From: Salinibacter pepae
GTDB lineage: Bacteria > Bacteroidota > Rhodothermia > Rhodothermales > Salinibacteraceae
Length of the DNA: 64,000 nucleotides
NCBI RefSeq assembly: GCF_947077775.1
Contig: NZ_CAMTTE010000001.1
Span: forward strand, 2,508,501-2,572,500
Reading direction: 5' to 3'
Part shown: positions 1 to 64,000 of the stretch, one piece after another
Numbering within the stretch: the first letter of the stretch is position 1
Layout of the letters: every line of letters begins with the position of its first letter
The notes under the pieces: model-generated
The model's database searches: none
Told to the model about the DNA's origin: nothing
What the model saw: only the letters and a program-made list of their open reading frames with translations
Made by a program: the position numbers and the translations under genes

Positions 1-151
1 GGCCGCCGTGTCGCTTGTCGGAAAAGTACTTCGTATATTGCTCTTTCTGACGCTTAATGCGCACCTGCCAGCCGTGGGTGGGGTGACGGTCCGGATTGTC
101 TTCGGTGGGCTCGATGTCGATGCGAAAAACGTTCTTCGGCTTGTCGGACAT
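1..151 (-). CDS. Small AP2-like DNA-binding protein (N-terminal part only)
   Basis: The gene starts at an ATG on the minus strand and runs off the left edge, so only about 50 residues are visible. They begin MSDKPKNVFRIDIEPTED and continue with HGWQVRIKRQKEQYTKYFSD. The pattern of tryptophan, alternating basic residues and K-Y-F resembles the three-stranded sheet of AP2/integrase-like DNA-binding domains, which in bacteria occur in small regulators and homing or phage proteins. The rest of the gene, and so its function, cannot be judged. The frame is open throughout and its codon use resembles the neighbours. Confidence 0.6.
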   Translation of the reverse strand, partial: MSDKPKNVFRIDIEPTEDNPDRHPTHGWQVRIKRQKEQYTKYFSDKRHGG

Positions 152-607
152 GGGTGAGAAAACTCAGGGCGATCATTTTGTGGTGGTGGGAGAGGGGGCC
201 TAAACCAGGCCCGAAGTCGTCGCAGTGCGGACGCAGACAGGGGCCCCGACGTCCGGGCGCTGCCGTTGAGGGATAGGTCTTCTCGTCGGGATTGAGAACA
301 GGAGGGGGACCGACAAGACGTCAGACAGCAAAGGGTCATAGAAGCGAACATTCGCCAGACCGAGGTGGAGGCGCCAACGCCTGAATGAAGGCGTCGACGT
401 CCGTTTCGGGGAGCGGACCCCTAGAAACGAAGGCCTCTGGGTGGTGTCGGGGGCGATTCCGTCCGGTGTAAGTGTTGCGACGATCAAATATGCAAAACAG
501 CACCGGAGAAGTGCAACCGGCATCGTCGCGGCGGCTCCTGGGCGGGGGCCCTGCTTCGGAGAAGTGGAGGGGGAAAAGACGGCGCAGAAGCCACGACAGC
601 GCGGACG
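152..607. other. Intergenic stretch, no gene recognised
   Basis: This 456-base stretch lies between the divergently read start of the AP2-like gene and the 3' end of the DnaJ-like gene. Open frames cross it on both strands, but their products are proline/arginine-rich and lack the acidic composition of the real genes here. I see no clear hairpin with a T-run, tRNA or repeat. Confidence 0.5.
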
Positions 608-1438
608 CTACAGCAGATCCGCGTCTTCGGCCGCCTCGTGGAGCACAGCGCGCTGCTTCCGGGAGAGATTGTCGGGGATGTTCACGTCAATTTCGACGTA
701 CAGGTCGCCGGCCCCGTCGTCGGTCTTCACCCCTTGGCCCGTCAGGCGCAGCTTCTCGCCCGGCTGTGTGCCGGCGGGCACCGAGAGCTTGAGGTGCTGC
801 CCGTAGGGCGTGGGAACGCGGATGTCCGTCCCGAAGACGGCCTCGAACATGCCGATGGTCTCGGTCCGGTGAACGTCGTCGCCCTTGCGGTCGAAGTGAG
901 GGTGGTCCCCCACCTCGAACGTCACGTACAGGTCGCCGCGCTGCCCCGTGGGGCCGGGCTGGCCCCGGCCCTTCAGGCGAATCTTGAAGCCGTCCCGTAC
1001 GCCCTTCGGAATCTTGAGGCGGATGGACTCGCCGGAGGGGAGCTCAACTTGCTTGCGGCCGCCCTCAAGGGCCTCCCGAAACGAAAGGCGGAGGGTCGTT
1101 TCGAGGTCCTGACCGCCCTGGCGCCCTTGTTGCCGCTGCTGTCGCTGCTGCTGACGGCCCCCGTCGAAGGGATTCTGGCGCTGCGTGCGGGCGCCCCCGC
1201 CGAAGCCGCCTCCGCCGCCGAACCGGCGCTGGGCGTCGTACTGCTTGCGCTTCTCCTCGTCCGAGAGAACGGAGTATGCCTTCTGGATCTCCTTGAACTT
1301 CTCCTCGGCGTTGGGGTCGTCCGGGTTGCGGTCCGGATGGTGCTTGCGCGCGAGTGTGCGGTACGTTTTCTTGATCTCCTCCTGGCTCGCGTCTTCGTCG
1401 ACGCCGAGCACGTCGTAGAGATCTTCGGTCTGCGGCAT
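608..1438 (-). CDS. DnaJ-family co-chaperone (CbpA type, no zinc finger)
   Basis: This is a J-domain protein of 276 residues that would stimulate Hsp70 (DnaK) ATPase and hand over unfolded clients in the cytoplasm. The N terminus is a J domain (about residues 6-70) with the essential HPD tripeptide in [11 protein letters not shown] and a typical helix IV. A Gly/Phe-rich linker follows (about 73-85), then a glutamine/arginine-rich stretch (about 92-110). The two-lobed C-terminal substrate-binding domain of the DnaJ/CbpA family occupies roughly 110-265 (for example [18 protein letters not shown]). The four CxxCxGxG zinc repeats of true DnaJ are missing, so it is CbpA-like. It is transcribed divergently from the biotin carboxylase gene. 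The start ATG directly precedes the J domain. Confidence 0.93.
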
Positions 1439-1562
1439 AGCGGCGGGGAGGGCACTGTGAAACCAATCGGCGAGCCGGGCCCCGGGCCCGAAAGCAACGG
1501 GCAGGGCCTTTGCGGCGGGATCCTCATAACAGAATTCATGCCATTACGTTCAACAAGACGAA

Positions 1563-3083
1563 ATGACGGACTCGACCGCGACATCCCGTCCCTTCGACAA
1601 CGTTCTCGTTGCCAACCGCGGGGAGATTGCCGTGCGGGTCCTGCGCACCTGTCACGAGCAGGGCCTCAACACGGTCGCCGTCTACAGCACGCCGGACCGC
1701 TCCGCGCCCCACGTGCGGCGGGCGGACGAGGCGTACCACATTGGCCCGGCGGAGGCCGCACAGTCGTACCTCGACCCGGAGGCGATCCTGGAGGCGGCGC
1801 GCCGCAGCGGGGCCGATGCCATTCACCCCGGCTACGGCTTCCTCTCGGAAAACGCGGCCTTCGCGGAGGCCTGTGCGGAGGCCGGCGTCCACTTCGTGGG
1901 GCCGCCGGCGGCGGCGATCCGGGCGATGGGCGACAAGACGGCCGCCCGCCAGCTCATGAAGGAGGCGGGGGTGCCGATGGCCCCGGGCACCACCGACGCG
2001 GTGGCGAGCACGGAGGAGGGAGAGGCGATCGCCGAGGACATTGGCTATCCGGTGCTCATCAAGGCGGCGGCGGGCGGCGGGGGCAAGGGCATGCGCATCG
2101 TCCACGAGCCGGAGAACTTTGCCGGGGCGATGGACCGGGCGCAGGGGGAGGCCGCGTCCTCGTTCGGCGACGGGCGCGTCTTTATCGAGAAGTACATCGA
2201 GGAGCCCCGCCACATCGAGTTTCAGATCCTGGCCGACCACCACGGGAATACGGTCCATCTCTTCGAGCGGGAGTGCTCCATCCAGCGCCGCCACCAGAAG
2301 GTGATCGAGGAGGCGCCGTCGTCGGTGCTCACCCCCGAGGTGCGCCGCGAGATGGGCGCGGCGGCGGTGGCCGCGGCCGAGTCGTGCGGCTACCGGAACG
2401 CCGGGACGGTGGAGTTTCTGGTGGACAAGGACCTCAACTACTACTTCATGGAGATGAACACGCGCCTGCAGGTGGAGCACCCGGTCACCGAGTGGGTGAC
2501 GGGCGTGGACCTGGTGGCCGAGCAGCTGCGCGTGGCGCAGGGGGAGGCGCTGGGCTACACCACCGACGACCTGTCGATCAACGGGCACGCGATGGAGAGC
2601 CGCGTCTACGCGGAGGACCCGGCCTCGAATTTCCTGCCCGACCCCGGCCCGCTCAAGCGGCATTCCGCTCCCTCAGGATTCGGCGTACGGGTGGACGCCG
2701 GTGTGGAGGAGGGGGGCGAGGTGCTGATCCACTACGACCCGATGATCTCGAAGCTCACCACGTGGGGCTGCGACCGGGAGGCGGCCATCGACCGCATGAT
2801 CCGCGCGCTCGACGAGTACGAGGTGGCGAGCATGGCCACCACGATCCCGTTCTGCCGCTTCGCGATGCAGCACGAGGGCTTCCGCGCGGGCGACTTTACC
2901 ACCCACTTCGTGGACGAGGAGTTTGACCCCTCCGCCCTCCAACTGGAGGACCCGGAGCGGGACGAGCTTGCGGCCCTCGCGGCGACGCTCTACTACGCCG
3001 AGGCGCAGTCCGAGGAGGCCCCAACAATCGCGGCGAATGGCCGGGAGGGCGGGAGTCCGTGGCGCCAGCGGCGGCGCCCCTGA
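1563..3083 (+). CDS. accC: Biotin carboxylase subunit of acetyl/propionyl-CoA carboxylase
   Basis: This is the ATP-dependent biotin carboxylase that charges biotin on a carrier protein with bicarbonate, the first half-reaction of acetyl-CoA (or propionyl-CoA) carboxylase. The N-terminal domain begins VLVANRGEIAVRVLRT. The ATP-grasp glycine loop GGGGKGM is at residues 171-177, and the second carboxylase signature EMNTRLQVEHPVTE at 297-310. The C-terminal domain ends near 480. At 506 residues it is longer than typical AccC (about 450); the last ~25 residues are basic and look disordered. There is no BCCP domain in this chain and no carrier or carboxyltransferase gene beside it, so the partners must lie elsewhere. 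Acetyl- versus propionyl-CoA specificity cannot be decided from this subunit. Confidence 0.93.
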   Translation: MTDSTATSRPFDNVLVANRGEIAVRVLRTCHEQGLNTVAVYSTPDRSAPHVRRADEAYHIGPAEAAQSYLDPEAILEAARRSGADAIHPGYGFLSENAAFAEACAEAGVHFVGPPAAAIRAMGDKTAARQLMKEAGVPMAPGTTDAVASTEEGEAIAEDIGYPVLIKAAAGGGGKGMRIVHEPENFAGAMDRAQGEAASSFGDGRVFIEKYIEEPRHIEFQILADHHGNTVHLFERECSIQRRHQKVIEEAPSSVLTPEVRREMGAAAVAAAESCGYRNAGTVEFLVDKDLNYYFMEMNTRLQVEHPVTEWVTGVDLVAEQLRVAQGEALGYTTDDLSINGHAMESRVYAEDPASNFLPDPGPLKRHSAPSGFGVRVDAGVEEGGEVLIHYDPMISKLTTWGCDREAAIDRMIRALDEYEVASMATTIPFCRFAMQHEGFRAGDFTTHFVDEEFDPSALQLEDPERDELAALAATLYYAEAQSEEAPTIAANGREGGSPWRQRRRP

Positions 3084-3573
3084 TTCAGAGGCCCCGAGCT
3101 GCCGGCGAACGTGCCCGCCTTCGGTCCGGTGATTGGGGCCGGACCTGCGACGCCGTCAAGGACCGTCGTCGAGGCGAGGGGGCGGGGCACGTGGCGGGCT
3201 GTGGCAGCCGAACGACGAATCGGCTTCCGATCTGTTGCTCCGCCTCGACTTCGACTGTGCCGATCATCCGGTCGTGACGCGTGCTGCTGGCTGCCTGCAT
3301 TCCGGCGGGCCCAAACAGGGAGGGTTGCGATCCGGCCTCGGCAGAACGCCCTGGGCGTCAGTTACGGATCCCCCACCGGCCCACCCTGACGACGCGGGCT
3401 TTAGCTCTTGGTCGGTCCCTTCAATCAGGGCGAGTCGACGTGGCTTCGCGGTGGACCTGCCTGAGGACCACGGGCCACGCGAGGAAGCGAGAGCAAGGAC
3501 TTGTGGGGCCCTCTCGTGTTGCGGAGCTGTGCCACAACGCTGACGGCTCGCCCCCATACCCCCCATCATGCCC
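3084..3573. other. Intergenic stretch between convergent genes
   Basis: This 490-base region separates the 3' ends of the biotin carboxylase and bactofilin genes. Several overlapping open frames exist in most frames, as expected for GC-rich noncoding DNA, but none has a recognisable domain or the local acidic codon bias. No convincing terminator was found. Confidence 0.45.
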
Positions 3574-4281
3574 TTACCAGTCCACCCCAAAGTCTTCGTC
3601 CCCGTCCGACTCCGACCTGTTCTCTGGCGTTGAGTCATCTCGGAGAGACGACGAATCGTCGCCCCCTGGCGTCTCTGCTGGACCAGGCGCCCCCAGCTGC
3701 TCTTGCTCGGGCCGGTTCACCAGGGGCTTTCCGCCCGTGTGGTGGGACGAGAGGTAGAAATCTGGGGGGCGAACCGACGCCGGCACTGTCCGTCCTGGAG
3801 AGCCATCTCCCCGTTCCGGAGAAACGGGTGTCACAAACGACCCCCTCACCTCACTTACCGTTCCGGTGAACTGCGCCCCGAGCTTCACCTCGAGTGTCGC
3901 CCTCTGAAGGGTCAGGATGCCCCCCTGCACGTGTGCCATCTTCAGAATCAAGAGGTGGTCGAATACGAGGATCGCCCCCTGTAGCGTACCACCGATGTGC
4001 AGATCCGAAGCGCGCACAGTGCCGCTGACCTGGGCGCCCTCAGCCACGCGCACCTCTGAGGCGCAAATGGAGCCGTGGGTGGAGCCGCTTCCAGCGATGT
4101 ACACGGATCCCTCGGTCGTGATCGGTCCCTGTACGTGCCCCTCCACGAGGAGATCAGAGGTGCCGAGACGAAGCGTTCCCTGGGCTCTGCCCCCCTCGCT
4201 CAAGACCGAGCCGGAAAACGAATCAGGGACGGGGGCGAGTCCCTCTCCATCTGAGGGGGAGTGGCCACTGAACGGATACAT
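3574..4281 (-). CDS. Bactofilin-family cytoskeletal protein
   Basis: Bactofilins polymerise without nucleotide into filaments that scaffold cell-shape, stalk or envelope machinery. This 235-residue protein has a central core of short, regularly spaced hydrophobic/glycine repeats (about residues 35-145; for example LLVEGHVQGPI, VYIAGSGSTHGSI, LHIGGTLQGAIL), the signature of the right-handed beta-helix DUF583 fold. The flanking tails (1-30 and 150-235) are polar, proline/serine/acid-rich and probably disordered, as is usual in the family. No signal peptide or membrane helix is visible, so it is cytoplasmic. Upstream on the same strand, 440 bases away, is an unusual actin-like ATPase gene, so two cytoskeletal genes lie next to each other. 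Co-transcription is possible but not shown. Confidence 0.82.
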   Translation of the reverse strand: MYPFSGHSPSDGEGLAPVPDSFSGSVLSEGGRAQGTLRLGTSDLLVEGHVQGPITTEGSVYIAGSGSTHGSICASEVRVAEGAQVSGTVRASDLHIGGTLQGAILVFDHLLILKMAHVQGGILTLQRATLEVKLGAQFTGTVSEVRGSFVTPVSPERGDGSPGRTVPASVRPPDFYLSSHHTGGKPLVNRPEQEQLGAPGPAETPGGDDSSSLRDDSTPENRSESDGDEDFGVDW

Positions 4282-4721
4282 AAGAAATCTGAGAAGGGAG
4301 TGGTGCTACGTCAACCGCGATTGTGAAGGCAAGAGCGACCCCACAATCCAATTCCCGGCCCGCCATCATGAGCGACGCCGAGAGATTTCTTCGAAGAAGC
4401 CGGACCCCTTCGAAGAGGCCCTTTGGGGGGCTCGGGGCAACCCGCATTAGGATGTTGAGACCGCGCTGGCAGGCAAAAAAATGGGGGCCGACAGACCGGT
4501 AGAACGTAGGGCCGAAAGCAGTATCGAGGGAAGACACGGGCCGGCCGTTTGCGAACAGGCTGCGTGCGCGGCGCCGGCGCACACCATGACCGCCCTCTGC
4601 TGTGCCTCAACAGCATTTGCTGTGCCTCAACAGCAGTTGGGCCCGCTGCCTCCAGCGCGCCCCAGAGGCGACCCGGCCGCTGGCCCTCTAGCACAGGAGC
4701 CCCCCGGACGTCTACGTCCCC
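4282..4721. other. Spacer between actin-like and bactofilin genes
   Basis: This 440-base spacer lies between two minus-strand cytoskeletal genes. It holds the pair of tandem short hairpins described separately (4598-4635). Open frames crossing it are arginine/proline-rich and unconvincing. If the two genes form an operon, this is a long untranslated linker that could carry processing sites or a second promoter. Confidence 0.45.
4598..4635. repeat. Two tandem 18-bp hairpin repeats
   Basis: The 18-mer TGCTGTGCCTCAACAGCA occurs at 4598-4615 and again, identical, at 4618-4635, separated by two bases. Each copy is itself an inverted repeat: TGCTGT pairs with ACAGCA around a six-base loop. The pair lies about 90 bases downstream of the actin-like gene on its coding strand. 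There is no following T-run, so a simple intrinsic terminator is unlikely. An RNA-processing or protein-binding site is possible. Confidence 0.6.
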
Positions 4722-5747
4722 CTACACGCTTTCTTCGTGGAGGAGGTTGATGACTGTGTTGGCGTTGCCGATGTCGAGCCCCACAGCCCGCTCTCGATGG
4801 CCGCCGTTCGCATTCGCGGCGTGCAGCGCGTACCCTCGGCTGATGAACGACGCAGGGTTCGGAACAACCTCCAGAGACAGAACATCCCCGAATTCATCGG
4901 CGAAGGCGTCGACAAGCTCATCGAACAGTGCTCCTCCACCCCCAACGTACATCTTCCGTGCACGGCCAAAATCGGCGTCGTCGAAGGCCCGCTTGAGCGT
5001 CGGGGAGACGATGTCCTCGTAGTAGGTCGACAGCACGTCCTGGCGCATTTCGGTAAGGTCCATCTTTCTGCGACCGATCACAATACGGCCCTTGCGCATC
5101 GCCATGTCGAGCTGGTGCTCCGTGACCAGGTCCAGATAATGCTCCTTCTGAAGGCGGTCCGACATGAGTTGGGTGGCGTACTGGAGGCCGCTGGCCGAGG
5201 CGGTGGTCCGCTGTACAATCCCGGACGGAAGGCTGAGGGCCGCCTCCATGGTCCCGTACCCGAGCCCGACGGCAAAGAACGGGTCGCGCTCGCTCGGCTC
5301 TCCCTGCCGCACCCCGAAGGTGAAGCCCTCAATTTCGGGAATGATCTCTACCTGGTCGACCTCAACTCGAATGCTGGTGTCCGGGCTCTTCCCGAAGGTG
5401 CGACCGTCCAGGTCGATGACGTGCGTTCCCTGTACCAGGTCTTCAGCCGTGTCCCGGTGAGCGGCATACGTGGAGGCGGGAAAGCCAGTAGTGACGCACA
5501 TCGGCTCCTCAGCCCCGGCTTTGGTCACCGCAAGGGCGGCCTGAAGCAGGAGGCGGTAGTCCAAATCGGACGGCGCATTGTTGATGCCCTTGTGCGGAGC
5601 ATTCCCTTCTAGCAGGGCAAGCTCCCCGACGACGTAACTGCGCCCGTTGTGCCCGATCTTTAAACCGGTGAGAAGGCTGTCCGATACGTCGACAAGCTCA
5701 GCATTGCTGGCCTCGAATACGCTTGGTAGGGTTTTGGTCTTAAACAT
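4722..5747 (-). CDS. Circularly permuted actin-like ATPase (ParM/Ta0583-like)
   Basis: This 341-residue protein has the motifs of actin-fold ATPases of the ParM/archaeal Ta0583 type, but in permuted order. In normal members phosphate-1 is at the extreme N terminus. Here the N terminus starts directly in the strand after it (MFKTKTLPSVFEAS), and phosphate-1 is the last element, AVGLDIGNANTVINLL at residues 321-336 (D325, G327, N328, T331). In between are a phosphate-2-like segment, FFAVGLGYGTMEAA (157-170), with glycine where an Asp is usual, and the adenosine loop MYVGGGGALFDELV (266-279). The reading frame is continuous. Upstream of the ATG an in-frame stop lies 15 codons away with no phosphate-1 motif in between. 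A CCTCCCC-type run precedes the start rather than a good ribosome site. The family assignment rests on motif order and length; the permutation is read directly. The neighbouring bactofilin suggests a cytoskeletal rather than plasmid-partition role, but that is inference. Confidence 0.75.
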   Translation of the reverse strand: MFKTKTLPSVFEASNAELVDVSDSLLTGLKIGHNGRSYVVGELALLEGNAPHKGINNAPSDLDYRLLLQAALAVTKAGAEEPMCVTTGFPASTYAAHRDTAEDLVQGTHVIDLDGRTFGKSPDTSIRVEVDQVEIIPEIEGFTFGVRQGEPSERDPFFAVGLGYGTMEAALSLPSGIVQRTTASASGLQYATQLMSDRLQKEHYLDLVTEHQLDMAMRKGRIVIGRRKMDLTEMRQDVLSTYYEDIVSPTLKRAFDDADFGRARKMYVGGGGALFDELVDAFADEFGDVLSLEVVPNPASFISRGYALHAANANGGHRERAVGLDIGNANTVINLLHEESV

Positions 5748-5831
5748 ATAAGGGGAGGATGCGGTGATAAGAGCGTCGGAGTTCGTTTCTTATAATCAGA
5801 AAAATTAAAATTACTATTTGGTAGTAGATAG

Positions 5832-5847
5832 AACAAAAATTTTTGTT
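5832..5847. promoter_or_regulatory. 16-bp perfect AT-rich palindrome
   Basis: The sequence AACAAAAATTTTTGTT is its own reverse complement. It lies 85 bases upstream of the actin-like start codon, inside the AT-rich island. A symmetric A-tract/T-tract site could be an operator, a bent-DNA site or an unstable terminator. Position and symmetry favour a regulator-binding site; no matching regulator gene is adjacent. Confidence 0.4.
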
Positions 5848-5924
5848 AGTCCGACCTGTGGTACAGATAGACAACAGCTGTTATTATGAGTGCTACTATT
5901 AAAGAAAGATCTTCAGGAGAAAAA

Positions 5925-6035
5925 ATGGACTTTCGATATTTACAAAGTGTACAGTTGTATAAAGTACAGTTGTATAAAAAAGACTCGTCGCGGCGGAAAA
6001 GAGGGCGTGGGCAGTTCCTTCTGCCGAGGGGGTAG
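5925..6035 (+). CDS. Possible 36-residue basic peptide
   Basis: An ATG at 5925 is preceded by AGGAG with five bases of spacing, an unusually good Shine-Dalgarno site for this window. The frame runs 36 codons to TAG. The 15-bp tandem repeat lies inside it in frame, giving the pentapeptide VQLYK twice in a row. The C-terminal half is strongly basic (SSRRKRGRGQF), unlike the acidic proteins around it. Codon use is AT-rich in the first half. It could be a leader or toxin-like peptide, or chance; I know of no family. It is divergent from the actin-like gene. Confidence 0.25.
   Translation: MDFRYLQSVQLYKVQLYKKDSSRRKRGRGQFLLPRG
5949..5978. repeat. Perfect tandem 15-bp repeat
   Basis: The 15-mer GTACAGTTGTATAAA occurs at 5949-5963 and immediately again at 5964-5978. 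It is AT-rich and about 200 bases upstream of the actin-like gene. Direct repeats upstream of actin-like ATPases act as centromeres or operators in plasmid ParMRC systems; with only two copies that comparison is weak. Confidence 0.75.
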
Positions 6036-6624
6036 CAAGGGGCCGACTTTAGCCGGGGGGCACAGAAGCCCCGGGAACAGCACCGGAGTCCACGACCGGA
6101 AAAGATTTCCGCTAAACGTCTTGCAATAAACATGCCGAAATTTTGGAGAGCCGACTACGTTTATTGACTCTTCACGGAAGGGGCGGGGAAGCTACGCCCT
6201 GCGGCGCCGAGGCCGGGTCGTGGACGCAGGCGTGGACCGCAACGCCCCGGCTCAGGAGCCACTGTTCTCACCGGCACGGATTGCAAAAAGACGAAATGAC
6301 TCTACAGCGGTAAATTCGTACCGGGTCCCTCCCCAATTTCTTTGGATTGAGGAACAGCCCATCGAAGAGATCGGTGGTGCCACGGGAACGCAGATCGTGC
6401 AGGTCTAATCGTCTCCGGCCGTCCCGCCCGGCGGCTGGTCCTTTTCCGGCAGTGGGTCGGAAGGGCGGGCCCGGACGCCGTCACCGTCTCGAACAAAGCA
6501 CGGGCAAGCCCGGTCGAGGTCTCAGAGGGCCGGCCAGGAACGGCCCAGTGACCCGCCGGTGGCGTCGCGGGTGCATGGGATCACGGGCGCACAGGGAGGC
6601 TTCGATCATCGGCCGGACCGGTCT

Positions 6625-6654
6625 TAAAAAAGAATCCTACCCCTGTACAGGGGT
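6625..6654 (-). terminator. Rho-independent terminator of the giant kinase gene
   Basis: On the minus strand the self-complementary ACCCCTGTACAGGGGT (6639-6654) is followed by AGGATTC and six T residues. It lies about 45 bases beyond the stop codon of the large histidine kinase gene. A strong stem and a T-run in the right orientation make this a convincing intrinsic terminator. Confidence 0.8.
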
Positions 6655-6699
6655 TCTCCTCAACACGTAGGTCCCACGCCGCCTTGTGGCCCAGGTCGT

Positions 6700-9600
6700 T
6701 CAGCGCTCCGCATCATCCACATCGCCATTGCCCGTCTCTCTGCTCTCTTCTTTCGGCATCCGGACGCGAACCGTAGTGCCCTTGCCTTTTTCCGTCTCCA
6801 TCTCGATTGAGCCGTTCATCTGCTCGACGGCCTCTTGCGCCACCGCCAGCCCAAGCCCGGTGCCCTCGTACTCCCGGGCCACCCCCTCGGAGGCCTGCCG
6901 GAAGGGCCTAAACAGATCCTCGACCTTTTCGGGGGCCATCCCAATGCCGCTGTCCTCCACCTCGATTATCGCATGCCCGGTTTTTTCGTAGGCGTGGAGC
7001 TGTATTTCCCCGTCTTTCGTATACTTGATGGCATTGGAGACCAGGTTGCGGAGCACGATCTGCACGCCGCCGCCGTCGGCCCGGGCCCAGGTCGGCTCGC
7101 CTCCGGACTGGACCTGCAGGCGCAGCCCTTCCGCCTCGGCCTGAGGCCGAAGCTCGCCGGCGACCTCACCGACCTGCTCGGCCAGGTCCACGGGCTCGGC
7201 CCCCAGGTCCATTTCCCCGGCCTCCAGCCGCGAGAGGTTGAGCACGCCGGTGAGCGTGTCCATCAGCCGCTGCCCGCTCTTCTGAATCAGGCCTGCAAAC
7301 TCCACAGGGGGCTTCAGGTCGTCTGCCGCGGCCGGGGGCTCTAGCCCCTCGATCTCCTCCTCGATCGCCTCCGCAAACCCGAGGACGCTCGTCAGCGGCG
7401 TGCGGATCTCGTGGCTCATGTTCGCGAGAAGGGACGACTTCATCCGGCCGGCCTCCTCGGCGGCTTTCTTGGCGCTCATAAGCTCGCGCTCCTTGCGGAC
7501 GTTCTCCGTAATGTCCTGCGCCAGCATCAGGCCTTCTGCCTCGGTGTCGCCCTGGAGGGGCACGACGTGGACGCGCAGCGTGCGGCCGCCGACCCCGATC
7601 CGTCGGTCCGTCCGCTCCCCCGCCAGGGCCGCCTCGAAGCGGTCTACAATCGGGTGCCGGCCCCCCTCGATGCCGACGAGGACGGTCCCGGCCTGTGCCC
7701 CGAGCAGGTCGGACTCCTCCAACTCGTACGTGCCGAGCAGCTCGCCGGCCGCCAGCGTGTAGGCAAGGTTCTCATCAAACAGGAATACCGCCCCGTTCGG
7801 AATATTCTCGGCGAGGGTGCGGTAGCGGCGCTCACGTGCAATCAGGTCGTGCGCTCGGGTGAGGGATTCCAGCGCCTTTCGGAGACTCTGCGCGACGGTT
7901 TCCAGAAGGCGAAGGGCCCCGTCGTCGAGACCGTTCGGGGCAGCGGTGCCCACGACGAGCACGCCGCGCTGTCCCAGCGGCACGTACGCGCAGCCCGTGA
8001 GGCCCGACCGGTCTACGCCGTCGTCGATGGTGCTGGGATCGGGGTGCACCTGCGTGTCCTCCTCGTCGAGGGCGGTCCAGAGCGGGGTGTGTCCCTGCTC
8101 GACCCGGGGCATCGAGCCGACCACCTCACTGTCGATGGCGCCGGCCCGCACCAGCACGTCGCCGTCCCGCAGGTACACGGCGGCCTCTTGGAAGTTGAGG
8201 GTGTCGCCGAGGGCATCGGTGACAATCGACGCGGCGCCGGCTTCCGTGCCCACGGCGAGAAGGTCCCGCGTCACGCGGTAAAGGCTTCGAAGCCGCCGCT
8301 CCCGCACTTTCTGGTCGGTCACGTCGGTGGTCACGCCGGCGAGCCGCTGAAGGGTCCCCTCGTCGTCGTAAATCCCGTCGATCTGCGCTCTGAGCCACCG
8401 GCAGCCCCGGGTGGGATGCAGTACGCGGAACTCCTGGTGCTGCGGCCAGCGTGCCTCGCCGTCGCCCTGCGCCTCAACGGCCGAGCGGAGGGGCCCGAGG
8501 TCCGCAGGGTGGACGTGACGGGTCCAGGCACTCGGGGCGTCGCGCAGCGTGTCCCGGTCCACGCCGTACAGCGTTTCGGTTGCGCTGTTGGCGTAACGGA
8601 GCTCCGAGTAGTCGGGCGTAACGATATAAAACGCGTTCGGCACCGCCTCCGCGAACTGCTCGAACCGCTGGTTGGCACGTCGCAGGGCCCGGCGTCGCTC
8701 CTTCTGCGGGGTCACGTCGCGTCCAACCCCACACAGGACCCAGCCCCGTGTCGGGTCGTCGAAGGCATCCCCCACAAACTCGTGGGGCACCCGGTGCCCG
8801 TCCTTGGTGATCAGGGGGGCTTCCACCCGAACAGCCTGACCCGCGGCGCTTTCCTCGATGGCGTCTCGGATGCGGGCCGCATCGTCTTCGTCGAAGAGGT
8901 CAGGGGCCGTCATGGCCTCGAGCTCCGCGTCCGTGTAGCCGGTGACCTCGTTGAGGCGGCGGTTCCAGAACAAGAGGTCTCCCTGCTCGTCGAGCAGATA
9001 AAACACGTCCTCAATCGTGTCGAGGATCTGATCGAGGAACGCCTTCTGGTCGGCCAGGTCCTGTCGGCGCTCCTCGCGCTGGGTGACATCGTGGATCACC
9101 GAGAAGAGAAGCGTCCCGCCCCGATCCAGATCCGGAACCGGCGCCGAAAGGACCCGCACCGTCCGCACCTCTCCGGACGCGAGTTCGTGCTCGAATAGGA
9201 ACTCGTCGCCGTCCTTCGCCGCTTCGCGGCGCTCCCGGGCCACCGCCTCCGCCGGAAGTTGATTGATGTCCTGGATCGACATGGACGTCAGGACGTCCCG
9301 GTCGTATTCGTAGAACTCGGCGGCCGCCGCGTTGGCCCGCTCAATTGCGCCTGTCTCCTGGTCGATGAGCAGCATCGGGGCGTTGTGGCCCTCGAACATC
9401 ATTCGGAACCGGCGCTCCCGGCGGGTGAGGCGCTTCTGCATGGCCTTCCGTTTGGAGATGTCCCGGAAGATCCGGTACACCACGCGCCCGTCGGGGAGAC
9501 CTACGGTGGTGGCGTTGAGTTCAACGGGGACAGCGGTGCCCTCGTCGGTGACGACTTCAATCTGGGTTCCGTCCGGGAGGGCCCGTCTCGGGCCGTCTTC

Positions 9601-12600
9601 GTCGAGGCTCTGACGGAAGAGCGACGCGTACGCCTCGGCCCGGCCCGAGGGGTGGAAGTCGGTCTGGTGGGCCCCGATGATCTCCTCGCGGGGGCGCCCG
9701 AGCAGATCTGCAGCGGCCGCGTTCGCCTCCACAATCTTGCCGGTCTCCATGTCGGCCCCCAGGACCGGATTGGGGTTTGCCTGGAGGAGGGCCTGGTGGC
9801 GCTCCCGGCTGGCCGCGAGATCGCGCCGGCGTTCCCACTGGGCCGTCACGTCGGTGGCGATGCCCAGGACGCGGACGGCCCCTCTCTCCTCGTAGACCGG
9901 CGTCGCCCGGAGGTGCATTCGAGCAACTCCTTCCTCGGGGTGGAACAGCCAAAAGTCACCCTCCCACGATTCGCCGGTGCTGGTCATGTCCTCGAGGGCC
10001 GCCTCCACATCGGGCAGATCATTGGGATGAACGATTTCGGTAAAGGCCTCGAACGTCTGTGGGTCGTGCCCGAACAGGTCCTGGAGGGTCTCGTCCCACT
10101 GCATCTCGCCGGACTGCAGGTTCCACTCGAGGACTCCCGTGTCGGTCCCCGTTAGGGCCAAGTCGAGCTTCTGCTGGCGCTCTTTTCGCTCGGTCACGTC
10201 GGTCCCCGACGCGAGGAGGCGGGCCACCTCGCCGTTCTCGAAGATGGGAATGACCAGCGTCTCGATCCAGCGGGTACGCCCGTCCCCGTCCTCGATTCGG
10301 AACTCCCCGTTCCAGGAAGACGCGCTGTCGACGACGGAGTCGAACCCGTCCCGCACCCGCGAGCGGTCCTCCGGATGGATCAGGGCGAAGAAGGCGTCTG
10401 TGCTTTCCGGTGCCCGTCCAAAAATGTTGCGGAGCATCCCGTCCCACCGGATCTGGCCGGCCCGCAGGTCCCACTCGGCGATGCCGGTCTCACTCGCGGT
10501 GAGGAGCAGTTGGCGCTTCCGGTTCCGATCCTGGCGACCGGTCATGTCCCGCACGGTACACACGAGCCGTCCCGCCTCCGTAACGGTGAGGGACAACGCC
10601 GCCGGAAAGGTGCTGCCGTCCGGGCGCTGCCCCGTCACGAGGCCCTGCCAGTGGCCCTCCTCCTCAAGCACGGGAAACACCGTTTCTTCGAGGCGCTCGA
10701 TCTCGTCCTCCCCGTAGAGCATCCGCCAGGTGTTGCCCAGGAGCTGCTCCTTGTCGTCGAACCCGTACATGTCGGCGTGGGTCTGGTCCACGTACACGTA
10801 CTCGTCGCCGGCCAGCACCGCCATGCCCTCCGCAGAATCCTCGACGGCCTGATGGAGCACCTTCAGCTCGCGCCGCTGGTCCTCGCGAGCGGTGACGTCG
10901 CGGCCCGATACAATGAGGGCGGTGACCGTTCCGTCCTCGTCGGGGACGGGGCGGATGCTGCCACGAATCGTGTACTGGAGCCCATCCGGCCTCAGGTGCT
11001 CGGACTGGTACGTCACGTACTCGCCCGCCGCCGCCCGTGCGATCCAGTCCTGAAGGTCCGCCTGGAGGGCAGAATCGTGGTCCCACCAGGGCGTCTCCCA
11101 GAAGGATTGCCCGACTACCTCTTCCCGGCCTGCGTTGATGAAAGAAAGGGCCGTGTCATTGACCCTGCGGAGCGTCCCGTCCAGGTCGAGGAGGCCGGTC
11201 AGGAGGTTCGGGTCCTGAAAGACCGCTTCGAACTGCCGCTCACGGCGGCGCAGTTTTTGTCTCCGTCGCCGCCTCTCGGTTACGTCCTGGTAGGTGCCGA
11301 TCAGTCGCTCCGCGTCACCGTCTTCGTTCCGGAGGATGCGCGCACGGGCCTGCACATGCCGGTCTTCTTCGTTGGGCCGGCGAACTCGGTATCGGACCTG
11401 GCAGGTCTCCTTGTCGGGATCCTCCAGGACGCGAGCCATTGTGTCCTGGAGACGTCCCCGGTCGGCCGGGTGGACGTGCTCGAGGAGTGCTCCGGTTGTC
11501 TGCGGGGCCGAATCGACCCCGAAAAGGGCCTGCGTGCGCTCGTCCCACACGCGCCGGTCGTCCGGAATGGACCACTCGAACACGCCCGCGTCGGCGGCGT
11601 CGAGGGCCACCCGGAGGCGCGTCTTCTCCTCGGCGAGGGCCGCACTTTTCTCCTGTACGGAGGCTTCTGCCTGCTTGCGCTGATGAATGCTCCGGGTGAT
11701 GCCGGCCAGCTTCACGGGCGCCTCCAGCGTTGTTTTATCGGCGTCAGAGAAGGAGGGCCGGCCCACGACGCGCACAGCGGTCTCGACCCACCGCACGGTC
11801 CCGTCGGGCTGAAGAAGCCGGTACGCCCCGCGCCAGCGCTCGTCTTCGAGCAGGTCGTGGGCGGTTGGCAGGCCGGGCTGGTCCTTGGGGTGCGCCGCCG
11901 ACCGCCAGAGCATCGGGTCTCGGACAAACGCGTCGGTGGGGCGGCCGAAAATGGACTCTTCCGAGCTGTTCACGTAGGCCAGCTCATGCCGGACGGGCCC
12001 CGCCTCGTTCGGGCCGGCAGGATGAATCTGCACCTCCCAGACCGCATCGTCGAGGGACGCAAGCAGCTCATTGAGCCGTGTCGCGTCCAACTCGGTGGGG
12101 CCGGCCCGGTCGACCGCTTTGGTTTTCTGACGGCGCCGCCGTTCCAACTGATCGACCGCCATCTGCGCAAGGTCGTCCAGCCCTTCGAGTTGTCGCTCCG
12201 AGGGCGCGCGCGGCTCGGTGTCGAGCGCGCAGACGGTTCCCAGCACATGGCCGTCCGGGGTAATCATGGGGGCGCCGGCGTAGAAACGGACGTGGGGCTC
12301 CTCCGTGACGAGCGGATTGTCGTCGAACCGCTCGTCTTCGGTCGCGTCCTCCACCACGAGCCGCTGCCCATCGTCGAGGGTGTGCACGCAGAAGGAGGCG
12401 TCGAGCCCGAGCGCCTGCGCGTCGAGCCCGACACAGGCCTTGTGCCACTGTTTCTGATCGCCAACAAAAGTGACCAGCCCGATGGGGACGTCCAGCAGGG
12501 CCGCCGCGAGATCCGCAATGCGGTCGAACGTCTCCTCCGGGGCGGTGTCGATGACGTCGTACCGGCGTAGGGCCTGGAGGCGACGGGGATTGATTCGTGC

Positions 12601-12651
12601 GTATTTGCTGTCTGAGGGGGAGAGGTCCGGATCGGAGGGACCAGCGGGCAT
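6700..12651 (-). CDS. Giant soluble multi-PAS/GAF sensor histidine kinase
   Basis: This protein of about 1980 residues is a cytoplasmic sensor kinase. Starting from the ATG at 12651 (a GTG at 12735 would add 28 residues), I read: an N-terminal GAF domain (about 30-170, with WHKACVGLDA and FCVHTL); ten consecutive PAS/PAC modules, most ending in a DVTERK-like linker; a second GAF; an eleventh PAS; then HisKA with the phospho-acceptor His in [14 protein letters not shown] (about residue 1747) and a HATPase_c domain with the N-box NLVSNAIKYT and G-box motifs (DSGIGMAP, GTGLGLA). There is no transmembrane segment, receiver or output domain, so it must pass phosphate to a separate response regulator, and none is adjacent. 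The many PAS domains suggest integration of several redox, oxygen or small-molecule signals. The gene ends in a clear terminator. Confidence 0.93.
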   Translation of the reverse strand: MPAGPSDPDLSPSDSKYARINPRRLQALRRYDVIDTAPEETFDRIADLAAALLDVPIGLVTFVGDQKQWHKACVGLDAQALGLDASFCVHTLDDGQRLVVEDATEDERFDDNPLVTEEPHVRFYAGAPMITPDGHVLGTVCALDTEPRAPSERQLEGLDDLAQMAVDQLERRRRQKTKAVDRAGPTELDATRLNELLASLDDAVWEVQIHPAGPNEAGPVRHELAYVNSSEESIFGRPTDAFVRDPMLWRSAAHPKDQPGLPTAHDLLEDERWRGAYRLLQPDGTVRWVETAVRVVGRPSFSDADKTTLEAPVKLAGITRSIHQRKQAEASVQEKSAALAEEKTRLRVALDAADAGVFEWSIPDDRRVWDERTQALFGVDSAPQTTGALLEHVHPADRGRLQDTMARVLEDPDKETCQVRYRVRRPNEEDRHVQARARILRNEDGDAERLIGTYQDVTERRRRRQKLRRRERQFEAVFQDPNLLTGLLDLDGTLRRVNDTALSFINAGREEVVGQSFWETPWWDHDSALQADLQDWIARAAAGEYVTYQSEHLRPDGLQYTIRGSIRPVPDEDGTVTALIVSGRDVTAREDQRRELKVLHQAVEDSAEGMAVLAGDEYVYVDQTHADMYGFDDKEQLLGNTWRMLYGEDEIERLEETVFPVLEEEGHWQGLVTGQRPDGSTFPAALSLTVTEAGRLVCTVRDMTGRQDRNRKRQLLLTASETGIAEWDLRAGQIRWDGMLRNIFGRAPESTDAFFALIHPEDRSRVRDGFDSVVDSASSWNGEFRIEDGDGRTRWIETLVIPIFENGEVARLLASGTDVTERKERQQKLDLALTGTDTGVLEWNLQSGEMQWDETLQDLFGHDPQTFEAFTEIVHPNDLPDVEAALEDMTSTGESWEGDFWLFHPEEGVARMHLRATPVYEERGAVRVLGIATDVTAQWERRRDLAASRERHQALLQANPNPVLGADMETGKIVEANAAAADLLGRPREEIIGAHQTDFHPSGRAEAYASLFRQSLDEDGPRRALPDGTQIEVVTDEGTAVPVELNATTVGLPDGRVVYRIFRDISKRKAMQKRLTRRERRFRMMFEGHNAPMLLIDQETGAIERANAAAAEFYEYDRDVLTSMSIQDINQLPAEAVARERREAAKDGDEFLFEHELASGEVRTVRVLSAPVPDLDRGGTLLFSVIHDVTQREERRQDLADQKAFLDQILDTIEDVFYLLDEQGDLLFWNRRLNEVTGYTDAELEAMTAPDLFDEDDAARIRDAIEESAAGQAVRVEAPLITKDGHRVPHEFVGDAFDDPTRGWVLCGVGRDVTPQKERRRALRRANQRFEQFAEAVPNAFYIVTPDYSELRYANSATETLYGVDRDTLRDAPSAWTRHVHPADLGPLRSAVEAQGDGEARWPQHQEFRVLHPTRGCRWLRAQIDGIYDDEGTLQRLAGVTTDVTDQKVRERRLRSLYRVTRDLLAVGTEAGAASIVTDALGDTLNFQEAAVYLRDGDVLVRAGAIDSEVVGSMPRVEQGHTPLWTALDEEDTQVHPDPSTIDDGVDRSGLTGCAYVPLGQRGVLVVGTAAPNGLDDGALRLLETVAQSLRKALESLTRAHDLIARERRYRTLAENIPNGAVFLFDENLAYTLAAGELLGTYELEESDLLGAQAGTVLVGIEGGRHPIVDRFEAALAGERTDRRIGVGGRTLRVHVVPLQGDTEAEGLMLAQDITENVRKERELMSAKKAAEEAGRMKSSLLANMSHEIRTPLTSVLGFAEAIEEEIEGLEPPAAADDLKPPVEFAGLIQKSGQRLMDTLTGVLNLSRLEAGEMDLGAEPVDLAEQVGEVAGELRPQAEAEGLRLQVQSGGEPTWARADGGGVQIVLRNLVSNAIKYTKDGEIQLHAYEKTGHAIIEVEDSGIGMAPEKVEDLFRPFRQASEGVAREYEGTGLGLAVAQEAVEQMNGSIEMETEKGKGTTVRVRMPKEESRETGNGDVDDAER

Positions 12652-12753
12652 GGAGCGTGTCGGGGGCGGGGTAGAGAAAAGTGCAGAACCTCCGGGTCGT
12701 GTGTCCCCTGAGCCCGCAGGGCCCGCTTCGTGCACACGTTTGCGGGGCCTCCC

Positions 12754-13077
12754 CTAGTCGTCGACCTGGTGGCAGGGCGCGAGGTGCCGGCGAAGGGCCG
12801 CCCGGTCGGGGTCGGACAGGTGCGTGTACCGGACGACGCCGATGCCGTCCAGGTCGGCCACGGCCATTGCGTCGGACCGGGTTGCCGAGAGGCTCAGCAC
12901 GACGCTTCCGTCGGCGAGGGCCCACTGCTCTTCCGTCGTCGCAGGAGAGCGGTCCACTACGCAGAACCAGTCCGTCACCGGAGGGGCCGGTGGGTCGTCC
13001 GAAGGCGCTTCCGATTGGCGGAGGATAACGGTTGGGCAAATGCGAACGGGCCTGAAGGGGGATAAAGAAGAACACAA
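12754..13077 (-). CDS. Small hypothetical protein upstream of the giant kinase
   Basis: This open frame of 107 codons lies on the same strand as, and about 100 bases upstream of, the kinase start. The C-terminal ~75 residues (from VTDWFCVVDRSPATTEEQW) are acidic and well composed, with an ordered-looking end (YTHLSDPDRAALRRHLAPCHQ), unlike the arginine-rich shadows in other frames. The real start may be internal, since the first 25 residues look untypical. I do not recognise a family. It may be co-transcribed with the kinase. Competing plus-strand frames cover the same bases, so confidence is modest. Confidence 0.4.
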   Translation of the reverse strand: MCSSLSPFRPVRICPTVILRQSEAPSDDPPAPPVTDWFCVVDRSPATTEEQWALADGSVVLSLSATRSDAMAVADLDGIGVVRYTHLSDPDRAALRRHLAPCHQVDD

Positions 13078-13449
13078 GCGGGGACGCCCCGGAGCAAAGT
13101 CCGGAAAATCTTCCGCTTCTATCGGCGCAATAAATATACCAGTGATTGTCTTTTAGGCCCACTCCCCGCGCTTACATGCTCCTTTTATGCTTTATTTAAA
13201 GTAGTCCTTGTTCCAGAAGATGAGGGGCGCCCTCATGCTTCGGCACACGCGCCGCTGTCGTCTCGAAGAAGGATGCCGCCCCGATACGACCGCTACTCCG
13301 GTAATCCTACCCTTTTCGCTGAGAGGATTTGGAAGGCAGGCGGTCCAGCTGCGTGTTCTATTAGAGTATTGAGGATGCGCGAAGGAGCAGTAAACCCTCC
13401 GGATTCATCCGGGGGATGTGGACCTGTCGGTCCGTGACTCCTTCGCAGT
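13078..13449. other. Intergenic stretch left of the TnpB element
   Basis: This ~370-base stretch has a somewhat AT-richer middle (about 13120-13210). It has no recognisable gene, tRNA or strong hairpin. It probably holds the promoter of the small gene and kinase on its left and the insertion junction of the mobile element on its right. Confidence 0.4.
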
Positions 13450-13478
13450 GAGAATGCGAGTTCAAAACGAGTATTCTC
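13450..13478. repeat. Left-end subterminal hairpin of the TnpB element
   Basis: GAGAATGC (13450-13457) can pair with GTATTCTC (13471-13478), eight pairs including one G-T, around a 13-base loop. Position and size fit the imperfect left-end hairpins that Y1 transposases recognise in IS200/IS605 elements. Confidence 0.45.
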
Positions 13479-13532
13479 TTCCGGAACTCTTCCGGCGTTT
13501 CTGTCTGACGCATAATAGTTTTGAAGGCGGAC

Positions 13533-13633
13533 GTGGAACTCCGCAAGCAAGGCGTTGTGAGTATTGATGCCCTCGCGTTTCTGGCAGCCGGGTTGCCTTG
13601 CACCCAGTTCCACCTGCCGGAAGCTGCGAGGGC
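13533..13633. repeat. Nested inverted repeats upstream of tnpB
   Basis: Two overlapping structures precede tnpB. GTGGAACT and GCAAGGC (13533-13553) match, inverted, GCCTTGC and AGTTCCAC (13595-13613). GCCCTCGC (13569-13576) matches GCGAGGGC (13626-13633), which is followed by TTTTGTTTTG. The two pairings are mutually exclusive, and the second looks like an intrinsic terminator 15 bases before the tnpB start, so the leader could switch between two folds. Confidence 0.5.
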
Positions 13634-13647
13634 TTTTGTTTTGCAGT

Positions 13648-14856
13648 ATGTATTTGACCCGCAAATTCCATATTGAGGGCACCGATCAGCTTGAGCGGTT
13701 GTCCCGGTCGTCTGCGGATCTGTGGAACCAGATCTGCACGTGGTACTGGCGAACGGTCGACCGGCAGAACCACTGGCTCAGCAAGACGGCGACGCGGCGA
13801 TGGCACTGCAAAGGGCATGACGTACTGCCCTCTCAGACCGCCCAGGAAGTCGCGGAGCAGTTTTACGAAGCGGTGAGCTCCTGGCATGACAACGACCGCA
13901 GGGGCAACCCACCAAAACGTTGTGACAAAGAGTACAACGTGCTCCGGTGGACCTATCAAGGCGTCACGCTCCGTGACGATGGCGTTCTCCGTCTGTCCAC
14001 GAAACGCGGAGAGGACTCGATTCTGATTGATTGGCCCGTCGACGAAGAACCCAGAACCGTCGAGATCGGGAAGAGCTCGGGTGGTTTTGTCGTCCGTGCT
14101 CAGTATGACACAGAGCCTGTCGACCGAACGACCGGAGACAAGATCGCCGGAATCGATCTCGGAGAGAAACACCTCGCTGCTGTCTTCACGGGTCAAGACG
14201 CATTCACGATCAACGGCGGTGAACTTCGCGCTCTCCGTCACTACCAGAATAGCCTGAAAGCCAAGCTCGATGCGAAGATCGATCGTAAAGAGCGCGGCTC
14301 GAGCCGCTGGACGAAGCTGGTTCAGACGAAGAACAAGCAGCTTGACCACATCGACAACAAGATCACGGACCTTCTTCACAAACTGAGTCGGAAGGTCGTG
14401 GAGATGCTCCTTGAGCGACGTGTCTCTGCGATCGGGATCGGTGATGTTCGCGGCATCCGTGATCGGATCGATTACGGCAGCCAGATGAACCAACGGCTGC
14501 ACCAGTGGGCCTATGGCGAGTTTGCCCGGATGATCGAGTACAAAGCCAAGCTCGCTGGAATCACAGTTGAACGAGTTGATGAAGCGTATACGTCCCAAGA
14601 ATGTCCACAGTGCGGCCACCGGAAGAAGCCGAGTGGCCGGGAATACGCGTGCAGTGAGTGTGGTTTTCGTGGGCATCGGGACGTGGTAGGTGCCGCGAAC
14701 ATCAGGCGACGATATGTCGCCAAAAGGAAGTATGTCGGGAACGACAACAGTTCCCGTCTACCTGGTGTTATGGCTTCCCCCTCGGGAGTGAGGTTTCATC
14801 CTCATCTCTCGTGTAGCTCGCGGAGCGAACGTAAGACCAACAGGCAGTTCGCGTAG
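13648..14856 (+). CDS. tnpB: TnpB-family RNA-guided nuclease (IS605 OrfB)
   Basis: This is TnpB of 402 residues, from an ATG at 13648 that gives the usual family N terminus (MYLTRKFHIEG); a longer frame starts upstream but covers the leader hairpins. The family are RNA-guided DNA endonucleases, ancestors of Cas12, that help the transposon persist. RuvC-I is AGIDLGEKH with Asp170. RuvC-III is HRDVVGAANI with Asp345. The zinc ribbon is CPQCGH...CSECGF. At RuvC-II the expected Glu is glycine (IGIGDVRGI, G265-D266). Glu297 (MIEYKAK) or Glu312 (VDEAYTS) might substitute, as relocated RuvC-II glutamates have been described in some TnpB lineages. Whether this copy is active cannot be decided from sequence alone. 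Its base composition is less GC-rich than its neighbours, consistent with mobility. Confidence 0.93.
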   Translation: MYLTRKFHIEGTDQLERLSRSSADLWNQICTWYWRTVDRQNHWLSKTATRRWHCKGHDVLPSQTAQEVAEQFYEAVSSWHDNDRRGNPPKRCDKEYNVLRWTYQGVTLRDDGVLRLSTKRGEDSILIDWPVDEEPRTVEIGKSSGGFVVRAQYDTEPVDRTTGDKIAGIDLGEKHLAAVFTGQDAFTINGGELRALRHYQNSLKAKLDAKIDRKERGSSRWTKLVQTKNKQLDHIDNKITDLLHKLSRKVVEMLLERRVSAIGIGDVRGIRDRIDYGSQMNQRLHQWAYGEFARMIEYKAKLAGITVERVDEAYTSQECPQCGHRKKPSGREYACSECGFRGHRDVVGAANIRRRYVAKRKYVGNDNSSRLPGVMASPSGVRFHPHLSCSSRSERKTNRQFA

Positions 14857-14897
14857 AACGCGAAGAATCTCCCGGCTTCAGCCGGGAGAGAAGTCAA
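14740..14897 (+). ncRNA. Putative omega (right-end) guide RNA scaffold
   Basis: TnpB proteins use an RNA transcribed from the 3' part of tnpB through the element's right end, with the guide taken from flanking DNA. Here the tnpB 3' end, the ~12 bases after its stop, and the terminal perfect 8-bp hairpin with TTCA loop would form such a scaffold, the guide beginning near 14898. The 5' boundary is a guess; only the terminal hairpin and position are seen. Confidence 0.4.
14869..14888. repeat. Right-end hairpin of the TnpB element
   Basis: CTCCCGGC pairs perfectly with GCCGGGAG around TTCA. This stem-loop, six bases before TCAA, is the typical right-end structure of IS200/IS605 elements and also the end of the guide-RNA scaffold. 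Confidence 0.75.
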
Positions 14898-15686
14898 TGC
14901 AGTTGATGACCCGGAGTCCGAAGCCGGTCGTCTTCCCGCGGGGCCGCTCCGGGCCCGGTCGACTTGCTTCGTGGCGGTTCAGTCTGGAGCGACCTACGTA
15001 AACGGATCTTTTGCTCTTTCTGGATTCAACTATCTTATTATAAAGAATACTTAAGAGAAAAATATGATCCAAAAGATTTCCTGAAAGGCGGGGCGCACTC
15101 ACACGTCACCAAGGGGGCAGGCAACGCCCGCCTGAATGCGATGGCCTCGCAAAATTCAGCCGCGTCTGTCTGCTGCTCTATCTTTCACGCCGCCCAAGCG
15201 CTGAGCTGCCGTGGTGCCGCAGGCGGCCCAAGAAAGATGCGCCCAACTTCTTTTCCAGGCTGCCCAGAGACGCGGGCATCGCCTCCGTTCCCGTTCGGAT
15301 CTCCCCGTGCGTCTGTGGACGTCCCCAAGACTGGCTTGCCGCGGTTGCACAGCGGCAGGGCAATCGCACGAAGGAGGGAAAGTTGCCCCGAGCTTTTCTT
15401 GCAGCCCCTGTGACGACGGCCGAAGTCTTCTCGTCCTGTCGGATGAGTCCTACACGAGCACGGGAGGCAAGTCGGGGGGCTCCGGTACGCGACCCGGAAG
15501 AAACGCCACAAAAATACGACTCAGACTCGTGCCGGATCGTGCGGAGCCCCAGGCCTGTACGTCGCCTGGTGAGGGGGGGACGAGAAATGAGGCTTTGAGA
15601 AAACGGAGTCCTCGAGATGTGGAGTCTGGTGGCGGGGCAGGAGGGCCTCCTGTCTGTAGCATGGCCCCCTGGACCCGGACGGACGA
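14898..15686. other. Gene-poor stretch with a short AT-rich island
   Basis: This ~790-base region lies between the TnpB element and the second PAS kinase. Bases about 15000-15085 are AT-rich and in one plus frame read as plausible protein (SYYKEYLREKYDPKDFLKGG), unlike their surroundings. There is no good start and the frame turns into unconvincing sequence, so it may be a remnant of a lost gene. The rest shows no recognisable gene, repeat or RNA. Confidence 0.45.
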
Positions 15687-17837
15687 CTACGAGCGAATTT
15701 CGACCCCGTCAAATTCAAACCGGGCCCCGCCATCGGGGGACTCCGTAAGGCGGACGGCCCAGCCGTGCGCCTCGGCGATGCGCTTCACGATCGAGAGCCC
15801 GAAGCCGGTCCCCTGTTCCCGTGAGGTTTCCCCGGGCTTGAAGGCCGTCTCGCGCCGGCCGGGCGGAACGCCGGGTCCGTCGTCCTCCACGTACAGGACG
15901 GCGTCGTCGGCGCGCCCGACCCGCACCGTGACGTCGCCCTCGCTGTGCTCGACGGCGTTGCGGAAGAGGTTCTCGAAGACGTGCCGGAGGCGGTCCGGGT
16001 CGCCCTCGATCGTGCACGCGTCGTCGACGACCAGGACCGCCGCGCTGGTCTCGACCATGTCCCAGCACTGCTCCGCGATGGTCGTCACCGAAACGGGCTC
16101 GAGGGATTCGGCCTCGTTGCCGCGCCGGGCGAGAACCAGGGTGTCGGAGATGATGTCCTCCATCCGGTCGAGGGCCTCGTGCACCTTCCGGCGGTGGAGG
16201 TCCTCGTAGGCGGGATCCTCGACGGACAGCGTGGTGCGCATCTGCGCGACGTTGAGCGGGTTGCGGAGGTCGTGGGCCACGATGCCCGCAAACTCGTCGA
16301 GGCGCTCGTTCTTGCGGCGGAGCTTTTCTTCGCGGTGCACCTGGGCGGTGACGTCGCGGGCGATCCCGACGATGCGGGTCACCGTGCCGTCGACGACGAC
16401 GGGCGCGAGCTTGGTCTGCCAGATGCGCGTCCCCGCGGGCATGTCCAGCTCCTCCTGGTAGGAGATGGGCGCCCCGGCCTCCACGCAGCGGTGGTAATTT
16501 GCCTCGAGCTCGGCGCCGAGGTCCGGGCCCAAAACCTCCCGGGGCGTCTTGCCCCGGACCGACTCCGAGTCGAGTCCCGTCGCGGCCTCGTGGTACGGGT
16601 TGAGCCGCTCGAAGCGAAACTCCGTGCCCGACTCCTCTTCCTCTACGTCGACGAAGAAGATGGCGTCCTCGGCGTTCTCCAGGAGCGCGTGGTACTCCTC
16701 GGTGAGCGCCCTGAGTTTTCGCTCCTTCTGGAGCTGCTCCGTCACGTCCCGGCTGAGGGCGATAAAGCGCTTCTCGCCGCCGATCTCCGTCTTGTCCACC
16801 CACACCTCAATTGGGAACGAGGAGCCGTCCTTCCGGCGGTGGCGGCCGCTTTTCTTCGCCCGGTCGCCGACCTCCATGGTCGTCCAGGTCTCTCGCAGCT
16901 CCTCCGGCGACAGGCCGACCTCAAAGTCCGCCACGTTCATGGACCGCAGCTCCCGGTACGTGTAGCCGAGGTCGTCGACGGTCTGCTCGTTGACGTCCAG
17001 AATGTGCCCCTCCGCGTCGTGGATCACGACGGAGTCGGGAAGATTCTCGAACAGCGACTTCAGGCGCTGGCGACTGCCCTCAAGGGTCCTCTCGCGTCGC
17101 TTTCGCTCGGTGATCTCGCGGCTGATGCCGACAATGCCCACGATGGCGCCGTCCTCGTCGCGGTGCGGATACCGATTCTCCAGAAAGACGTGCTTCGTGC
17201 CGTCGATGAACCGGGTGGCCTCGTAGGAGTCCGCGGTCCCGTCCGCGAGAATCTGTGCGTCGATCCGGCGGATCTCGGCGGCACTCTCGGCGTCGAACAG
17301 GTCCCCGGCGCGCTTCCCGACGGCCTCCTCCGGGGTAAGCCCGACAAGATCGGCGGCCGCCTCGTTCACGAACTGGTAGCGGCCCGCCCGGTCCTTCAGG
17401 TACACGGCCTGAGCGGTGTTTTCGACGAGCGCGCTGAGCTGGCGATTTTTCTGCGCGAGCTCTTGCTCTGAGGCCTTGCGGTCTGTGATGTCGGTGAAGT
17501 AGAGCGACAGCCCGCTCTCGTCGGGGTAGACGCGGACCTCGAACCAGCGGTCCAGGCCCGGGTCGTACCGCTCGAAGGACTGCCGCTCCTGAGTCGCCAT
17601 GGCCACGTCGAGGGCGTCCTCCGCGGCGGTTCCCTGCGACTCCGGGAAGGCGTCCCACACGTGCCGGCCGATCAGTTGCGCCCGGTCGGCGTCCAGGATC
17701 TGTTCGGCCCGGTCGTTGACGTAGGTGTAGCGGAGGTCCGTGTCGAGGGCCACGACGCCCTCGCTTACGCGCTCAAGAACGGTGCTTCGTCGCAGCGCCT
17801 CGTCGTCGTCAAGGTTCTGCACGGCAGGAGAGATCAT
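15687..17837 (-). CDS. PAS-domain sensor histidine kinase, soluble
   Basis: This is a cytoplasmic histidine kinase of 716 residues from the ATG at 17837; a GTG at 17894 would add 19. It has four PAS/PAC modules (about 15-130, 135-255, 260-375, 385-505), the linkers ending in DITDRK, EITERK, DVTEQL and DVTAQV. HisKA follows, with His522 in FAGIVAHDLRNPLN, a variant common in haloarchaeal and Salinibacter kinases. The HATPase_c domain has NLFRNAVEHS, DDGPGVPP and GTGFGLSIV. No membrane helix, receiver or output domain is present, so the partner is unknown and not adjacent. The N terminus appears to sense through PAS ligands that cannot be named from sequence. Confidence 0.92.
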   Translation of the reverse strand: MISPAVQNLDDDEALRRSTVLERVSEGVVALDTDLRYTYVNDRAEQILDADRAQLIGRHVWDAFPESQGTAAEDALDVAMATQERQSFERYDPGLDRWFEVRVYPDESGLSLYFTDITDRKASEQELAQKNRQLSALVENTAQAVYLKDRAGRYQFVNEAAADLVGLTPEEAVGKRAGDLFDAESAAEIRRIDAQILADGTADSYEATRFIDGTKHVFLENRYPHRDEDGAIVGIVGISREITERKRRERTLEGSRQRLKSLFENLPDSVVIHDAEGHILDVNEQTVDDLGYTYRELRSMNVADFEVGLSPEELRETWTTMEVGDRAKKSGRHRRKDGSSFPIEVWVDKTEIGGEKRFIALSRDVTEQLQKERKLRALTEEYHALLENAEDAIFFVDVEEEESGTEFRFERLNPYHEAATGLDSESVRGKTPREVLGPDLGAELEANYHRCVEAGAPISYQEELDMPAGTRIWQTKLAPVVVDGTVTRIVGIARDVTAQVHREEKLRRKNERLDEFAGIVAHDLRNPLNVAQMRTTLSVEDPAYEDLHRRKVHEALDRMEDIISDTLVLARRGNEAESLEPVSVTTIAEQCWDMVETSAAVLVVDDACTIEGDPDRLRHVFENLFRNAVEHSEGDVTVRVGRADDAVLYVEDDGPGVPPGRRETAFKPGETSREQGTGFGLSIVKRIAEAHGWAVRLTESPDGGARFEFDGVEIRS

Positions 17838-18054
17838 GTCGTCGGAGAACCGGGTGGGGCGAAACGGATGCGTGCTCGATCTGTCACGAATCACCTCGCA
17901 ATGACCGTACCACCCCGGTGGGCCGCCCGGTCACGTTCTGGGTGCCTCCACCCCCCGGACGGGCGCTCGCAGGAAGCAGGCGGGCGGCCGTTGGTTGCGC
18001 GGGCCGGTCCGGAAGTGGGAGGGGCCCCGGACGGAAACATTTGCCGTTCCCCGT

Positions 18055-21000
18055 TCAGGCGGACGGGGCCTCCGAATGCCGCTCCTCGTACGGCCCGAAG
18101 TGCTTCACCGGCTCGTCGTAGCCGAGGAGGCGGGTCTGCACCCACCCGACGGCACGGTCCTGAAACATGGCGATTGAGGGGACGATCATCATGAGGACGG
18201 CCGTGCCGAAGACGATGCCGACCCCGAGGCTCACGGCCATCGGGATGAGGAACTGGGCCTGCACGCTCTGCTCCACGATGATGGGGAAGAGGCCCAGGAA
18301 CGTGGTCAGGGACGTAAGCAGGATGGGGCGGAAGCGCATCTGCCCGGCCCGGACGAGCGCGTCGGGCCAGTCGCGGCCCTTGGCGCGCTCCTCGTTGGCA
18401 AAGTCGAGCATCACGAGCGCGTCGTTTACGATGACGCCGCTGAGGCCCACGATGCCGTAGATGCTGAGCAGGCCGAGCTGGATGTCGAGCATCAGGTGGC
18501 CCAGCAGGGCCCCGATCCAGCCGAACGGAATGGTGCTCATGATGACCAGGGGCTGGAGGTACGACCGGAAGGGAATGGCCAAGAGGGCGTAGATGGCAAA
18601 CAGCGCGAGCAGAAACCCGATCACGAGGGCGCTCTGCGCCTTGCGCTGCTGCCGCTGCTGCCCGCCGAAGGTAAAGGTGGCCCCCGGAATCTCGCGCTGA
18701 ATATTGGGGAGCACGCTGGACTGGAGGCTCGCTTTAACCGCGTTGCCGGTCGTGACGCCCGGGTCCACGTCGGCCGTCACCGTGACGACCCGGCGGCCGT
18801 CCTGCCGGTTGATCTGCGAGGGGCTGTACCCGAACGACACGTCCGCCACCTCTTCCAGGGGCACCTGCGCCCCGGCGGCCGTCCGGATGCGGTAGTTGCT
18901 CAGGTCCTCGATGGAATTGCGCTGGTCGTCGGGCAGCCGGGTGTAGACGCGCACCTCGTTCTGCCCGCGCTGGAGCCGGTAGGACTCCAGCCCGAAGAAG
19001 GCGGCGCGGACCTGGCCGGCGAGGTCGTTGAGCGAGAGGCCGAGCGTCCGGGCGCCCGGCTTCATCGCCAGTTCCAGCTCCCGCTTGCCCTGCTCCTGGT
19101 CGGACTTGATGTCGAACACGCCCCCGAAGCGGGCCAGGGAGTCCTGGACGGCGGCCACCGTCCGGTCGAGCTTGTCGGACGTGGGGGCCGACAGCTCCAC
19201 CGAGACGGGCTTGCCCACCGACACCACGTTGGCGGTAAACGAGAGCGAGCGCGCGCTGGGCACCCGTCCGGTCTCCGCGCGCCATCGCTCCTCAAACTGG
19301 GCGGACGTGATGTCCCGCTCCTCCGGGTCGATCATCTCGAAGCTCACCTCGGCCACGTTGGCCTGTGTGGCGGTGAAGCCGCCCGCGCCGGGGTCGCTGT
19401 TGGCCTGGGGCTGACGGCCGACAGCCACGTACACGTTTTCGACGAGGTCCTGTCCGGCCTTCGCCTCGAGGGCCTCGATGGCCTCGTACCCCGTCTCTTG
19501 CAGGCGGGCCGTCATGCGCTCGGTGGCCTCCGGCGTGGTGCCCACCGGCATCTCCAACTGGGCGGTCACCAGCTTGCCCTGCACGCTGGGGAAAAAGGAG
19601 AACCCGATGTACCCGTTGCTGGCGAAACTGAAGGAGATGAACAGCATCGACACGCCCGCCGCGAGGGTGACCCCGTAGTGCCGGGTGGCGAACCGGAGGG
19701 CCGTCGTAAGCGGGCCGCGCACGAAGGTCCAGAGCTGGGCGGCCACCCACCGCCGCACCCGGTTGAGCGTGCGGATCGGGAGGGTGGGGGTGCCCGGTTC
19801 CTGGTCCGGGCGTTCCGACAGGTGGTACGGGAGGATCAAGAGCACCTCCACGAGCGACAGCAGCAGGACGATGATGACGATCGTGGGGATGTCCCCGAGA
19901 AATTTGCCGATCGTGCCGCCGATGAAGAGCAGCGGGGAGAAGGCGGCGACGGTCGTCAGGACGGCGAAGATGACCGGGATGCCGACGCGCTGCGTTCCCC
20001 GAATGGAGGCCTCCAGCGGGTCGCCTGTACGTTCCTGCTCGGCGTACACGTTCTCGCCCACCACGATGGCGTCGTCGACCACGATGCCGATGGACAGGAT
20101 GAAGCCGAAGAGGGACAGGAGGTTGATCGACACGTCCAGGTACTGCATGAGGATGAACGTGCCCGTAAACGACAAGAAGATGCCGACCGAGGTCCAGAAG
20201 GCCAGCCGGGGGGCGAGGAAAAGGGTGAGCGTGAGGACGACGAGGAACAGCCCCAAGATGCCGTTTTCGATCAGCAGGTTGAGCCGGCTGCGGAGGCTCT
20301 CGGCCTGGTTCTGCCAGATGGCGGCCTGAACCCCGGCGGGAAGAGACGCCTGCAGGTCGTCGTCGAGGTAGGTCTTGACCGTCTCCTCGATGTCGAGGAC
20401 CTGCTCCTGGCCCGTGCGGAAGACGTTGAGGATGGCGGCCGGCTCGCCGTTGAAGCGCGTGATGAGGTCGGAGTTCTCGGCAAATCCGTCCTGAATGTTT
20501 GCGACCTCACCGAGGCGCACCTTCGTGCCGTCGTCGCGGGTGAGGGCCACGATCTCCTCGAAGTCCTCCTTCGTGTAGTTCTGGCCCTCCGTCCGGATGA
20601 CGATCTCCTCCTCGTCCGTCTCCACGCTTCCGCCCGGCAGGTCGAGGCTCCCCTCCCGCACGATCCGCGAGACCCGCGCGAGGCTCATGCCGTACTTGCG
20701 AAGCGCCTCGCGGGGGGCCTCCACGGAGATCTCGTAGTCCCGCACGCCCCCGATGCGCACGAAGGAGATCTGCGGGTTGCGCGTCAGGTCGTCCTTCACG
20801 CGCTGGGCGAGCTCCTTCAGGGTGCGCTCGCTCGCGTCGCCGTAGAGGGCAATCTGGAGCGCCTGCTGCCGGTTGGTGACCTCCGTGACGATCGGCTGCT
20901 CGGCCTCCTCCGGAAACGCGGTGATGCGGTCCACCTCGGACTTGATGTCGGTGCGGGCCCGCGAGAGGTCGGCACCGCGCTTTAGCTCGGCGGTCACCAC

Positions 21001-21270
21001 GCCGCTGTTCTCGGTGGCGGTCCCCAGAATGCGGTCGATGCCCTCGACGCCCTCGATGCGGTCCTCGATGCGGCGCACGATGGACTGCTCCACCTCTTCG
21101 GGCGAGCCGCCGGGGTAGGTGACCTGGATCTGCACCGAGTCGAGACTAAACTCGGGGAAGACCTCCTGCACGGTGGTGAAGGCCGCCGCGCCGCCCCCCA
21201 GAAGGAGCAGAAGCATCAGCAGGTTGGCCGCTACGCCGTTGCGGGCAAACCAGTCGATTGCTCTGTTCAT
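18055..21270 (-). CDS. RND efflux pump inner-membrane transporter (AcrB/HAE1-type)
   Basis: This 1071-residue resistance-nodulation-division transporter is the proton-driven inner-membrane part of a tripartite efflux pump. It opens with the typical N terminus and first helix (MNRAIDWFARNGVAANLLML), then a periplasmic porter domain (YPGGSPEEVEQSI, IKSEVDRI). The central helices include SIGIVVDDAIVVGENVY, the conserved TM4 region with paired Asp residues for proton relay. A second porter half and C-terminal helices follow (GVIVNDALVMLDFANE). It closes a same-strand operon: TetR regulator, outer-membrane channel, periplasmic adaptor, transporter, with a 72-base gap to the adaptor. Substrates cannot be told from sequence; organic toxicants, antibiotics or bile-like compounds are usual. 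Confidence 0.94.
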   Translation of the reverse strand: MNRAIDWFARNGVAANLLMLLLLLGGGAAAFTTVQEVFPEFSLDSVQIQVTYPGGSPEEVEQSIVRRIEDRIEGVEGIDRILGTATENSGVVTAELKRGADLSRARTDIKSEVDRITAFPEEAEQPIVTEVTNRQQALQIALYGDASERTLKELAQRVKDDLTRNPQISFVRIGGVRDYEISVEAPREALRKYGMSLARVSRIVREGSLDLPGGSVETDEEEIVIRTEGQNYTKEDFEEIVALTRDDGTKVRLGEVANIQDGFAENSDLITRFNGEPAAILNVFRTGQEQVLDIEETVKTYLDDDLQASLPAGVQAAIWQNQAESLRSRLNLLIENGILGLFLVVLTLTLFLAPRLAFWTSVGIFLSFTGTFILMQYLDVSINLLSLFGFILSIGIVVDDAIVVGENVYAEQERTGDPLEASIRGTQRVGIPVIFAVLTTVAAFSPLLFIGGTIGKFLGDIPTIVIIVLLLSLVEVLLILPYHLSERPDQEPGTPTLPIRTLNRVRRWVAAQLWTFVRGPLTTALRFATRHYGVTLAAGVSMLFISFSFASNGYIGFSFFPSVQGKLVTAQLEMPVGTTPEATERMTARLQETGYEAIEALEAKAGQDLVENVYVAVGRQPQANSDPGAGGFTATQANVAEVSFEMIDPEERDITSAQFEERWRAETGRVPSARSLSFTANVVSVGKPVSVELSAPTSDKLDRTVAAVQDSLARFGGVFDIKSDQEQGKRELELAMKPGARTLGLSLNDLAGQVRAAFFGLESYRLQRGQNEVRVYTRLPDDQRNSIEDLSNYRIRTAAGAQVPLEEVADVSFGYSPSQINRQDGRRVVTVTADVDPGVTTGNAVKASLQSSVLPNIQREIPGATFTFGGQQRQQRKAQSALVIGFLLALFAIYALLAIPFRSYLQPLVIMSTIPFGWIGALLGHLMLDIQLGLLSIYGIVGLSGVIVNDALVMLDFANEERAKGRDWPDALVRAGQMRFRPILLTSLTTFLGLFPIIVEQSVQAQFLIPMAVSLGVGIVFGTAVLMMIVPSIAMFQDRAVGWVQTRLLGYDEPVKHFGPYEERHSEAPSA

Positions 21271-21342
21271 CGATCGAAGATTGGAAAATTACAGGTGGGC
21301 AGATTGAGGAAAGGAGACGCCAATTTTCAATCTGCAAATGTT

Positions 21343-22593
21343 TTATTGGCTCACGCGAATCCTCATGCTGTCGGTCTGGACGCGCAGGTCCGTTGTGATC
21401 ACGCGGGTGTCCGGGGCGAGCGTCGGGGCGAGGTAGGTGTTCTCCTCCACCGTCTGGATGGGCTCGACGGTGCGCTCAGCCAGCATCGAGTCCCCGACCG
21501 CCGTCCAGACGACCGGCGGCTGGTCCGGCGCGCGGGTGTGGACCGCCCGGCGGGGCACCACGTGGTAGGTGCCGTTCCGACGGCCTTCGATGTCGACCGT
21601 CGTGTAGGTGCCAATGGCCAGCGGGGGGCGCGTCCGGCCCCGTGGTGCCGGGGGCTCCTCGGGCCGCCGCGACTGGATGGTGGGGGCCTGGTTGTACGGC
21701 TCCGGCACGCGCACCACCACGTCGACCGTCCGGGTCTGCTGGTCGATGGCCCCCTCAACCCGATGGACGCGCCCCTCCCACGCGTACGTCCGGTCGCCGT
21801 ACGCGCTGGTCACCGTGGCCGGGAGCCCGGCGTCGGCGGACTGCCCACTCGTCGCCCACAGGTTTTCGATGAGGGCGGCCTTGCGGGACGGCAGGGACAC
21901 GACGACTTCGGCCGCTTCCGTGCCGTAGACCGTAGCGACGGGCGTGCCGGGGGCCACGTACGCGCCGAGGTCGGCCTGCTTCCGGCGCACCATGCCGTCG
22001 AAGGGCACCTGGAGGCGCGTGCGGCCCAGGTTGGTGCGCGCGTTTTGGAGGGCGGCCCGGGCGCTTTCGAGGGTGGACTGGGCCTGTGCCACCTGCGGCT
22101 CGTTGAAGACGAGCCGCCCGAGCTCGGTGCTGTCGGGGGCGGGCGGCTCGCCGGTGCGGCCCCGGAGGCGCTCGTAGTCCTCCCGGGCGGCGCCCGCCTC
22201 CTCCTGGGCCTGCAGGAGCTGCACCCGGGCCTGCGTGACCTGCGCCTCGGCCTGCTGCACGGCGCTTCGGTAGTCGGCGGGGTCGATGCGGGCCAGGGTC
22301 GCCCCCGCGTCGAACCGGCCGCCGCTCACGAGCGCATCGGAGACGTCGACGAGGCGCCCCCCGACCTCGGCGGTCAGCTCAATCTCGCGGACGGGCCGCA
22401 CGGTTCCGGTGCCGCGCACGAGGAGGCTGCCGGCACGCACGTCCACGGGAACCGTCGAGACCAGGGGGGACTGCGGCGGCGGGTCGCTCGTCTCCGGCGC
22501 CGGGGCGAACACGGTGAGCAGGGCCACGACGGCGGCGGTGCCGAGAAGGAGGCCGCCCCCGATGAGGGACCACTTGAGGGTGCTGGTGTCCAT
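21343..22593 (-). CDS. RND efflux periplasmic adaptor (membrane fusion protein)
   Basis: This adaptor of 416 residues links the inner-membrane pump to the outer-membrane channel. An N-terminal membrane anchor (LIGGGLLLGTAAVVALLTVF, about 10-30) is followed by a first beta-barrel/lipoyl half (IELTAEVGGRLVDVSDALVSGGRF), a long alpha-helical hairpin rich in Gln/Glu/Ala (about 105-205: VQQAEAQVTQARVQLLQAQ), the second lipoyl half (VPFDGMVRRKQADLGAYVAPGTPVATV) and a membrane-proximal domain. No lipobox is seen, so it is anchored by its helix. The gene lies 60 bases after the channel gene and 72 before the transporter. Confidence 0.92.
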   Translation of the reverse strand: MDTSTLKWSLIGGGLLLGTAAVVALLTVFAPAPETSDPPPQSPLVSTVPVDVRAGSLLVRGTGTVRPVREIELTAEVGGRLVDVSDALVSGGRFDAGATLARIDPADYRSAVQQAEAQVTQARVQLLQAQEEAGAAREDYERLRGRTGEPPAPDSTELGRLVFNEPQVAQAQSTLESARAALQNARTNLGRTRLQVPFDGMVRRKQADLGAYVAPGTPVATVYGTEAAEVVVSLPSRKAALIENLWATSGQSADAGLPATVTSAYGDRTYAWEGRVHRVEGAIDQQTRTVDVVVRVPEPYNQAPTIQSRRPEEPPAPRGRTRPPLAIGTYTTVDIEGRRNGTYHVVPRRAVHTRAPDQPPVVWTAVGDSMLAERTVEPIQTVEENTYLAPTLAPDTRVITTDLRVQTDSMRIRVSQ

Positions 22594-22653
22594 AAATCGA
22601 AGGGGTCAGTCAGAAAAGAGGCCGGACGATGGCAAGTCAGGAATCCCTGGGGG

Positions 22654-24144
22654 CTACCGGAACAGGCGCGGATCGTCGACAGGCTCCGCGTCCGTCCACG
22701 GCCCGCCGAGGGCACGATGGAGCGCGAGGCGCGCGTTCACGACGGCCAGCCCCACCCCGGCGAGACGCGTCTGCGCCTGCACGAGGGTGCGCTCCGCGTC
22801 GATCAGGGCGAGCACATCCCCCACGCCGCGCTCATAGCGGTCGCGCTGGGCCTGGAACGCATGTCGCGCGGTCTCCACCTGCCGCTCCACCTCGCGGTAC
22901 CGTCGTCGCTGCTTCTCGTAGGCCACCAGGGACGCCTTCACCTCCTGAAAGGCGGTCAGGACCGTCTGCTCGTAGCGTGCGGCCTGCTGCTTGTAGCGCG
23001 CCTCGGCGGCGTTTAGGGCGGCGCGGAGCCGGCCGCCCTGAAACAAGGGGGCCGTCAGTTGGGCGGCGAAGCTGGCGAACACCTGCCCGGGATCCACCAG
23101 GTCGGCCAGCTCGCTGCTCTGGGTCCCGCCCTGCCCGGTCAGCGACAGGCTCGGCAGCATCTCGGCGCGCGCCACGCCGATCTCCTGGCGGGCCGCCTCC
23201 AGGCGGAGGGCCGCCCCGCGCACGTCGGGCCGCTGCATCAGTAGGTCCGCGGGCAGGCCCGCCGGCACCGGCTCGGGGGCAAGGGGAACGGTCATCGAGT
23301 CCGGGAGGAGCGCGCGCTGCTCCCCGGCGAAGCGGCCGAGGAGCGTCGCAAAGCGACTCTGGGCCTCGTAGAGCCGGCGCTCGAGGTCCGGCTGGTCGGC
23401 CTGGGCGGCCTGCAAGCTCTGACGGACGGTGTACAGCTGAAACGACGGCACGAGGCCCCGCGCGTAGCGGTCCTCGGTCACGGCGACGCGCTCCTCCAAG
23501 AGGCCGACCGTGCGCTCTCCGAGGCGCACCTGCCGCCGGAGGGACGCGATTTGGGCGTACGTCGAGATCGTCTGACTGATGACCGAGAGGCGGGCGGTCT
23601 GGAGGTCCGCGGCCGTGGCGAAGTACTGGCTGAGGGCCGCCGTGCGCTGGCTCCGCACGCGGCCCCAGAAGTCGAGCTCGTAGGAGAGGCCGAGCGTGGC
23701 CTGGTAGTCGGTAAACTCGAAGCGGTCCGGGCCCTGCCCCCCGCCGATGGCGCCGCCGATGCCGGTGTTGGCGGGCTGGTTCTGGTAGTTGCCCTGCCCG
23801 TTGGCCGTGACGCTCGGAAACAGGGGGGCCCGTGCAATCCGGAACTGTGCCGCCAGCTCCTCAACGCGCCCCTGGGCCTCCTCCAGATTGAGGTTGGCGG
23901 CAAGGGCGGTGTCGACGAGGGCCGTGAGGGACGAGTCTTCGTAGGCCGCCCACCACCGCGTGGCGTCGTAGGCGGTCGTGTCGGCGGCCGCGGCGGGCAG
24001 GGTGGTGTCGCCGGGAGCCGCCTCAAACCGGTCCGGGAGATCCCGCTCGGCGTCCGGGGTGGACATCTCCGGGGTCATCGAGCATCCAGCCACAGTGAGC
24101 GTCCCCAACAGAAAGCTGGCGATGAGCAAGCGAGGGCCTATCAT
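22654..24144 (-). CDS. NodT-family outer-membrane efflux lipoprotein (TolC-like)
   Basis: This 496-residue outer-membrane channel lipoprotein of a tripartite efflux system has a signal peptide ending in the lipobox TVAGC, with the acylated Cys at residue 21. Two repeated OEP halves follow, each with long helices for the periplasmic tunnel (AANLNLEEAQGRVEELAAQF; ARQEIGVARAEMLPSLSLTG) and short strands for the barrel. Length and repeat structure fit the NodT/OprM family. The gene directly follows the TetR gene (40 bases) and precedes the adaptor. Confidence 0.92.
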   Translation of the reverse strand: MIGPRLLIASFLLGTLTVAGCSMTPEMSTPDAERDLPDRFEAAPGDTTLPAAAADTTAYDATRWWAAYEDSSLTALVDTALAANLNLEEAQGRVEELAAQFRIARAPLFPSVTANGQGNYQNQPANTGIGGAIGGGQGPDRFEFTDYQATLGLSYELDFWGRVRSQRTAALSQYFATAADLQTARLSVISQTISTYAQIASLRRQVRLGERTVGLLEERVAVTEDRYARGLVPSFQLYTVRQSLQAAQADQPDLERRLYEAQSRFATLLGRFAGEQRALLPDSMTVPLAPEPVPAGLPADLLMQRPDVRGAALRLEAARQEIGVARAEMLPSLSLTGQGGTQSSELADLVDPGQVFASFAAQLTAPLFQGGRLRAALNAAEARYKQQAARYEQTVLTAFQEVKASLVAYEKQRRRYREVERQVETARHAFQAQRDRYERGVGDVLALIDAERTLVQAQTRLAGVGLAVVNARLALHRALGGPWTDAEPVDDPRLFR

Positions 24145-24184
24145 TCAGTAGACGTTTCGACGTTGAACGGTTGAACGGATAACG

Positions 24185-24862
24185 CTACTCACGGGGGGCG
24201 GCCCGGGAGCCACTTCCCCCCTTCGGTCGGGGCGCAAGGCCGTGGTAGATGAGGTCGAACAGGTGCTCCTTCCGGGCCTCCACGAACGCGCCCCAGTCGT
24301 CCTCCGCGTCGGGGTGCATGATCTGCACGGTCGGCCGCGCCACGAAGAAAAAGAGGCAGGTCGAGACGACAGAGAGCATCGTGTGCTGCGGGTCGACGTC
24401 CCGAATCTCCCCGGCGTCCACGGCCGACGCGATGGTATCCACCAGAATTTGGGGCGGCGCATCGCTGGCGTTGGTCGGCTCCTCCAGGTGCGTGCCAAGC
24501 AGGCGTCCCCCGGTGAGGTTCTCCTGTACCATCAGGCGCATGGCCGCCTCGTCGGACCGGACGAATTCGACGTACCCGTCGATGAATGCGCGCAGGGTGT
24601 GCTCGAAGGTGGAGGCCTCCCGGAGCGACGTGCCGAACGAGGCCATGAACCGCTCCACCGTGTAGGTGAACACCTCCTCGTACAGTGTCCCCTTGTCCTG
24701 AAAGTAGTAGTGCAGCATCGCCTTGTTGATGTCGGCGGCGTCGGCGATCGCCTGCATCCGAGCCCCGTGCCGGCCCTCCCGGGCAAACACGTGGAGCGCC
24801 GCGTCGAAGATCTGCCGCTCCGTCTCGGAGTACTCGGAAGGAAAGGGGGAAGGGGGGGCCAT
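24185..24862 (-). CDS. TetR/AcrR-family repressor of the efflux operon
   Basis: This is a one-component repressor of 225 residues from the ATG at 24862. The N-terminal helix-turn-helix domain reads YSETERQIFDAALHVFAREG, then MQAIADAADINKAMLHYYFQ, close to the TetR consensus (usually K.TLYYHF or YYYFK). The C-terminal ligand-binding domain (about 85-215) is helical. A second ATG at 24940 is preceded by GGGAGG and would add 26 residues, but those look non-conserved and cover palindromes that fit an operator, so I prefer the shorter form. The gene is first in the efflux operon and probably represses itself and the pump genes until an effector binds. Confidence 0.88.
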   Translation of the reverse strand: MAPPSPFPSEYSETERQIFDAALHVFAREGRHGARMQAIADAADINKAMLHYYFQDKGTLYEEVFTYTVERFMASFGTSLREASTFEHTLRAFIDGYVEFVRSDEAAMRLMVQENLTGGRLLGTHLEEPTNASDAPPQILVDTIASAVDAGEIRDVDPQHTMLSVVSTCLFFFVARPTVQIMHPDAEDDWGAFVEARKEHLFDLIYHGLAPRPKGGSGSRAAPRE

Positions 24863-24912
24863 GGAGAGCGCATCTGAGGCAGAAGCGATTGCTGTAATCG
24901 AAGGCCCACTGC

Positions 24913-24932
24913 TTGGTTCAACCAAATGGTTA
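24913..24932. promoter_or_regulatory. Candidate TetR operator (overlapping palindromes)
   Basis: TTGGTTCAACCAA (24913-24925) is a perfect 13-bp palindrome with one central base. Its right half also forms AACCA-AA-TGGTT (24921-24932). The site lies about 50 bases upstream of the preferred start of the TetR gene, where autoregulated TetR proteins commonly bind. If the upstream ATG at 24940 is used, the site is inside the coding region. Confidence 0.45.
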
Positions 24933-24940
24933 ACTGTCAT

Positions 24941-25165
24941 GTAAAGAGAGGCGCCTCCCCGGCGGGGCCTGGCGGACCGGGGGCGACGTGAAGGCGGCGC
25001 GGTTTCGCCGAAGGGGACAGGGGCCGTCCAGGCGCGCTCCGGACCCGTCGCCGGGGCGGCAATGGGCTTTCCGGAAAGACGACGGCGGCCCCGAAACACC
25101 ACCCCGTGCCTGCCGTCGGACAGGCGCAGTTGCGTTTTCCTTTTTGCCGATGTCCTCTTCTCGCC
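24941..25165. other. Divergent promoter region, tetR versus cyclophilin
   Basis: This stretch lies between the divergently transcribed efflux operon and the cyclophilin gene. Together with the non-preferred tetR N terminus it spans about 300 bases. No clear promoter boxes beyond the palindromes were recognised. Confidence 0.35.
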
Positions 25166-25654
25166 ATGGCCGACCATCCGCAGTGGGACCACCCGCCCGA
25201 CCTCCAAATCGAAACGGACGCCGTCTACGAGGCGGCCTTCGAGACCAGCAAGGGCACGATCCACGCTGAGCTCTATCCCGAGCACGCCCCCCACACGGTC
25301 AACAACTTCGCCTTCCTCGCCGACGAGGGCTTCTACGACGGCACGCCGTTCCACCGGGTCATTGAGGGCTTCATGGTACAGGGCGGCGACCCCACCGGCA
25401 CGGGCCGGGGCGGACCGGGGTACGAATTCGACGACGAGATCGACAGCAACCCTCTCACGCACGAGACGGGCGTCCTCTCGATGGCGAATGCGGGCCCCAA
25501 CACGAACGGCAGTCAGTTCTTCATCACGCGGGCGCCGCAGTCGCACCTCGACGGCAAGCACACCGTGTTCGGCGACGTGACCGATGGGCAGGATGTGGTC
25601 GACGCGATCGAAGAGAGCGACACGCTGAAGAGCGTCACCGTCGAGAAGCAGTAG
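25166..25654 (+). CDS. Cyclophilin-type peptidyl-prolyl cis-trans isomerase
   Basis: This 162-residue cyclophilin catalyses proline isomerisation in protein folding. The ATG at 25166 gives MADHPQWDHPPDLQIETD, then the fold. Active-site elements are FHRVIEGFMVQGGDPTGTGRGG (with the catalytic Arg), MANAGPNTNGSQFFI and HLDGKHTVFGDV. No signal peptide is visible, so it is probably cytoplasmic. The short bacterial form (about 160-170) fits. The gene stands alone just upstream of the riboswitch-controlled methionine operon. Confidence 0.93.
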   Translation: MADHPQWDHPPDLQIETDAVYEAAFETSKGTIHAELYPEHAPHTVNNFAFLADEGFYDGTPFHRVIEGFMVQGGDPTGTGRGGPGYEFDDEIDSNPLTHETGVLSMANAGPNTNGSQFFITRAPQSHLDGKHTVFGDVTDGQDVVDAIEESDTLKSVTVEKQ

Positions 25655-25704
25655 CGCAGGCGACGCGCCGGCCACCGGCCTAGCTGGTTCTTCACAATCG
25701 AGCG

Positions 25705-25735
25705 TTGACATTGCCGGACGCAGCGCCTAGCATTG
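25705..25735 (+). promoter_or_regulatory. Bacteroidetes-type promoter candidate for the met operon
   Basis: TTGACA at 25705 and TAGCATTG at 25728-25735 are separated by 20 bases from TTG to TA, matching the Bacteroidetes -33 TTG / -7 TAnnTTTG arrangement with one mismatch. Transcription would start close to 25740, about 20 bases before the riboswitch. Confidence 0.5.
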
Positions 25736-25761
25736 ACGCTGCTACATTACTGGTAGCATCA

Positions 25762-25877
25762 CATTCATCCAGAAGGGTGAAGGGAGCAGGCCCGATGAAG
25801 CCCTGGCAACCGCCGTCGGCACCCCCGACGGAAAGGTGCCCCATCCTGCCTCGACCGCTGTCGAGGAAAGATGAGTG
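25762..25877 (+). promoter_or_regulatory. SAM-I (S-box) riboswitch
   Basis: The sequence matches the S-box aptamer. P1 is CATTCATC (25762-25769) pairing with GATGAGTG (25870-25877). The conserved core reads AGAAGGGTGAAGGGA, GGCCCGATGAAGCCC and GGCAAC. P3 is CCGTCGG/CCGACGG, the AAAGGTGCC joining element follows, and P4 is CCTCGAC/GTCGAGG. It binds S-adenosylmethionine; when SAM is abundant the downstream terminator forms and methionine biosynthesis is shut off. It lies about 170 bases before metY. Confidence 0.95.
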
Positions 25878-25902
25878 GGATCCGCGACCCTCTTGGTTGC
25901 TG

Positions 25903-25942
25903 ATCCCCATCTGCTTTCCTGGCGGCTGGGGATTTTTCTTTT
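25903..25942 (+). terminator. Riboswitch expression-platform terminator
   Basis: ATCCCCA (25903-25909) pairs with TGGGGAT (25927-25933), followed by TTTTTCTTTT. It lies 25 bases after the SAM aptamer, as expected for a transcription-attenuating S-box. Confidence 0.8.
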
Positions 25943-25966
25943 GTCTCCGGTCGCGTCGGCACATAA

Positions 25967-27415
<1,449 letters not shown>

Positions 27416-27420
27416 ATTGA

Positions 27421-27481
27421 AGCGTGAAGCGTGATGCGTGAGGGGACGTCTCGGCTCACGTTTCACTTCTCACGCATCACG
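27421..27481. repeat. Heptamer arrays forming a large hairpin, metY-metX spacer
   Basis: Just after the metY stop, AGCGTGA-AGCGTGA-TGCGTGA (27421-27441) is a 7-base tandem array. After 12 bases, GCTCACG-TTTCACT-TCTCACG-CATCACG (27454-27481) is its inverted counterpart. CGTGATGCGTGAG and CTCACGCATCACG form a perfect 13-bp inverted repeat. There is no T-run, so it may modulate processing or stability between metY and metX. Confidence 0.8.
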
Positions 27482-27527
27482 TTCCTCCCATCCTGCTTGT
27501 GCTGTGTAGTCTTTTCCGCCTCTTCCG

Positions 27528-28586
27528 ATGCCAAAGACTCTCACCCTTCCCGAGTTCACCCTCGAAAACAGCACGACGCTGCGGGACGTGCCCGTGGCGT
27601 ACCGGACGTGGGGCACCCTCAACGCGACCGGCACCAACGCCGTCCTGGTGTGTCACGCCCTCACCGGCGACACGAACGTGGCCGACTGGTGGGGCGGGCT
27701 CCTCGGGCCCGGCCGTGCTCTCGATCCCACGGAGGACTTCGTGGTGTGTCTGAACGTGCCGGGGTCCCCCTACGGCTCGGTGGCGCCGGTGACGGTGAAT
27801 CCGGAGACCGGCGAGCGCTACGGGGCCGGCTTCCCGCCGTTCACGACCCGCGACACGGTCCGGCTTCACCGGCGCGCGCTGGAGGCCCTCGGTGTGCAAC
27901 GGGTGGCGTGTGCCGTGGGCGGATCGATGGGGGGCATGCACGTGCTGGCGTGGGCCTTCGAGGCGACCGACGGCGGGGCGCCGTTCGTGCGGTCGCTCGT
28001 GCCCATTGCCGTGGGGGGGCGCCATACGGCCTGGCAGATCGGATGGGGGGCGGCGCAGCGGCAGGCCATCTTCGCCGATCCGAAGTGGCGGGGCGGTCAC
28101 TATTCGCCGGACGCCCCCCCGACGAGCGGCCTCGCCACGGCCCGCATGATGGCGATGGTGTCGTACCGGTCCCGGTCGTCCCTCGACGGCCGGTTCGGGC
28201 GGGACGCAATGCCGGAACAGGACGGCACGCCCTACGCCGTGGAGAGCTACCTACGCCACCACGGGGACAAGCTCGTCGACCGCTTCGACGCGAACTGCTA
28301 CGTGGCCCTGACCCGTCAGATGGACACCCACGACGTGGCCCGCGGCCGCGGCGACTACGCGGAGGTGCTGCGGGGCATCGAGCAGCCAAGCCTGGTCGTG
28401 GGCATCGACTCGGACGTGCTGTATCCGTTGTCCGAGCAGGAGGAGCTCGCGGAGCACCTGCCCAGCGCCACCCTGAAGGTGCTATCGGCGCCGCACGGAC
28501 ACGACACGTTCCTCATTGAGCTCGATGCCCTCAACGATCTTGTGTCGACGTGGCGGGCCAGCACCTGTTCGTCCGTGGCGGCCTGA
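27528..28586 (+). CDS. metX: Homoserine O-acetyltransferase
   Basis: This alpha/beta-hydrolase-fold transferase of 352 residues acetylates homoserine with acetyl-CoA, supplying metY. The family signatures are CHALTGDTNVADWW, the nucleophile elbow GGSMGGM, and the C-terminal Asp (GIDSDVLYP) and His (PHGHDTFL) of the catalytic triad. It lacks the C-terminal CBS or methyltransferase extensions found in some relatives. An acetyl donor is usual in this family; succinyl specificity is possible and is decided by a few residues I did not assign. It lies 112 bases after metY, past the heptamer hairpin. Confidence 0.94.
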   Translation: MPKTLTLPEFTLENSTTLRDVPVAYRTWGTLNATGTNAVLVCHALTGDTNVADWWGGLLGPGRALDPTEDFVVCLNVPGSPYGSVAPVTVNPETGERYGAGFPPFTTRDTVRLHRRALEALGVQRVACAVGGSMGGMHVLAWAFEATDGGAPFVRSLVPIAVGGRHTAWQIGWGAAQRQAIFADPKWRGGHYSPDAPPTSGLATARMMAMVSYRSRSSLDGRFGRDAMPEQDGTPYAVESYLRHHGDKLVDRFDANCYVALTRQMDTHDVARGRGDYAEVLRGIEQPSLVVGIDSDVLYPLSEQEELAEHLPSATLKVLSAPHGHDTFLIELDALNDLVSTWRASTCSSVAA

Positions 28587-28716
28587 GCCGCGATCCGGGC
28601 GTGGACAATGGCTGGACGACAGCCTCCCCTCTCCCCGGCGCCCCGGTGGAGGCATCCGCCACGGCACGTCATACCGCCCCACTACGCATCATCCCTCGCG
28701 ACAGCACTGACTGATC

Positions 28717-29670
28717 ATGCCTGATCGTTCCTTCTCTTCGACGGAATGCGCGTCCCGTCCCGTCCGCGTTCTCAAATTTGGAGGCACGTCGGTCGGCTCC
28801 GCCGAAGGCATAAAAAATGCGGTCCGCCTCGTCTGCACCGCCACCGAGACCTGTCGGCCGGTCGTGGTGGTGTCTGCCGCGGCGGGCGTGACGGACGCCC
28901 TCGTGCAGGCCGCAGAGGAGTCCCGGGCCGCCCGGGGCTCCGTCGAAGCCTGGACGCGGCGGGTGGGGCGGCGCTACCGCGCCCTGGCCGCGAACACCCT
29001 TGCCGACGAGGCGCTGCGGGCCCGCTACGACACCGCCTTGCGGGCAGAACGCTCGAAGCTGCGCCGCGCGCTGCGGGAGATGGCGGGGCCAAACGCCGCC
29101 GCGGCTCGTGACGTTGTGCTGGCCGCCGGCGAACGGCTGATGGTGCCGCTGCTGGCCGCCGCCCTCGACGCCTCCGGGTGCACATCGCAGGCCGTCGACG
29201 CGGCAACACTCATCCGCACCGATGCCGCGCACGGCGACGCGACGGTGCAGTGGGCCCCCACCCGGCGGCAGGTGCGCGACTGGCATCGGACGCGGGCCGC
29301 CGGCCTGCCGGTCGTCACGGGCTTCGTGGGGGAGACGGCCGACGGCAAGACGACCACGCTCGGCCGCGGGGGAAGTGACTGGTCCGCTGCCGTCCTCGCC
29401 TGGGCGCTGGAGGCGGAACGGATGGAGCGCTGGACCGACGTGGAGGGCCTGTACACCCGCGACCCGGATGCGCACAGCGACGCGCGGCCCCTCCAGCGCA
29501 TCGACTTCGAGCAGGCCCGCGCCTGGACAAAAGCCGGACGGCTCGGCATGCACCCGTGCACCCTCGATCCGCTGATGGACGCCGGCATTCCGCTCCGCGT
29601 CCGGTGTACGCACCGCCCCGCGGCCCCGGGCACCCGCATCGTCCCCGCCTCAACCCTCGCTCAGGGGTAA
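28717..29670 (+). CDS. Aspartate kinase, short form without ACT domain
   Basis: This 317-residue amino-acid kinase phosphorylates aspartate, the entry step to homoserine, methionine, threonine and lysine. KFGGTSVGSAEGI near residue 20 is the phosphate/aspartate site and TTLGRGGSDWSAA the second signature; WTDVEGLYTRDPDAH is the typical substrate lid. Most aspartokinases carry C-terminal ACT domains for feedback inhibition, but this one stops right after the catalytic domain, so it should not respond directly to Lys or Thr. Control is instead through the SAM riboswitch at the operon head. It lies 23 bases before the homoserine dehydrogenase gene, and the pair looks like a split bifunctional ThrA/MetL. 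Confidence 0.92.
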   Translation: MPDRSFSSTECASRPVRVLKFGGTSVGSAEGIKNAVRLVCTATETCRPVVVVSAAAGVTDALVQAAEESRAARGSVEAWTRRVGRRYRALAANTLADEALRARYDTALRAERSKLRRALREMAGPNAAAARDVVLAAGERLMVPLLAAALDASGCTSQAVDAATLIRTDAAHGDATVQWAPTRRQVRDWHRTRAAGLPVVTGFVGETADGKTTTLGRGGSDWSAAVLAWALEAERMERWTDVEGLYTRDPDAHSDARPLQRIDFEQARAWTKAGRLGMHPCTLDPLMDAGIPLRVRCTHRPAAPGTRIVPASTLAQG

Positions 29671-29693
29671 CTCTGCATTGATACACCCATAGG

Positions 29694-30818
29694 ATGGCTT
29701 CTCATTCGTTCTCGACCTCTCCCCCAGTCGCCCCGTCAACGTCCTCGTGTTCGTCCCCGGTTCATGTATACGTGGCAGGCGTGGGGGACGTGGGGGCGGC
29801 CCTACTACGACAGATCGACGCCCGCGGGGACGCCGGGCGGGATCTCCGTGTGGTCGGCGCCTGCACGTCGCGCCGCGCCGCGTGGGGCGCCCCCAATCGC
29901 GAACCGGAGGCCCCGCTCGCCGGCGTGGACGAGGCCGCGCCGCCCGACTGGCCGGCCATCGTGGATCGTCTTGCGCAGGAGACGCCGCGCCCGCTCGTCT
30001 TCGTGGACGCGACCGGCAGCCCCGACGTGGCGGACTACTACGAACCACTCCTCCAGGCCGGGGTCCACGTCGTTACGCCGAGCAAGCTCGCCAACACCCG
30101 CTCGCAGGCCGCCTTCGACCGGCTGCGGGAGGCGGCGGCGGAAGCGGGCGTGCAGTACCGCTACGAAACGACCGTAGGGGCGGGGCTGCCCGTGGTGCAG
30201 ACCGTTCGGAACCTCGTCGCCACCGGCGATCGCGTTCGTTCGATCCGCGGGGTCGTCTCCGGCACGCTCACCTTCTTGTTCAGCGCGCTGCGAGACGGGT
30301 CCTCCTTCAGCGAGGCGGTACGGGCCGCCGTCGACCGGGGGTACGCCGAGCCTGACGTGCGCGACGACCTTTCGGGGACGGACGTGGCGCGGAAGTTCTT
30401 GATCCTGGCGCGCACTGCCGGCTACGCCGTCGAGCCCACGGAGGTACAGGTCGAATCCCTGGTGCCGGATTCACTCGCCGATGCGCCCTACGAGGCCTTC
30501 CTCGATCGCCTCTCGACGGTGGACCCACACTGGCGGGAGCGGTCGGCGGCCGCGGCGGCCGAGAGCGCGGTCCTTCAGTACGTGGGCCGCTTTTCGCCGG
30601 AGGGGATTGAGGTGGGGGTTGAACCGGTGCCGGGCGATACGGCCCTTGGGCAACTGGGGGCACAGGAGAATCTGTTCGAAGTCACGACGGACCGGTACGC
30701 CGCCGTTCCCCTCGTCGTGCGCGGGCCCGGGGCGGGCCCGTCTGTGACGGCCGCGGGGGTGCTGGCGGACGTGCTCACGGCGGTTCGGGAGGCCCGTCCA
30801 CCGTCGCCCCCGGCGTAA
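29694..30818 (+). CDS. Homoserine dehydrogenase, single domain
   Basis: This NAD(P)-dependent enzyme of 374 residues reduces aspartate semialdehyde to homoserine. The Rossmann motif is VYVAGVGDVGAALLRQI (about 24-40), after a ~20-residue Ser/Pro-rich leader. The catalytic region includes VTPSKLANTRSQ, YRYETTVGAGLPVVQT, GVVSGTLTFLFSAL and EPDVRDDLSGTDVARKFLILAR. It resembles the C-terminal half of ThrA/MetL and has no ACT domain. As the last gene of the riboswitch operon it supplies homoserine to metX. Aspartate semialdehyde dehydrogenase, needed between the kinase and this enzyme, is not in the window. Confidence 0.92.
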   Translation: MASHSFSTSPPVAPSTSSCSSPVHVYVAGVGDVGAALLRQIDARGDAGRDLRVVGACTSRRAAWGAPNREPEAPLAGVDEAAPPDWPAIVDRLAQETPRPLVFVDATGSPDVADYYEPLLQAGVHVVTPSKLANTRSQAAFDRLREAAAEAGVQYRYETTVGAGLPVVQTVRNLVATGDRVRSIRGVVSGTLTFLFSALRDGSSFSEAVRAAVDRGYAEPDVRDDLSGTDVARKFLILARTAGYAVEPTEVQVESLVPDSLADAPYEAFLDRLSTVDPHWRERSAAAAAESAVLQYVGRFSPEGIEVGVEPVPGDTALGQLGAQENLFEVTTDRYAAVPLVVRGPGAGPSVTAAGVLADVLTAVREARPPSPPA

Positions 30819-30993
30819 GTGGAGGTCCGCGTGGGGGGGGGAGGGCCGAGGTCGGCTCGGGCCCGTTGATCTCGATTCCCCGTGATGCCCCCTCGTTCGT
30901 CTGGCGTCTGGCGGTGCCTTCCTTTTTGGGATGAGAGTCGGGGCGTGTGCACGCCGCTCCGAACCGGTCCGGGCGCCTGCTTTTCCGCAGCGA

Positions 30994-34986
<3,993 letters not shown>

Positions 34987-35424
34987 CCACACGACGTCAT
35001 CGCTTCGGTGCACGGGAACGAGTCTCCTGGAAGAAGAAGGGAACCCCAAATGCTCTGCGGCGCCCGGCTACAAACACTCACAAATACAAAGCCAGGTCCG
35101 CATCCGGGACAGATTTCTCTGGTGATGTTCCAGAAAAGAAAATGTGTGGCGGGGTCGTTCTGTTGATCGGGCACGCTGAGGCGTGCGTTTATCCCCGCGT
35201 CTCGGCAGCCCTGTCGGTTCTGTTTCCGGATCGCCGCAAGGAGGGCTGCCGTGTAGCGCCCCCCGGTCGACCTGATTGAGAATGCCAAGCCCCCTTTGTC
35301 ACCAATTTCGCTGGCCGTTCGGAGGCCCCGTGCGTCGCGTTGACGATCGGCCGGTGGACCGGCCAGCCCCGTATCGCTGGGCGCGTTCCGGGACGCACCC
35401 GGCGGCGTGGGGGACGCCGACACG
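34987..35424. other. Intergenic stretch, no gene recognised
   Basis: This ~440-base region lies upstream of the hybrid kinase and downstream of the sdhB terminator. It should contain the kinase promoter. No gene, RNA or repeat was recognised, and frames crossing it lack domain features. Confidence 0.4.
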
Positions 35425-35456
35425 AAAAAAGCCTCCTGCTTGGGGGCAGGAGGCTT
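35425..35456 (-). terminator. Rho-independent terminator of the TCA operon
   Basis: On the minus strand, AAGCCTCCTGC (35446-35456 complement) pairs over 11 bp with GCAGGAGGCTT around a six-base loop, followed by six T residues. It lies about 45 bases beyond the sdhB stop and closes the citrate synthase/succinate dehydrogenase cluster. Confidence 0.9.
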
Positions 35457-35499
35457 CGGTGGAGACAGAGAATCGGGCAGGGCCCCTGTGGGGGCGCGG

Positions 35500-36231
35500 C
35501 TAGGCCGTCGTGGACGCCTGGGACGTCGCGGCGCGGCGCTTCAGGGCCGAGAGCCAGCGCGTGATGTCGATGTCCTTGGGGCAGGCCTCGTTGCAGTTGA
35601 AGATGGTGTAGCACTTCCAGAGGCCATCGGGCGAGTCGACCACGTCGAGGCGCTCCTCGGCCCCGTCGTCGCGGCTGTCGAAGGTGTAGCGGTACGCCTT
35701 CAGCATGGCCGCGGGCCCGAGGTAGTCGGGGTCGGCCCAGGTAGAGGGGCAGGCGTGCGTGCAGGCGCCACACATGATGCACTTCGTGGCGTCCTCGATC
35801 ATGGCGTGCTCCTCGGGGCTCTGCTCCCGCTCCCGTTCCGGGGCGGGCCCGTCGGTGATGAGCCACGGCTTCACCTCCCGGTACTTCTCGAAGAAGCGGC
35901 TCTGGTCGATGATAAGGTCCTTCACCACCGGGGCGGAAGGGAGGGGGGCATACGTGATTGTGTCACCATCCTCGTCTACCAGATCCTGCACCAGCACCGA
36001 GCAGGCGAGCTTGTTCTCGCCGTTAATCTGCATGGCGTCGGACCCGCAGATGCCGTGCGCGCAGCTCTTGCGCAGCGAGAGGGTGCCGTCGATGTGCCAC
36101 TTTACGTGGAGCAGGAGCGACAGGGCGCTGTCGAGCGGGTCGGCCGGCACCTCGTACGACTCCCAGTGTGGCTCGTCGTCCTCCTCGGGGTTGTATCGCT
36201 TGATTTCAAGATTGAGCTGCATCTCAGCCAT
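35500..36231 (-). CDS. sdhB: Succinate dehydrogenase iron-sulfur subunit
   Basis: This 243-residue electron-transfer subunit of complex II carries electrons from SdhA flavin to quinone through three Fe-S clusters. The [2Fe-2S] ligands are in SCAHGICGSDAMQING. The ferredoxin-like domain has CIMCGACTHACPS and CYTIFNCNEACPKDI for the [4Fe-4S] and [3Fe-4S] clusters. It sits on the cytoplasmic face with SdhA. Length and spacing are normal. The gene is last in sdhCDAB, 87 bases after sdhA, and is followed by a strong terminator. Confidence 0.95.
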   Translation of the reverse strand: MAEMQLNLEIKRYNPEEDDEPHWESYEVPADPLDSALSLLLHVKWHIDGTLSLRKSCAHGICGSDAMQINGENKLACSVLVQDLVDEDGDTITYAPLPSAPVVKDLIIDQSRFFEKYREVKPWLITDGPAPEREREQSPEEHAMIEDATKCIMCGACTHACPSTWADPDYLGPAAMLKAYRYTFDSRDDGAEERLDVVDSPDGLWKCYTIFNCNEACPKDIDITRWLSALKRRAATSQASTTA

Positions 36232-36318
36232 AGGTCCAAAAAACGCTGTGCGTGTGGAGACATCTGCGGAAACAGGGTGCGGGGCCGGATTGCCGGGCCC
36301 ACGGTCGGGTCGAGTGCC

Positions 36319-38061
36319 CTAGTAGCTGCGCTCCTTCGGCTCGAACCGGGTGATGACGACCTCCTTGTCGTCGAACTCGTAGCTGCCGTTGGCGTCGCTG
36401 TGGAAGAGCGTATGCTTGAGCCAGTCCTCGTCGTTGCGCTCCTCGTAGTCTTCGCGGGAGTGGGCCCCTCGGCTCTCCGTGCGGTGACGGGCCCCGGCGG
36501 CGATGGCCTCGGCGTAATCGACCATGAAGCCCACCTCCACCGCGTCCATCAGGTCGGTGTTGAACCGCTTGCTCTTGTCGTCCACGACCACGTTCTTCGC
36601 GCGCCTCCGAAGGCCCTGCAGGTCGTCGAGGGCCGTGGAGAGCGTGTCGTCGTTGCGGAAGACGGACACGTTCTCCATCATCGTCTCCTGCAGCTCGCTC
36701 CGCACGTTGACGATGGGCTCGCCCTCATCGCGGGTGTTGGAGAGCAGGTCGTCGAGCATGTCGCGCGTGTCCGCCTCCGGCTTCTCGGGCAGCGGGGCGT
36801 AGTCCTTACCCTGGCGCACCTGCTTGGCCATCTCGATGCCGGTGCGGCGGCCCATCACCACGAGCTCCAGGAGGGCGTTGGTGCCGAGGCGGTTGGCGCC
36901 GTGGATGCTCACGCAGGCGCACTCGCCCACCGCGTAGAGGCCCGGCACGTACTCGCCCCGTTCGCCCACCTCCACGTGGCCGTCCTCATTGGCCGGAATG
37001 CCGCCCATCGCGTAGTGGCAGGTGGGCACCACCGGAATGGGCTCCTCCTTCGGGTCCACGCCCATGTAGGTCCGCGAGAACTCGGTGACCTCCGGCAGCT
37101 TGTTGTCGAGGATCGCGTTGTCGAGATGGGTCAGGTCGAGGTGGACGTAGTTCTCGCCCTGCACGCCCCGGCCCTCTCGGATCTCCTGGTAGATGCACTG
37201 GCTCACGAGGTCGCGCGGGGCGAGGTCCTTCACCGTCGGCGCGTAGCGCTCCATGAAGCGCTCCCCCTCGCTGTTGCGCAGGATGCCGCCCTCCCCCCGG
37301 GCGCCCTCCGTGATGAGGATCCCGAGGCGGTAGAGGCCGGTCGGGTGGAACTGGACGAACTCCATGTCCTCCAGCGGGATGCCGTTGCGCAGCATGATGC
37401 CCATGCCGTCGCCCGTGCCGGCATGCGCATTGGAGGTGGTCTCGAAGGCACGGCCGTAGCCGCCGGTCGCGAAGCACACCTGCTTGGCGTGGAAGGTGTG
37501 GATTTCGCCGGTGAGGATTTCGTAGGCCACCACGCCGGCGCACTCCCCGTCCTCCGTCATGATGAGGTCCAGCACCTGAAACTCGTCGTAGAACCGGACG
37601 CCCTGCTTCGTGCACTGGTCGTAGAGCGTGTGCAGGATTGTGTGGCCGGTGCGGTCGGCGGCGTGGCAGGAGCGCTTGACGGGCGCCTCGCCGAAGTTGC
37701 GGGTGTGGCCCCCGAACCGTCGCTGCGAGATCTTGCCCGCCTCGTTGCGGCTGAAGGGCACGCCGTAGTGCTCCAGCTCCACGATTGTGCGGGGCGCGTC
37801 CTTGCAGAGCGCCTCGATGGCGTCCTGGTCCCCCACGTAGTCGCTGCCCTTCACCGTGTCGAAGGCGTGCCACAGCCAGTGGTCCTCCTCCTCGTTGCCG
37901 AGGGCCGCGGCGATGCCGCCCTGCGCCGCCCCGGTGTGGGAGCGGAGGGGGTGCAGCTTCGAAACCACCCCCACGTCGGCCCCGCCCTCGCGGGCATACA
38001 GGGCGGCCATCAGGCCAGACCCGCCCGCTCCAACAACGACGACATCGTGCTCAAAAGTCAT
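36319..38061 (-). CDS. sdhA: Succinate dehydrogenase flavoprotein subunit
   Basis: This 580-residue FAD subunit oxidises succinate to fumarate in the TCA cycle. The FAD dinucleotide fold is [15 protein letters not shown] at the N terminus. The covalent-FAD histidine motif is [17 protein letters not shown]. Active-site segments include [20 protein letters not shown] and [15 protein letters not shown]. The C-terminal domain ends with [17 protein letters not shown]. Its size is typical. It is co-transcribed between the membrane subunits and sdhB. Confidence 0.96.
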
Positions 38062-38196
38062 GGTGTTCGATTGCGTTGGTCGAGTTCAAGTAGAATGCCT
38101 TCCCAAGTCATCGTCGCCAGTTGCCAGTCACGAGTGGACCTTGAAGCGTCCGTCGCACGGAAAAAGTGCTCGTAACCCATGGGGCATGGCTCGCCG

Positions 38197-38649
38197 TCAC
38201 CACCCGGCCGTAAGCACCGAGTAGGTTCCAATGATGAGCAGCCCGAGGGCCACCGTCCACGACAGCGACTTGGCCACCAGTCTTCCCATCGGGTCGCGGA
38301 TGTAGTCGGTCATCACGTTGTTCAGGCCGTAGAAGCCGTGGTGGAGGGCCACGACGAGGAACAGGATGTTGAACCCCTTCCACAGCACCGCATAGACCGG
38401 GTCGGCCAGCCGCTGCATCACCACCTGGTACGGGGTGGCCTCGGCGTCCGGCCCGAAGCGGGCCTTCACCCCCTCCTTCGCCTCGTCCGGGTAGTCCGGC
38501 ATCTCGTTTTTCTCCGTCACCACCTCGTGGGTCACCGAGGCGGCCTGGTGGTCGTAGTGCTGCACCCAGAAGTGGGTGATCAGCATGAAGATGAGGAAGG
38601 TGCCGGTGATGCGGTGGAGAAACCAGTTCAGCGCGTTGGTCTGAGCCAT
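38197..38649 (-). CDS. sdhD: Succinate dehydrogenase membrane anchor subunit D
   Basis: This 150-residue membrane protein has three predicted helices: FLHRITGTFLIFMLITHFWV near the N terminus, LWKGFNILFLVVALHHGFYG in the middle and LSWTVALGLLIIGTYSVL at the end. The histidines in HRITG and HHGF are the likely haem/quinone region. A long hydrophilic loop (about 35-80) separates helices 1 and 2. It follows sdhC by 52 bases. Assignment as D rather than C is by order and loop pattern. Confidence 0.85.
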   Translation of the reverse strand: MAQTNALNWFLHRITGTFLIFMLITHFWVQHYDHQAASVTHEVVTEKNEMPDYPDEAKEGVKARFGPDAEATPYQVVMQRLADPVYAVLWKGFNILFLVVALHHGFYGLNNVMTDYIRDPMGRLVAKSLSWTVALGLLIIGTYSVLTAGW

Positions 38650-38701
38650 AGCAACAGGGGGCCGGAGGGTGAGCTGGGGGCGGAAAGGCGGGCCGGGGAC
38701 G

Positions 38702-39163
38702 CTACAGGAACAGGGTCGGCATCGACCCGGGCCCGAGGAGCCACTCGCCGAGCGCGTAGATCGACGGCCAGCCGCCCACGGCGATGATGACGGCCGTCAC
38801 GGCCCCCAGCGTCCAGAACAGTTTTTTCTGCTTCGGGCTCCATCCCAGGAAGTCGATGAGCACGAGCCGAAGGCCGTTCATCGCGTGGTAGGCCACGGCC
38901 ACCAGGAGGGCAAACTCGCCGACCTTAAAGATGGGGCTGTGGTACTTGGCGATGAGCGCGTTGAAGGTCTCCGGGTCCGTCAGTGCGGTCAGGCCCCAAA
39001 TGTGGACGATGAGGTACACGACCAGGCCCACACCGGTAAGGCGGTGCATCAGCCAGGCAAACATGCCGGTCCGGATGCGATAGGACTGGAACCGACTCTC
39101 CTGCTCGGCGGTCGCGTTCGTCTCTTGAGGCGCCGAGGGGCGTTCTTTGGTGTCAACGGCCAT
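38702..39163 (-). CDS. sdhC: Succinate dehydrogenase cytochrome b subunit C
   Basis: This 153-residue membrane anchor of complex II has a hydrophilic N terminus followed by three helices: LMHRLTGVGLVVYLIVHIWG, FALLVAVAYHAMNGLRLVLI and a third helix near WTLGAVTAVIIAVGG. The HRLTG and YHAMNG motifs are typical of SdhC, the histidines being haem b ligand candidates. The ATG at 39163 (MAVDTKERPS) is preferred over an upstream start that adds 11 odd residues. It lies 164 bases after the citrate synthase gene on the same strand. Confidence 0.88.
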   Translation of the reverse strand: MAVDTKERPSAPQETNATAEQESRFQSYRIRTGMFAWLMHRLTGVGLVVYLIVHIWGLTALTDPETFNALIAKYHSPIFKVGEFALLVAVAYHAMNGLRLVLIDFLGWSPKQKKLFWTLGAVTAVIIAVGGWPSIYALGEWLLGPGSMPTLFL

Positions 39164-39327
39164 GGGGCTGATGGGGATTGTGACGTGGCAAAACAACCGG
39201 GGCAGGCGAGGGCACGCGTCAGATCGTAACTCGCCCTATACAACAATACCCGCAGTAGGGATCAAAATGAAGGGGGAGAGGCAGAGGTTTCGGGAACCGA
39301 AGATTTGCTTCGGCCCCCGAGCGCCTC

Positions 39328-40494
39328 CTACCGCTCCGCAAGGGGCGCCACAGTCCGGTCGCGAGCCCCCACGTACTGGGCGCGCGGTCGGATCAGGCGG
39401 TTGTCGGCCCACTGCTCCAGAAGGTGGGCGGTCCAGCCGGCCGTGCGGCTCAACGCAAAGATGGTCGTGAAGAGGTCGGGGTCGAGCCCGAGCTGGTAGT
39501 AGGTGGGGCCGCTGAAGAAGTCCACGTTGGGGGCGATGCCCGTCTCCTCCGTCATCGTCTCGTGGATTTTCGTGGTGTACTCGTACCACTTCATGTCGCC
39601 GGCCTCTTCGCTGAGCTCTTTCACCATGGTGCGGAGGATGGCGGCGCGAGGGTCCATCGTGTTATACACGCGGTGGCCGAAGCCCATCACGCGCTCGTCG
39701 GCGTCGAGGCGGTCCTGGATGTACGACGTCGGGTCCGCGCCCTTCTCGTCGATGTCGAGGAGCATGCGCATCACCTCCTGGTTGGCCCCGCCGTGCAGCC
39801 GCCCCTTCAGGGCGCCGACCGACCCGGAGACCGCGGAATACATGTCCGAGAGGGTCGACCCGATGACCCGGCTGGTAAACGTGGAGGCGTTCAGGCCGTG
39901 GTCGGCGTGTAGCACGAGGCACACGTCGAAGGTGTCCTCGGCGGCCGCGCCCGGTTTCTCCCCGTTCAGCATGTAGAGGAAATTGCGGGCCATCGAGCCG
40001 TGATCCAGCGGGGCGACCGGCTCCTTGTCCTTCCGCAGGCGATCGAACGCCGCGATGATGGTCGGAATCTGGGCGAGGATGCGGTCGGCCTTGCGGTGGT
40101 TGGCGCCCTCCGCCATCGTGTCGGCCTCCTCGTCGTAGAGGGCGAGGGCGGACACCGCCGTGCGGAGGACCGCCATGGGGTGGGCGTCCGCGGGCGTCTC
40201 GCGCAGGAGATTCAGGATGGGGGCGGGGAGGGCCCGCTCGCTCCGCAGGTGGGACGAGAAGTCGTCGAGCTCGGACTGGGTGGGAAGCTCGCCGTGGCGG
40301 AGCAGGTACACGACCTCTTCGAACGAGGCGTGGTCGGCGAGGTCGTGGATGTCGTAGCCGCGGTAGATGAGTTCGCCCTTGTCCCCATCGATGGAGGACA
40401 GCTCTGATTCGAGGGCAATGACGCCCTCGAGTCCTCGGGCCTTGATGGGGGCCTTGTCGGTTGTCAACTCCGTTACAGATTCTTGGTCAGCCAT
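39328..40494 (-). CDS. gltA: Citrate synthase
   Basis: This 388-residue enzyme condenses acetyl-CoA and oxaloacetate to citrate. Conserved elements are GVIALESELSSIDGDKGELIYRGYDI at the N terminus, the catalytic histidines in LHADHGLNASTFTSR and MGFGHRVYNTMDPRA, and the Asp/Arg region NVDFFSGPTYYQLGL. The length fits the short dimeric type also used for 2-methylcitrate, but the sdh neighbours make the TCA role likely. The ATG at 40494 is preferred over a longer open frame whose upstream part is arginine-rich. It heads a gltA-sdhCDAB cluster. Confidence 0.93.
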   Translation of the reverse strand: MADQESVTELTTDKAPIKARGLEGVIALESELSSIDGDKGELIYRGYDIHDLADHASFEEVVYLLRHGELPTQSELDDFSSHLRSERALPAPILNLLRETPADAHPMAVLRTAVSALALYDEEADTMAEGANHRKADRILAQIPTIIAAFDRLRKDKEPVAPLDHGSMARNFLYMLNGEKPGAAAEDTFDVCLVLHADHGLNASTFTSRVIGSTLSDMYSAVSGSVGALKGRLHGGANQEVMRMLLDIDEKGADPTSYIQDRLDADERVMGFGHRVYNTMDPRAAILRTMVKELSEEAGDMKWYEYTTKIHETMTEETGIAPNVDFFSGPTYYQLGLDPDLFTTIFALSRTAGWTAHLLEQWADNRLIRPRAQYVGARDRTVAPLAER

Positions 40495-41327
40495 ATCGAA
40501 GAACGTGTGTGGTGAAAGCCGAAGTGGAATGGAAACAGCATGGCCGTCACGGCCGAAGGGACGGACCCGGACGCAGGCAGGCGGGGCGCTGCGAAAGACG
40601 ATGTAGGAGGGCGGAGCGGAGGGCTCGCGTTCAGTGAGTCCGCCCGGGAACGCTTTTGCAGAAAGCCCCGAGGGCCCGCCCACGCAGGGGGCTTCCCACT
40701 GCAGAGCAACATTTGGAGCTGTCCTATTATACAAACGACGGCGCGGCGGACTCACGAATTTTGATTTAAGGGAGGGCTCAGGGGGCGCTGGCCGTCTTGC
40801 GTCCCCCTGGGGATCATTCAGGCCGGAAAGACAATACTCTTAGGTGACATTCGGCACTTACGGGAAGCGTTCCCGAAGGTGCCAGGGATGTGTTCATGCA
40901 CGCGAGCAGCCGAAAACACGCAATCGACCACGGCATGGCTCGCGGGGCGAATCCGGGGACACAGGCGCGCGGGCCGACCGCTCTGCACAGCAGAAACACG
41001 GCCTGCGCCCCGTCGCGGTCCCCATTCGGCTTCGTCTACTGACCCGCATCCCATTCCGTTTGGCTGTGTCCGGACACAGGGAGGCAGCCCCGTTCGAACC
41101 CATTGCTCACGAGTCAATCCGTGCCCGAGCACTCGGTGCCGGTTCAGGGTCCGGTGGGCGCCGCACGGCGGTGCCTCGCAGCCAGTCGTCACATCACGCC
41201 TGGCCGACCCTGGTGGCAGCTCCGCTTGGTCCCTTCGCTGTTGTTCCGTTTGTACTGATGGTGCGAAGCGCCCGTTGGACCCACTCCCGCCCGCCGGCAC
41301 AGGGGCAGGCACACCCCGACCCCACAT
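40495..41327. other. Long divergent intergenic region, gltA versus rng
   Basis: This 830-base region lies between the divergent citrate synthase and RNase G genes. Open frames cross it, the longest antisense to rng, but they lack domains. It probably contains promoters for both genes; a long 5' leader of rng could serve autoregulation, as in E. coli rne, but no conserved structure was recognised. Confidence 0.4.
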
Positions 41328-43118
41328 ATGTCCAAAGAAATTGTCTTCAACGTCGGCAACGAGCAGACGCGCATCGCCATCGTCGAAGATGGCAAGCTCG
41401 TCGAGCTCTACATTGAAAACGCCGAGCACAAGCGCACGATTGGCAACCTGTACCTGGGGCAGATCCGAAAGGTGATGCCCAGCATTCAGGCGGCCTTCGT
41501 CGACATCGGGCAGGAGCAGGACGCCTTCCTCCACTTCTCGGACCTGTCCGACAACCTGCCGTACCTGCTCGACTTCCTGGGGCTCGAGGCGCCGACGGTG
41601 GAGGCGATCGATGTGCCGACCGGAAAGAAGGACTGGGACAAGCGGCCGTCCGACCTGCTGAACCGCGGGCAGACGATCCTCGTCCAGGTCACCAAGGAGC
41701 CCATCTCGAACAAGGGCAGCCGCATCTCCACGGACATCTCGCTCGCGGGGCGCTTCCTGGTGCTGGTGCCCCTTCAGAACTACGTTGCCGTCTCCCGCAA
41801 GATTACCGACGACGAGGAGCGCCGCCGCCTCGAGTCCCTGGCCAGCAGCCTCGTCCCCGACGGCGTGGGGGTCATCGTGCGCACCGTGGCCCAGGACCGT
41901 GACGCCAAGTCGCTGGACAAGGACATGAAGCTGCTGATGGAGCGGTGGCGCCGCGTGGAGAAGCGCCTCAAGGACAAGCCGAGCCCCCCGGAGCTCGTGC
42001 ACGAGGATGTGGACATGGCGTCCTCCATCGTGCGGGATGAGTTTTCGGAGGAGTACGACCGCATTCTGGTCGACCACGAGGGGCTGTACAGCAGCATTCA
42101 GAGCTACGTGCGGGCCGTGGGGCCGCAGCTGGTCGACCGCGTGGAGCTGCACAAGGGCAACCAGCCGGTCTTCGAGTCGGTGGGCATCCAGCACGGGGCC
42201 GACCGCGCGTTCAAGGACCGTGTGGAGCTGCCGTCCGGCGGCTACCTCTTCATCGAGAAGACCGAGGCGATGCACGTGGTCGACGTGAACTCGGGGCGCT
42301 CCGGGAAGGGCAAATCGCAGGCCGAAAACTCGCTCAACGTGAACCTGGAGGCCGCCCGCGTGATTGCCCGGCAGATTCGGCTCCGCGACCTGGGGGGCAT
42401 TATCGTCGTCGACTTCATCGACCTGCGGGACGAGGACGACAAGAAAAAGGTCTACGACGAGGTCAAGAAGGGCTTCGAGGAAGACCGGGCGGTGACGAAG
42501 GTGCTGCCGATGAGCGACTTTGGGCTCGTCGAGATCACCCGCCAGCGGCTCCGCCCCAGCATCACGACGACCTTTTCGTCGGCCAACGGGACCCCGTCCG
42601 ACGACGGCGACGACGGGGCCGACCCCGAAGAGCTCCGCCAGGCCGAGCGCAAGATTCAGAGCCTGGAGAAGGAGGTGGAGAAGCGCGAGCGCGAGGTGGA
42701 GCGCCTGAAGGCGGAGGACGACACCCCGGACGAAGAGGTGACGGCCCTGCGGCAGAAAATTCAGGCGCTCGAAGACAAGCTCGAAGCGGCCCGGGCCCAG
42801 CAGACGGCGGAGAACGCAACGCCACGTCCGTCTTCGTCGGATGGACCCGCCGCCTCCGCAGAGGGGGACGCCGCCCCCGACGAACTTGTGGAGGACATCG
42901 AGCAGTGGCTCGTGGCGCACAGGGACACCCACCGCGCCGTGACGCTCCGGGTGCATCCGTTCGTCGCGGCGTTCCTGCGGCGCCCCGTGCCCACGTACAC
43001 GACCCGCTGGTTCATGGAGCACCTGGTGCGCGTCCACGTCGAGGCGGACACCGGGGTGCCACCGCACACCTTCCAGGTCACGGATGCGTCTGGGGAGCCC
43101 CTTCCGGAATCGCCGTAG
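41328..43118 (+). CDS. rng: Ribonuclease G/E family endoribonuclease, cysteine-free
   Basis: This 596-residue endoribonuclease processes rRNA and mRNA 5' regions. It opens with an S1-like domain (EIVFNVGNEQTRIAIVEDG, GNLYLGQIRKVMPSIQAAFVDIG). The catalytic magnesium aspartates are present: Asp319 in VVDVNSGR and Asp362 in IIVVDFIDL. ITRQRLRPS marks the end of the DNase-I-like domain. In the family a CPxC zinc-link normally follows here; this protein contains no cysteine at all. Instead about 110 residues form an acidic coiled coil (RQAERKIQSLEKEVEKRERE) and a Ser/Ala-rich linker before the C-terminal domain resumes (TLRVHPFVAAFLRR). Dimerisation may therefore use the coiled coil. The 3' end is followed by two small genes on the same strand. 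Confidence 0.93.
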   Translation: MSKEIVFNVGNEQTRIAIVEDGKLVELYIENAEHKRTIGNLYLGQIRKVMPSIQAAFVDIGQEQDAFLHFSDLSDNLPYLLDFLGLEAPTVEAIDVPTGKKDWDKRPSDLLNRGQTILVQVTKEPISNKGSRISTDISLAGRFLVLVPLQNYVAVSRKITDDEERRRLESLASSLVPDGVGVIVRTVAQDRDAKSLDKDMKLLMERWRRVEKRLKDKPSPPELVHEDVDMASSIVRDEFSEEYDRILVDHEGLYSSIQSYVRAVGPQLVDRVELHKGNQPVFESVGIQHGADRAFKDRVELPSGGYLFIEKTEAMHVVDVNSGRSGKGKSQAENSLNVNLEAARVIARQIRLRDLGGIIVVDFIDLRDEDDKKKVYDEVKKGFEEDRAVTKVLPMSDFGLVEITRQRLRPSITTTFSSANGTPSDDGDDGADPEELRQAERKIQSLEKEVEKREREVERLKAEDDTPDEEVTALRQKIQALEDKLEAARAQQTAENATPRPSSSDGPAASAEGDAAPDELVEDIEQWLVAHRDTHRAVTLRVHPFVAAFLRRPVPTYTTRWFMEHLVRVHVEADTGVPPHTFQVTDASGEPLPESP

Positions 43119-43200
43119 CGGGGGCCGGCGACGGGGAAACAACTGGGGGGCAGCCCAGGATGAAATGGCGCACGTTTCTGTTGGAGTGTGACTGTGCGGT

Positions 43201-43485
43201 ATGGACACCACTACGATTATCGACGAACTGGAAGGGGTTGCGGCCCGGCTGGGGATCGAGGTGCGGGCCGAGCCCGGCAACTTCCGCGGGGGCCGTTGCG
43301 TCGTGGCGGGGGAGGAGGTGATTATGCTCAACACGAACGACCTGCCCGAGACGCAGCTGGTGGTGTTGGCCGAGGCGTTGCGGGACGCCCCGCTCGACAC
43401 CATCTACCTGAAGCCGGCGGTGCGTCGGGCCCTCGAAGCGGCCTGGGCGGAGCACATGTCGGCGGAGGCCTCACATGACAATTAG
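43201..43485 (+). CDS. Small conserved-looking hypothetical protein
   Basis: This 94-residue acidic protein follows RNase G by 82 bases and overlaps the next gene by 11. It reads as a compact alpha/beta domain (IIDELEGVAARLGIEVRAEP, then GGRCVVAGEEVIMLNTND, then a C-terminal helix). The overlap suggests translational coupling with the metallohydrolase. I do not recognise a named family. The start ATG is unambiguous and codon use fits the genome. Confidence 0.75.
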   Translation: MDTTTIIDELEGVAARLGIEVRAEPGNFRGGRCVVAGEEVIMLNTNDLPETQLVVLAEALRDAPLDTIYLKPAVRRALEAAWAEHMSAEASHDN

Positions 43486-44335
43486 CCCCAGCGTGTCCAC
43501 AAACGTGTCGCCGGCCGACCGCCACGCCCGTACGCCCCCGGTTACCGCCACCTTGTTGGGGACGGGCACCTCCACCGGGGTGCCCGTCATCGGGTGCGAC
43601 TGCGAGGTATGCACCTCCGCTGACCCCCGCGACACGCGCACCCGCTGCGCCTGCTACGTGGAGGTGGGCGACCTGGGCCTCCTCATCGATACGGGCCCGG
43701 ACTTTCGGGCGCAGGCGCTCCGCGAACGCATCGACCGCATCGACGCGGTCTGCTACACCCACCACCACTTCGACCACGTCGTGGGGCTCGATGACCTGCG
43801 GCCCTACTTTCGCGACAACCACCGCGTGATGCCGTGCTACGCCCACGCCGAGACCGCCGCGGTGCTCCGGCGCAACTACGACTACGTCTTTGGGGGGGAC
43901 CCGTATCCCGGCGCCGCGAACGTGGAGCTGGAGGTCGTGGATGGCCCGTTCCGCGTCCCGAGCCGCACCGCCGCCGACACCGCGGTGCCCGTCGACCCCA
44001 TTCGGCTCCAGCATGGCGACGTGCCGGTGTACGGCTACCGCCTCGGCCGCTTCGCGTACCTCACGGACGCGAGCACCATCCCCGAGGCCAGTTACGAGCA
44101 GCTGCAGGGCATCGACACGCTCGTCCTGGACGGCCTCCGGCCCCGGCCGCACCCCACCCACTTCTCGTTCGACGAGGCCGTGGCCGCCGCCCGCCGCATC
44201 GGGGCGCGCGAGACGTACCTCGTCCACATGACCCACGACGTGCGCCACGCCGAGGCGGAGGCCGCGCTGCCCGACGACGTCCACCTCGCCCACGACGGGC
44301 TCACCCTGGAGGTGCCGGCGTACGACACTGCGTAG
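43475..44335 (+). CDS. PhnP-like metallo-beta-lactamase-fold hydrolase
   Basis: This 286-residue protein is an MBL-fold phosphodiesterase-type hydrolase. GTGTSTGVPVIGCDCEVCTS at the N terminus carries the Cys-rich zinc motif typical of PhnP and relatives, and the metal site is THHHFDHVVGLDDLRP. A later histidine lies in LVHMTHDV. PhnP cleaves cyclic ribose phosphates in phosphonate use, but many relatives have other roles and no phn genes are nearby, so the substrate is open. It overlaps the preceding small gene and ends near a hairpin shared with a convergent gene. Confidence 0.88.
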   Translation: MTISPSVSTNVSPADRHARTPPVTATLLGTGTSTGVPVIGCDCEVCTSADPRDTRTRCACYVEVGDLGLLIDTGPDFRAQALRERIDRIDAVCYTHHHFDHVVGLDDLRPYFRDNHRVMPCYAHAETAAVLRRNYDYVFGGDPYPGAANVELEVVDGPFRVPSRTAADTAVPVDPIRLQHGDVPVYGYRLGRFAYLTDASTIPEASYEQLQGIDTLVLDGLRPRPHPTHFSFDEAVAAARRIGARETYLVHMTHDVRHAEAEAALPDDVHLAHDGLTLEVPAYDTA

Positions 44336-44347
44336 GACAACAAACCT

Positions 44348-44369
44348 CCGCCCGGAGGCTTCCGGGCGG
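44348..44369. terminator. GC-rich hairpin between convergent genes
   Basis: CCGCCCGGA pairs with TCCGGGCGG around GGCT. It lies 12 bases after the metallohydrolase stop and about 50 from the convergent gene's stop. It has no clear T-run, so it is a weak or bidirectional terminator candidate. Confidence 0.5.
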
Positions 44370-44420
44370 GGGCGGTGCTTGTTCGGGCCGATGTGAACGT
44401 GGAGAACATCCGTGCTGGAG

Positions 44421-47099
44421 TTACCGCACGACGGTAATCTGCTCGGTCGTAGCGAAGTCCTCGCCGGTGGCCCGCAGGAAGTAGGTCCCGCTCGTAAAGC
44501 CGGTTGACGAGACATCCAACCGGAGGCGCTGCAATTCCTGCGCCGGCAGTGGGCCGTCGTGTAGCGTGGCCACCCGGCGGCCGAGCAAATCGTAGAGGCG
44601 TACGCTCACGTTCTGCCGCTCCTTGACCGCCAGCTCGACGCTGGCTCTCTGCTGGACCGGATTCGGATACGTGGAGAGCCGGTAGGCCTCGTCCATCGCG
44701 ATCTCTGCCGTCACCGGTTTCGTATAGCGCCGAACGTTGCTCGTCTCGCTGTTACCGACTGCTCTGAGGGGGGAACCGGTATCCTGCGGCAGGCCGACGC
44801 GGAACTGGTGCGTGCCAATCTCCAATTCGTCGGTGCGGTAGCGATAGGTCACAGCTTGTGACGAATCGGTGCTCATTGAGTCGCCGGCCGGCACGGTGCC
44901 GAGCGTAGACCACTCAGCCGTTGAATCGGCGCGGTGCTGGAGGGCAAATTCAGAGGGAAGGTCCGACTCGCCTACCGCCTTCCAACTCACGTGGATGGAC
45001 CCGTTGGTGTGCGTCTCCGCTCGGACGTTGCCAAGAACGAAGGATCCCTCGCTGGCTGCCAGACAGATTCGGTTTAGCCCGACGGCATTACAGCCTCCAC
45101 CCCCGCCGCCTCCACCCCCATTATTGTTGATGGTCACTTTCGTTTGTGCTGAGGCGGTCTCACCGTTCTTGGAGGCCTCTACCTTAATGTCGACGATTAT
45201 GGTACTGGAGATATAGTCCTGGCCCCAACTGACCGAGGGACCAGAGCCGATTTGATACCATCCGCTTCCCTGGTCGACAGACCATGTGTATGACGCGCCG
45301 TCGCGGGAGGTGTAGGCGGTCCAGGTCCCCTGCTCGCCCTCGTCCAGGTACGTTGGGCCGGAGAGGGAGGCTTCTAAAGGCGGAGGTGGTGGAGGACCTT
45401 CTGTACCTACCGCTGTGTAGGCAATGTTAAAATTTTTAGAAACTTTCGGAATCCGCTGGTCCTTCGCGCACCGTCTGCCCCAGCTATCGAAGAAGTCAGC
45501 CTCCCAGTAATACCCGCGAATCGTCAGTCCGCGTCCGTCGGCATCAACCACACGGACCCCTTCAATGAGAGGATTGAAGTACGATACCTGACCGATTCGG
45601 CTGTTGTACCCGTTGCTCTTCCCCCAGCGGACCCATACGTCAGGAGTGCTCGAGAACGTTTGAGAGTAGGGCACGCGGGCCTTGAATTCGTAGAGATATC
45701 CCTGAGCGACGGGGCAGTTCTGGAAACCAACGGGGGTAAAGTTCCAGTATCGGTTTCCTTTCAGGTCGACGGCACTGCGGATCTTCTTTTTGGAGATCAC
45801 AGACTTCACAGATTGCCGACTGCGCTGCACGTCATTGTTGCGAACAAAGGATAGAGCCGCATCTGCATCGATGGCACCGGCACCTGTATAGTCGTCCCGT
45901 CCGGGGGAGCCTGCGTCGCGGGCCGTTCGCTTCAGAATTTCCTCAATGTCCTCGCCGGTGAGGGTGGGCATCTCGGCTTTGAGGAGACCGGAGACCCCTG
46001 CACCGATGGAGGCGGAAGCGGCAGTGGTAGTGAATTCGGTGTCGTACTGGTCCGACCCGGTGCCGGAGATCCCTACCGTTTCTTCGGCGAAGGCCGATAC
46101 GTCTACGTAAGCGGCCGGTCGGGTGCTGTCCCATTTGACAAGCGTGTCATCAGCGTCCTGATCTACTCCACCGACTGTCACCGCGTACGGGTCAAACATA
46201 CCGGGGAGGTGCCGGGGGGGGATATCGCCGTCTCCATCGAGATTCCCCGCAGGTGTCACTACGACCCCACCGTCTTTCGCTACCGCAAATCCAACTTCGT
46301 CCCGAAACAGGGATCCGGGATCGGGAGGCGTCGTACAGCTGCCAAACCACCCCCCACAAATTGCTTGTCCGATACTTTTAATCGTGTTCCAGGCGGCAGT
46401 CGCTAAGGTTTTGTATGGGTCCGGGTCATCTAAGTCGTCGGGATCTCGATCAAACAAGTCCATGGACTCATCAGGATCCGGCGGTCCCTCCAAGGTTGGA
46501 TCGTAGTCGGCAGGGTCACCGCTGGGAAGTCCATATGAGAAAAGATGAACGTCGACTCCGTTGCTTCGGCCCTTACTGAGTTGATCGCTGAGCCGATAGA
46601 GGTTCAAGTAGTAGGTCTCCTGCGTTCCATCGGGCCGCTCGAAGGTAACCGTGTCTTCTTCGTCGCCGCTACATCGAGAGTCACTTCCACAGGTGCTGTT
46701 TTCCGTCAGCACGCTATAGGACTGCAGAGTAGCGGCCCGGTCGATGCCGGTCATGCCAACATTGTTGTTCGTGCTGGCGCCGACAATGCCGGCCATTTCG
46801 CTGGCGATGTCGAGTTCGGGCTCCAGAAGCGTCCCAACCGGGGACGCCAGGCGGCTGGAGGAAAGGTCCTCGTGGTTTTGGATGAAGCCCGTCTGGGAGT
46901 AGACGCCGATTTTCACGTTTGAGGAGCCGGTCGTATAACTCCAGGCTTGGTCCACCCGGTGCACGTCGAAGAGGTACTGCTGCTGGTCGACGAGAGGATC
47001 GTTTGTCTGGTTTTGAGCAAGAAGAGCGCTCGGCGCTGCGAGCAGGCCGAGGAGGATTGTGAAGAAAAATGCGCGCGAGAGTGTATGTAGAGCGTTCAT
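44421..47099 (-). CDS. T9SS-sorted catalytically dead subtilisin-fold surface protein
   Basis: This 892-residue exported protein has a signal peptide (about 1-29, ALLAQ). Residues about 45-420 follow the subtilase S8 pattern, but the triad is lost: the Asp position is Ser68 (IGVYSQTGF), the His position Glu101 (ASEMAGIVGAS), and the Ser position Ala363 (ASASIGAGVSGLL); the oxyanion Asn286 (TPAGN) remains. Then come a poorly defined region, an Ig/PKD-like domain (about 576-658), a glycine run (661-669), a fibronectin-like domain (about 690-790), and a C-terminal type IX secretion sorting domain (STYPNPVQQRASVEL to the end, with VRLYDLLGRRVATL). The sorting domain implies export through the outer membrane and surface attachment or release. 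It likely binds rather than cleaves. It is the last of four minus-strand envelope genes. Confidence 0.85.
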   Translation of the reverse strand: MNALHTLSRAFFFTILLGLLAAPSALLAQNQTNDPLVDQQQYLFDVHRVDQAWSYTTGSSNVKIGVYSQTGFIQNHEDLSSSRLASPVGTLLEPELDIASEMAGIVGASTNNNVGMTGIDRAATLQSYSVLTENSTCGSDSRCSGDEEDTVTFERPDGTQETYYLNLYRLSDQLSKGRSNGVDVHLFSYGLPSGDPADYDPTLEGPPDPDESMDLFDRDPDDLDDPDPYKTLATAAWNTIKSIGQAICGGWFGSCTTPPDPGSLFRDEVGFAVAKDGGVVVTPAGNLDGDGDIPPRHLPGMFDPYAVTVGGVDQDADDTLVKWDSTRPAAYVDVSAFAEETVGISGTGSDQYDTEFTTTAASASIGAGVSGLLKAEMPTLTGEDIEEILKRTARDAGSPGRDDYTGAGAIDADAALSFVRNNDVQRSRQSVKSVISKKKIRSAVDLKGNRYWNFTPVGFQNCPVAQGYLYEFKARVPYSQTFSSTPDVWVRWGKSNGYNSRIGQVSYFNPLIEGVRVVDADGRGLTIRGYYWEADFFDSWGRRCAKDQRIPKVSKNFNIAYTAVGTEGPPPPPPLEASLSGPTYLDEGEQGTWTAYTSRDGASYTWSVDQGSGWYQIGSGPSVSWGQDYISSTIIVDIKVEASKNGETASAQTKVTINNNGGGGGGGGGCNAVGLNRICLAASEGSFVLGNVRAETHTNGSIHVSWKAVGESDLPSEFALQHRADSTAEWSTLGTVPAGDSMSTDSSQAVTYRYRTDELEIGTHQFRVGLPQDTGSPLRAVGNSETSNVRRYTKPVTAEIAMDEAYRLSTYPNPVQQRASVELAVKERQNVSVRLYDLLGRRVATLHDGPLPAQELQRLRLDVSSTGFTSGTYFLRATGEDFATTEQITVVR

Positions 47100-47223
47100 C
47101 GTGGCCCTCTTGGTCTGATGAAAAAGGAACAAGAGGGACTGGGTTTGAGTGCCGCACACGCAAACGAGGGGCGCCTCCCGGCGATGAGCCGGAAGCCAGT
47201 CCCGTGTGCCCCGTTTGCGGTTG

Positions 47224-47258
47224 AAGTCCCTGGCGTGCCGGCAGCACGTCAGGGACTT
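47224..47258 (-). terminator. Strong hairpin after the first lipoprotein gene
   Basis: AAGTCCCTG (47224-47232) and CAGGGACTT (47250-47258) pair over nine bases, with CGTGC/GCACG continuing inside. It lies 24 bases past the stop of the 356-residue lipoprotein gene. No T-run follows in that direction, so it may attenuate or protect rather than fully terminate before the subtilase-like gene. Confidence 0.5.
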
Positions 47259-47281
47259 ATTTGTTGATTATAGAACGGCAA

Positions 47282-48352
47282 TCACCTCCGTGGCGTCAGT
47301 TTGTTGAGCGATTGCGTCGAGAGGGTGGGAAAGTCGGGCACTGAATCGGGGAGGGTCGGCCAGAGCGGCTCGGCTTCCATCGTCTCCAACTCGAAACGAA
47401 AGGGCACGTAGCGGGCGCCCTGGCCTTGATTTACATCCCGGCGGAAAATGAAGTACGAACCATTAGATCCGCACCGGGGAATATCTCCTCCTAGTGTTGT
47501 GATTTGTCGAGCATTCTCACCGCGAGATTCCATTATGAATAGCTGTTTTGCGTTCTGAACCTCTCTGGCTTGGAAAATATAATTCGTTCCTGGACATGCC
47601 ACTGGGGTGTCGACCAGATCGAGCGAGTCTTCTGGAAAATCAGTAATCCACTGCCAAGTGCTATCGGCAAAGTTATACCGAGCGAAATTGCCGCTTGGCG
47701 GGCTGTTATCGCGAAGATATTTTTTTCCAATCGCATACTCGTGGTTTTTCCCGAAAGAAGCTGATTCAAAAAGTTCTGCTAGTGGACCGATAGTCGTCGA
47801 GTCAGAGGTATCAACAATGTAGAGTCCTCGTGGAAATGGCTGCTGATAGGCCTTCTGGTGAGCGAAGACCAAAAGTCGATGGCCATCCTCGAACCACCCA
47901 GAGCTACTCACGACGGGAAAAGAAAGTCGCTGATGGTTTTTGCCAGTCCACTGTCTCGTCTCCATCGTCTCCAAATCAATCGTGTAGACGTAAAAATCAA
48001 TTCCAGTAGCAACTGTAACTGCGAGTCTATCCTCAGTCGGATGCCAGTCAGCACCTAAAACATTGACACCGATGAGACGGGCATTTTCCCCGTTCCGGTC
48101 AACGATCCAGAGCTGATTTTGTGGATCGGATGGTTCACCAGGTGTTCGTTCCCGAATGAGTGCAACTTGATCTCCATTCGGGCTCGGAAATAGCTCTGGA
48201 ATGTGTTCAGTATTCGGCAGCGGATCCCCGCCGTACTCACCAGAATCAAAGATTGGCTCTTTGGTGGGCGGTTCGGTGGGCCCGGTGCAGGCGAGTGCCA
48301 CCAAGAATGTTGCGAGCAGGGCGAGGCCGAAGGTCGAGAGGAGGCGAGGCAT
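47282..48352 (-). CDS. Beta-propeller lipoprotein (PD40/TolB-like repeats), copy 1
   Basis: This 356-residue lipoprotein has a signal peptide ending in the lipobox VALAC with the acylated Cys at 22. The mature part opens with a Thr/Pro-rich linker, then reads as a six- or seven-bladed propeller of PD40 type (FPSPNGDQVALIRERTPG, NQLWIVDRNGENARLIG, WHPTEDRLAVTV, QITTLGGDIPRCGSNGSYFIFRRD). Such lipoproteins dock other envelope proteins; a specific partner is not known. It is a close tandem paralog of the next gene upstream and ends with LSTQSLNKLTPRR. Confidence 0.85.
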   Translation of the reverse strand: MPRLLSTFGLALLATFLVALACTGPTEPPTKEPIFDSGEYGGDPLPNTEHIPELFPSPNGDQVALIRERTPGEPSDPQNQLWIVDRNGENARLIGVNVLGADWHPTEDRLAVTVATGIDFYVYTIDLETMETRQWTGKNHQRLSFPVVSSSGWFEDGHRLLVFAHQKAYQQPFPRGLYIVDTSDSTTIGPLAELFESASFGKNHEYAIGKKYLRDNSPPSGNFARYNFADSTWQWITDFPEDSLDLVDTPVACPGTNYIFQAREVQNAKQLFIMESRGENARQITTLGGDIPRCGSNGSYFIFRRDVNQGQGARYVPFRFELETMEAEPLWPTLPDSVPDFPTLSTQSLNKLTPRR

Positions 48353-49472
48353 CGGATAGCACGGAAAGTTGAAAGTCTGCGGAGATGTCTACCGAGGGAG
48401 CGTAATCGTTTTTTTTTTCGAGCGTTTGCGACGAGAGCGGGGGAAAGTCGGGAACCGAATCGGGAAGGGCGGGCCAGAGGGGATTATCTTCCATCGTGGC
48501 CATGTCGAAGCGAAAGGGGACGTAGCGGGCACCTTCGTTCCGGTTTACGTCACGACGGAAGACGAAATACGAGCCGCCGTAGCTCCACCGCGGATTGTCG
48601 CCCCCTAGTTCTGTGATTTGCCGAACCTTTTCCCCGCGGTGATTCATGAAGAAAAGTTGAGGGGCATTTTTGACCTTCCGGCTCTGAACGAGCGTCGTAC
48701 CGGTCGGACTTGGCACAGGCGGGTCGACGTGCCGGATGAACGAGTCTTTCTGAAGGTCCGAAATCCAATGCCAAGTGCTATCGGCGAAATTATAGCGAAT
48801 GAAATTGCCGCTCAGTGGATTATCGTTCTGGAGATATTTTCGTCCTGTGGCATACCTGTCCTTGTTGCCGAGAAAGGCAGATTGCATAAATTCAAGAAGA
48901 GGTCCAGTAGTCGTGCTGTCCTGAGTGTCGATGATGTAGGTGCCCCGGGAGAATGGCTGCTGGTAGGCCTCCTGAGCTACGGATACCAAGAGGCGGTTTC
49001 CATCATTGAACCATACTGGATTGTTCACAACCGGAAATGACAGCCGCTGACTGTCTTTTCCAGTCCACTGTGTGGCTTCTCCAGTTTCCAAATCAATCGT
49101 GTACGTATAGACGTCAATTCCACTCACAACTGTGACTGCCAGTGACCTCCCGTTCGGCGACCAATCAACAGTTCCAGTATTCACGGAGATGAGGCGTGGA
49201 TTGCAGCCATCTCGATCCACAATCCAGAGTTGATTCCGCGGGTTGGACGGCTGACCGGGCGTGCGCTTGCGAACAAGGGCATAGCGGTCCCCACTCGGGC
49301 TCGGCTTCACGTTCGAGAGGTGTTCGGTGCCCGTCAGAGGGTCGCCGCCATACGCGCCCTCTTCGAAGGTCGGCTCTTCCTTTTTTGGTTCGGTAGGTGT
49401 CGAGCAGGCCGCGGCGATGACCACGGCGCCGACGACAGTGCTTGCGAGGATGGGGAGCAAAAAACGTCGCAT
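48246..49472 (-). CDS. Beta-propeller lipoprotein, copy 2, apparent 3' frameshift
   Basis: This is a paralog of the downstream lipoprotein, alike along its whole length (WIVDRDGCNPRLI, WTGKDSQRLSFPVV, GGSYFVFRRDVNRNEGARYVPFRF). It starts at the ATG at 49472 with a lipobox IAAAC. Copy 1 ends LSTQSLNKLTPRR, whereas here the frame reads LSSQTLEKKNDYAP and runs another ~45 unrelated residues, overlapping copy 1 by 107 bases. The break is exactly at a run of ten A residues (48409-48418). With nine A the product would end LEKKTITLPR and stop at 48389, matching copy 1 and leaving a normal 36-base gap. So this is either a recent frameshift, a phase-variable run, a slippage site or a sequencing error. 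Confidence 0.82.
   Translation of the reverse strand: MRRFLLPILASTVVGAVVIAAACSTPTEPKKEEPTFEEGAYGGDPLTGTEHLSNVKPSPSGDRYALVRKRTPGQPSNPRNQLWIVDRDGCNPRLISVNTGTVDWSPNGRSLAVTVVSGIDVYTYTIDLETGEATQWTGKDSQRLSFPVVNNPVWFNDGNRLLVSVAQEAYQQPFSRGTYIIDTQDSTTTGPLLEFMQSAFLGNKDRYATGRKYLQNDNPLSGNFIRYNFADSTWHWISDLQKDSFIRHVDPPVPSPTGTTLVQSRKVKNAPQLFFMNHRGEKVRQITELGGDNPRWSYGGSYFVFRRDVNRNEGARYVPFRFDMATMEDNPLWPALPDSVPDFPPLSSQTLEKKNDYAPSVDISADFQLSVLSDASPPLDLRPRPARNILGGTRLHRAHRTAHQRANL
48409..48418 (-). repeat. A10 homopolymer run in a lipoprotein gene
   Basis: Ten consecutive A residues on the coding strand lie at the last codons of the copy-2 lipoprotein. Loss of one A restores a C terminus like that of the paralog. 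Runs of this length are rare in GC-rich coding DNA and slip readily in replication, transcription or sequencing. Confidence 0.85.
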
Positions 49473-49609
49473 GGCAAAACTATCATCGAAGAAACACAAG
49501 CAAGAAAACGAAGCGTGAATCGGACCGGTCTTCGGAACCGCCTTCCTTCGAAGACCCGCTTGGGAGCCCCTCCTTCCTTAACAACTGTCTGCTTACAGCT
49601 GAACTGGGT

Positions 49610-50416
49610 TCAAAAGGTAAGACCGACTGTTGCCATGATGCCCCGATTCTGGGCGGAGAACCGCAGGCCGGGAACGTCGGACAACCCGAGACCGAACCGG
49701 GCATCCACGGTCACCGTCCCTGCCTCAGTCTCGACATCCGCACCGGCCCCGAAGTCCAGGCTAATGGCATTTCCCCCCAGATCATCGCCGACGTTGATTC
49801 CCTGCGACTCTCCTCCGAGTGTGACGTCGGCTGCCGTGTTGACGCTGAATCCAAGGGTCGGCCCCGCGAGCACGTGAGGGACGACCGCTCCAATTTCCGG
49901 AAGCTCGGCCCGAGCGAGAATCGGGACCTCCACGTAATCGGCTTTGCTCGTGATGCTCCCCGATTCTGGCTCCCCATCGGAGTTCGGAACGGTGAACGTG
50001 GTCTGATCGCCCTTCTGGATGTATCGCACTCCGGGCTGAAGGGCCAGTAGCCCGCCAAAGTCGGCAACGATAAACCCGCCCACCATGAACCCCGTCCGCC
50101 GTCCCGCATCTGTTTCGGAGACGGTCGGGACCCCCCGCAGGAGGGTCTGAATTGTTTCGGCCTCGTCGCCCCCAAAGGTGGCGAAGTTGAGGCCAACCCT
50201 AATGCCGGGCTGGAGGTCCACAGGACTGGACTGGGCACCGGTCGAGGCGTCGGCGCGCCGAAGGGATTCGATTGTCTGTGCGTCTCGGCGGCCATCAAGA
50301 GCGGAGGCAAAGAGGGAGGTGTGCGTTTGTCCGGACGCGGGGCTGGGCAAAAACTGCAGGCAGAGACCCACCAGAAGAACGAATCGGCAGCTCAAGCGGA
50401 GCCTAAGAGCAGGCAT
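49610..50416 (-). CDS. PorT-like outer-membrane beta-barrel protein
   Basis: This 268-residue exported protein starts at the ATG at 50416 with a signal peptide (CRFVLLVGLCLQFLPSPASG). About 60 polar residues follow, then a barrel of alternating strands (IRVGLNFATFGGDEAE, GFMVGGFIVADFGGLLALQPGVRYIQKG, DYVEVPILARAELP, PHVLAGPTLGFSVN, ARFGLGLSDVP) ending in a C-terminal Phe (GIMATVGLTF). This is the pattern of small Bacteroidetes outer-membrane proteins of the PorT/OmpA-barrel type. Function is not defined by the fold. It heads the minus-strand envelope cluster. Confidence 0.8.
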   Translation of the reverse strand: MPALRLRLSCRFVLLVGLCLQFLPSPASGQTHTSLFASALDGRRDAQTIESLRRADASTGAQSSPVDLQPGIRVGLNFATFGGDEAETIQTLLRGVPTVSETDAGRRTGFMVGGFIVADFGGLLALQPGVRYIQKGDQTTFTVPNSDGEPESGSITSKADYVEVPILARAELPEIGAVVPHVLAGPTLGFSVNTAADVTLGGESQGINVGDDLGGNAISLDFGAGADVETEAGTVTVDARFGLGLSDVPGLRFSAQNRGIMATVGLTF

Positions 50417-50684
50417 CGGGCTACTGAATTGAGGGCAAACGACACGAATCGTCGCGCGGCAGAACCAAGTGAGCGGAGTGATCGGATAGATGTGCAACTC
50501 GGCCTCGCACGTCACAATTACTTACAACGTAACCCCCCCCTAAAAGAATTGCAAATGTATGGTTCGTTCGCAACAATCCATCGCGCCGACTGTCGATCTC
50601 AGCCCCGCGGCGGGATCGGCACCCGACAGAACAAGCCGCGAACCTTTCCAGGCCCTCGGCAATTGATGGGGGCGAGCATTTTTC

Positions 50685-51137
50685 GTGTTCACACCCGCCC
50701 AGCGCCACGTGACCCTCCTCGTCCTCAACGGCCCCAACCTGAATCTCCTCGGCGTCCGCGAACCGGAGACCTACGGCACCACCACGCTCGCCGATATCGA
50801 GTCCGATCTCGATGAGGCGTTTCCCGAGGTCACGCTCCGCTTCGCGCAGGCCAACAGCGAGGGGGCGCTCATCGACCACCTGCACGCGGCGCACGAGGAC
50901 GGGATCGACGGCGTCGTCTTCAACCCGGGCGGGTACACGCACACGTCCGTCGCCCTGCGGGACGCCGTGGCCGCCATCGAGCCGCCGGTGGTGGAGGTGC
51001 ACCTCTCCAACGTCCACGCTCGTGAGGACTTCCGGCGCACGTCGCGGATCGCCCCGGCCTGCGTGGGGCAGATGAGCGGGTTCGGGGCGGCGGGGTATCG
51101 GCTGGCGGTGGGGTTCTTTCTAGATCGTATTGCGTAG
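50685..51137 (+). CDS. aroQ: Type II 3-dehydroquinate dehydratase
   Basis: This 150-residue enzyme of the shikimate pathway dehydrates 3-dehydroquinate. Family hallmarks are LLVLNGPNLNLLGVREPETYG with the catalytic Tyr, FNPGGYTHTSVALRDA, and EVHLSNVHAREDFRRTS with the catalytic His/Arg. The start is a GTG at 50685, with a G-rich run about 12 bases upstream; a GTG at 50709, closer to the conserved start, is possible. The last codons and the TAG stop are formed by the heptamer repeat array that begins at 51124. Confidence 0.92.
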   Translation: MFTPAQRHVTLLVLNGPNLNLLGVREPETYGTTTLADIESDLDEAFPEVTLRFAQANSEGALIDHLHAAHEDGIDGVVFNPGGYTHTSVALRDAVAAIEPPVVEVHLSNVHAREDFRRTSRIAPACVGQMSGFGAAGYRLAVGFFLDRIA

Positions 51138-51165
51138 TTCGTATTGCGTAGAGCGTATTGCGTGG
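51124..51165. repeat. Six-unit heptamer array at the aroQ stop
   Basis: ATCGTAT-TGCGTAG-TTCGTAT-TGCGTAG-AGCGTAT-TGCGTGG repeats with a period of 7 (14 for near-identical units). The first two units supply the last aroQ codons and its stop. Confidence 0.8.
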
Positions 51166-51215
51166 AGAGGGCCAGTGGGGAGGAGCGAGTCTGGGGGACG
51201 GCTGCCTTTTTGGGT

Positions 51216-51236
51216 GAGGATTGAGGATCGAGGGTC
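51216..51236. repeat. Three-unit heptamer array
   Basis: GAGGATT-GAGGATC-GAGGGTC is a second, unrelated 7-base array 50 bases further on. Confidence 0.7.
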
Positions 51237-51299
51237 GGGGAGGGATGATTGGGGCTTGTTGCTCAGAACGTCCCTTGCCCTTCGCCCTGCCCCTCTCGA

Positions 51300-51327
51300 A
51301 ATTCGACATTCGCGAATCGACATTCGC
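51300..51327. repeat. Four-unit heptamer array before the DUF457-like gene
   Basis: AATTCGA-CATTCGC-GAATCGA-CATTCGC again has period 7, with the 11-mer TCGACATTCGC repeated 14 bases apart. It ends 11 bases before a start codon. Confidence 0.7.
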
Positions 51328-51337
51328 CACTGATCCG

Positions 51338-51814
51338 ATGGCGGGCTACAAGGGGCACATTGCGGGCGCGGCGGTCTTTGGGGGCGGGTACTTGGCGGCC
51401 CTCGGGTACGCGTTCTCCGTCGACGCGGCCTACCGGCAGTTTACGGCGCTGGAGCAGGTGGGCTACCCGCTTGCCCTCCTGGCGCTGGCGCTCCTGTTTG
51501 GGCTCTGGCCGGACGTGGACACCGATTCGAAGGGGCAGGAGATCTTCTACTCGATCTTCTTCGCCGTGGACCTGTTTTTGGTGGTGACGGAGCAGTTCCG
51601 GGCCGCGGCCTACCTGGGGCTCGTGGCGGTGCTGCTGGTGCTCAGCACGCACCGGGGCTGGACGCACACGTGGTGGGCGATGGTGCTGGTGCCGTCGCCA
51701 CTCCTCATTTTGCCGTACCTCCACGTGCCGGGGCGGCCGCTCGTGGGGCTGCCGTTCTACGGGGCGGCCGTGGTGGGGTATTTGAGCCACCTTGTCGTGG
51801 ATCGGCTGTGGTAG
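51338..51814 (+). CDS. DUF457/YdjM-like membrane metal-dependent hydrolase
   Basis: This 158-residue polytopic membrane protein is predicted to have four helices. The conserved histidine/aspartate pattern of the YdjM/DUF457 family is visible: KGHIAGAAV near the N terminus, FGLWPDVDTDSKGQ, LSTHRGWTHTWWA and LSHLVVDRLW at the end. The family are presumed metal-dependent hydrolases, some SOS-linked in enterobacteria, but the substrate is unknown. The ATG at 51338 starts the conserved MAGYKGH; upstream in-frame sequence lies in the heptamer arrays. Confidence 0.85.
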   Translation: MAGYKGHIAGAAVFGGGYLAALGYAFSVDAAYRQFTALEQVGYPLALLALALLFGLWPDVDTDSKGQEIFYSIFFAVDLFLVVTEQFRAAAYLGLVAVLLVLSTHRGWTHTWWAMVLVPSPLLILPYLHVPGRPLVGLPFYGAAVVGYLSHLVVDRLW

Positions 51815-51877
51815 GGGGTGTGGGAAGAGGGAAGGGGGAAGAGGGGATCGTCAGTGCTTGGGTTGTTGAGGTGTGCG

Positions 51878-53575
51878 ATGGGTGACGAAGCGGAAACCGC
51901 ATCGGCGGAGGCAGCGTCCGCGTCGGACGCGGAGGGGGAGAGTGCGGCGGGATCGGTGGCGGGCGGCATTTTCCTGAGCCGGATGTTTGGGCTGCTGCGG
52001 GAGCGGGCGGTGGCTTACTTCTTTGGGGTGGGGGCCCACGCGGACGTGCTGCAGGTGGCGTTCAAGTCGCCCAACCTGCTGCAGAACCTGCTGGGGGAGG
52101 GCACGATCTCAGCGGCGTTTATTCCCATCTACAGCCGCCTGCTCGACGAAGACCGGCCCGAGGCGGCGGGGCGCTTTGCGGGGGCGATCTTCGGGCTGCT
52201 GCTGGCCGCGGCGGGCGGCGTGGCGCTCCTCGGGGTCGTCTTTGCGGAGCCGATCGTGACGGTGCTGGCGCCGGGCTTTCTGGACGACGCGGCCCGGGTA
52301 GCGGCCGGGGACCTTCCGTTCAACCGGTTTGACCTCGCGGTGCGGGCCGTGCGCCTTATCTTTCCGATGGCCGGGGTGCTCGTGCTCTCGGCGTGGGCGT
52401 TAGGGGTGCTCAACAGCCACCGCCAGTTCTTTGTCCCCTACGTGGCGCCGGCGCTGTGGAACGCGGCCATCATCGCGACCCTTTTCGGCGGCGGGTACGT
52501 GCTGGCCGGCACGCCCGGCGCGCCGGACGCCCTGTCGAGCGACGCCCTCACGCCGCTGCTCCTGGTTGCCTGTGTGGGCGCCCTCGGGGGCGGACTGCTC
52601 CAGTTCGGGGTGCAGGTGCCGTTCGTGGTGCGGGAGATGGAGGGCTTCTCGTTGTCGCTGTCGACGCGCGTGGAAGGGGTGCGCGAGGCGCTCAGCGCGT
52701 TCGGGCCGGTGGTGGCGAGCCGGGGCGTGGCGCAGCTGTCGGCGTACCTCGATCTGTTTCTGGCGTCGTGGCTGGCGGTGGGGGCCCTCAGCGCGCTCCG
52801 CTACGCCCAGCTGCTTTACATGCTGCCCATCAGCCTCTTCGGCATGTCGGTGGCCGCGTCGGAGCTGCCGGAGCTGTCGCGCCTGACGCAGGAGAAGGTG
52901 GCGGCGTTCTCGGCACGCCTGCGGCGCTCGCTGCGGCAGATCGCGTTCCTCACGGTGCCGACGGTGGTGGGCTACCTTGCCTTCGGCGTGCTGCTGGTGG
53001 GGGCGCTCTTCCGGACCGGCCAGTTCCAGGCGGCGAGCACGTGGCTCGTCGCGATCGTGCTCGGCGGGTACAGCCTCGGCATCTTGGCGACGACCTTCTC
53101 GCGCCTGCTCCAGAACGCGTTTTACGCGATCGGCGACACCACGACGCCCGCCTGGATTGCCGTCCTGCGCGTCACGGTCTCGACGCTCGTGGCGGTGCCC
53201 GCGATGTTCTGGCTCGACACGATTGCGCTCGAACGGGTCGCGGGCCCGCTGCCGGGCGACGCGCTCTTCCTCGGCGCGCTCGGGCTCAGCCTGGGGGCCA
53301 CGGTCGGGGCGTGGGTGGAGGTCGCGGCGCTGCGGCACTGGCTTCGGGGGCCGCTCCCCGACGTGCGCATTCCGTGGGCCTCCGTCGGGCGCATGGTGGG
53401 CCTCGCGCTCGTGTCGCTCGGGCCGGGGGCGGCCGCGTGGGGCCTTCTCCCGAGCTGGCACGTGCTCCTCGTGGCGCCGCTCGTCGTGGCGGCGTACGCG
53501 GCTGCCTACCTCGGGGCGGCCTGGGGGCTCGGCGTCGGCGAGATTGAGGCGTGGACGCGGCGGTTCTTTGGGTAG
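51878..53575 (+). CDS. murJ: Lipid II flippase MurJ (MviN family)
   Basis: This 565-residue inner-membrane protein with about 13-14 helices would flip lipid II for peptidoglycan synthesis. The MviN signature region is clear: LSRMFGLLRERAVAYFFGVGAHADVLQVAFKSPNLLQNLLGEGTISAAFIPIYS, split here as LSRMFGLLRERA and the following loop. Later helices carry SRGVAQLSAYLDLFLAS and FYAIGDTTTPAWIAVLRV, which fit the family. The first ~20 residues are acidic and cytoplasmic; the ATG at 51878 was chosen because the upstream frame is non-conserved. Confidence 0.92.
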   Translation: MGDEAETASAEAASASDAEGESAAGSVAGGIFLSRMFGLLRERAVAYFFGVGAHADVLQVAFKSPNLLQNLLGEGTISAAFIPIYSRLLDEDRPEAAGRFAGAIFGLLLAAAGGVALLGVVFAEPIVTVLAPGFLDDAARVAAGDLPFNRFDLAVRAVRLIFPMAGVLVLSAWALGVLNSHRQFFVPYVAPALWNAAIIATLFGGGYVLAGTPGAPDALSSDALTPLLLVACVGALGGGLLQFGVQVPFVVREMEGFSLSLSTRVEGVREALSAFGPVVASRGVAQLSAYLDLFLASWLAVGALSALRYAQLLYMLPISLFGMSVAASELPELSRLTQEKVAAFSARLRRSLRQIAFLTVPTVVGYLAFGVLLVGALFRTGQFQAASTWLVAIVLGGYSLGILATTFSRLLQNAFYAIGDTTTPAWIAVLRVTVSTLVAVPAMFWLDTIALERVAGPLPGDALFLGALGLSLGATVGAWVEVAALRHWLRGPLPDVRIPWASVGRMVGLALVSLGPGAAAWGLLPSWHVLLVAPLVVAAYAAAYLGAAWGLGVGEIEAWTRRFFG

Positions 53576-53712
53576 CGGCGTGGAGGGGCCCGATTTGGCA
53601 AGAATGGCCGCAGATTTGCGGGGTGTGAACCATGCGCCAGGGGCATCAGTAGCACCCTGCTCGGTAGCGCGTAGCGCGATGTTTTCAGCCCATCCCGTCT
53701 TCTGTCCGTCCG

Positions 53713-54279
53713 ATGCCTGATTCCGACGAGGTCGACCTCGGCCCCGGCACGCTGCTTATCTCGGCCCCAATGATGCAGGATCCGAACTTCCGCCGCTCCG
53801 TGGTGCTGCTCTGCGAGCACAACGACCGGGAGGGCACCTTCGGGCTCATTCTGAACCGCGAGCTCGACGTCCAGCTCGGCGACGTGCTTGACGAGTATGT
53901 CACCTACGACCCGCCGCTGTACATGGGGGGGCCCGTGCAGCGCGAAACCCTGCACTACCTCCACACGCGGGAGGACATTCCGGGCGGCGTGGCGCTGCCC
54001 GGCGACATGACGTGGGGCGGCGACTTCGAGGCCGTGCAGCAGCTCGCCAAGGGCGGGGACGCCGCGCCCGACAACCTGCGGTTCTTCCTCGGCTACGCGG
54101 GGTGGGGCCCCGGTCAGCTCGAAGGCGAGCTCGGGGAGGAGGCCTGGATTCCGGCGCCCGGCGCCGCCGAGTTCGTTTTTGACACCGATCCCGATCAGCT
54201 CTGGCGCGCCATTCTGCGGCGCATGGGTGGGGAGTACGCCGTCCTCGCCAACTTTCCCGACGACCCCCGGATGAATTAG
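53713..54279 (+). CDS. YqgE/AlgH family protein
   Basis: This 188-residue protein has the family N terminus [20 protein letters not shown], then the conserved [14 protein letters not shown] and [14 protein letters not shown], and later [17 protein letters not shown]. The family is widespread and often called a putative transcriptional regulator (AlgH), but its biochemical role is not settled. It is cytoplasmic, with no membrane segment. It lies between murJ and nuoI on the same strand. Confidence 0.93.
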
Positions 54280-54437
54280 GGGCTTCGCGTTGAGGGTTGT
54301 GCACCGAGGAGAGGGTATGAACGGGTTTTTGACGGCACGATGGAATCCTTCCTCCCGCAGTGCGTATACCCCACACTTCTGAAGTGAACCCCCTGGCGCC
54401 TGCATCCCCGACTCCAAACCCTCACCCCCCAATCCCC

Positions 54438-55157
54438 ATGCCTGGCACGCCCGAGAACACAAAGAAAGAGAACGAGCGGGACCTCAATTTCTGGGAGAGC
54501 CTCTACCTGCCGGAGCTGTTCAAGGGGCTCGGCTACTCGTTCGACCGGATGGCCAACGAGCCGACCTACACGTTCGAGTACCCGGAGGAGCAGTGGTACC
54601 CGCCGGACAGCTACCGCGGGCGGCCGGTGCTCGTGGAGGAGGACGATCGGCCGCGGTGCGTCTCCTGCAACCTGTGTGCCCGCGCCTGCCCGCCGCTCGC
54701 CATCTCCATGCAGTCGAAGGAGGTGAACAACGTGAAGGAGCGGGAGCCGGAGTGGTTCGAAATCAACATGCTCCGCTGCATCTACTGTGGCTTCTGTGAG
54801 GAGGTGTGCCCGGAGGAGGCGATCGTCATGTCGAAGGAGCACGACCTCACCTTCCAGAGCCGCGACGAGGCGGTCTTCGACCTCGATGACCTGCTGCGGC
54901 CGAGCGAGCAGATGCAGGATCGCCTCGAGTACCTGGATCAGTACAAAAACAAGCAGTTCGGGCAGCAGTGGGACTTCAAGAAGGAGAACAACCTCCACAG
55001 CGTGAAGGACCAGCACTTCCTGGACTGGCTGGCCGAGGAGGGCATGGACGACCTGGACACCACCCACCAGCGTGAAGATCGCATGGCCACGGAGGGCGAT
55101 CAGGACTGGGGGGGCGACCGGCAGGGCCCGCCGCAGACCACGCACGCCGCGGAGTAG
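54438..55157 (+). CDS. nuoI: NADH-quinone oxidoreductase subunit I (solitary)
   Basis: This 239-residue ferredoxin-like subunit of complex I holds two [4Fe-4S] clusters, with ligands in CVSCNLCARACPP and CIYCGFCEEVCPEE. Before them FEYPEEQWYPPDSYRGRPVLVEED is typical of NuoI. The C-terminal ~90 residues are an acidic, Gln/Asp-rich tail longer than in most homologues, and the N terminus is short. No other nuo genes flank it, so complex I subunits must be encoded elsewhere. The ATG at 54438 is chosen; an upstream in-frame start adds a proline-rich leader. Confidence 0.9.
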   Translation: MPGTPENTKKENERDLNFWESLYLPELFKGLGYSFDRMANEPTYTFEYPEEQWYPPDSYRGRPVLVEEDDRPRCVSCNLCARACPPLAISMQSKEVNNVKEREPEWFEINMLRCIYCGFCEEVCPEEAIVMSKEHDLTFQSRDEAVFDLDDLLRPSEQMQDRLEYLDQYKNKQFGQQWDFKKENNLHSVKDQHFLDWLAEEGMDDLDTTHQREDRMATEGDQDWGGDRQGPPQTTHAAE

Positions 55158-55275
55158 TCGGGAGGCGGCTGGCCGCACCGCCATCGCAAAGCCGAAACAG
55201 TCGCCACGGTCGGATGGGAACGGGTCCCCCCGTCTCGGCACGTCCCCTTTCTCCCCAAAACACGTCCGCACGCAG

Positions 55276-55827
55276 ATGGAAGAGACCATTGACATTGCCG
55301 AGGCGCGGGCCGAGGACCCCGAGGCCCTACGAGACGCCCTGGTGGACCAGTTCGGGTACCTCGTTGACGAGATTACGGCCCTCCGGACGGTGGTGGACGG
55401 CCTGCCCGACGAGATTCTTGGCGGACGCCCCGAGCCCGACGCCCTTACGATGAAAGAGTTGTACGGGGCCATCGCGACGCTCGACGCCGAGGTGCGTCGG
55501 ACGCGGGTCGACCGGATTGTTGACGAGGAGGAGCCGGACCTGGCGCCGGTCGACGTGGACGCGGAGGTGTACGACGCGGGCTGGAATGACCGGGCCATCG
55601 ACGACATCCTGCAGGAGGTGAAAGGGGCCCGGCGTGCGCTCACCGAACGGCTGGACGAGTTGCCCCTCGACGCCTGGCACCGCGCCGCCACGCTGGAGGA
55701 CGAGCCGCTCACCCTCTTCGGGCTGGTCCACCGCATGACGAAGAACGATTTCCAGCGGCTCCGCGATCTCGGCTACCGGCTCCACGGGGCCCACCTCTCC
55801 GAGGACGACGAGCCCCTGCCGACCTGA
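55276..55827 (+). CDS. DinB-like four-helix protein
   Basis: This acidic 183-residue protein has the length and helix pattern of the DinB/YfiT superfamily: an N-terminal helix (LRDALVDQFGYLVDEITALR), a loop with DALTMKELYGAIATLD, and a C-terminal helix LFGLVHRMTKNDFQRLRDLGYRLHG. Family members bind metal through three histidines and act as thiol-dependent transferases; here one His is clear (LVHRM), the others uncertain. The assignment is moderate. The ATG at 55276 directly precedes the acidic start. Confidence 0.7.
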   Translation: MEETIDIAEARAEDPEALRDALVDQFGYLVDEITALRTVVDGLPDEILGGRPEPDALTMKELYGAIATLDAEVRRTRVDRIVDEEEPDLAPVDVDAEVYDAGWNDRAIDDILQEVKGARRALTERLDELPLDAWHRAATLEDEPLTLFGLVHRMTKNDFQRLRDLGYRLHGAHLSEDDEPLPT

Positions 55828-55904
55828 CGCCCGCGGCGCGCGAACGGGGCGCATCGGGGGGGGCACGAGCGCGTTCATCCGCAATTCGGCATTGACCCAC
55901 GCCA

Positions 55905-56948
55905 ATGGCAAAAGACACGGGCCCGTCCTACGACGATCTGGCCACGGCCTTCCGGCACCAAAACTTTGAGCCCCTCTATTTCTTCTTTGGGGAGGAGACC
56001 TTCCTGATCGATGAGCTGCAGGAGCTGCTCATCGACGAGGCGCTCGACCCGAGCCAGCACGACTTCAACCTCGACGTGGTGTACGGGTCGGAGACCGAGG
56101 CCTCGGAGGTGATCGGGCTGTGTCAGGGCTTCCCGGCGGGGGCGCCGAAGCGGGTCGTGGTGGTCCGCGAGTTCGAGAAGCTCGAGAACAACCGCCAGTT
56201 CAAGGACTACGCCGCCCAGCCCAACCCGCAGTCCATCGTCCTGCTCGCCTGCACCAGCAAACCGAACCTGAGCGCCCATCCGTACCGCGCGCTGAAGGAG
56301 CACGCCGCGTGGTCCGAGTTCGAGTCGCCGTACGACAACGAGATGCCGGGCTGGATCCAGGACTACGTACAGGGCCAGGGGCACGAGATCAAGCCGAAGG
56401 CCGTCCAGATGCTCGCCGATTACGTGGGCACCGACCTGCAGCGGGCGGCGAGCGAGATTGAGAAGCTCATCACGTTTGCCGGCGACGCCACGCGACTCAC
56501 GGCCGACGATGTGCTTGCCGCCAGCGGCCAGACACGCGAGTTCAACGTCTTTGAGCTGCAGAGCGCCCTGGGGGAGGGGCGTCCCGCCGACGCACAGCGC
56601 ATTGTCGACCGCATTCTGCAGCAGGCGTCCAACCCGCGCAGCGAGGCCATCATGATGGTGGCCGTGCTCAACGGCTATTTCGACAAGCTCTGGAAGTTGC
56701 AGAAGCCCGGGGCCCTGCGCGAGAACAAGTACGACCTCGCCGGCTACATCGGGGTCAGCCCCTACTTCGTAGAGGAGTACAAGCACGCCGCCCAGCGCTA
56801 CGACCGCTCGGCGATTGCCGACGCCTACTCGGCCCTCGTGGCGGCGGACTACGAGCTCAAGGGCGGGGCGTCCCGCGAGGCCTCGCTCGTGATGACGCTC
56901 CTGTTGCGGCGGCTGCTCCCGCCGGAGGCCCGTCCGGTGGCGGCGTAG
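55905..56948 (+). CDS. holA: DNA polymerase III delta subunit
   Basis: This 347-residue subunit of the clamp loader opens the sliding clamp in replication. LYFFFGEETFLIDELQELL at the N terminus is the family mark. The AAA+-like region includes RVVVVREFEKLENN and IVLLACTSKPNLS, and the C-terminal collar domain has ELQSALGEGRPADAQRIVDRIL and ALVAADYELKGGAS. Length is normal. The start ATG follows a short spacer after the DinB-like gene. Confidence 0.92.
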   Translation: MAKDTGPSYDDLATAFRHQNFEPLYFFFGEETFLIDELQELLIDEALDPSQHDFNLDVVYGSETEASEVIGLCQGFPAGAPKRVVVVREFEKLENNRQFKDYAAQPNPQSIVLLACTSKPNLSAHPYRALKEHAAWSEFESPYDNEMPGWIQDYVQGQGHEIKPKAVQMLADYVGTDLQRAASEIEKLITFAGDATRLTADDVLAASGQTREFNVFELQSALGEGRPADAQRIVDRILQQASNPRSEAIMMVAVLNGYFDKLWKLQKPGALRENKYDLAGYIGVSPYFVEEYKHAAQRYDRSAIADAYSALVAADYELKGGASREASLVMTLLLRRLLPPEARPVAA

Positions 56949-57210
56949 GGAGAGAGCGTTTCCGAACGGGGACGCGTCGTCTCCACGGCGCCGTTCAGAT
57001 CCGTTTGCGCCGGCTAGGCCCGGAATTCACGGAAACAAGGAGTGCGTAGCCCGAATACGTACCGACGACGGGCCGTCCCCCGAATCCGCAGTGCGTGTTC
57101 GCACCGCATGGGACGATCGTTTCCCCATGTCGTAGGGCCCGAGGGCGGCTCGACGAAGGATCTCGTGCCACGGTCTCCGACGCAAACGTACATCCGGCGA
57201 GCCACTGTTT

Positions 57211-57843
57211 ATGCAGTTCCCCGAGCGACCCTTTGACGGAGAGGCGTCCGGCGACGGGGCCCCTTCCTACGAGTGGCTCGACGAGTGGCTCTGCGAGTAC
57301 GTGGACGGGACCATGGACCCTTCGGTCGAGGCCGTCTTTGAGCAGTACGTGGAGGCCAATCCTGAGCTGCGGGCCCACATAGAGCGCCTTCGCCAGACGC
57401 GCGAACTGCTCTGCGGGGGCGAGGACACCGGGGCGCCGCACACGGCCCCGGTGGAAGCCGCGCGAGAGGCGGAAGAAAATCTTCTCCGAGACGCCGCTCC
57501 AGAACTGATTGCGTCGGAGGAGACCAGTCGGTCTGTCGTGGCCCTCGGGCTTGCGTCGTCCATTGCGGTGGCCCTCGTCGTGGGGTTTCTCGCCGGGTCG
57601 ATGCTCGTGGAGCCGTCTACGCTCTCGTCCGGACCGGCCACTGCGATTGAGCGACAGGCCGCGCCGTCGGAGGGGCGAGGCGAAGCATCGCCGCGCCGGG
57701 GCGCAGCCGACCGGGGCCGACCGCCGCGCGCCTCGTCGTTCTCGTCAGACGACCGACTCTTCACGCTCCCGACGGGCGTTTCGGCACCGAGCACCGATAC
57801 AAGCCGCCCGCCTCCGACGTTTATGACGGCTGGGGAGCGCTGA
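57211..57843 (+). CDS. Anti-sigma-factor-like membrane protein
   Basis: This 210-residue protein has an N-terminal acidic domain (WLDEWLCEYVDGTMDPSVEAVFEQYVEANPELRAHIERL) that resembles the helical anti-sigma domain of zinc-dependent regulators, though the His/Cys zinc ligands are not complete. A single membrane helix (VVALGLASSIAVALVVGFLAGSM, about 110-132) follows, then a Ser/Pro/Arg-rich periplasmic tail. By analogy it could hold a sigma factor at the membrane, but no sigma gene is adjacent. Cysteines at the ends of the N-terminal domain may be redox-relevant. Confidence 0.6.
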   Translation: MQFPERPFDGEASGDGAPSYEWLDEWLCEYVDGTMDPSVEAVFEQYVEANPELRAHIERLRQTRELLCGGEDTGAPHTAPVEAAREAEENLLRDAAPELIASEETSRSVVALGLASSIAVALVVGFLAGSMLVEPSTLSSGPATAIERQAAPSEGRGEASPRRGAADRGRPPRASSFSSDDRLFTLPTGVSAPSTDTSRPPPTFMTAGER

Positions 57844-57919
57844 GGCCGACGGGAGAACTTTGCTCCATTTTGGTCGAACACGGTCCAGTCACCTCCGTTA
57901 GCACCGATCCAATTTGAAC

Positions 57920-57993
57920 GGGCTCTTAGCTCAGCGGTTTAGAGCGCTCGCCTCACACGCGAGAGGTCCCTGGTTCAAATCCAGGAGGGCCCA
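57920..57993 (+). tRNA. tRNA-Val (anticodon CAC)
   Basis: The 74-base cloverleaf is complete. The acceptor stem GGGCTCT pairs with AGGGCCC. The D arm is TAGCTCAGCGGTTTAGAGC. The anticodon arm CTCGC-CTCACAC-GCGAG has anticodon CAC, reading GUG. The T arm is CCTGG-TTCAAAT-CCAGG, and the discriminator is A. CCA is not encoded (CCG follows). It lies between two protein genes on the same strand. Confidence 0.95.
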
Positions 57994-58157
57994 CCGCTTC
58001 CCCTCAAGCCTCCGGATGCCGGGGGCTTGTTGTGTTTGGGACGCCCTCGGCCTGCGGGGGCTGGAGGCGTGGGCCAATCCTCCCGATCCTGTCCCGTCAC
58101 TCTGCCGCCCAGACAGCATGCCGTCGCGGCGGACCGTCCGACAGAGCACGCTGCGCT

Positions 58158-58718
58158 GTGCTTTCCGTCCTCATTCGACTTGACTTCGTTCTCGCCACGG
58201 TCCTTCTGGTGGTTGCGCCGCTGGGGCTCCTGCTCGCGTCGGTGCGGCGGCCCGCGGTGCGAGGCCACCTGCTGGCCTACTGGCGGGCCTCGTCGCTGCT
58301 CATGGTGACGGTCTACCTGATGGTAGACGGCCGCCCCGAGGCCTTCGTGGCGGGCAACACGGCCCTCGTCGTGATCCCGCTCGTGCTCCAGGCCGGCGAT
58401 GTTCTCTTTGTGCCCGGGCCGGCGGCGCCGGGGGAGGGGCCCGTGGCGACCTGGGTTCGGCGCTGGCAGACGGGGGCCACGGCCTTCTGTGGCGTGAGCC
58501 TGCTGCTCACGGTGCCCGCGCTCCGGTGTGCTTGGGGGCCCGAGCAGAATTCTTTCTGTGCGGCCTGGCTGGCGCCCCCGCGGGCGCTTCACCGGGCCCT
58601 TCATCCGTCGGTGGATCCGGCAACGCTCGGCGATGCCGCCGTCATTGGGGGGCTGATCTACGGGGCATACCTCGTGGCGTCCGTGATCCGCGTCGGGTGG
58701 AGCCGCTGGGGGGCGTAG
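58158..58718 (+). CDS. Membrane protein of unknown function (DUF3177-like)
   Basis: This 186-residue membrane protein, from a GTG at 58158, has helices at LDFVLATVLLVVAPLGLLLA, about LLAYWRASSLLMVTVYLMV, ALVVIPLVLQAGDVLFV, TAFCGVSLLLTVPAL and IGGLIYGAYLVASVI. The patterns YWRASSLLMVTVYLMV and CAAWLAPPRALHRALH resemble DUF3177, best known in cyanobacteria; the match is from memory and tentative. A longer frame upstream exists but its product is arginine-rich. The function is unknown. Confidence 0.7.
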   Translation: MLSVLIRLDFVLATVLLVVAPLGLLLASVRRPAVRGHLLAYWRASSLLMVTVYLMVDGRPEAFVAGNTALVVIPLVLQAGDVLFVPGPAAPGEGPVATWVRRWQTGATAFCGVSLLLTVPALRCAWGPEQNSFCAAWLAPPRALHRALHPSVDPATLGDAAVIGGLIYGAYLVASVIRVGWSRWGA

Positions 58719-58781
58719 GGGGCCCCACGGCAGGCACTGGCTATGCCCCTCGACTCCGCATCCGATCCCTGAAGGCCGACC

Positions 58782-59186
58782 ATGAGCGTGCAACTTCTCT
58801 TCGTCTGCACCGGCAACACGTGCCGCAGCCCCCTGGCCGAGGCCCTTGCGGAGGCCCGGGGCGTAGCGGCCGAGAGTGCAGGGGTGTCCGCGGCGGCGGG
58901 CGACGGGGCGGCGCCGAATGCAGATCGAGCCCTGCGCGAGGCACGAGGGCTGTCGCTACGGTCCCACACGCCCCGTGACGTGTCCGCGGTGGACCCGTCG
59001 GCGGCCGAGCGGATCGTGGCCATGAGTCCGGCGGTGGCGCGCCGACTCCGAGACGATCACGGCTGGGCCCCCGACGCGATGGTCACCTGGGCCGTCCCCG
59101 ACCCCTACGGCGGGTCGCTCGCCGACTACCGGTGGTGCCTCGAAGAGATCAGCGCGGCCCTGGACGATCTGCTCGCATCGGGGTAG
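58782..59186 (+). CDS. Low-molecular-weight protein tyrosine phosphatase-like
   Basis: This 134-residue phosphatase-fold protein carries the P-loop VCTGNTCRSPLAEAL (Cys-x4-Cys-Arg-Ser) at the N terminus and the general-acid Asp in VPDPYGGS near residue 106. It could dephosphorylate protein tyrosines or arginines, as YwlE does. The T after the first Gly (CTGNTCRS) is typical of arginine phosphatases, though that reading is tentative. No kinase partner is adjacent. It lies 63 bases after the membrane protein. Confidence 0.9.
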   Translation: MSVQLLFVCTGNTCRSPLAEALAEARGVAAESAGVSAAAGDGAAPNADRALREARGLSLRSHTPRDVSAVDPSAAERIVAMSPAVARRLRDDHGWAPDAMVTWAVPDPYGGSLADYRWCLEEISAALDDLLASG

Positions 59187-59274
59187 CGGCCCACTCCCGA
59201 CGCCCCCACTGATGAAGACGGGGCCACGAAGCGGGCGGGGGCCCTGTGCGTTGCGGGTCGCACGTCGCAAGCCC

Positions 59275-59532
59275 CTAGTCCCACTGCTCGTAGTGGTCGA
59301 CGATCTCGTTCAGGTTGTCGTGGTCGCCCTCCACAATGCCGACGACGAAGAGTCCCGTTTCGTTTTCGAGCTGGGCAAGCGCTTCGGTGTTGGGGGGGCG
59401 CCGGCCCTGGGTCTTGATGAACGTGTCCTGGATGGCCTTCTGGGCCGCCTCGGTGGGGGTGTCGGCGGTCGCGACGCTCGAAAAGGGATCGAAGCCGTCC
59501 TTCTCGAAGCCGATGATCGTGTAGGTGGGCAT
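59275..59532 (-). CDS. Small hypothetical protein
   Basis: This acidic 85-residue protein from the ATG at 59532 begins MPTYTIIGFEKDGFDPFSS and has two predicted strands and helices (TEAAQKAIQDTFIK; LFVVGIVEGDHDNLNEIV). The composition matches real genes here. I do not recognise a family. It may be expressed on its own: a terminator for the upstream methyltransferase gene lies 155 bases before it. Confidence 0.7.
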   Translation of the reverse strand: MPTYTIIGFEKDGFDPFSSVATADTPTEAAQKAIQDTFIKTQGRRPPNTEALAQLENETGLFVVGIVEGDHDNLNEIVDHYEQWD

Positions 59533-59687
59533 GGGAGCGAAAGAAGAATGAGAGGCACAGACTTGAGGTGAGCAGCCGTCGGTCCCCAATGCGTGTGGGT
59601 CGTCGCCGTTTCCAGGCCCCCACCCACAAGGCGGCGGAGGGAGACGAATCGTTCGGGAAAGGACCGCAAAAATTGCGTACCGGCATA

Positions 59688-59724
59688 GAAAAAAGCCCGG
59701 ACCCCCACCAAGAGACCGGGCTTT
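59688..59724 (-). terminator. Rho-independent terminator of the rRNA methyltransferase gene
   Basis: On the minus strand AAAGCCCGG (59716-59724 complement) pairs with CCGGGCTTT around a 15-base loop, followed by a T-run (A-run 59688-59694 on plus). It lies about 110 bases after the SpoU-type methyltransferase stop. Confidence 0.75.
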
Positions 59725-59831
59725 GGGAGAAATGTGCCCCAAATGAAATGCATCCGGTAGACACGCGGGCCGCCCGGGACCTAACGTCGTTTCTTATTTC
59801 TTAATGGTTGTCCGGCACAGCGGATCTGCGG

Positions 59832-60620
59832 TCAGGGGCCGAGCCACTCGTACAGGAGAATCCCACCGGCGACGGCCACGTTGAGCGACTCGGCGGCGGG
59901 GCGATCGGGGGCGCCCGGGAGGGACACCGTCAGGTCGAGGCGGTCGAGCACGGCGGCACTGAGGCCGTGGGCCTCGCTGCCCAGCACGAGGGCCGAGGGC
60001 CGGTCGGGGCCCCAGGCATCGGCGCGGGTGCCCTGGAGGTCGGCCCCGTAGAGGGCGGCCCCGTGGCGGCGAAGGCGGTCGAGGAAGGGGCCCGGGGCGT
60101 CCGTGCGGGCGAGAGGCAGGGCCCAGTGACCCCCGGCCCCCGCGCGCATCACCTTGGGGCCGTACAGGCCCGCAGTGCCGGGCCCGGCCACGACGGCCTG
60201 GGCCCCGAACCACGCCGCCGTGCGGAGCAGCGTGCCCACATTGCCCGGGTCCTGAATCCCGTCCAGCACGAGAACCGTGCCGGCCTCGCCGATCTGCTCG
60301 GGCATCGTGGCGGGATCCCGAAGGCGGCGCTCCGCTACGGCCACGACGCCCTGGGGCGTCTCCACGTCGGTAAGGGTCGTCATCGTGTCGGGGTCCGTCT
60401 CGTACACAGAGACCGACAGCTGCTCCAGGAGGGCCTGAACGGTCGGGTCGCCACGCCCGTCCGGGGTCACGACGGCCTCCACGAGGGGGGCGTCCGCGTC
60501 GAGCGCCGCCCGGAGGGCACGGGGCCCTTCGACGAGCGTCCGGTCGTGCCGCCGGCGGCCCCGGCGGCGGGTGAGGGCGGCGATGGCCTTGCGGCGGCGG
60601 TTGGACAGGGGCGTGGGCAT
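59832..60620 (-). CDS. SpoU/TrmH-family rRNA 2'-O-methyltransferase
   Basis: This 262-residue RNA methyltransferase of the SPOUT class probably modifies a ribose in 23S rRNA. An N-terminal substrate-binding domain (RTLVEGPRALRAALDAD) precedes the trefoil-knot catalytic domain with its three motifs: VLDGIQDPGNVGTLLRTA, ALVLGSEAHGLS, and VSLPGAPDRPAAESLNVAVAGG. The ATG at 60620 is preferred; an upstream frame adds about 50 residues without domain features. It is divergent from the glutamate dehydrogenase gene. Confidence 0.92.
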   Translation of the reverse strand: MPTPLSNRRRKAIAALTRRRGRRRHDRTLVEGPRALRAALDADAPLVEAVVTPDGRGDPTVQALLEQLSVSVYETDPDTMTTLTDVETPQGVVAVAERRLRDPATMPEQIGEAGTVLVLDGIQDPGNVGTLLRTAAWFGAQAVVAGPGTAGLYGPKVMRAGAGGHWALPLARTDAPGPFLDRLRRHGAALYGADLQGTRADAWGPDRPSALVLGSEAHGLSAAVLDRLDLTVSLPGAPDRPAAESLNVAVAGGILLYEWLGP

Positions 60621-60826
60621 GAAAATTGAGCGACAAGAGGGAAAGGGAACGGCGAACGACGCGGCGGAGCAACTGAAGGCGCCGCGGATCGTTCGCTTCA
60701 GGAGGAACCGTCGGCCGTTCGACTTTTTGGCGGAGAATCCGGATCTTCCTGGTTCCCCGTCCGGCTTCATTCGGGAAGGCAGAAAGGCCTTCTGTTCACC
60801 ATCATCGCATTTTGGTCCGCAGTCCC

Positions 60827-62131
60827 ATGCCGTTCAACTTTGACGTCTACGAACGGTCGGCGTATCGTGAGCCGGCCCCGATCGACCACGACAGCCCGTT
60901 CCAGTCCATGATGGAGCGGTTCGACGTGGCCGCCGAAATTCTCGAACTGAGCCCCGGCTTCTACGAGTATCTGTGCCGCCCGGCACGGATGCACGTAACG
61001 TCGATTCCGGTGGAGATGGACTCGGGCCGCGTGAAGATCTTCGAGGGCTACCGGGTCATCCACAACAACGTCCTGGGGCCCAGCAAGGGCGGCATCCGCT
61101 TCGCGCCGGACGTGACGCTCAACGAGGTGAAGGCGCTGGCCGGTTGGATGACGTGGAAGTGCTCGCTGGTGGACCTGCCCTTCGGCGGCGCGAAGGGAGG
61201 GGTCGCGTGCAATCCGGAAGAGATGAGCCCGGGCGAACTGGAGCGGCTCACGCGGCGCTACACCGCCGACCTGTTCGACGTGTTCGGCCCGGACAAGGAC
61301 ATCCCGGCCCCCGACATGAACACGAACGAGCAGATCATGGCCTGGGTGCTAGACACGTACTCGATGCACGCCCGCCAGACCGAAAATGCCGTCGTGACGG
61401 GCAAGCCCGTTGGCCTCGGGGGGTCGAAGGGGCGTCGGCAGGCCACCGGCCGGGGCGTGATGACCGTGACGCTCGCCGCGATGGAGCAGATCGGGCTTGC
61501 GCCGGGCGACTGCACCGTAGCCGTACAGGGCTTCGGCAACGTCGGGGCCACGGCCGCCGACCTGCTGGGCGAGCAGGGGTGTACCGTGGTGGCCGTCAGC
61601 GACATCACGGGGGGATACTATAACGAGAACGGCCTCGACCTGAAGGCGATGAAGGCCTACACCCAGCAGAACGGGGGGACGCTGGCGGGCTACGAGGAGG
61701 CACAGCACATCACCAACGAAGAGCTCCTGACGCTCGACGTGGACGTGCTCGTGCCGGCGGCCAAGGAGGATCAGATTGACCGCGAGATCGCGGAGGACCT
61801 GCGGGCCCGGATCGTGGCGGAGGGGGCGAACGGACCCACCCATCCGGCGGCCGACGAGGTGCTGGCGGAGAAGGAGGTGCTCGTCATCCCGGACATTCTC
61901 GCGAATGCGGGGGGCGTGACGGCGTCGTACTTCGAATGGGTCCAGAACCGACAGGGCTTCTTCTGGACCGAAGAGGAAGTAAACCGCCGCCTCGACCGCA
62001 TGATGGGGGAGGCGTTCGACAAGGTCTACACGGCGGCGGACAAGTACGACGTGTCCCTCCGCATCGCGGCGTACGTGGTGGGAATCCGTCGGGTGGCCGA
62101 GGCGCTCCGGATGCGCGGGATCTACGCGTGA
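60827..62131 (+). CDS. Glutamate dehydrogenase (Glu/Leu/Phe/Val family)
   Basis: This 434-residue enzyme interconverts glutamate with 2-oxoglutarate and ammonia. PFGGAKGGVACNPEEMS carries the catalytic lysine, and VAVQGFGNVGATAADLLGEQG the Rossmann nucleotide motif. Other conserved parts are GPSKGGIRFAPDV and PAPDMNTNEQIMAWVLD. The ATG at 60827 starts the conserved N terminus. NAD versus NADP use was not determined. In halophiles such enzymes often come in several copies. It lies alone, divergent from the methyltransferase. Confidence 0.94.
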   Translation: MPFNFDVYERSAYREPAPIDHDSPFQSMMERFDVAAEILELSPGFYEYLCRPARMHVTSIPVEMDSGRVKIFEGYRVIHNNVLGPSKGGIRFAPDVTLNEVKALAGWMTWKCSLVDLPFGGAKGGVACNPEEMSPGELERLTRRYTADLFDVFGPDKDIPAPDMNTNEQIMAWVLDTYSMHARQTENAVVTGKPVGLGGSKGRRQATGRGVMTVTLAAMEQIGLAPGDCTVAVQGFGNVGATAADLLGEQGCTVVAVSDITGGYYNENGLDLKAMKAYTQQNGGTLAGYEEAQHITNEELLTLDVDVLVPAAKEDQIDREIAEDLRARIVAEGANGPTHPAADEVLAEKEVLVIPDILANAGGVTASYFEWVQNRQGFFWTEEEVNRRLDRMMGEAFDKVYTAADKYDVSLRIAAYVVGIRRVAEALRMRGIYA

Positions 62132-62178
62132 ACGACGCCCCGACCAATCCCGGATGTGCAGTTCTCTGGTCTCGATTG

Positions 62179-64000
62179 ATGGGTGTGACGAGGATGGACG
62201 GAATGTTGGGGTTGGGTAGCAGCGGGGGGGGCTGGGACGGAGGCACTAAAAATGGGAGCCGGTGTGCCGTCGGAAGTGCCTTCGGGCTGCTGATTGGGCT
62301 CCTCGTGTCCTGCGCCAATCCGCAGGCCCCGAGCGGCGGCCCAAGGGACAGCACGCCCCCCTCGGTCGTCCAGACACGTCCCGTACAGGACACCGTCGAC
62401 GTGTCTACGGACGTGGGGGCGCTGCGTGTCGAGTTTTCGGAGTACGTGGAGCGGAGCACCCTTTCCCAGGCCCTGTCCATCACCCCGACCTTCGAGCAGC
62501 GGCCCCAGTTCAGCTGGGACGGACGGGCGGTCGAGATTCAATTTCCGTCCGCGCTTCGCGACAGCACGACCTACATCTTCACGTTCGGCACGACCCTGAG
62601 CGACGCCCGGGGCGTCTCGCTCGACACCCCGATCACGGTGGCGTTTTCGACGGGGAAGCGCATCAACCGGGGCCAGATTGAAGGCCGTGTCGTGAACGGC
62701 CCCGCGGGCACCACCCAGCAGGGCGTGGATGTGTTTGCCTACGCCCTCCCGCCCGGGGCGTCGGCCGTCCGGCCGCTGCCCGACGCGCCCAGCTACCGCA
62801 CACAGACCGGCGAGGGGGGGCGCTTCTCGTTCGACTACATGCGGGAAGGGCCCTACTATGTTCTTGCCCTCCGCGACAACAACCGCAATCGCCAGCCCGA
62901 TCCCCAAGAGCCGGTGGCCGTGCCGCCCCGGCTGTCGATCCGGGCCGACAGTGGGGCCGCAGCGGTGCCGGTGCCCTGGCTCCTGGCGCGGCGCGACACG
63001 ACCGCCCCGCAGCTCCAGCAGGTGCGGCCGGTGAGTCGGCAGCGCCTGCGCCTGCGCTTCGACGAGCCGGTGCGGCTCGGGACGCGAGCCCCGACGGCAT
63101 GGGCCCCGCGCGACGCGGCCACCGGCACCCCGGTGGCCGTGCGGGGGGTGTACAACGCCCCCGATCGCCCGAACGCGATCGTGGTGCGCACGGCGTCGAT
63201 GCCCGACGCGCGCCACGCCCTCCCGCTGCGGCGTGGCGCGGTGGTCGATACGCTGGGACAGCCGCTCAGGCCGGACACGGCCCGGTTCGGGGCGGCCGCG
63301 CGGGCCGACACCCTGCGCACGCGGTTCCGAGGGTTCGTGCCGACCGGCCTGGGGCAAGACTCAACGGGGGCGCGTCCCCTCCTGCCGGGCGTGCAGCCGG
63401 GCGTCCGATTTAATCAGGCCCCGGACAGTGCGGCACTGCGGGAGGGCGTGGACGTTCGGGACACCACCGGCGCCCCCCAGTCTGTCTCGTTCGCAACCGA
63501 CGACGGCACCACCTACCGACTTCGGCCCGACCCGCCCCTTTCGCCGGGGAAGGTCGTCGACGTGCGGGTGGCGGGGGACGTATTTGCCCAGCCGGATACG
63601 ACCGTCCGTCGTCGCTTCCGGCGCGTCACCGGCCGGGTGCTCGGCGAGCTTGCGGGTCGGGCCCGCGTCGTCGACACGACGCGCGCGGCGGCGGAGGGGG
63701 GAGAAGCGGACGGGGACGCCCCCGCGGCCCGCCCGTCGCCCATTCCTGCCGACTCGGCCCGGGCCGACTCCCTCGCCGCCCCCGAAGGCTCGTTGGGGAC
63801 GCAGCGGGACGCGACGCCCCCGGACTCGCTGCTGGCCGGCGGCCCCGTTGCGGTCGACCTGACGGCGGTCGAGTCCTCCATTCCGGTGGCCCCCCGCCGA
63901 CTGACCACGCCGCCCGACAGTCTGTTTGAGTTCGCGGAGCTGCCGGAGGGCCGGTATCGATTTCGGGCGTACCTGGACCGCAACGAGAACGGGCGGTGGG
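62179..64000 (+). CDS. Ig-like (Big_5) lipoprotein, 3' end beyond the window
   Basis: This lipoprotein is open to the right edge, with about 607 codons visible. The signal peptide ends in the lipobox LLVSC, following several possible starts (62179 or 62194). The mature part begins with a Big_5-type Ig-like domain (DSTPPSVVQTRPVQDTVDV, FSTGKRINRG), then a domain with FDYMREGPYYVLALRDNNRN typical of a carboxypeptidase-regulatory-like fold, then further proline- and Asp-rich segments. The last visible part (FEFAELPEGRYRFRAYLDRNENG) repeats that pattern. Proteins of this type are common in Bacteroidota and presumed envelope-associated; the function is unknown. Confidence 0.82.
   Translation, partial: MGVTRMDGMLGLGSSGGGWDGGTKNGSRCAVGSAFGLLIGLLVSCANPQAPSGGPRDSTPPSVVQTRPVQDTVDVSTDVGALRVEFSEYVERSTLSQALSITPTFEQRPQFSWDGRAVEIQFPSALRDSTTYIFTFGTTLSDARGVSLDTPITVAFSTGKRINRGQIEGRVVNGPAGTTQQGVDVFAYALPPGASAVRPLPDAPSYRTQTGEGGRFSFDYMREGPYYVLALRDNNRNRQPDPQEPVAVPPRLSIRADSGAAAVPVPWLLARRDTTAPQLQQVRPVSRQRLRLRFDEPVRLGTRAPTAWAPRDAATGTPVAVRGVYNAPDRPNAIVVRTASMPDARHALPLRRGAVVDTLGQPLRPDTARFGAAARADTLRTRFRGFVPTGLGQDSTGARPLLPGVQPGVRFNQAPDSAALREGVDVRDTTGAPQSVSFATDDGTTYRLRPDPPLSPGKVVDVRVAGDVFAQPDTTVRRRFRRVTGRVLGELAGRARVVDTTRAAAEGGEADGDAPAARPSPIPADSARADSLAAPEGSLGTQRDATPPDSLLAGGPVAVDLTAVESSIPVAPRRLTTPPDSLFEFAELPEGRYRFRAYLDRNENGRW

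Follow-up and report, generated by a model that had tools for sequence, protein, structure and literature searches.

Several bacterial actins of the ParM type have been described in structural and functional terms. Dh-cParM1 of Desulfitobacterium hafniense keeps the normal order of nucleotide-binding motifs, is encoded with ParR alongside and has been reported to hydrolyze nucleotide (PMC12270681). On the side of the bactofilins, M23-bactofilin operons represent a known morphogenetic pair (PMC10945521), the bactofilins of Bacteroidota often bear an N-terminal membrane-targeting peptide, and BacP of M. xanthus is bound by its partner PadC at a site in the BacP tail (PMC12448750). All actin-family structures matched in this study share one order of secondary-structure elements, and we found no description of a permuted actin-family protein in the open-access papers that were searched, in agreement with the first-pass annotation, whose author knew of no described permuted prokaryotic actin.

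In this study, we analyzed a pair of genes in the window, that is, the whole stretch of 64,000 nucleotides of Salinibacter pepae DNA. Both genes lie on the minus strand and had been placed correctly by the first-pass annotation: a ParM-like protein with a predicted actin fold (4722..5747) and a bactofilin (3574..4281).

Results

Motif order in the ParM-like protein

The 341-aa product of the ORF at 4722..5747 (minus strand) was matched by the Pfam profile ALP_N (PF17989) with an E-value of 2.8e-12 and 47.5 bits, against a curated cut-off of 26.3, and by PHROG 691, a partition protein family (3.1e-17). The ALP_N match paired residues 4-138 with profile positions 18-145 of 148, so that the first 17 positions, which hold the phosphate-1 (P1) strand and loop, are absent from the N terminus. 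The new N terminus (residues 1-12, MFKTKTLPSVFE; 5712..5747, minus strand) aligned with the post-P1 strand of canonical ParM, and residue 3 paired with position 30 of the canonical HMM. P1 was read at the other end of the chain, where VGLDIGNANT occupies residues 322-331 and is preceded by the phosphate-2 (P2)-like and adenosine motifs in their usual order. The relocated motif GLDIGNANT (residues 323-331; 4755..4781, minus strand) aligned with canonical P1 and contains residues invariant in all 38 members of the family described below. The P2-like motif VGLGYGTME (residues 160-168; 5244..5270, minus strand) has Gly161 where Asp is usual, and the adenosine motif was located by the family alignment at residues 268-273 (4929..4946, minus strand), with GGGA at 270-273 and the GGG invariant. 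Glu138 (5334..5336, minus strand), invariant in 38/38, lies where we take the catalytic Glu/Gln of ParM and actin to be, judged by the profile alignment and partly from general knowledge of the family.

No P1 was found upstream of the start codon, where the frame of the window gene stays open for 14 codons only; other family members, again with no P1 upstream, have a stop 2-4 codons ahead of the start. The upstream reading and the coverage of ALP_N confirmed the first-pass description of a continuous frame with P1 at the C terminus and none before the start.

Rotation and doubling of the sequence

A canonical profile was built from nine ParM/StbA, PRTRC-D and phage proteins. Single copies of family members (n = 18) covered this profile from position 28-35 to about 319-338, with E-values of 1e-15 to 1e-24. 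When the copies were doubled, a second match opened at profile position 4-9 in 18/18, from residues 317-324 of copy one onward, continued without a break over the junction to about 305-338 and scored higher in bits than the match within the first copy alone. In a rotation scan with hhalign, in which the family and canonical alignments were compared, the unrotated family scored 157.3, and scores of 169.6-170.0 were reached only with a start at residues 308-322; the best canonical score therefore needs a rotation by about 20-30 residues, which gives an end-to-end alignment. The mean score after column shuffling of the C-terminal block was 158.4. Furthermore, the P1 segments of Hsp70 (BiP 17-40, mortalin 4-28) aligned to family profile positions 315-339, and later Hsp70 segments aligned to positions 96-287. 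The plateau of the rotation scan and the structural model place the joint of the permutation in a linker at residues ~311-320 (4788..4817, minus strand), which connects the helix that ends the canonical chain with the hairpin of the relocated P1.

These alignments support the reading of the gene, from its sequence, as a natural circular permutant of a ParM-like actin, in which the P1 hairpin has shifted from the N to the C terminus. The circularly permuted prokaryotic actin proposed in the first-pass annotation thus gained support from the motif order in 38 members, from the rotation and doubling tests and from the predicted fold. Degeneration of an actin, with P1 lost and a coincidental motif at the C terminus, would agree with the additional loss of the P2 Asp, which resembles a decaying site, but P1 is invariant in the 38 members although identity within the family falls to about 40%, rotation restores the end-to-end alignment and 0/200 column shuffles reached the rotated score. 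We regard degeneration as highly improbable.

Conservation and distribution of the family

In 38/38 distinct near-complete members, P1 comes at the end of the chain, none of them has the usual P1-P2-adenosine order, and G323, D325, G327, N328, T331, E138 and the adenosine GGG are invariant in all of them. A second permuted copy, 60% identical, is present in the same genome. The first-pass annotation had pointed to homologues as a check, and the 38 members and the second genomic copy all share the permuted order, with no intact N-terminal P1 that would make the C-terminal motif a coincidence. One permuted actin ORF (L076:5931-7316, minus strand) encodes 461 aa and carries an N-terminal extension, beginning MGLMGWIRHTFREEP, and an acidic linker; this extension is possibly a membrane anchor.

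The family search covered this phylum, phages, plasmids and viral contigs. Relatives were detected in 18/296 sampled genomes of the phylum and in 31/245 genomes of the class, corresponding to 13/89 genera. A second class contributed 8 relatives in 341 genomes (8/170 sampled genera), one of which is a fragment, and a scan of genome contigs with one query sequence gave one further locus. There were no relatives in viral contigs and none in phages at an E-value of 1e-5, and plasmids yielded one distant PRTRC-D protein only. A weak phage match, H2, falls within a hypothetical gene of 3 kb and was left out of the analysis. No canonical ALP_N actin was found in 247 genomes of the phylum at an E-value of 1e-4, every match belonging to the permuted family, and ALP_N matched 15/18 tested members at E-values up to 0.01. 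Identity with MreB was considered and rejected: the MreB_Mbl profile gave a weak match in 4/18 members only, and the genome encodes its own, separate MreB. The presence of this MreB indicates that the permuted actin and the bactofilin form an additional system.

Predicted fold

The AF2 model of the permuted actin reached a pLDDT of 71.4 and a pTM of 0.71; its input of 10 sequences was mostly non-permuted (two sequences plus eight viral ParM-like relatives), and the model is moderately confident only. With a two-sequence alignment, the pLDDT was only 41. The model contains a helix at 297-312 and a strand at 321-323, with residues 321-335 formed as two strands, and its pLDDT is lower at 313-320 and below 50 at the last residues. 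In VIA-align, the best match was Dh-cParM1 (8x1i; Z 25.6 over 305 residues, 3.1 Å), and Z-scores were 23.6 for pCBH ParM, 22.8 for CorM, 22.7 for Ta0583, 18.6 for MreB and about 18-19 for Hsp70, the range across ParM, Ta0583, MreB, Hsp70 and actin being 18-26. The best Foldseek match by E-value was CorM of Anabaena (9rmi). The permuted actin is thus predicted to have an actin fold, and the structural check suggested in the first-pass annotation returned an actin-like model with matches to ParM and Ta0583 rather than a fold unlike actin.

The VIA alignments ran from model residues 1-2 to about 310-318 and entered targets with a short N terminus at about residue 19-25 and targets with an extended one later, which is the coverage expected if model residues 321-335 replace the first hairpin. 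Because the aligner is sequential, it is this pattern, and not a direct superposition, that suggests that residues 321-335 occupy the place of the first hairpin in the actin fold. The first-pass annotation had expected a fold closed with its termini at P1; the start of the matches past the P1 of the targets (~19-25) agrees with this, and the hairpin that closes the fold would then be that of the protein's own chain.

Alternatively, the hairpin could be donated in trans, the C-terminal hairpin of one molecule completing the pocket of its neighbor, with strand exchange coupling assembly and nucleotide binding. The hairpin sits on a flexible-looking linker (313-320, of lower pLDDT), and sequence data would look the same for closure in cis and in trans; against this, the linker of ~9 residues from the last helix to the hairpin has the length expected for same-chain closure, and the single-chain prediction forms both strands, at a place suggested by the coverage pattern. 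Donation in trans seems unlikely to us, and closure within one chain is preferred.

The nucleotide site

In actin and ParM, the Asp of P2 serves hydrolysis and the coordination of metal or water. This residue was invariant in the canonical sequences compared and is replaced in 38/38 permuted members, by Ser in 31, Gly in 4 and Asn in 3, whereas the 38 all retain P1, Glu138 and the adenosine motif. Its loss in every member makes ATPase activity doubtful, and the simplest expectation is hydrolysis that is slow or does not occur. Judged from these motifs, the permuted actin probably binds nucleotide and hydrolyzes it slowly or not at all. Of the first-pass term "actin-like ATPase", the first half is borne out by the predicted actin-like fold and by the order of the P2-like and adenosine motifs, while ATPase activity is not established, since the P2 Asp is missing in every member.

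The replacement of the P2 Asp in 38/38, and the fact that the partner bactofilin is itself a polymer, would also suit a non-polymerizing, ATPase-dead adaptor of the PilM/FtsA kind that decorates bactofilin polymers. However, the best fold matches were to the polymerizing ParM, CorM and Ta0583, which is no proof of polymerization, and the invariance of P1, Glu138 and the adenosine motif also speaks against it. We give the adaptor a substantial chance, though one clearly below even.

The bactofilin neighbor and its genomic linkage

The neighboring gene (3574..4281, minus strand) encodes a bactofilin of 235 aa, conserved as a neighbor of the actin and matched by Pfam PF04519 (1.7e-15; 57.5 bits against a curated cut-off of 27.9), the best-scoring stretch of the domain being residues 66-142 (3856..4086, minus strand). 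The sequence and its alignment delimit an acidic, low-complexity C-terminal tail (3577..3855, minus strand), which from its composition is probably disordered and which ends in GVDW (3577..3588, minus strand).

A bactofilin gene lies directly downstream of the actin gene on the same strand in 26/36 distinct loci. Most of these loci have 8-172 nt between the two genes, L062/L063 have about 250-270 nt, and the window has 440 nt; this last distance counts against our best explanation, since it leaves co-transcription there open to doubt. This gap (4282-4721) is longer than that in the 96%-identical relative L053 and holds a short direct repeat, gctgtgcctcaacagca, at about 4598-4640. A 127-aa ORF between the actin and bactofilin genes was rejected as a real gene, because it had no cluster in other loci. 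On the other side of the actin gene, a 2011-aa ORF (6700-12735, minus strand) looks by eye like a sensor histidine kinase rich in PAS-like repeats.

The actin of L073, L074 and L086 lies within an M23-actin-TPR-bactofilin operon, in which the bactofilin is of the ordinary type; the M23 and TPR domains were tested on L074, and L073 and L086 were assigned by clustering. By our own reading, small ATP-synthase-like genes follow the operon in L073 and L074. There was no bactofilin nearby in 7/36 loci (L058-L061, L077, L079 and L082), whose complete genomes hold one ordinary bactofilin, without the Trp tail in those read. Therefore, a linked bactofilin with a Trp tail is not a universal requirement of the actin. 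A bactofilin was present somewhere in the genome in 28/28 tested good-quality actin-bearing genomes and in 28/29 relatives without the actin, and such co-occurrence alone therefore says little.

The end of the tail distinguished linked from unlinked bactofilins. Among those directly linked to the actin (n = 26), 24 had Trp in the last two residues (22 terminal, 2 penultimate) and 2 had Phe, whereas Trp occurred there in 0/57 unlinked bactofilins, 27 of them encoded in those same genomes and 30 in relatives that lack the actin; one of the unlinked proteins ends in Phe. A C-terminal Trp thus marks actin-linked bactofilins (Fisher p = 7e-19 for Trp tail against linkage, with loci related by descent and counts that are not independent). 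On the actin tree, every main branch contains the pairing with a Trp tail, and only three changes are needed to explain it, as would fit a single ancestral state followed by a few losses. The same genome contains a second actin-bactofilin pair (L002:1501-2529 and 2575-3291; G000:C1, about 1426017-1427807), whose bactofilin ends in STIEW, against FGVDW in the window; the two pairs of this genome may have their own tails. The linkage is stronger than was noted when a dedicated cytoskeletal module was first suggested, with 26/36 loci adjacent, three operons and a Trp tail only in the adjacent bactofilins.

The matches to ALP_N and to the PHROG partition protein, together with the existence of chromosomal ParMs (PMC12270681), could point to a chromosomal DNA segregation protein of the ParM type that is next to the bactofilin by chance. 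But no ParR-like or small partner recurs among the clustered neighboring genes of the permuted actin, and no neighborhood gene family other than bactofilin recurs in more than 9/37, which argues against a ParR partner; the sole recurrent neighbor is the bactofilin, found in two gene arrangements and with a Trp tail specific to the linked copies. We consider a role in segregation very unlikely.

Discussion

Considering these results together, it is likely that the locus encodes a nucleotide-binding permuted ParM-like actin with a dedicated bactofilin. From sequence we read the permutation and how it is conserved, the linkage to the bactofilin gene, the change in P2 and the Trp tail, and the fold was predicted; polymerization, docking and a role in the envelope are what we infer from them. 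In the process that we propose, the old C-terminal helix, joined to the relocated hairpin by a linker of ~9 residues, would give a complete nucleotide pocket in the folded protein. The bactofilin would form a stable polymer, probably membrane-associated, and the aromatic end of its tail, nearly always Trp, may dock on the nucleotide-bound actin, for which BacP-PadC and FtsZ-FtsA offer models. The actin might then coat or extend the bactofilin scaffold, or form co-filaments with it, and so organize envelope growth or shape. In this role it would be a stable filament or a binding switch and not a dynamic motor of segregation. More tentatively, and with a chance that we put well short of even, the new C-terminal P1 hairpin and the missing P2 Asp could make the permuted actin a stable, nucleotide-locked filament that would co-assemble with the bactofilin through an FtsZ-like, Trp-ended tail, making a composite cytoskeleton of a kind not described.

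The conserved permutant shows that the actin fold tolerates its first nucleotide-binding hairpin at the other end of the chain, and it offers a natural experiment on how termini constrain filament formation. A link to the bactofilin, whose filaments do not depend on nucleotide, would connect two cytoskeletons of bacteria so far treated separately, and the terminal Trp provides a simple handle for testing it. The pair suggests an undescribed two-part bacterial skeleton, and as a module of two genes it looks new.

A functional parallel is FtsZ-FtsA, in which polymeric FtsZ has a disordered linker as well as a conserved C-terminal peptide and binds the actin-fold FtsA. Here, however, the polymer is a bactofilin and not tubulin-like, and FtsA is not permuted in the same way. 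With ParM/StbA/PRTRC-D (ALP_N, PF17989), the permuted actin has in common the sequence family, the fold, the adenosine motif and the P1 sequence; it differs in its C-terminal P1 hairpin, the lack of the P2 Asp, its chromosomal gene and its bactofilin neighbor, with no ParR-like neighbor seen. Dh-cParM1 (8x1i), the best VIA match, is likewise ParM-like and chromosomal (PMC12270681). CorM of Anabaena (9rmi) and Ta0583 of Thermoplasma (2fsj/2fsn; 2.6 Å over 280 residues) have a similar fold, but the VIA alignment starts at residue 62 of CorM, after a normal N-terminal part, and at residue 19 of Ta0583, which has the normal order; moreover, the CorM filament was solved by cryo-EM with CorR, whereas the permuted actin adjoins a bactofilin. 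BeeR of Verrucomicrobiota (8r2n) is also a lineage-restricted bacterial actin of unknown function, but it is not permuted and forms a three-stranded tube (PMC11929497). Finally, BacA/LmdC and BacP/PadC likewise combine a bactofilin scaffold with a dedicated partner, BacP through its C-terminal tail (PMC10945521, PMC12448750), and the M23 neighbor in L073, L074 and L086 recalls BacA/LmdC; in the pair described here, the partner is an actin-fold protein and the bactofilin tail ends in Trp.

Follow-up and report, generated by a model that had tools for sequence, protein, structure and literature searches.

The window analysed here, the whole 64,000-nucleotide stretch from the genome of the salt-loving bacterium Salinibacter pepae, encodes a subtilase with a T9SS sorting domain that has lost its catalytic triad; judged from its relatives, it belongs to a conserved family of subtilases that are catalytically dead and is not one decayed copy. 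Seen in context, this pseudosubtilase is real, conserved and more interesting than a lone mutated protein would be; the functions named for it here are putative. The explanation to which we give about an even chance is that it serves as a non-proteolytic, T9SS-exported binding or scaffold protein complexed with a propeller lipoprotein, as the dead branch of a two-gene module. The gene for that lipoprotein, a neighbour of the pseudosubtilase gene in all nine family members, is the main clue and was absent from an earlier sequence-only reading of this DNA, which had proposed a peptide-binding pseudoprotease on the cell surface. Coordinates of all features are collected in Table 1.

Table 1. Features of the pseudosubtilase gene and its neighbours, in window coordinates.
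Feature	Position	Strand	Basis
Pseudosubtilase gene, T9SS type A cargo, 892 aa	44421..47099	-	Pfam Peptidase_S8 and Por_Secre_tail above cut-off; full reading frame
Signal peptide, aa 1-28, no propeptide before S8 domain	47016..47099	-	Read from sequence
Catalytically dead S8 domain, aa 29-420	45840..47015	-	Pfam, alignment with active subtilases, AF2 model, structural alignment
Catalytic Asp position, Ser68	46896..46898	-	Alignment with 21 active subtilases
Catalytic His position (first H of HGTHVAG), Ile98	46806..46808	-	Alignment with 21 active subtilases
Glu101, at second, non-catalytic His of HGTHVAG, three residues past Ile98	46797..46799	-	Alignment
Oxyanion Asn286, kept in window protein	46242..46244	-	Alignment with 21 active subtilases
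Catalytic Ser position, Ala360	46020..46022	-	Alignment with 21 active subtilases
dom2, aa 421-570	45390..45839	-	Kept in family and in active subtilases with same propeller neighbour
T9SS type A sorting domain, aa 806-892	44424..44684	-	Pfam PF18962 and TIGR04183, above cut-off
Lipoprotein A, divergent TolB/PD40-type propeller, directly upstream of pseudosubtilase	47282..48352	-	Family profile vs. solved TolB 9e-14; adjacent in 9/9
Lipoprotein B, paralogue of A, 60% identical	48246..49499	-	
Outer-membrane beta-barrel protein, head of cassette	49610..50515	-	Pfam OMP_b-brl_2 7.6e-15

The pseudosubtilase reading frame runs without a defect from an ATG at 47099 to a stop at 44421, confirming the gene's coordinates and strand. 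Its product consists, in order, of a signal peptide, the S8 domain (Pfam Peptidase_S8, E 3.9e-11, above the cut-off), a second domain referred to here as dom2, a proline hinge, stretches resembling PKD and Fn3 domains and, at the C-terminus, a T9SS sorting domain of type A (Por_Secre_tail, 2e-7, also above the cut-off). The PKD-like and Fn3-like parts had been named in the sequence-only reading and are plausible, but neither has a Pfam match. The sorting domain that it had likewise named stands, and the source genome (3.63 Mb in three contigs, 99.97% complete) also encodes the SprA/Sov translocon of the system (1686 bits). Several further sorting-domain tails were found across this genome, and the region from about residue 690 on, which covers the Fn3-like part and the sorting domain, recurs in other T9SS proteins encoded there. 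With a signal peptide, as read from the sequence, and a C-terminal type A sorting domain, the protein has the features of type A cargo, and we infer that it is exported by T9SS and displayed at the outer surface. Only about six residues separate the signal peptide from the conserved NDPL start of the domain, so the N-terminal propeptide of S8 subtilases is missing; an active homologue in genome G023 has about 170 residues ahead of its S8 domain, with a weak prodomain match.

Triad positions were assigned by aligning the pseudosubtilase with 21 active subtilases, the catalytic Ser being read as the last residue of the GTS motif. The Asp-His-Ser triad of active S8 subtilases (MEROPS S8) is absent from the window protein, which has Ser, Ile and Ala at the three positions, and no displaced but intact triad emerged from the alignment. 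The sequence-only reading had given Asp to Ser, His to Glu and Ser to Ala; the first and last of these agree with the alignment, but the Glu lies at the second His of the HGTHVAG motif, which is not catalytic. Its further statement that the oxyanion Asn remains is true of the window protein, an exception in its family: in the eight others Asp or Glu takes the place of the Asn. The observation behind that reading is thus real and, with one residue corrected, partly confirmed. The alternative that only this copy is mutated while its homologues are active does not hold, as all nine members are mutated: the Asp position holds Ser in all members but one, which has Gly, the His position is Ile, Phe, Tyr, Val or Ala and always non-basic, and the Ser position is Ala in five and Tyr, Thr or Asn in one each, with Ser kept only in G131. 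Asp and His have therefore been lost in 9/9 members and Ser in 8/9. Another subtilase (own2, G000:C1:219683) seemed in the alignment to lack its His and was considered as a second pseudoprotease, but was rejected, its His motif, THGAG, having been shifted by one.

The replacements around the old site are patterned: eight of the nine members have Ser for Asp, eight have an acidic residue in place of the oxyanion Asn, as given above, and most have Glu where the second His would be. Such a pattern might be expected if the protein had remained an enzyme whose active site is rearranged or of another kind. We regard this as very improbable, given that the old His is never replaced by a basic residue and that the only His which all members share in the S8 domain, His76 in HEDL, does not vary in the active subtilases either; no family-specific catalytic His is in sight within the domain. 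To our knowledge, no subtilase works with such a rearranged active site.

The claim that the subtilase fold is kept is supported by Pfam, by modeling and by structural alignment. AlphaFold2 (AF2) with a 40-sequence alignment gave a model with a pLDDT of 80.9 and a pTM of 0.85; 32 of the aligned sequences were active subtilases, which help the fold along, so the support that the model lends is not independent of them. A 7-sequence, family-only alignment reached a pLDDT of only 46, and that model was left unused. The best structural match of the 40-sequence model is mirolase (Z 37.3, 296 residues, 2.7 A), and further matches include fervidolysin and other subtilases. Taken with the Pfam match, the model supports an S8 fold for the window protein.

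The search for relatives covered sets of 27 genomes from the family, 114 from the order, 244 from the class and 394 from the phylum, the last being a sample. Nine of the 244 class genomes carry the pseudosubtilase family (E <=1e-121), the next match (1.7e-23) being the active subtilase of G023, and the phylum sample contained no member beyond these nine. They form one clade (support 100/99), in which G005 and G131 make up a branch apart from the seven core members. A scan of genome contigs yielded a single locus, on the same contig as G002. No relatives were found in plasmid and phage collections, and in PADLOC the pseudosubtilase, lipoprotein A and the beta-barrel protein matched no defence family. 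The T9SS sorting domain is present in eight of the nine members, while the ninth, from G131, reads as a lipoprotein. This most distant pseudosubtilase (L051:7394-9322), the one that retains the catalytic Ser, lacks a T9SS tail and carries a signal like that of lipoproteins (LFGC), and an active subtilase is encoded two genes upstream of it. In G061, the pseudosubtilase and a neighbouring metallopeptidase-like T9SS protein (L031:7078-9438, L031:11480-12574) are seemingly identical over their C-terminal Fn3-like part and sorting domain, which suggests tail swapping or gene conversion.

Selection has acted on the fold without the triad: the S8 domain of G000 is 61-62% identical to those of G002 and G061, as against 37-38% at fourfold-degenerate sites, where synonymous divergence is near saturation, so dN/dS values are rough. 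Three of the nine copies (G059, G239, G208) carry in-frame stops.

In the window, the pseudosubtilase is part of a cassette with two propeller lipoproteins and a beta-barrel protein, located between an MBL-fold gene and aroQ. This site is variable in the genus (44336-50684, a 6.1-kb cassette in the window). In the closest species there, G015 and G012 (96% and 92% identical at the MBL gene), MBL and aroQ are directly adjacent and the cassette is absent; G011 has at the same site a beta-barrel gene, one lipoprotein adjoining it and only a C-terminal remnant of the pseudosubtilase. A tail remnant of the cassette is found in G021, and pseudosubtilase remnants are also present in G068 and at a second G064 locus. 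Because of these stops, remnants and cassette-free species, the family must be seen as accessory, patchy and repeatedly lost. Directly downstream of the pseudosubtilase in G002 lie a tyrosine integrase and a Tn3-family transposase (L026:8640-12585); the cassette may be mobile, which would fit these neighbours. The window's intergenic stretch from lipoprotein A to the pseudosubtilase (47100-47281) is predicted to fold into strong hairpins (raw folding energy -80 kcal/mol over 182 nt), among them a near-perfect inverted repeat just past the lipoprotein A stop; an attenuator or a terminator is possible.

The same stops, remnants and empty sites could mark a decaying relic that lost catalysis, gained no new function and is disappearing copy by copy. 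We consider this quite unlikely. The loss of Asp and His is a single old one common to nine genera, since which the fold, dom2, the sorting domain and the reading frame have been kept in six of the nine members; the S8 identity persists at near-saturated synonymous sites, and the replacements at the old site are patterned rather than random.

Evidence that the pseudosubtilase has a partner comes from its neighbourhood. A propeller lipoprotein gene is its same-strand neighbour in all nine members, upstream in eight and downstream in G208. The nine partner proteins are about 335-370 aa long with an invariant Cys; their family profile matches solved TolB propellers, and divergent relatives match Pfam PD40. 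In the window, the lipoprotein B frame overlaps the start of lipoprotein A by 107 bases (48246-48352) and its tail is unlike those of its relatives; the true end of lipoprotein B may be disturbed.

The propeller is not confined to dead subtilases. Active subtilases with a dom2 have a propeller gene just upstream in 12 of the 14 cases with assessable neighbourhoods (in G023 with one short reading frame in between), in contrast to none of 18 control regions with 21 subtilases without dom2. The dom2 subtilases from further class genomes have Asp-His-Ser intact wherever the motifs are readable. Subtilases with dom2 do not form a single S8 clade (rejected, p-AU 2.5e-5), and the tree points to no single active ancestor. 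dom2 itself is without a confident match to any known family in Pfam or PDB. In four of the nine members it has recurrent but sub-threshold Pfam matches to H-type lectins (about 17 bits against a threshold of 24), and with no PDB sequence match the assignment to H-type lectins was kept as a lead only; by sequence, a glycan-binding role of dom2 is possible.

Propeller and subtilase trees have the same three-way split, into the seven core pseudoproteases, G005 with G131, and the active ones. Subtilase and propeller distances are correlated (Mantel r 0.79, 0/5000 permutations), also within the pseudoproteases (r 0.89, 2/5000), and joint operon inheritance alone would likewise raise such correlations. 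In G061 and G064, each subtilase is paired with its own propeller type, while in G005 identities do not separate the types. One exception is G023, which has a core-type propeller beside an active-type propeller and active subtilase, showing that a pseudosubtilase is not required for the presence of a core-type propeller, of which G011, G063, G065 and G068 give further cases. Propellers of the pseudoprotease type with no pseudosubtilase, or only a remnant of one, beside them were found at six loci (G011, two in G063, G065, G068 and the second G064 locus; L075, L076, L077, L078, L079, L081).

This arrangement invites another explanation, in which the propeller serves active T9SS subtilases as a dedicated inhibitor or as a guard of their folding, and the pseudoprotease, as a decoy or regulator, titrates the inhibitor or modulates an active sibling. 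In the potempin-KLIKK pairs of Tannerella forsythia, lipoproteins encoded directly upstream of T9SS proteases inhibit them (PMC7296668), and mirolase, the best structural match here, was matched in its potempin complex. The gene order is also the same in the active dom2 subtilases, and potential siblings exist, since a dom2 profile found both a dead and an active pair in G005, G061 and G064 and the G131 pseudosubtilase has its active neighbour. A decoy or regulator nevertheless seems unlikely to us: the same profile found no other dom2 protein in the window genome, hence no obvious sibling to regulate; the two propellers of G061 and of G064 differ in type, making cross-pair titration improbable; and the propeller is kept where its neighbour offers nothing to inhibit. 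Inhibition alone cannot explain a partner that was kept after catalysis was lost, which favours complex formation, anchoring or signalling.

In the non-proteolytic complex that we prefer, the pseudosubtilase would be exported by T9SS, displayed at the outer surface and work there in binding or as a scaffold instead of as an enzyme. Its subtilase fold and dom2 would form a complex with the co-encoded propeller lipoprotein, which might anchor the pseudosubtilase or pass on ligand occupancy; candidate ligands are a glycan bound by dom2 or a peptide held in the former cleft. The sequence-only reading is partly supported: a pseudoprotease with a T9SS sorting domain stands, and peptide binding and surface location are candidate features. 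The family belongs with an active module of propeller lipoprotein and T9SS subtilase found across the class, catalysis being lost and the partnership kept. A more specific version, which we put forward tentatively and at rather less than even chances, is that the pseudoproteases and their co-evolved propellers are a surface receptor or capture complex that evolved stepwise from the active module; the Ser retained in G131 and the divergence of the propeller along with the inactivated enzyme point in this direction. Given the three stop-bearing copies and the propellers without an intact pseudosubtilase, such a complex cannot be essential.

A dead clade, its active relatives and their common propeller partner can be compared directly, which makes the change from an exported protease to a binding protein testable, as well as the role of the propeller lipoprotein once no activity is left to control. 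Recognition of the propeller-subtilase module would also aid annotation of T9SS cargo. In the literature searched, subtilase pseudoproteases were few (C. difficile spore proteins and one Plasmodium protein), nothing coupling "pseudoprotease" with type IX secretion was found, and a narrow query returned no propeller-subtilase module; the wider module is apparently undescribed.

Known systems resemble the window family in part. NCBIfam NF052323, a T9SS-dependent M6-like inactivated metalloprotease, has the same kind of T9SS tail on a different protease fold, so that only the sorting tail matches. The lipoproteins resemble TolB of Tol-Pal in their profile match to solved propellers (9e-14) and in PD40, but as TolB equivalogs they score no more than 18 and 45 bits, where the cut-off is 343, and they are linked to T9SS subtilases. 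CspC and CspA of Clostridioides difficile are subtilase pseudoproteases with sensing and regulatory roles that work as a heterodimer (PMC6636752, PMC12880746), which shows that dead subtilases can serve in sensing as a pair. They have in common with the window family a subtilase fold with triad residues lost (as defined in PMC6636752), but lack two triad residues and keep a prodomain and a jelly-roll insert, whereas the window family lacks a propeptide and has a domain behind the protease, a T9SS export signal and a propeller lipoprotein neighbour. No jelly-roll insert of their type is predicted in the AF2 model, in which the insertion at residues 195-260 has low confidence. The potempin-KLIKK pairs are alike in having a lipoprotein gene directly before a T9SS protease gene (here 47282-48352 before 47099), and mirolase of the mirolase-potempin C pair is the solved fold closest to the model. 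Potempins, though, are small inhibitors of active proteases, whereas here a propeller of about 350 aa adjoins a protease that has lost its triad.
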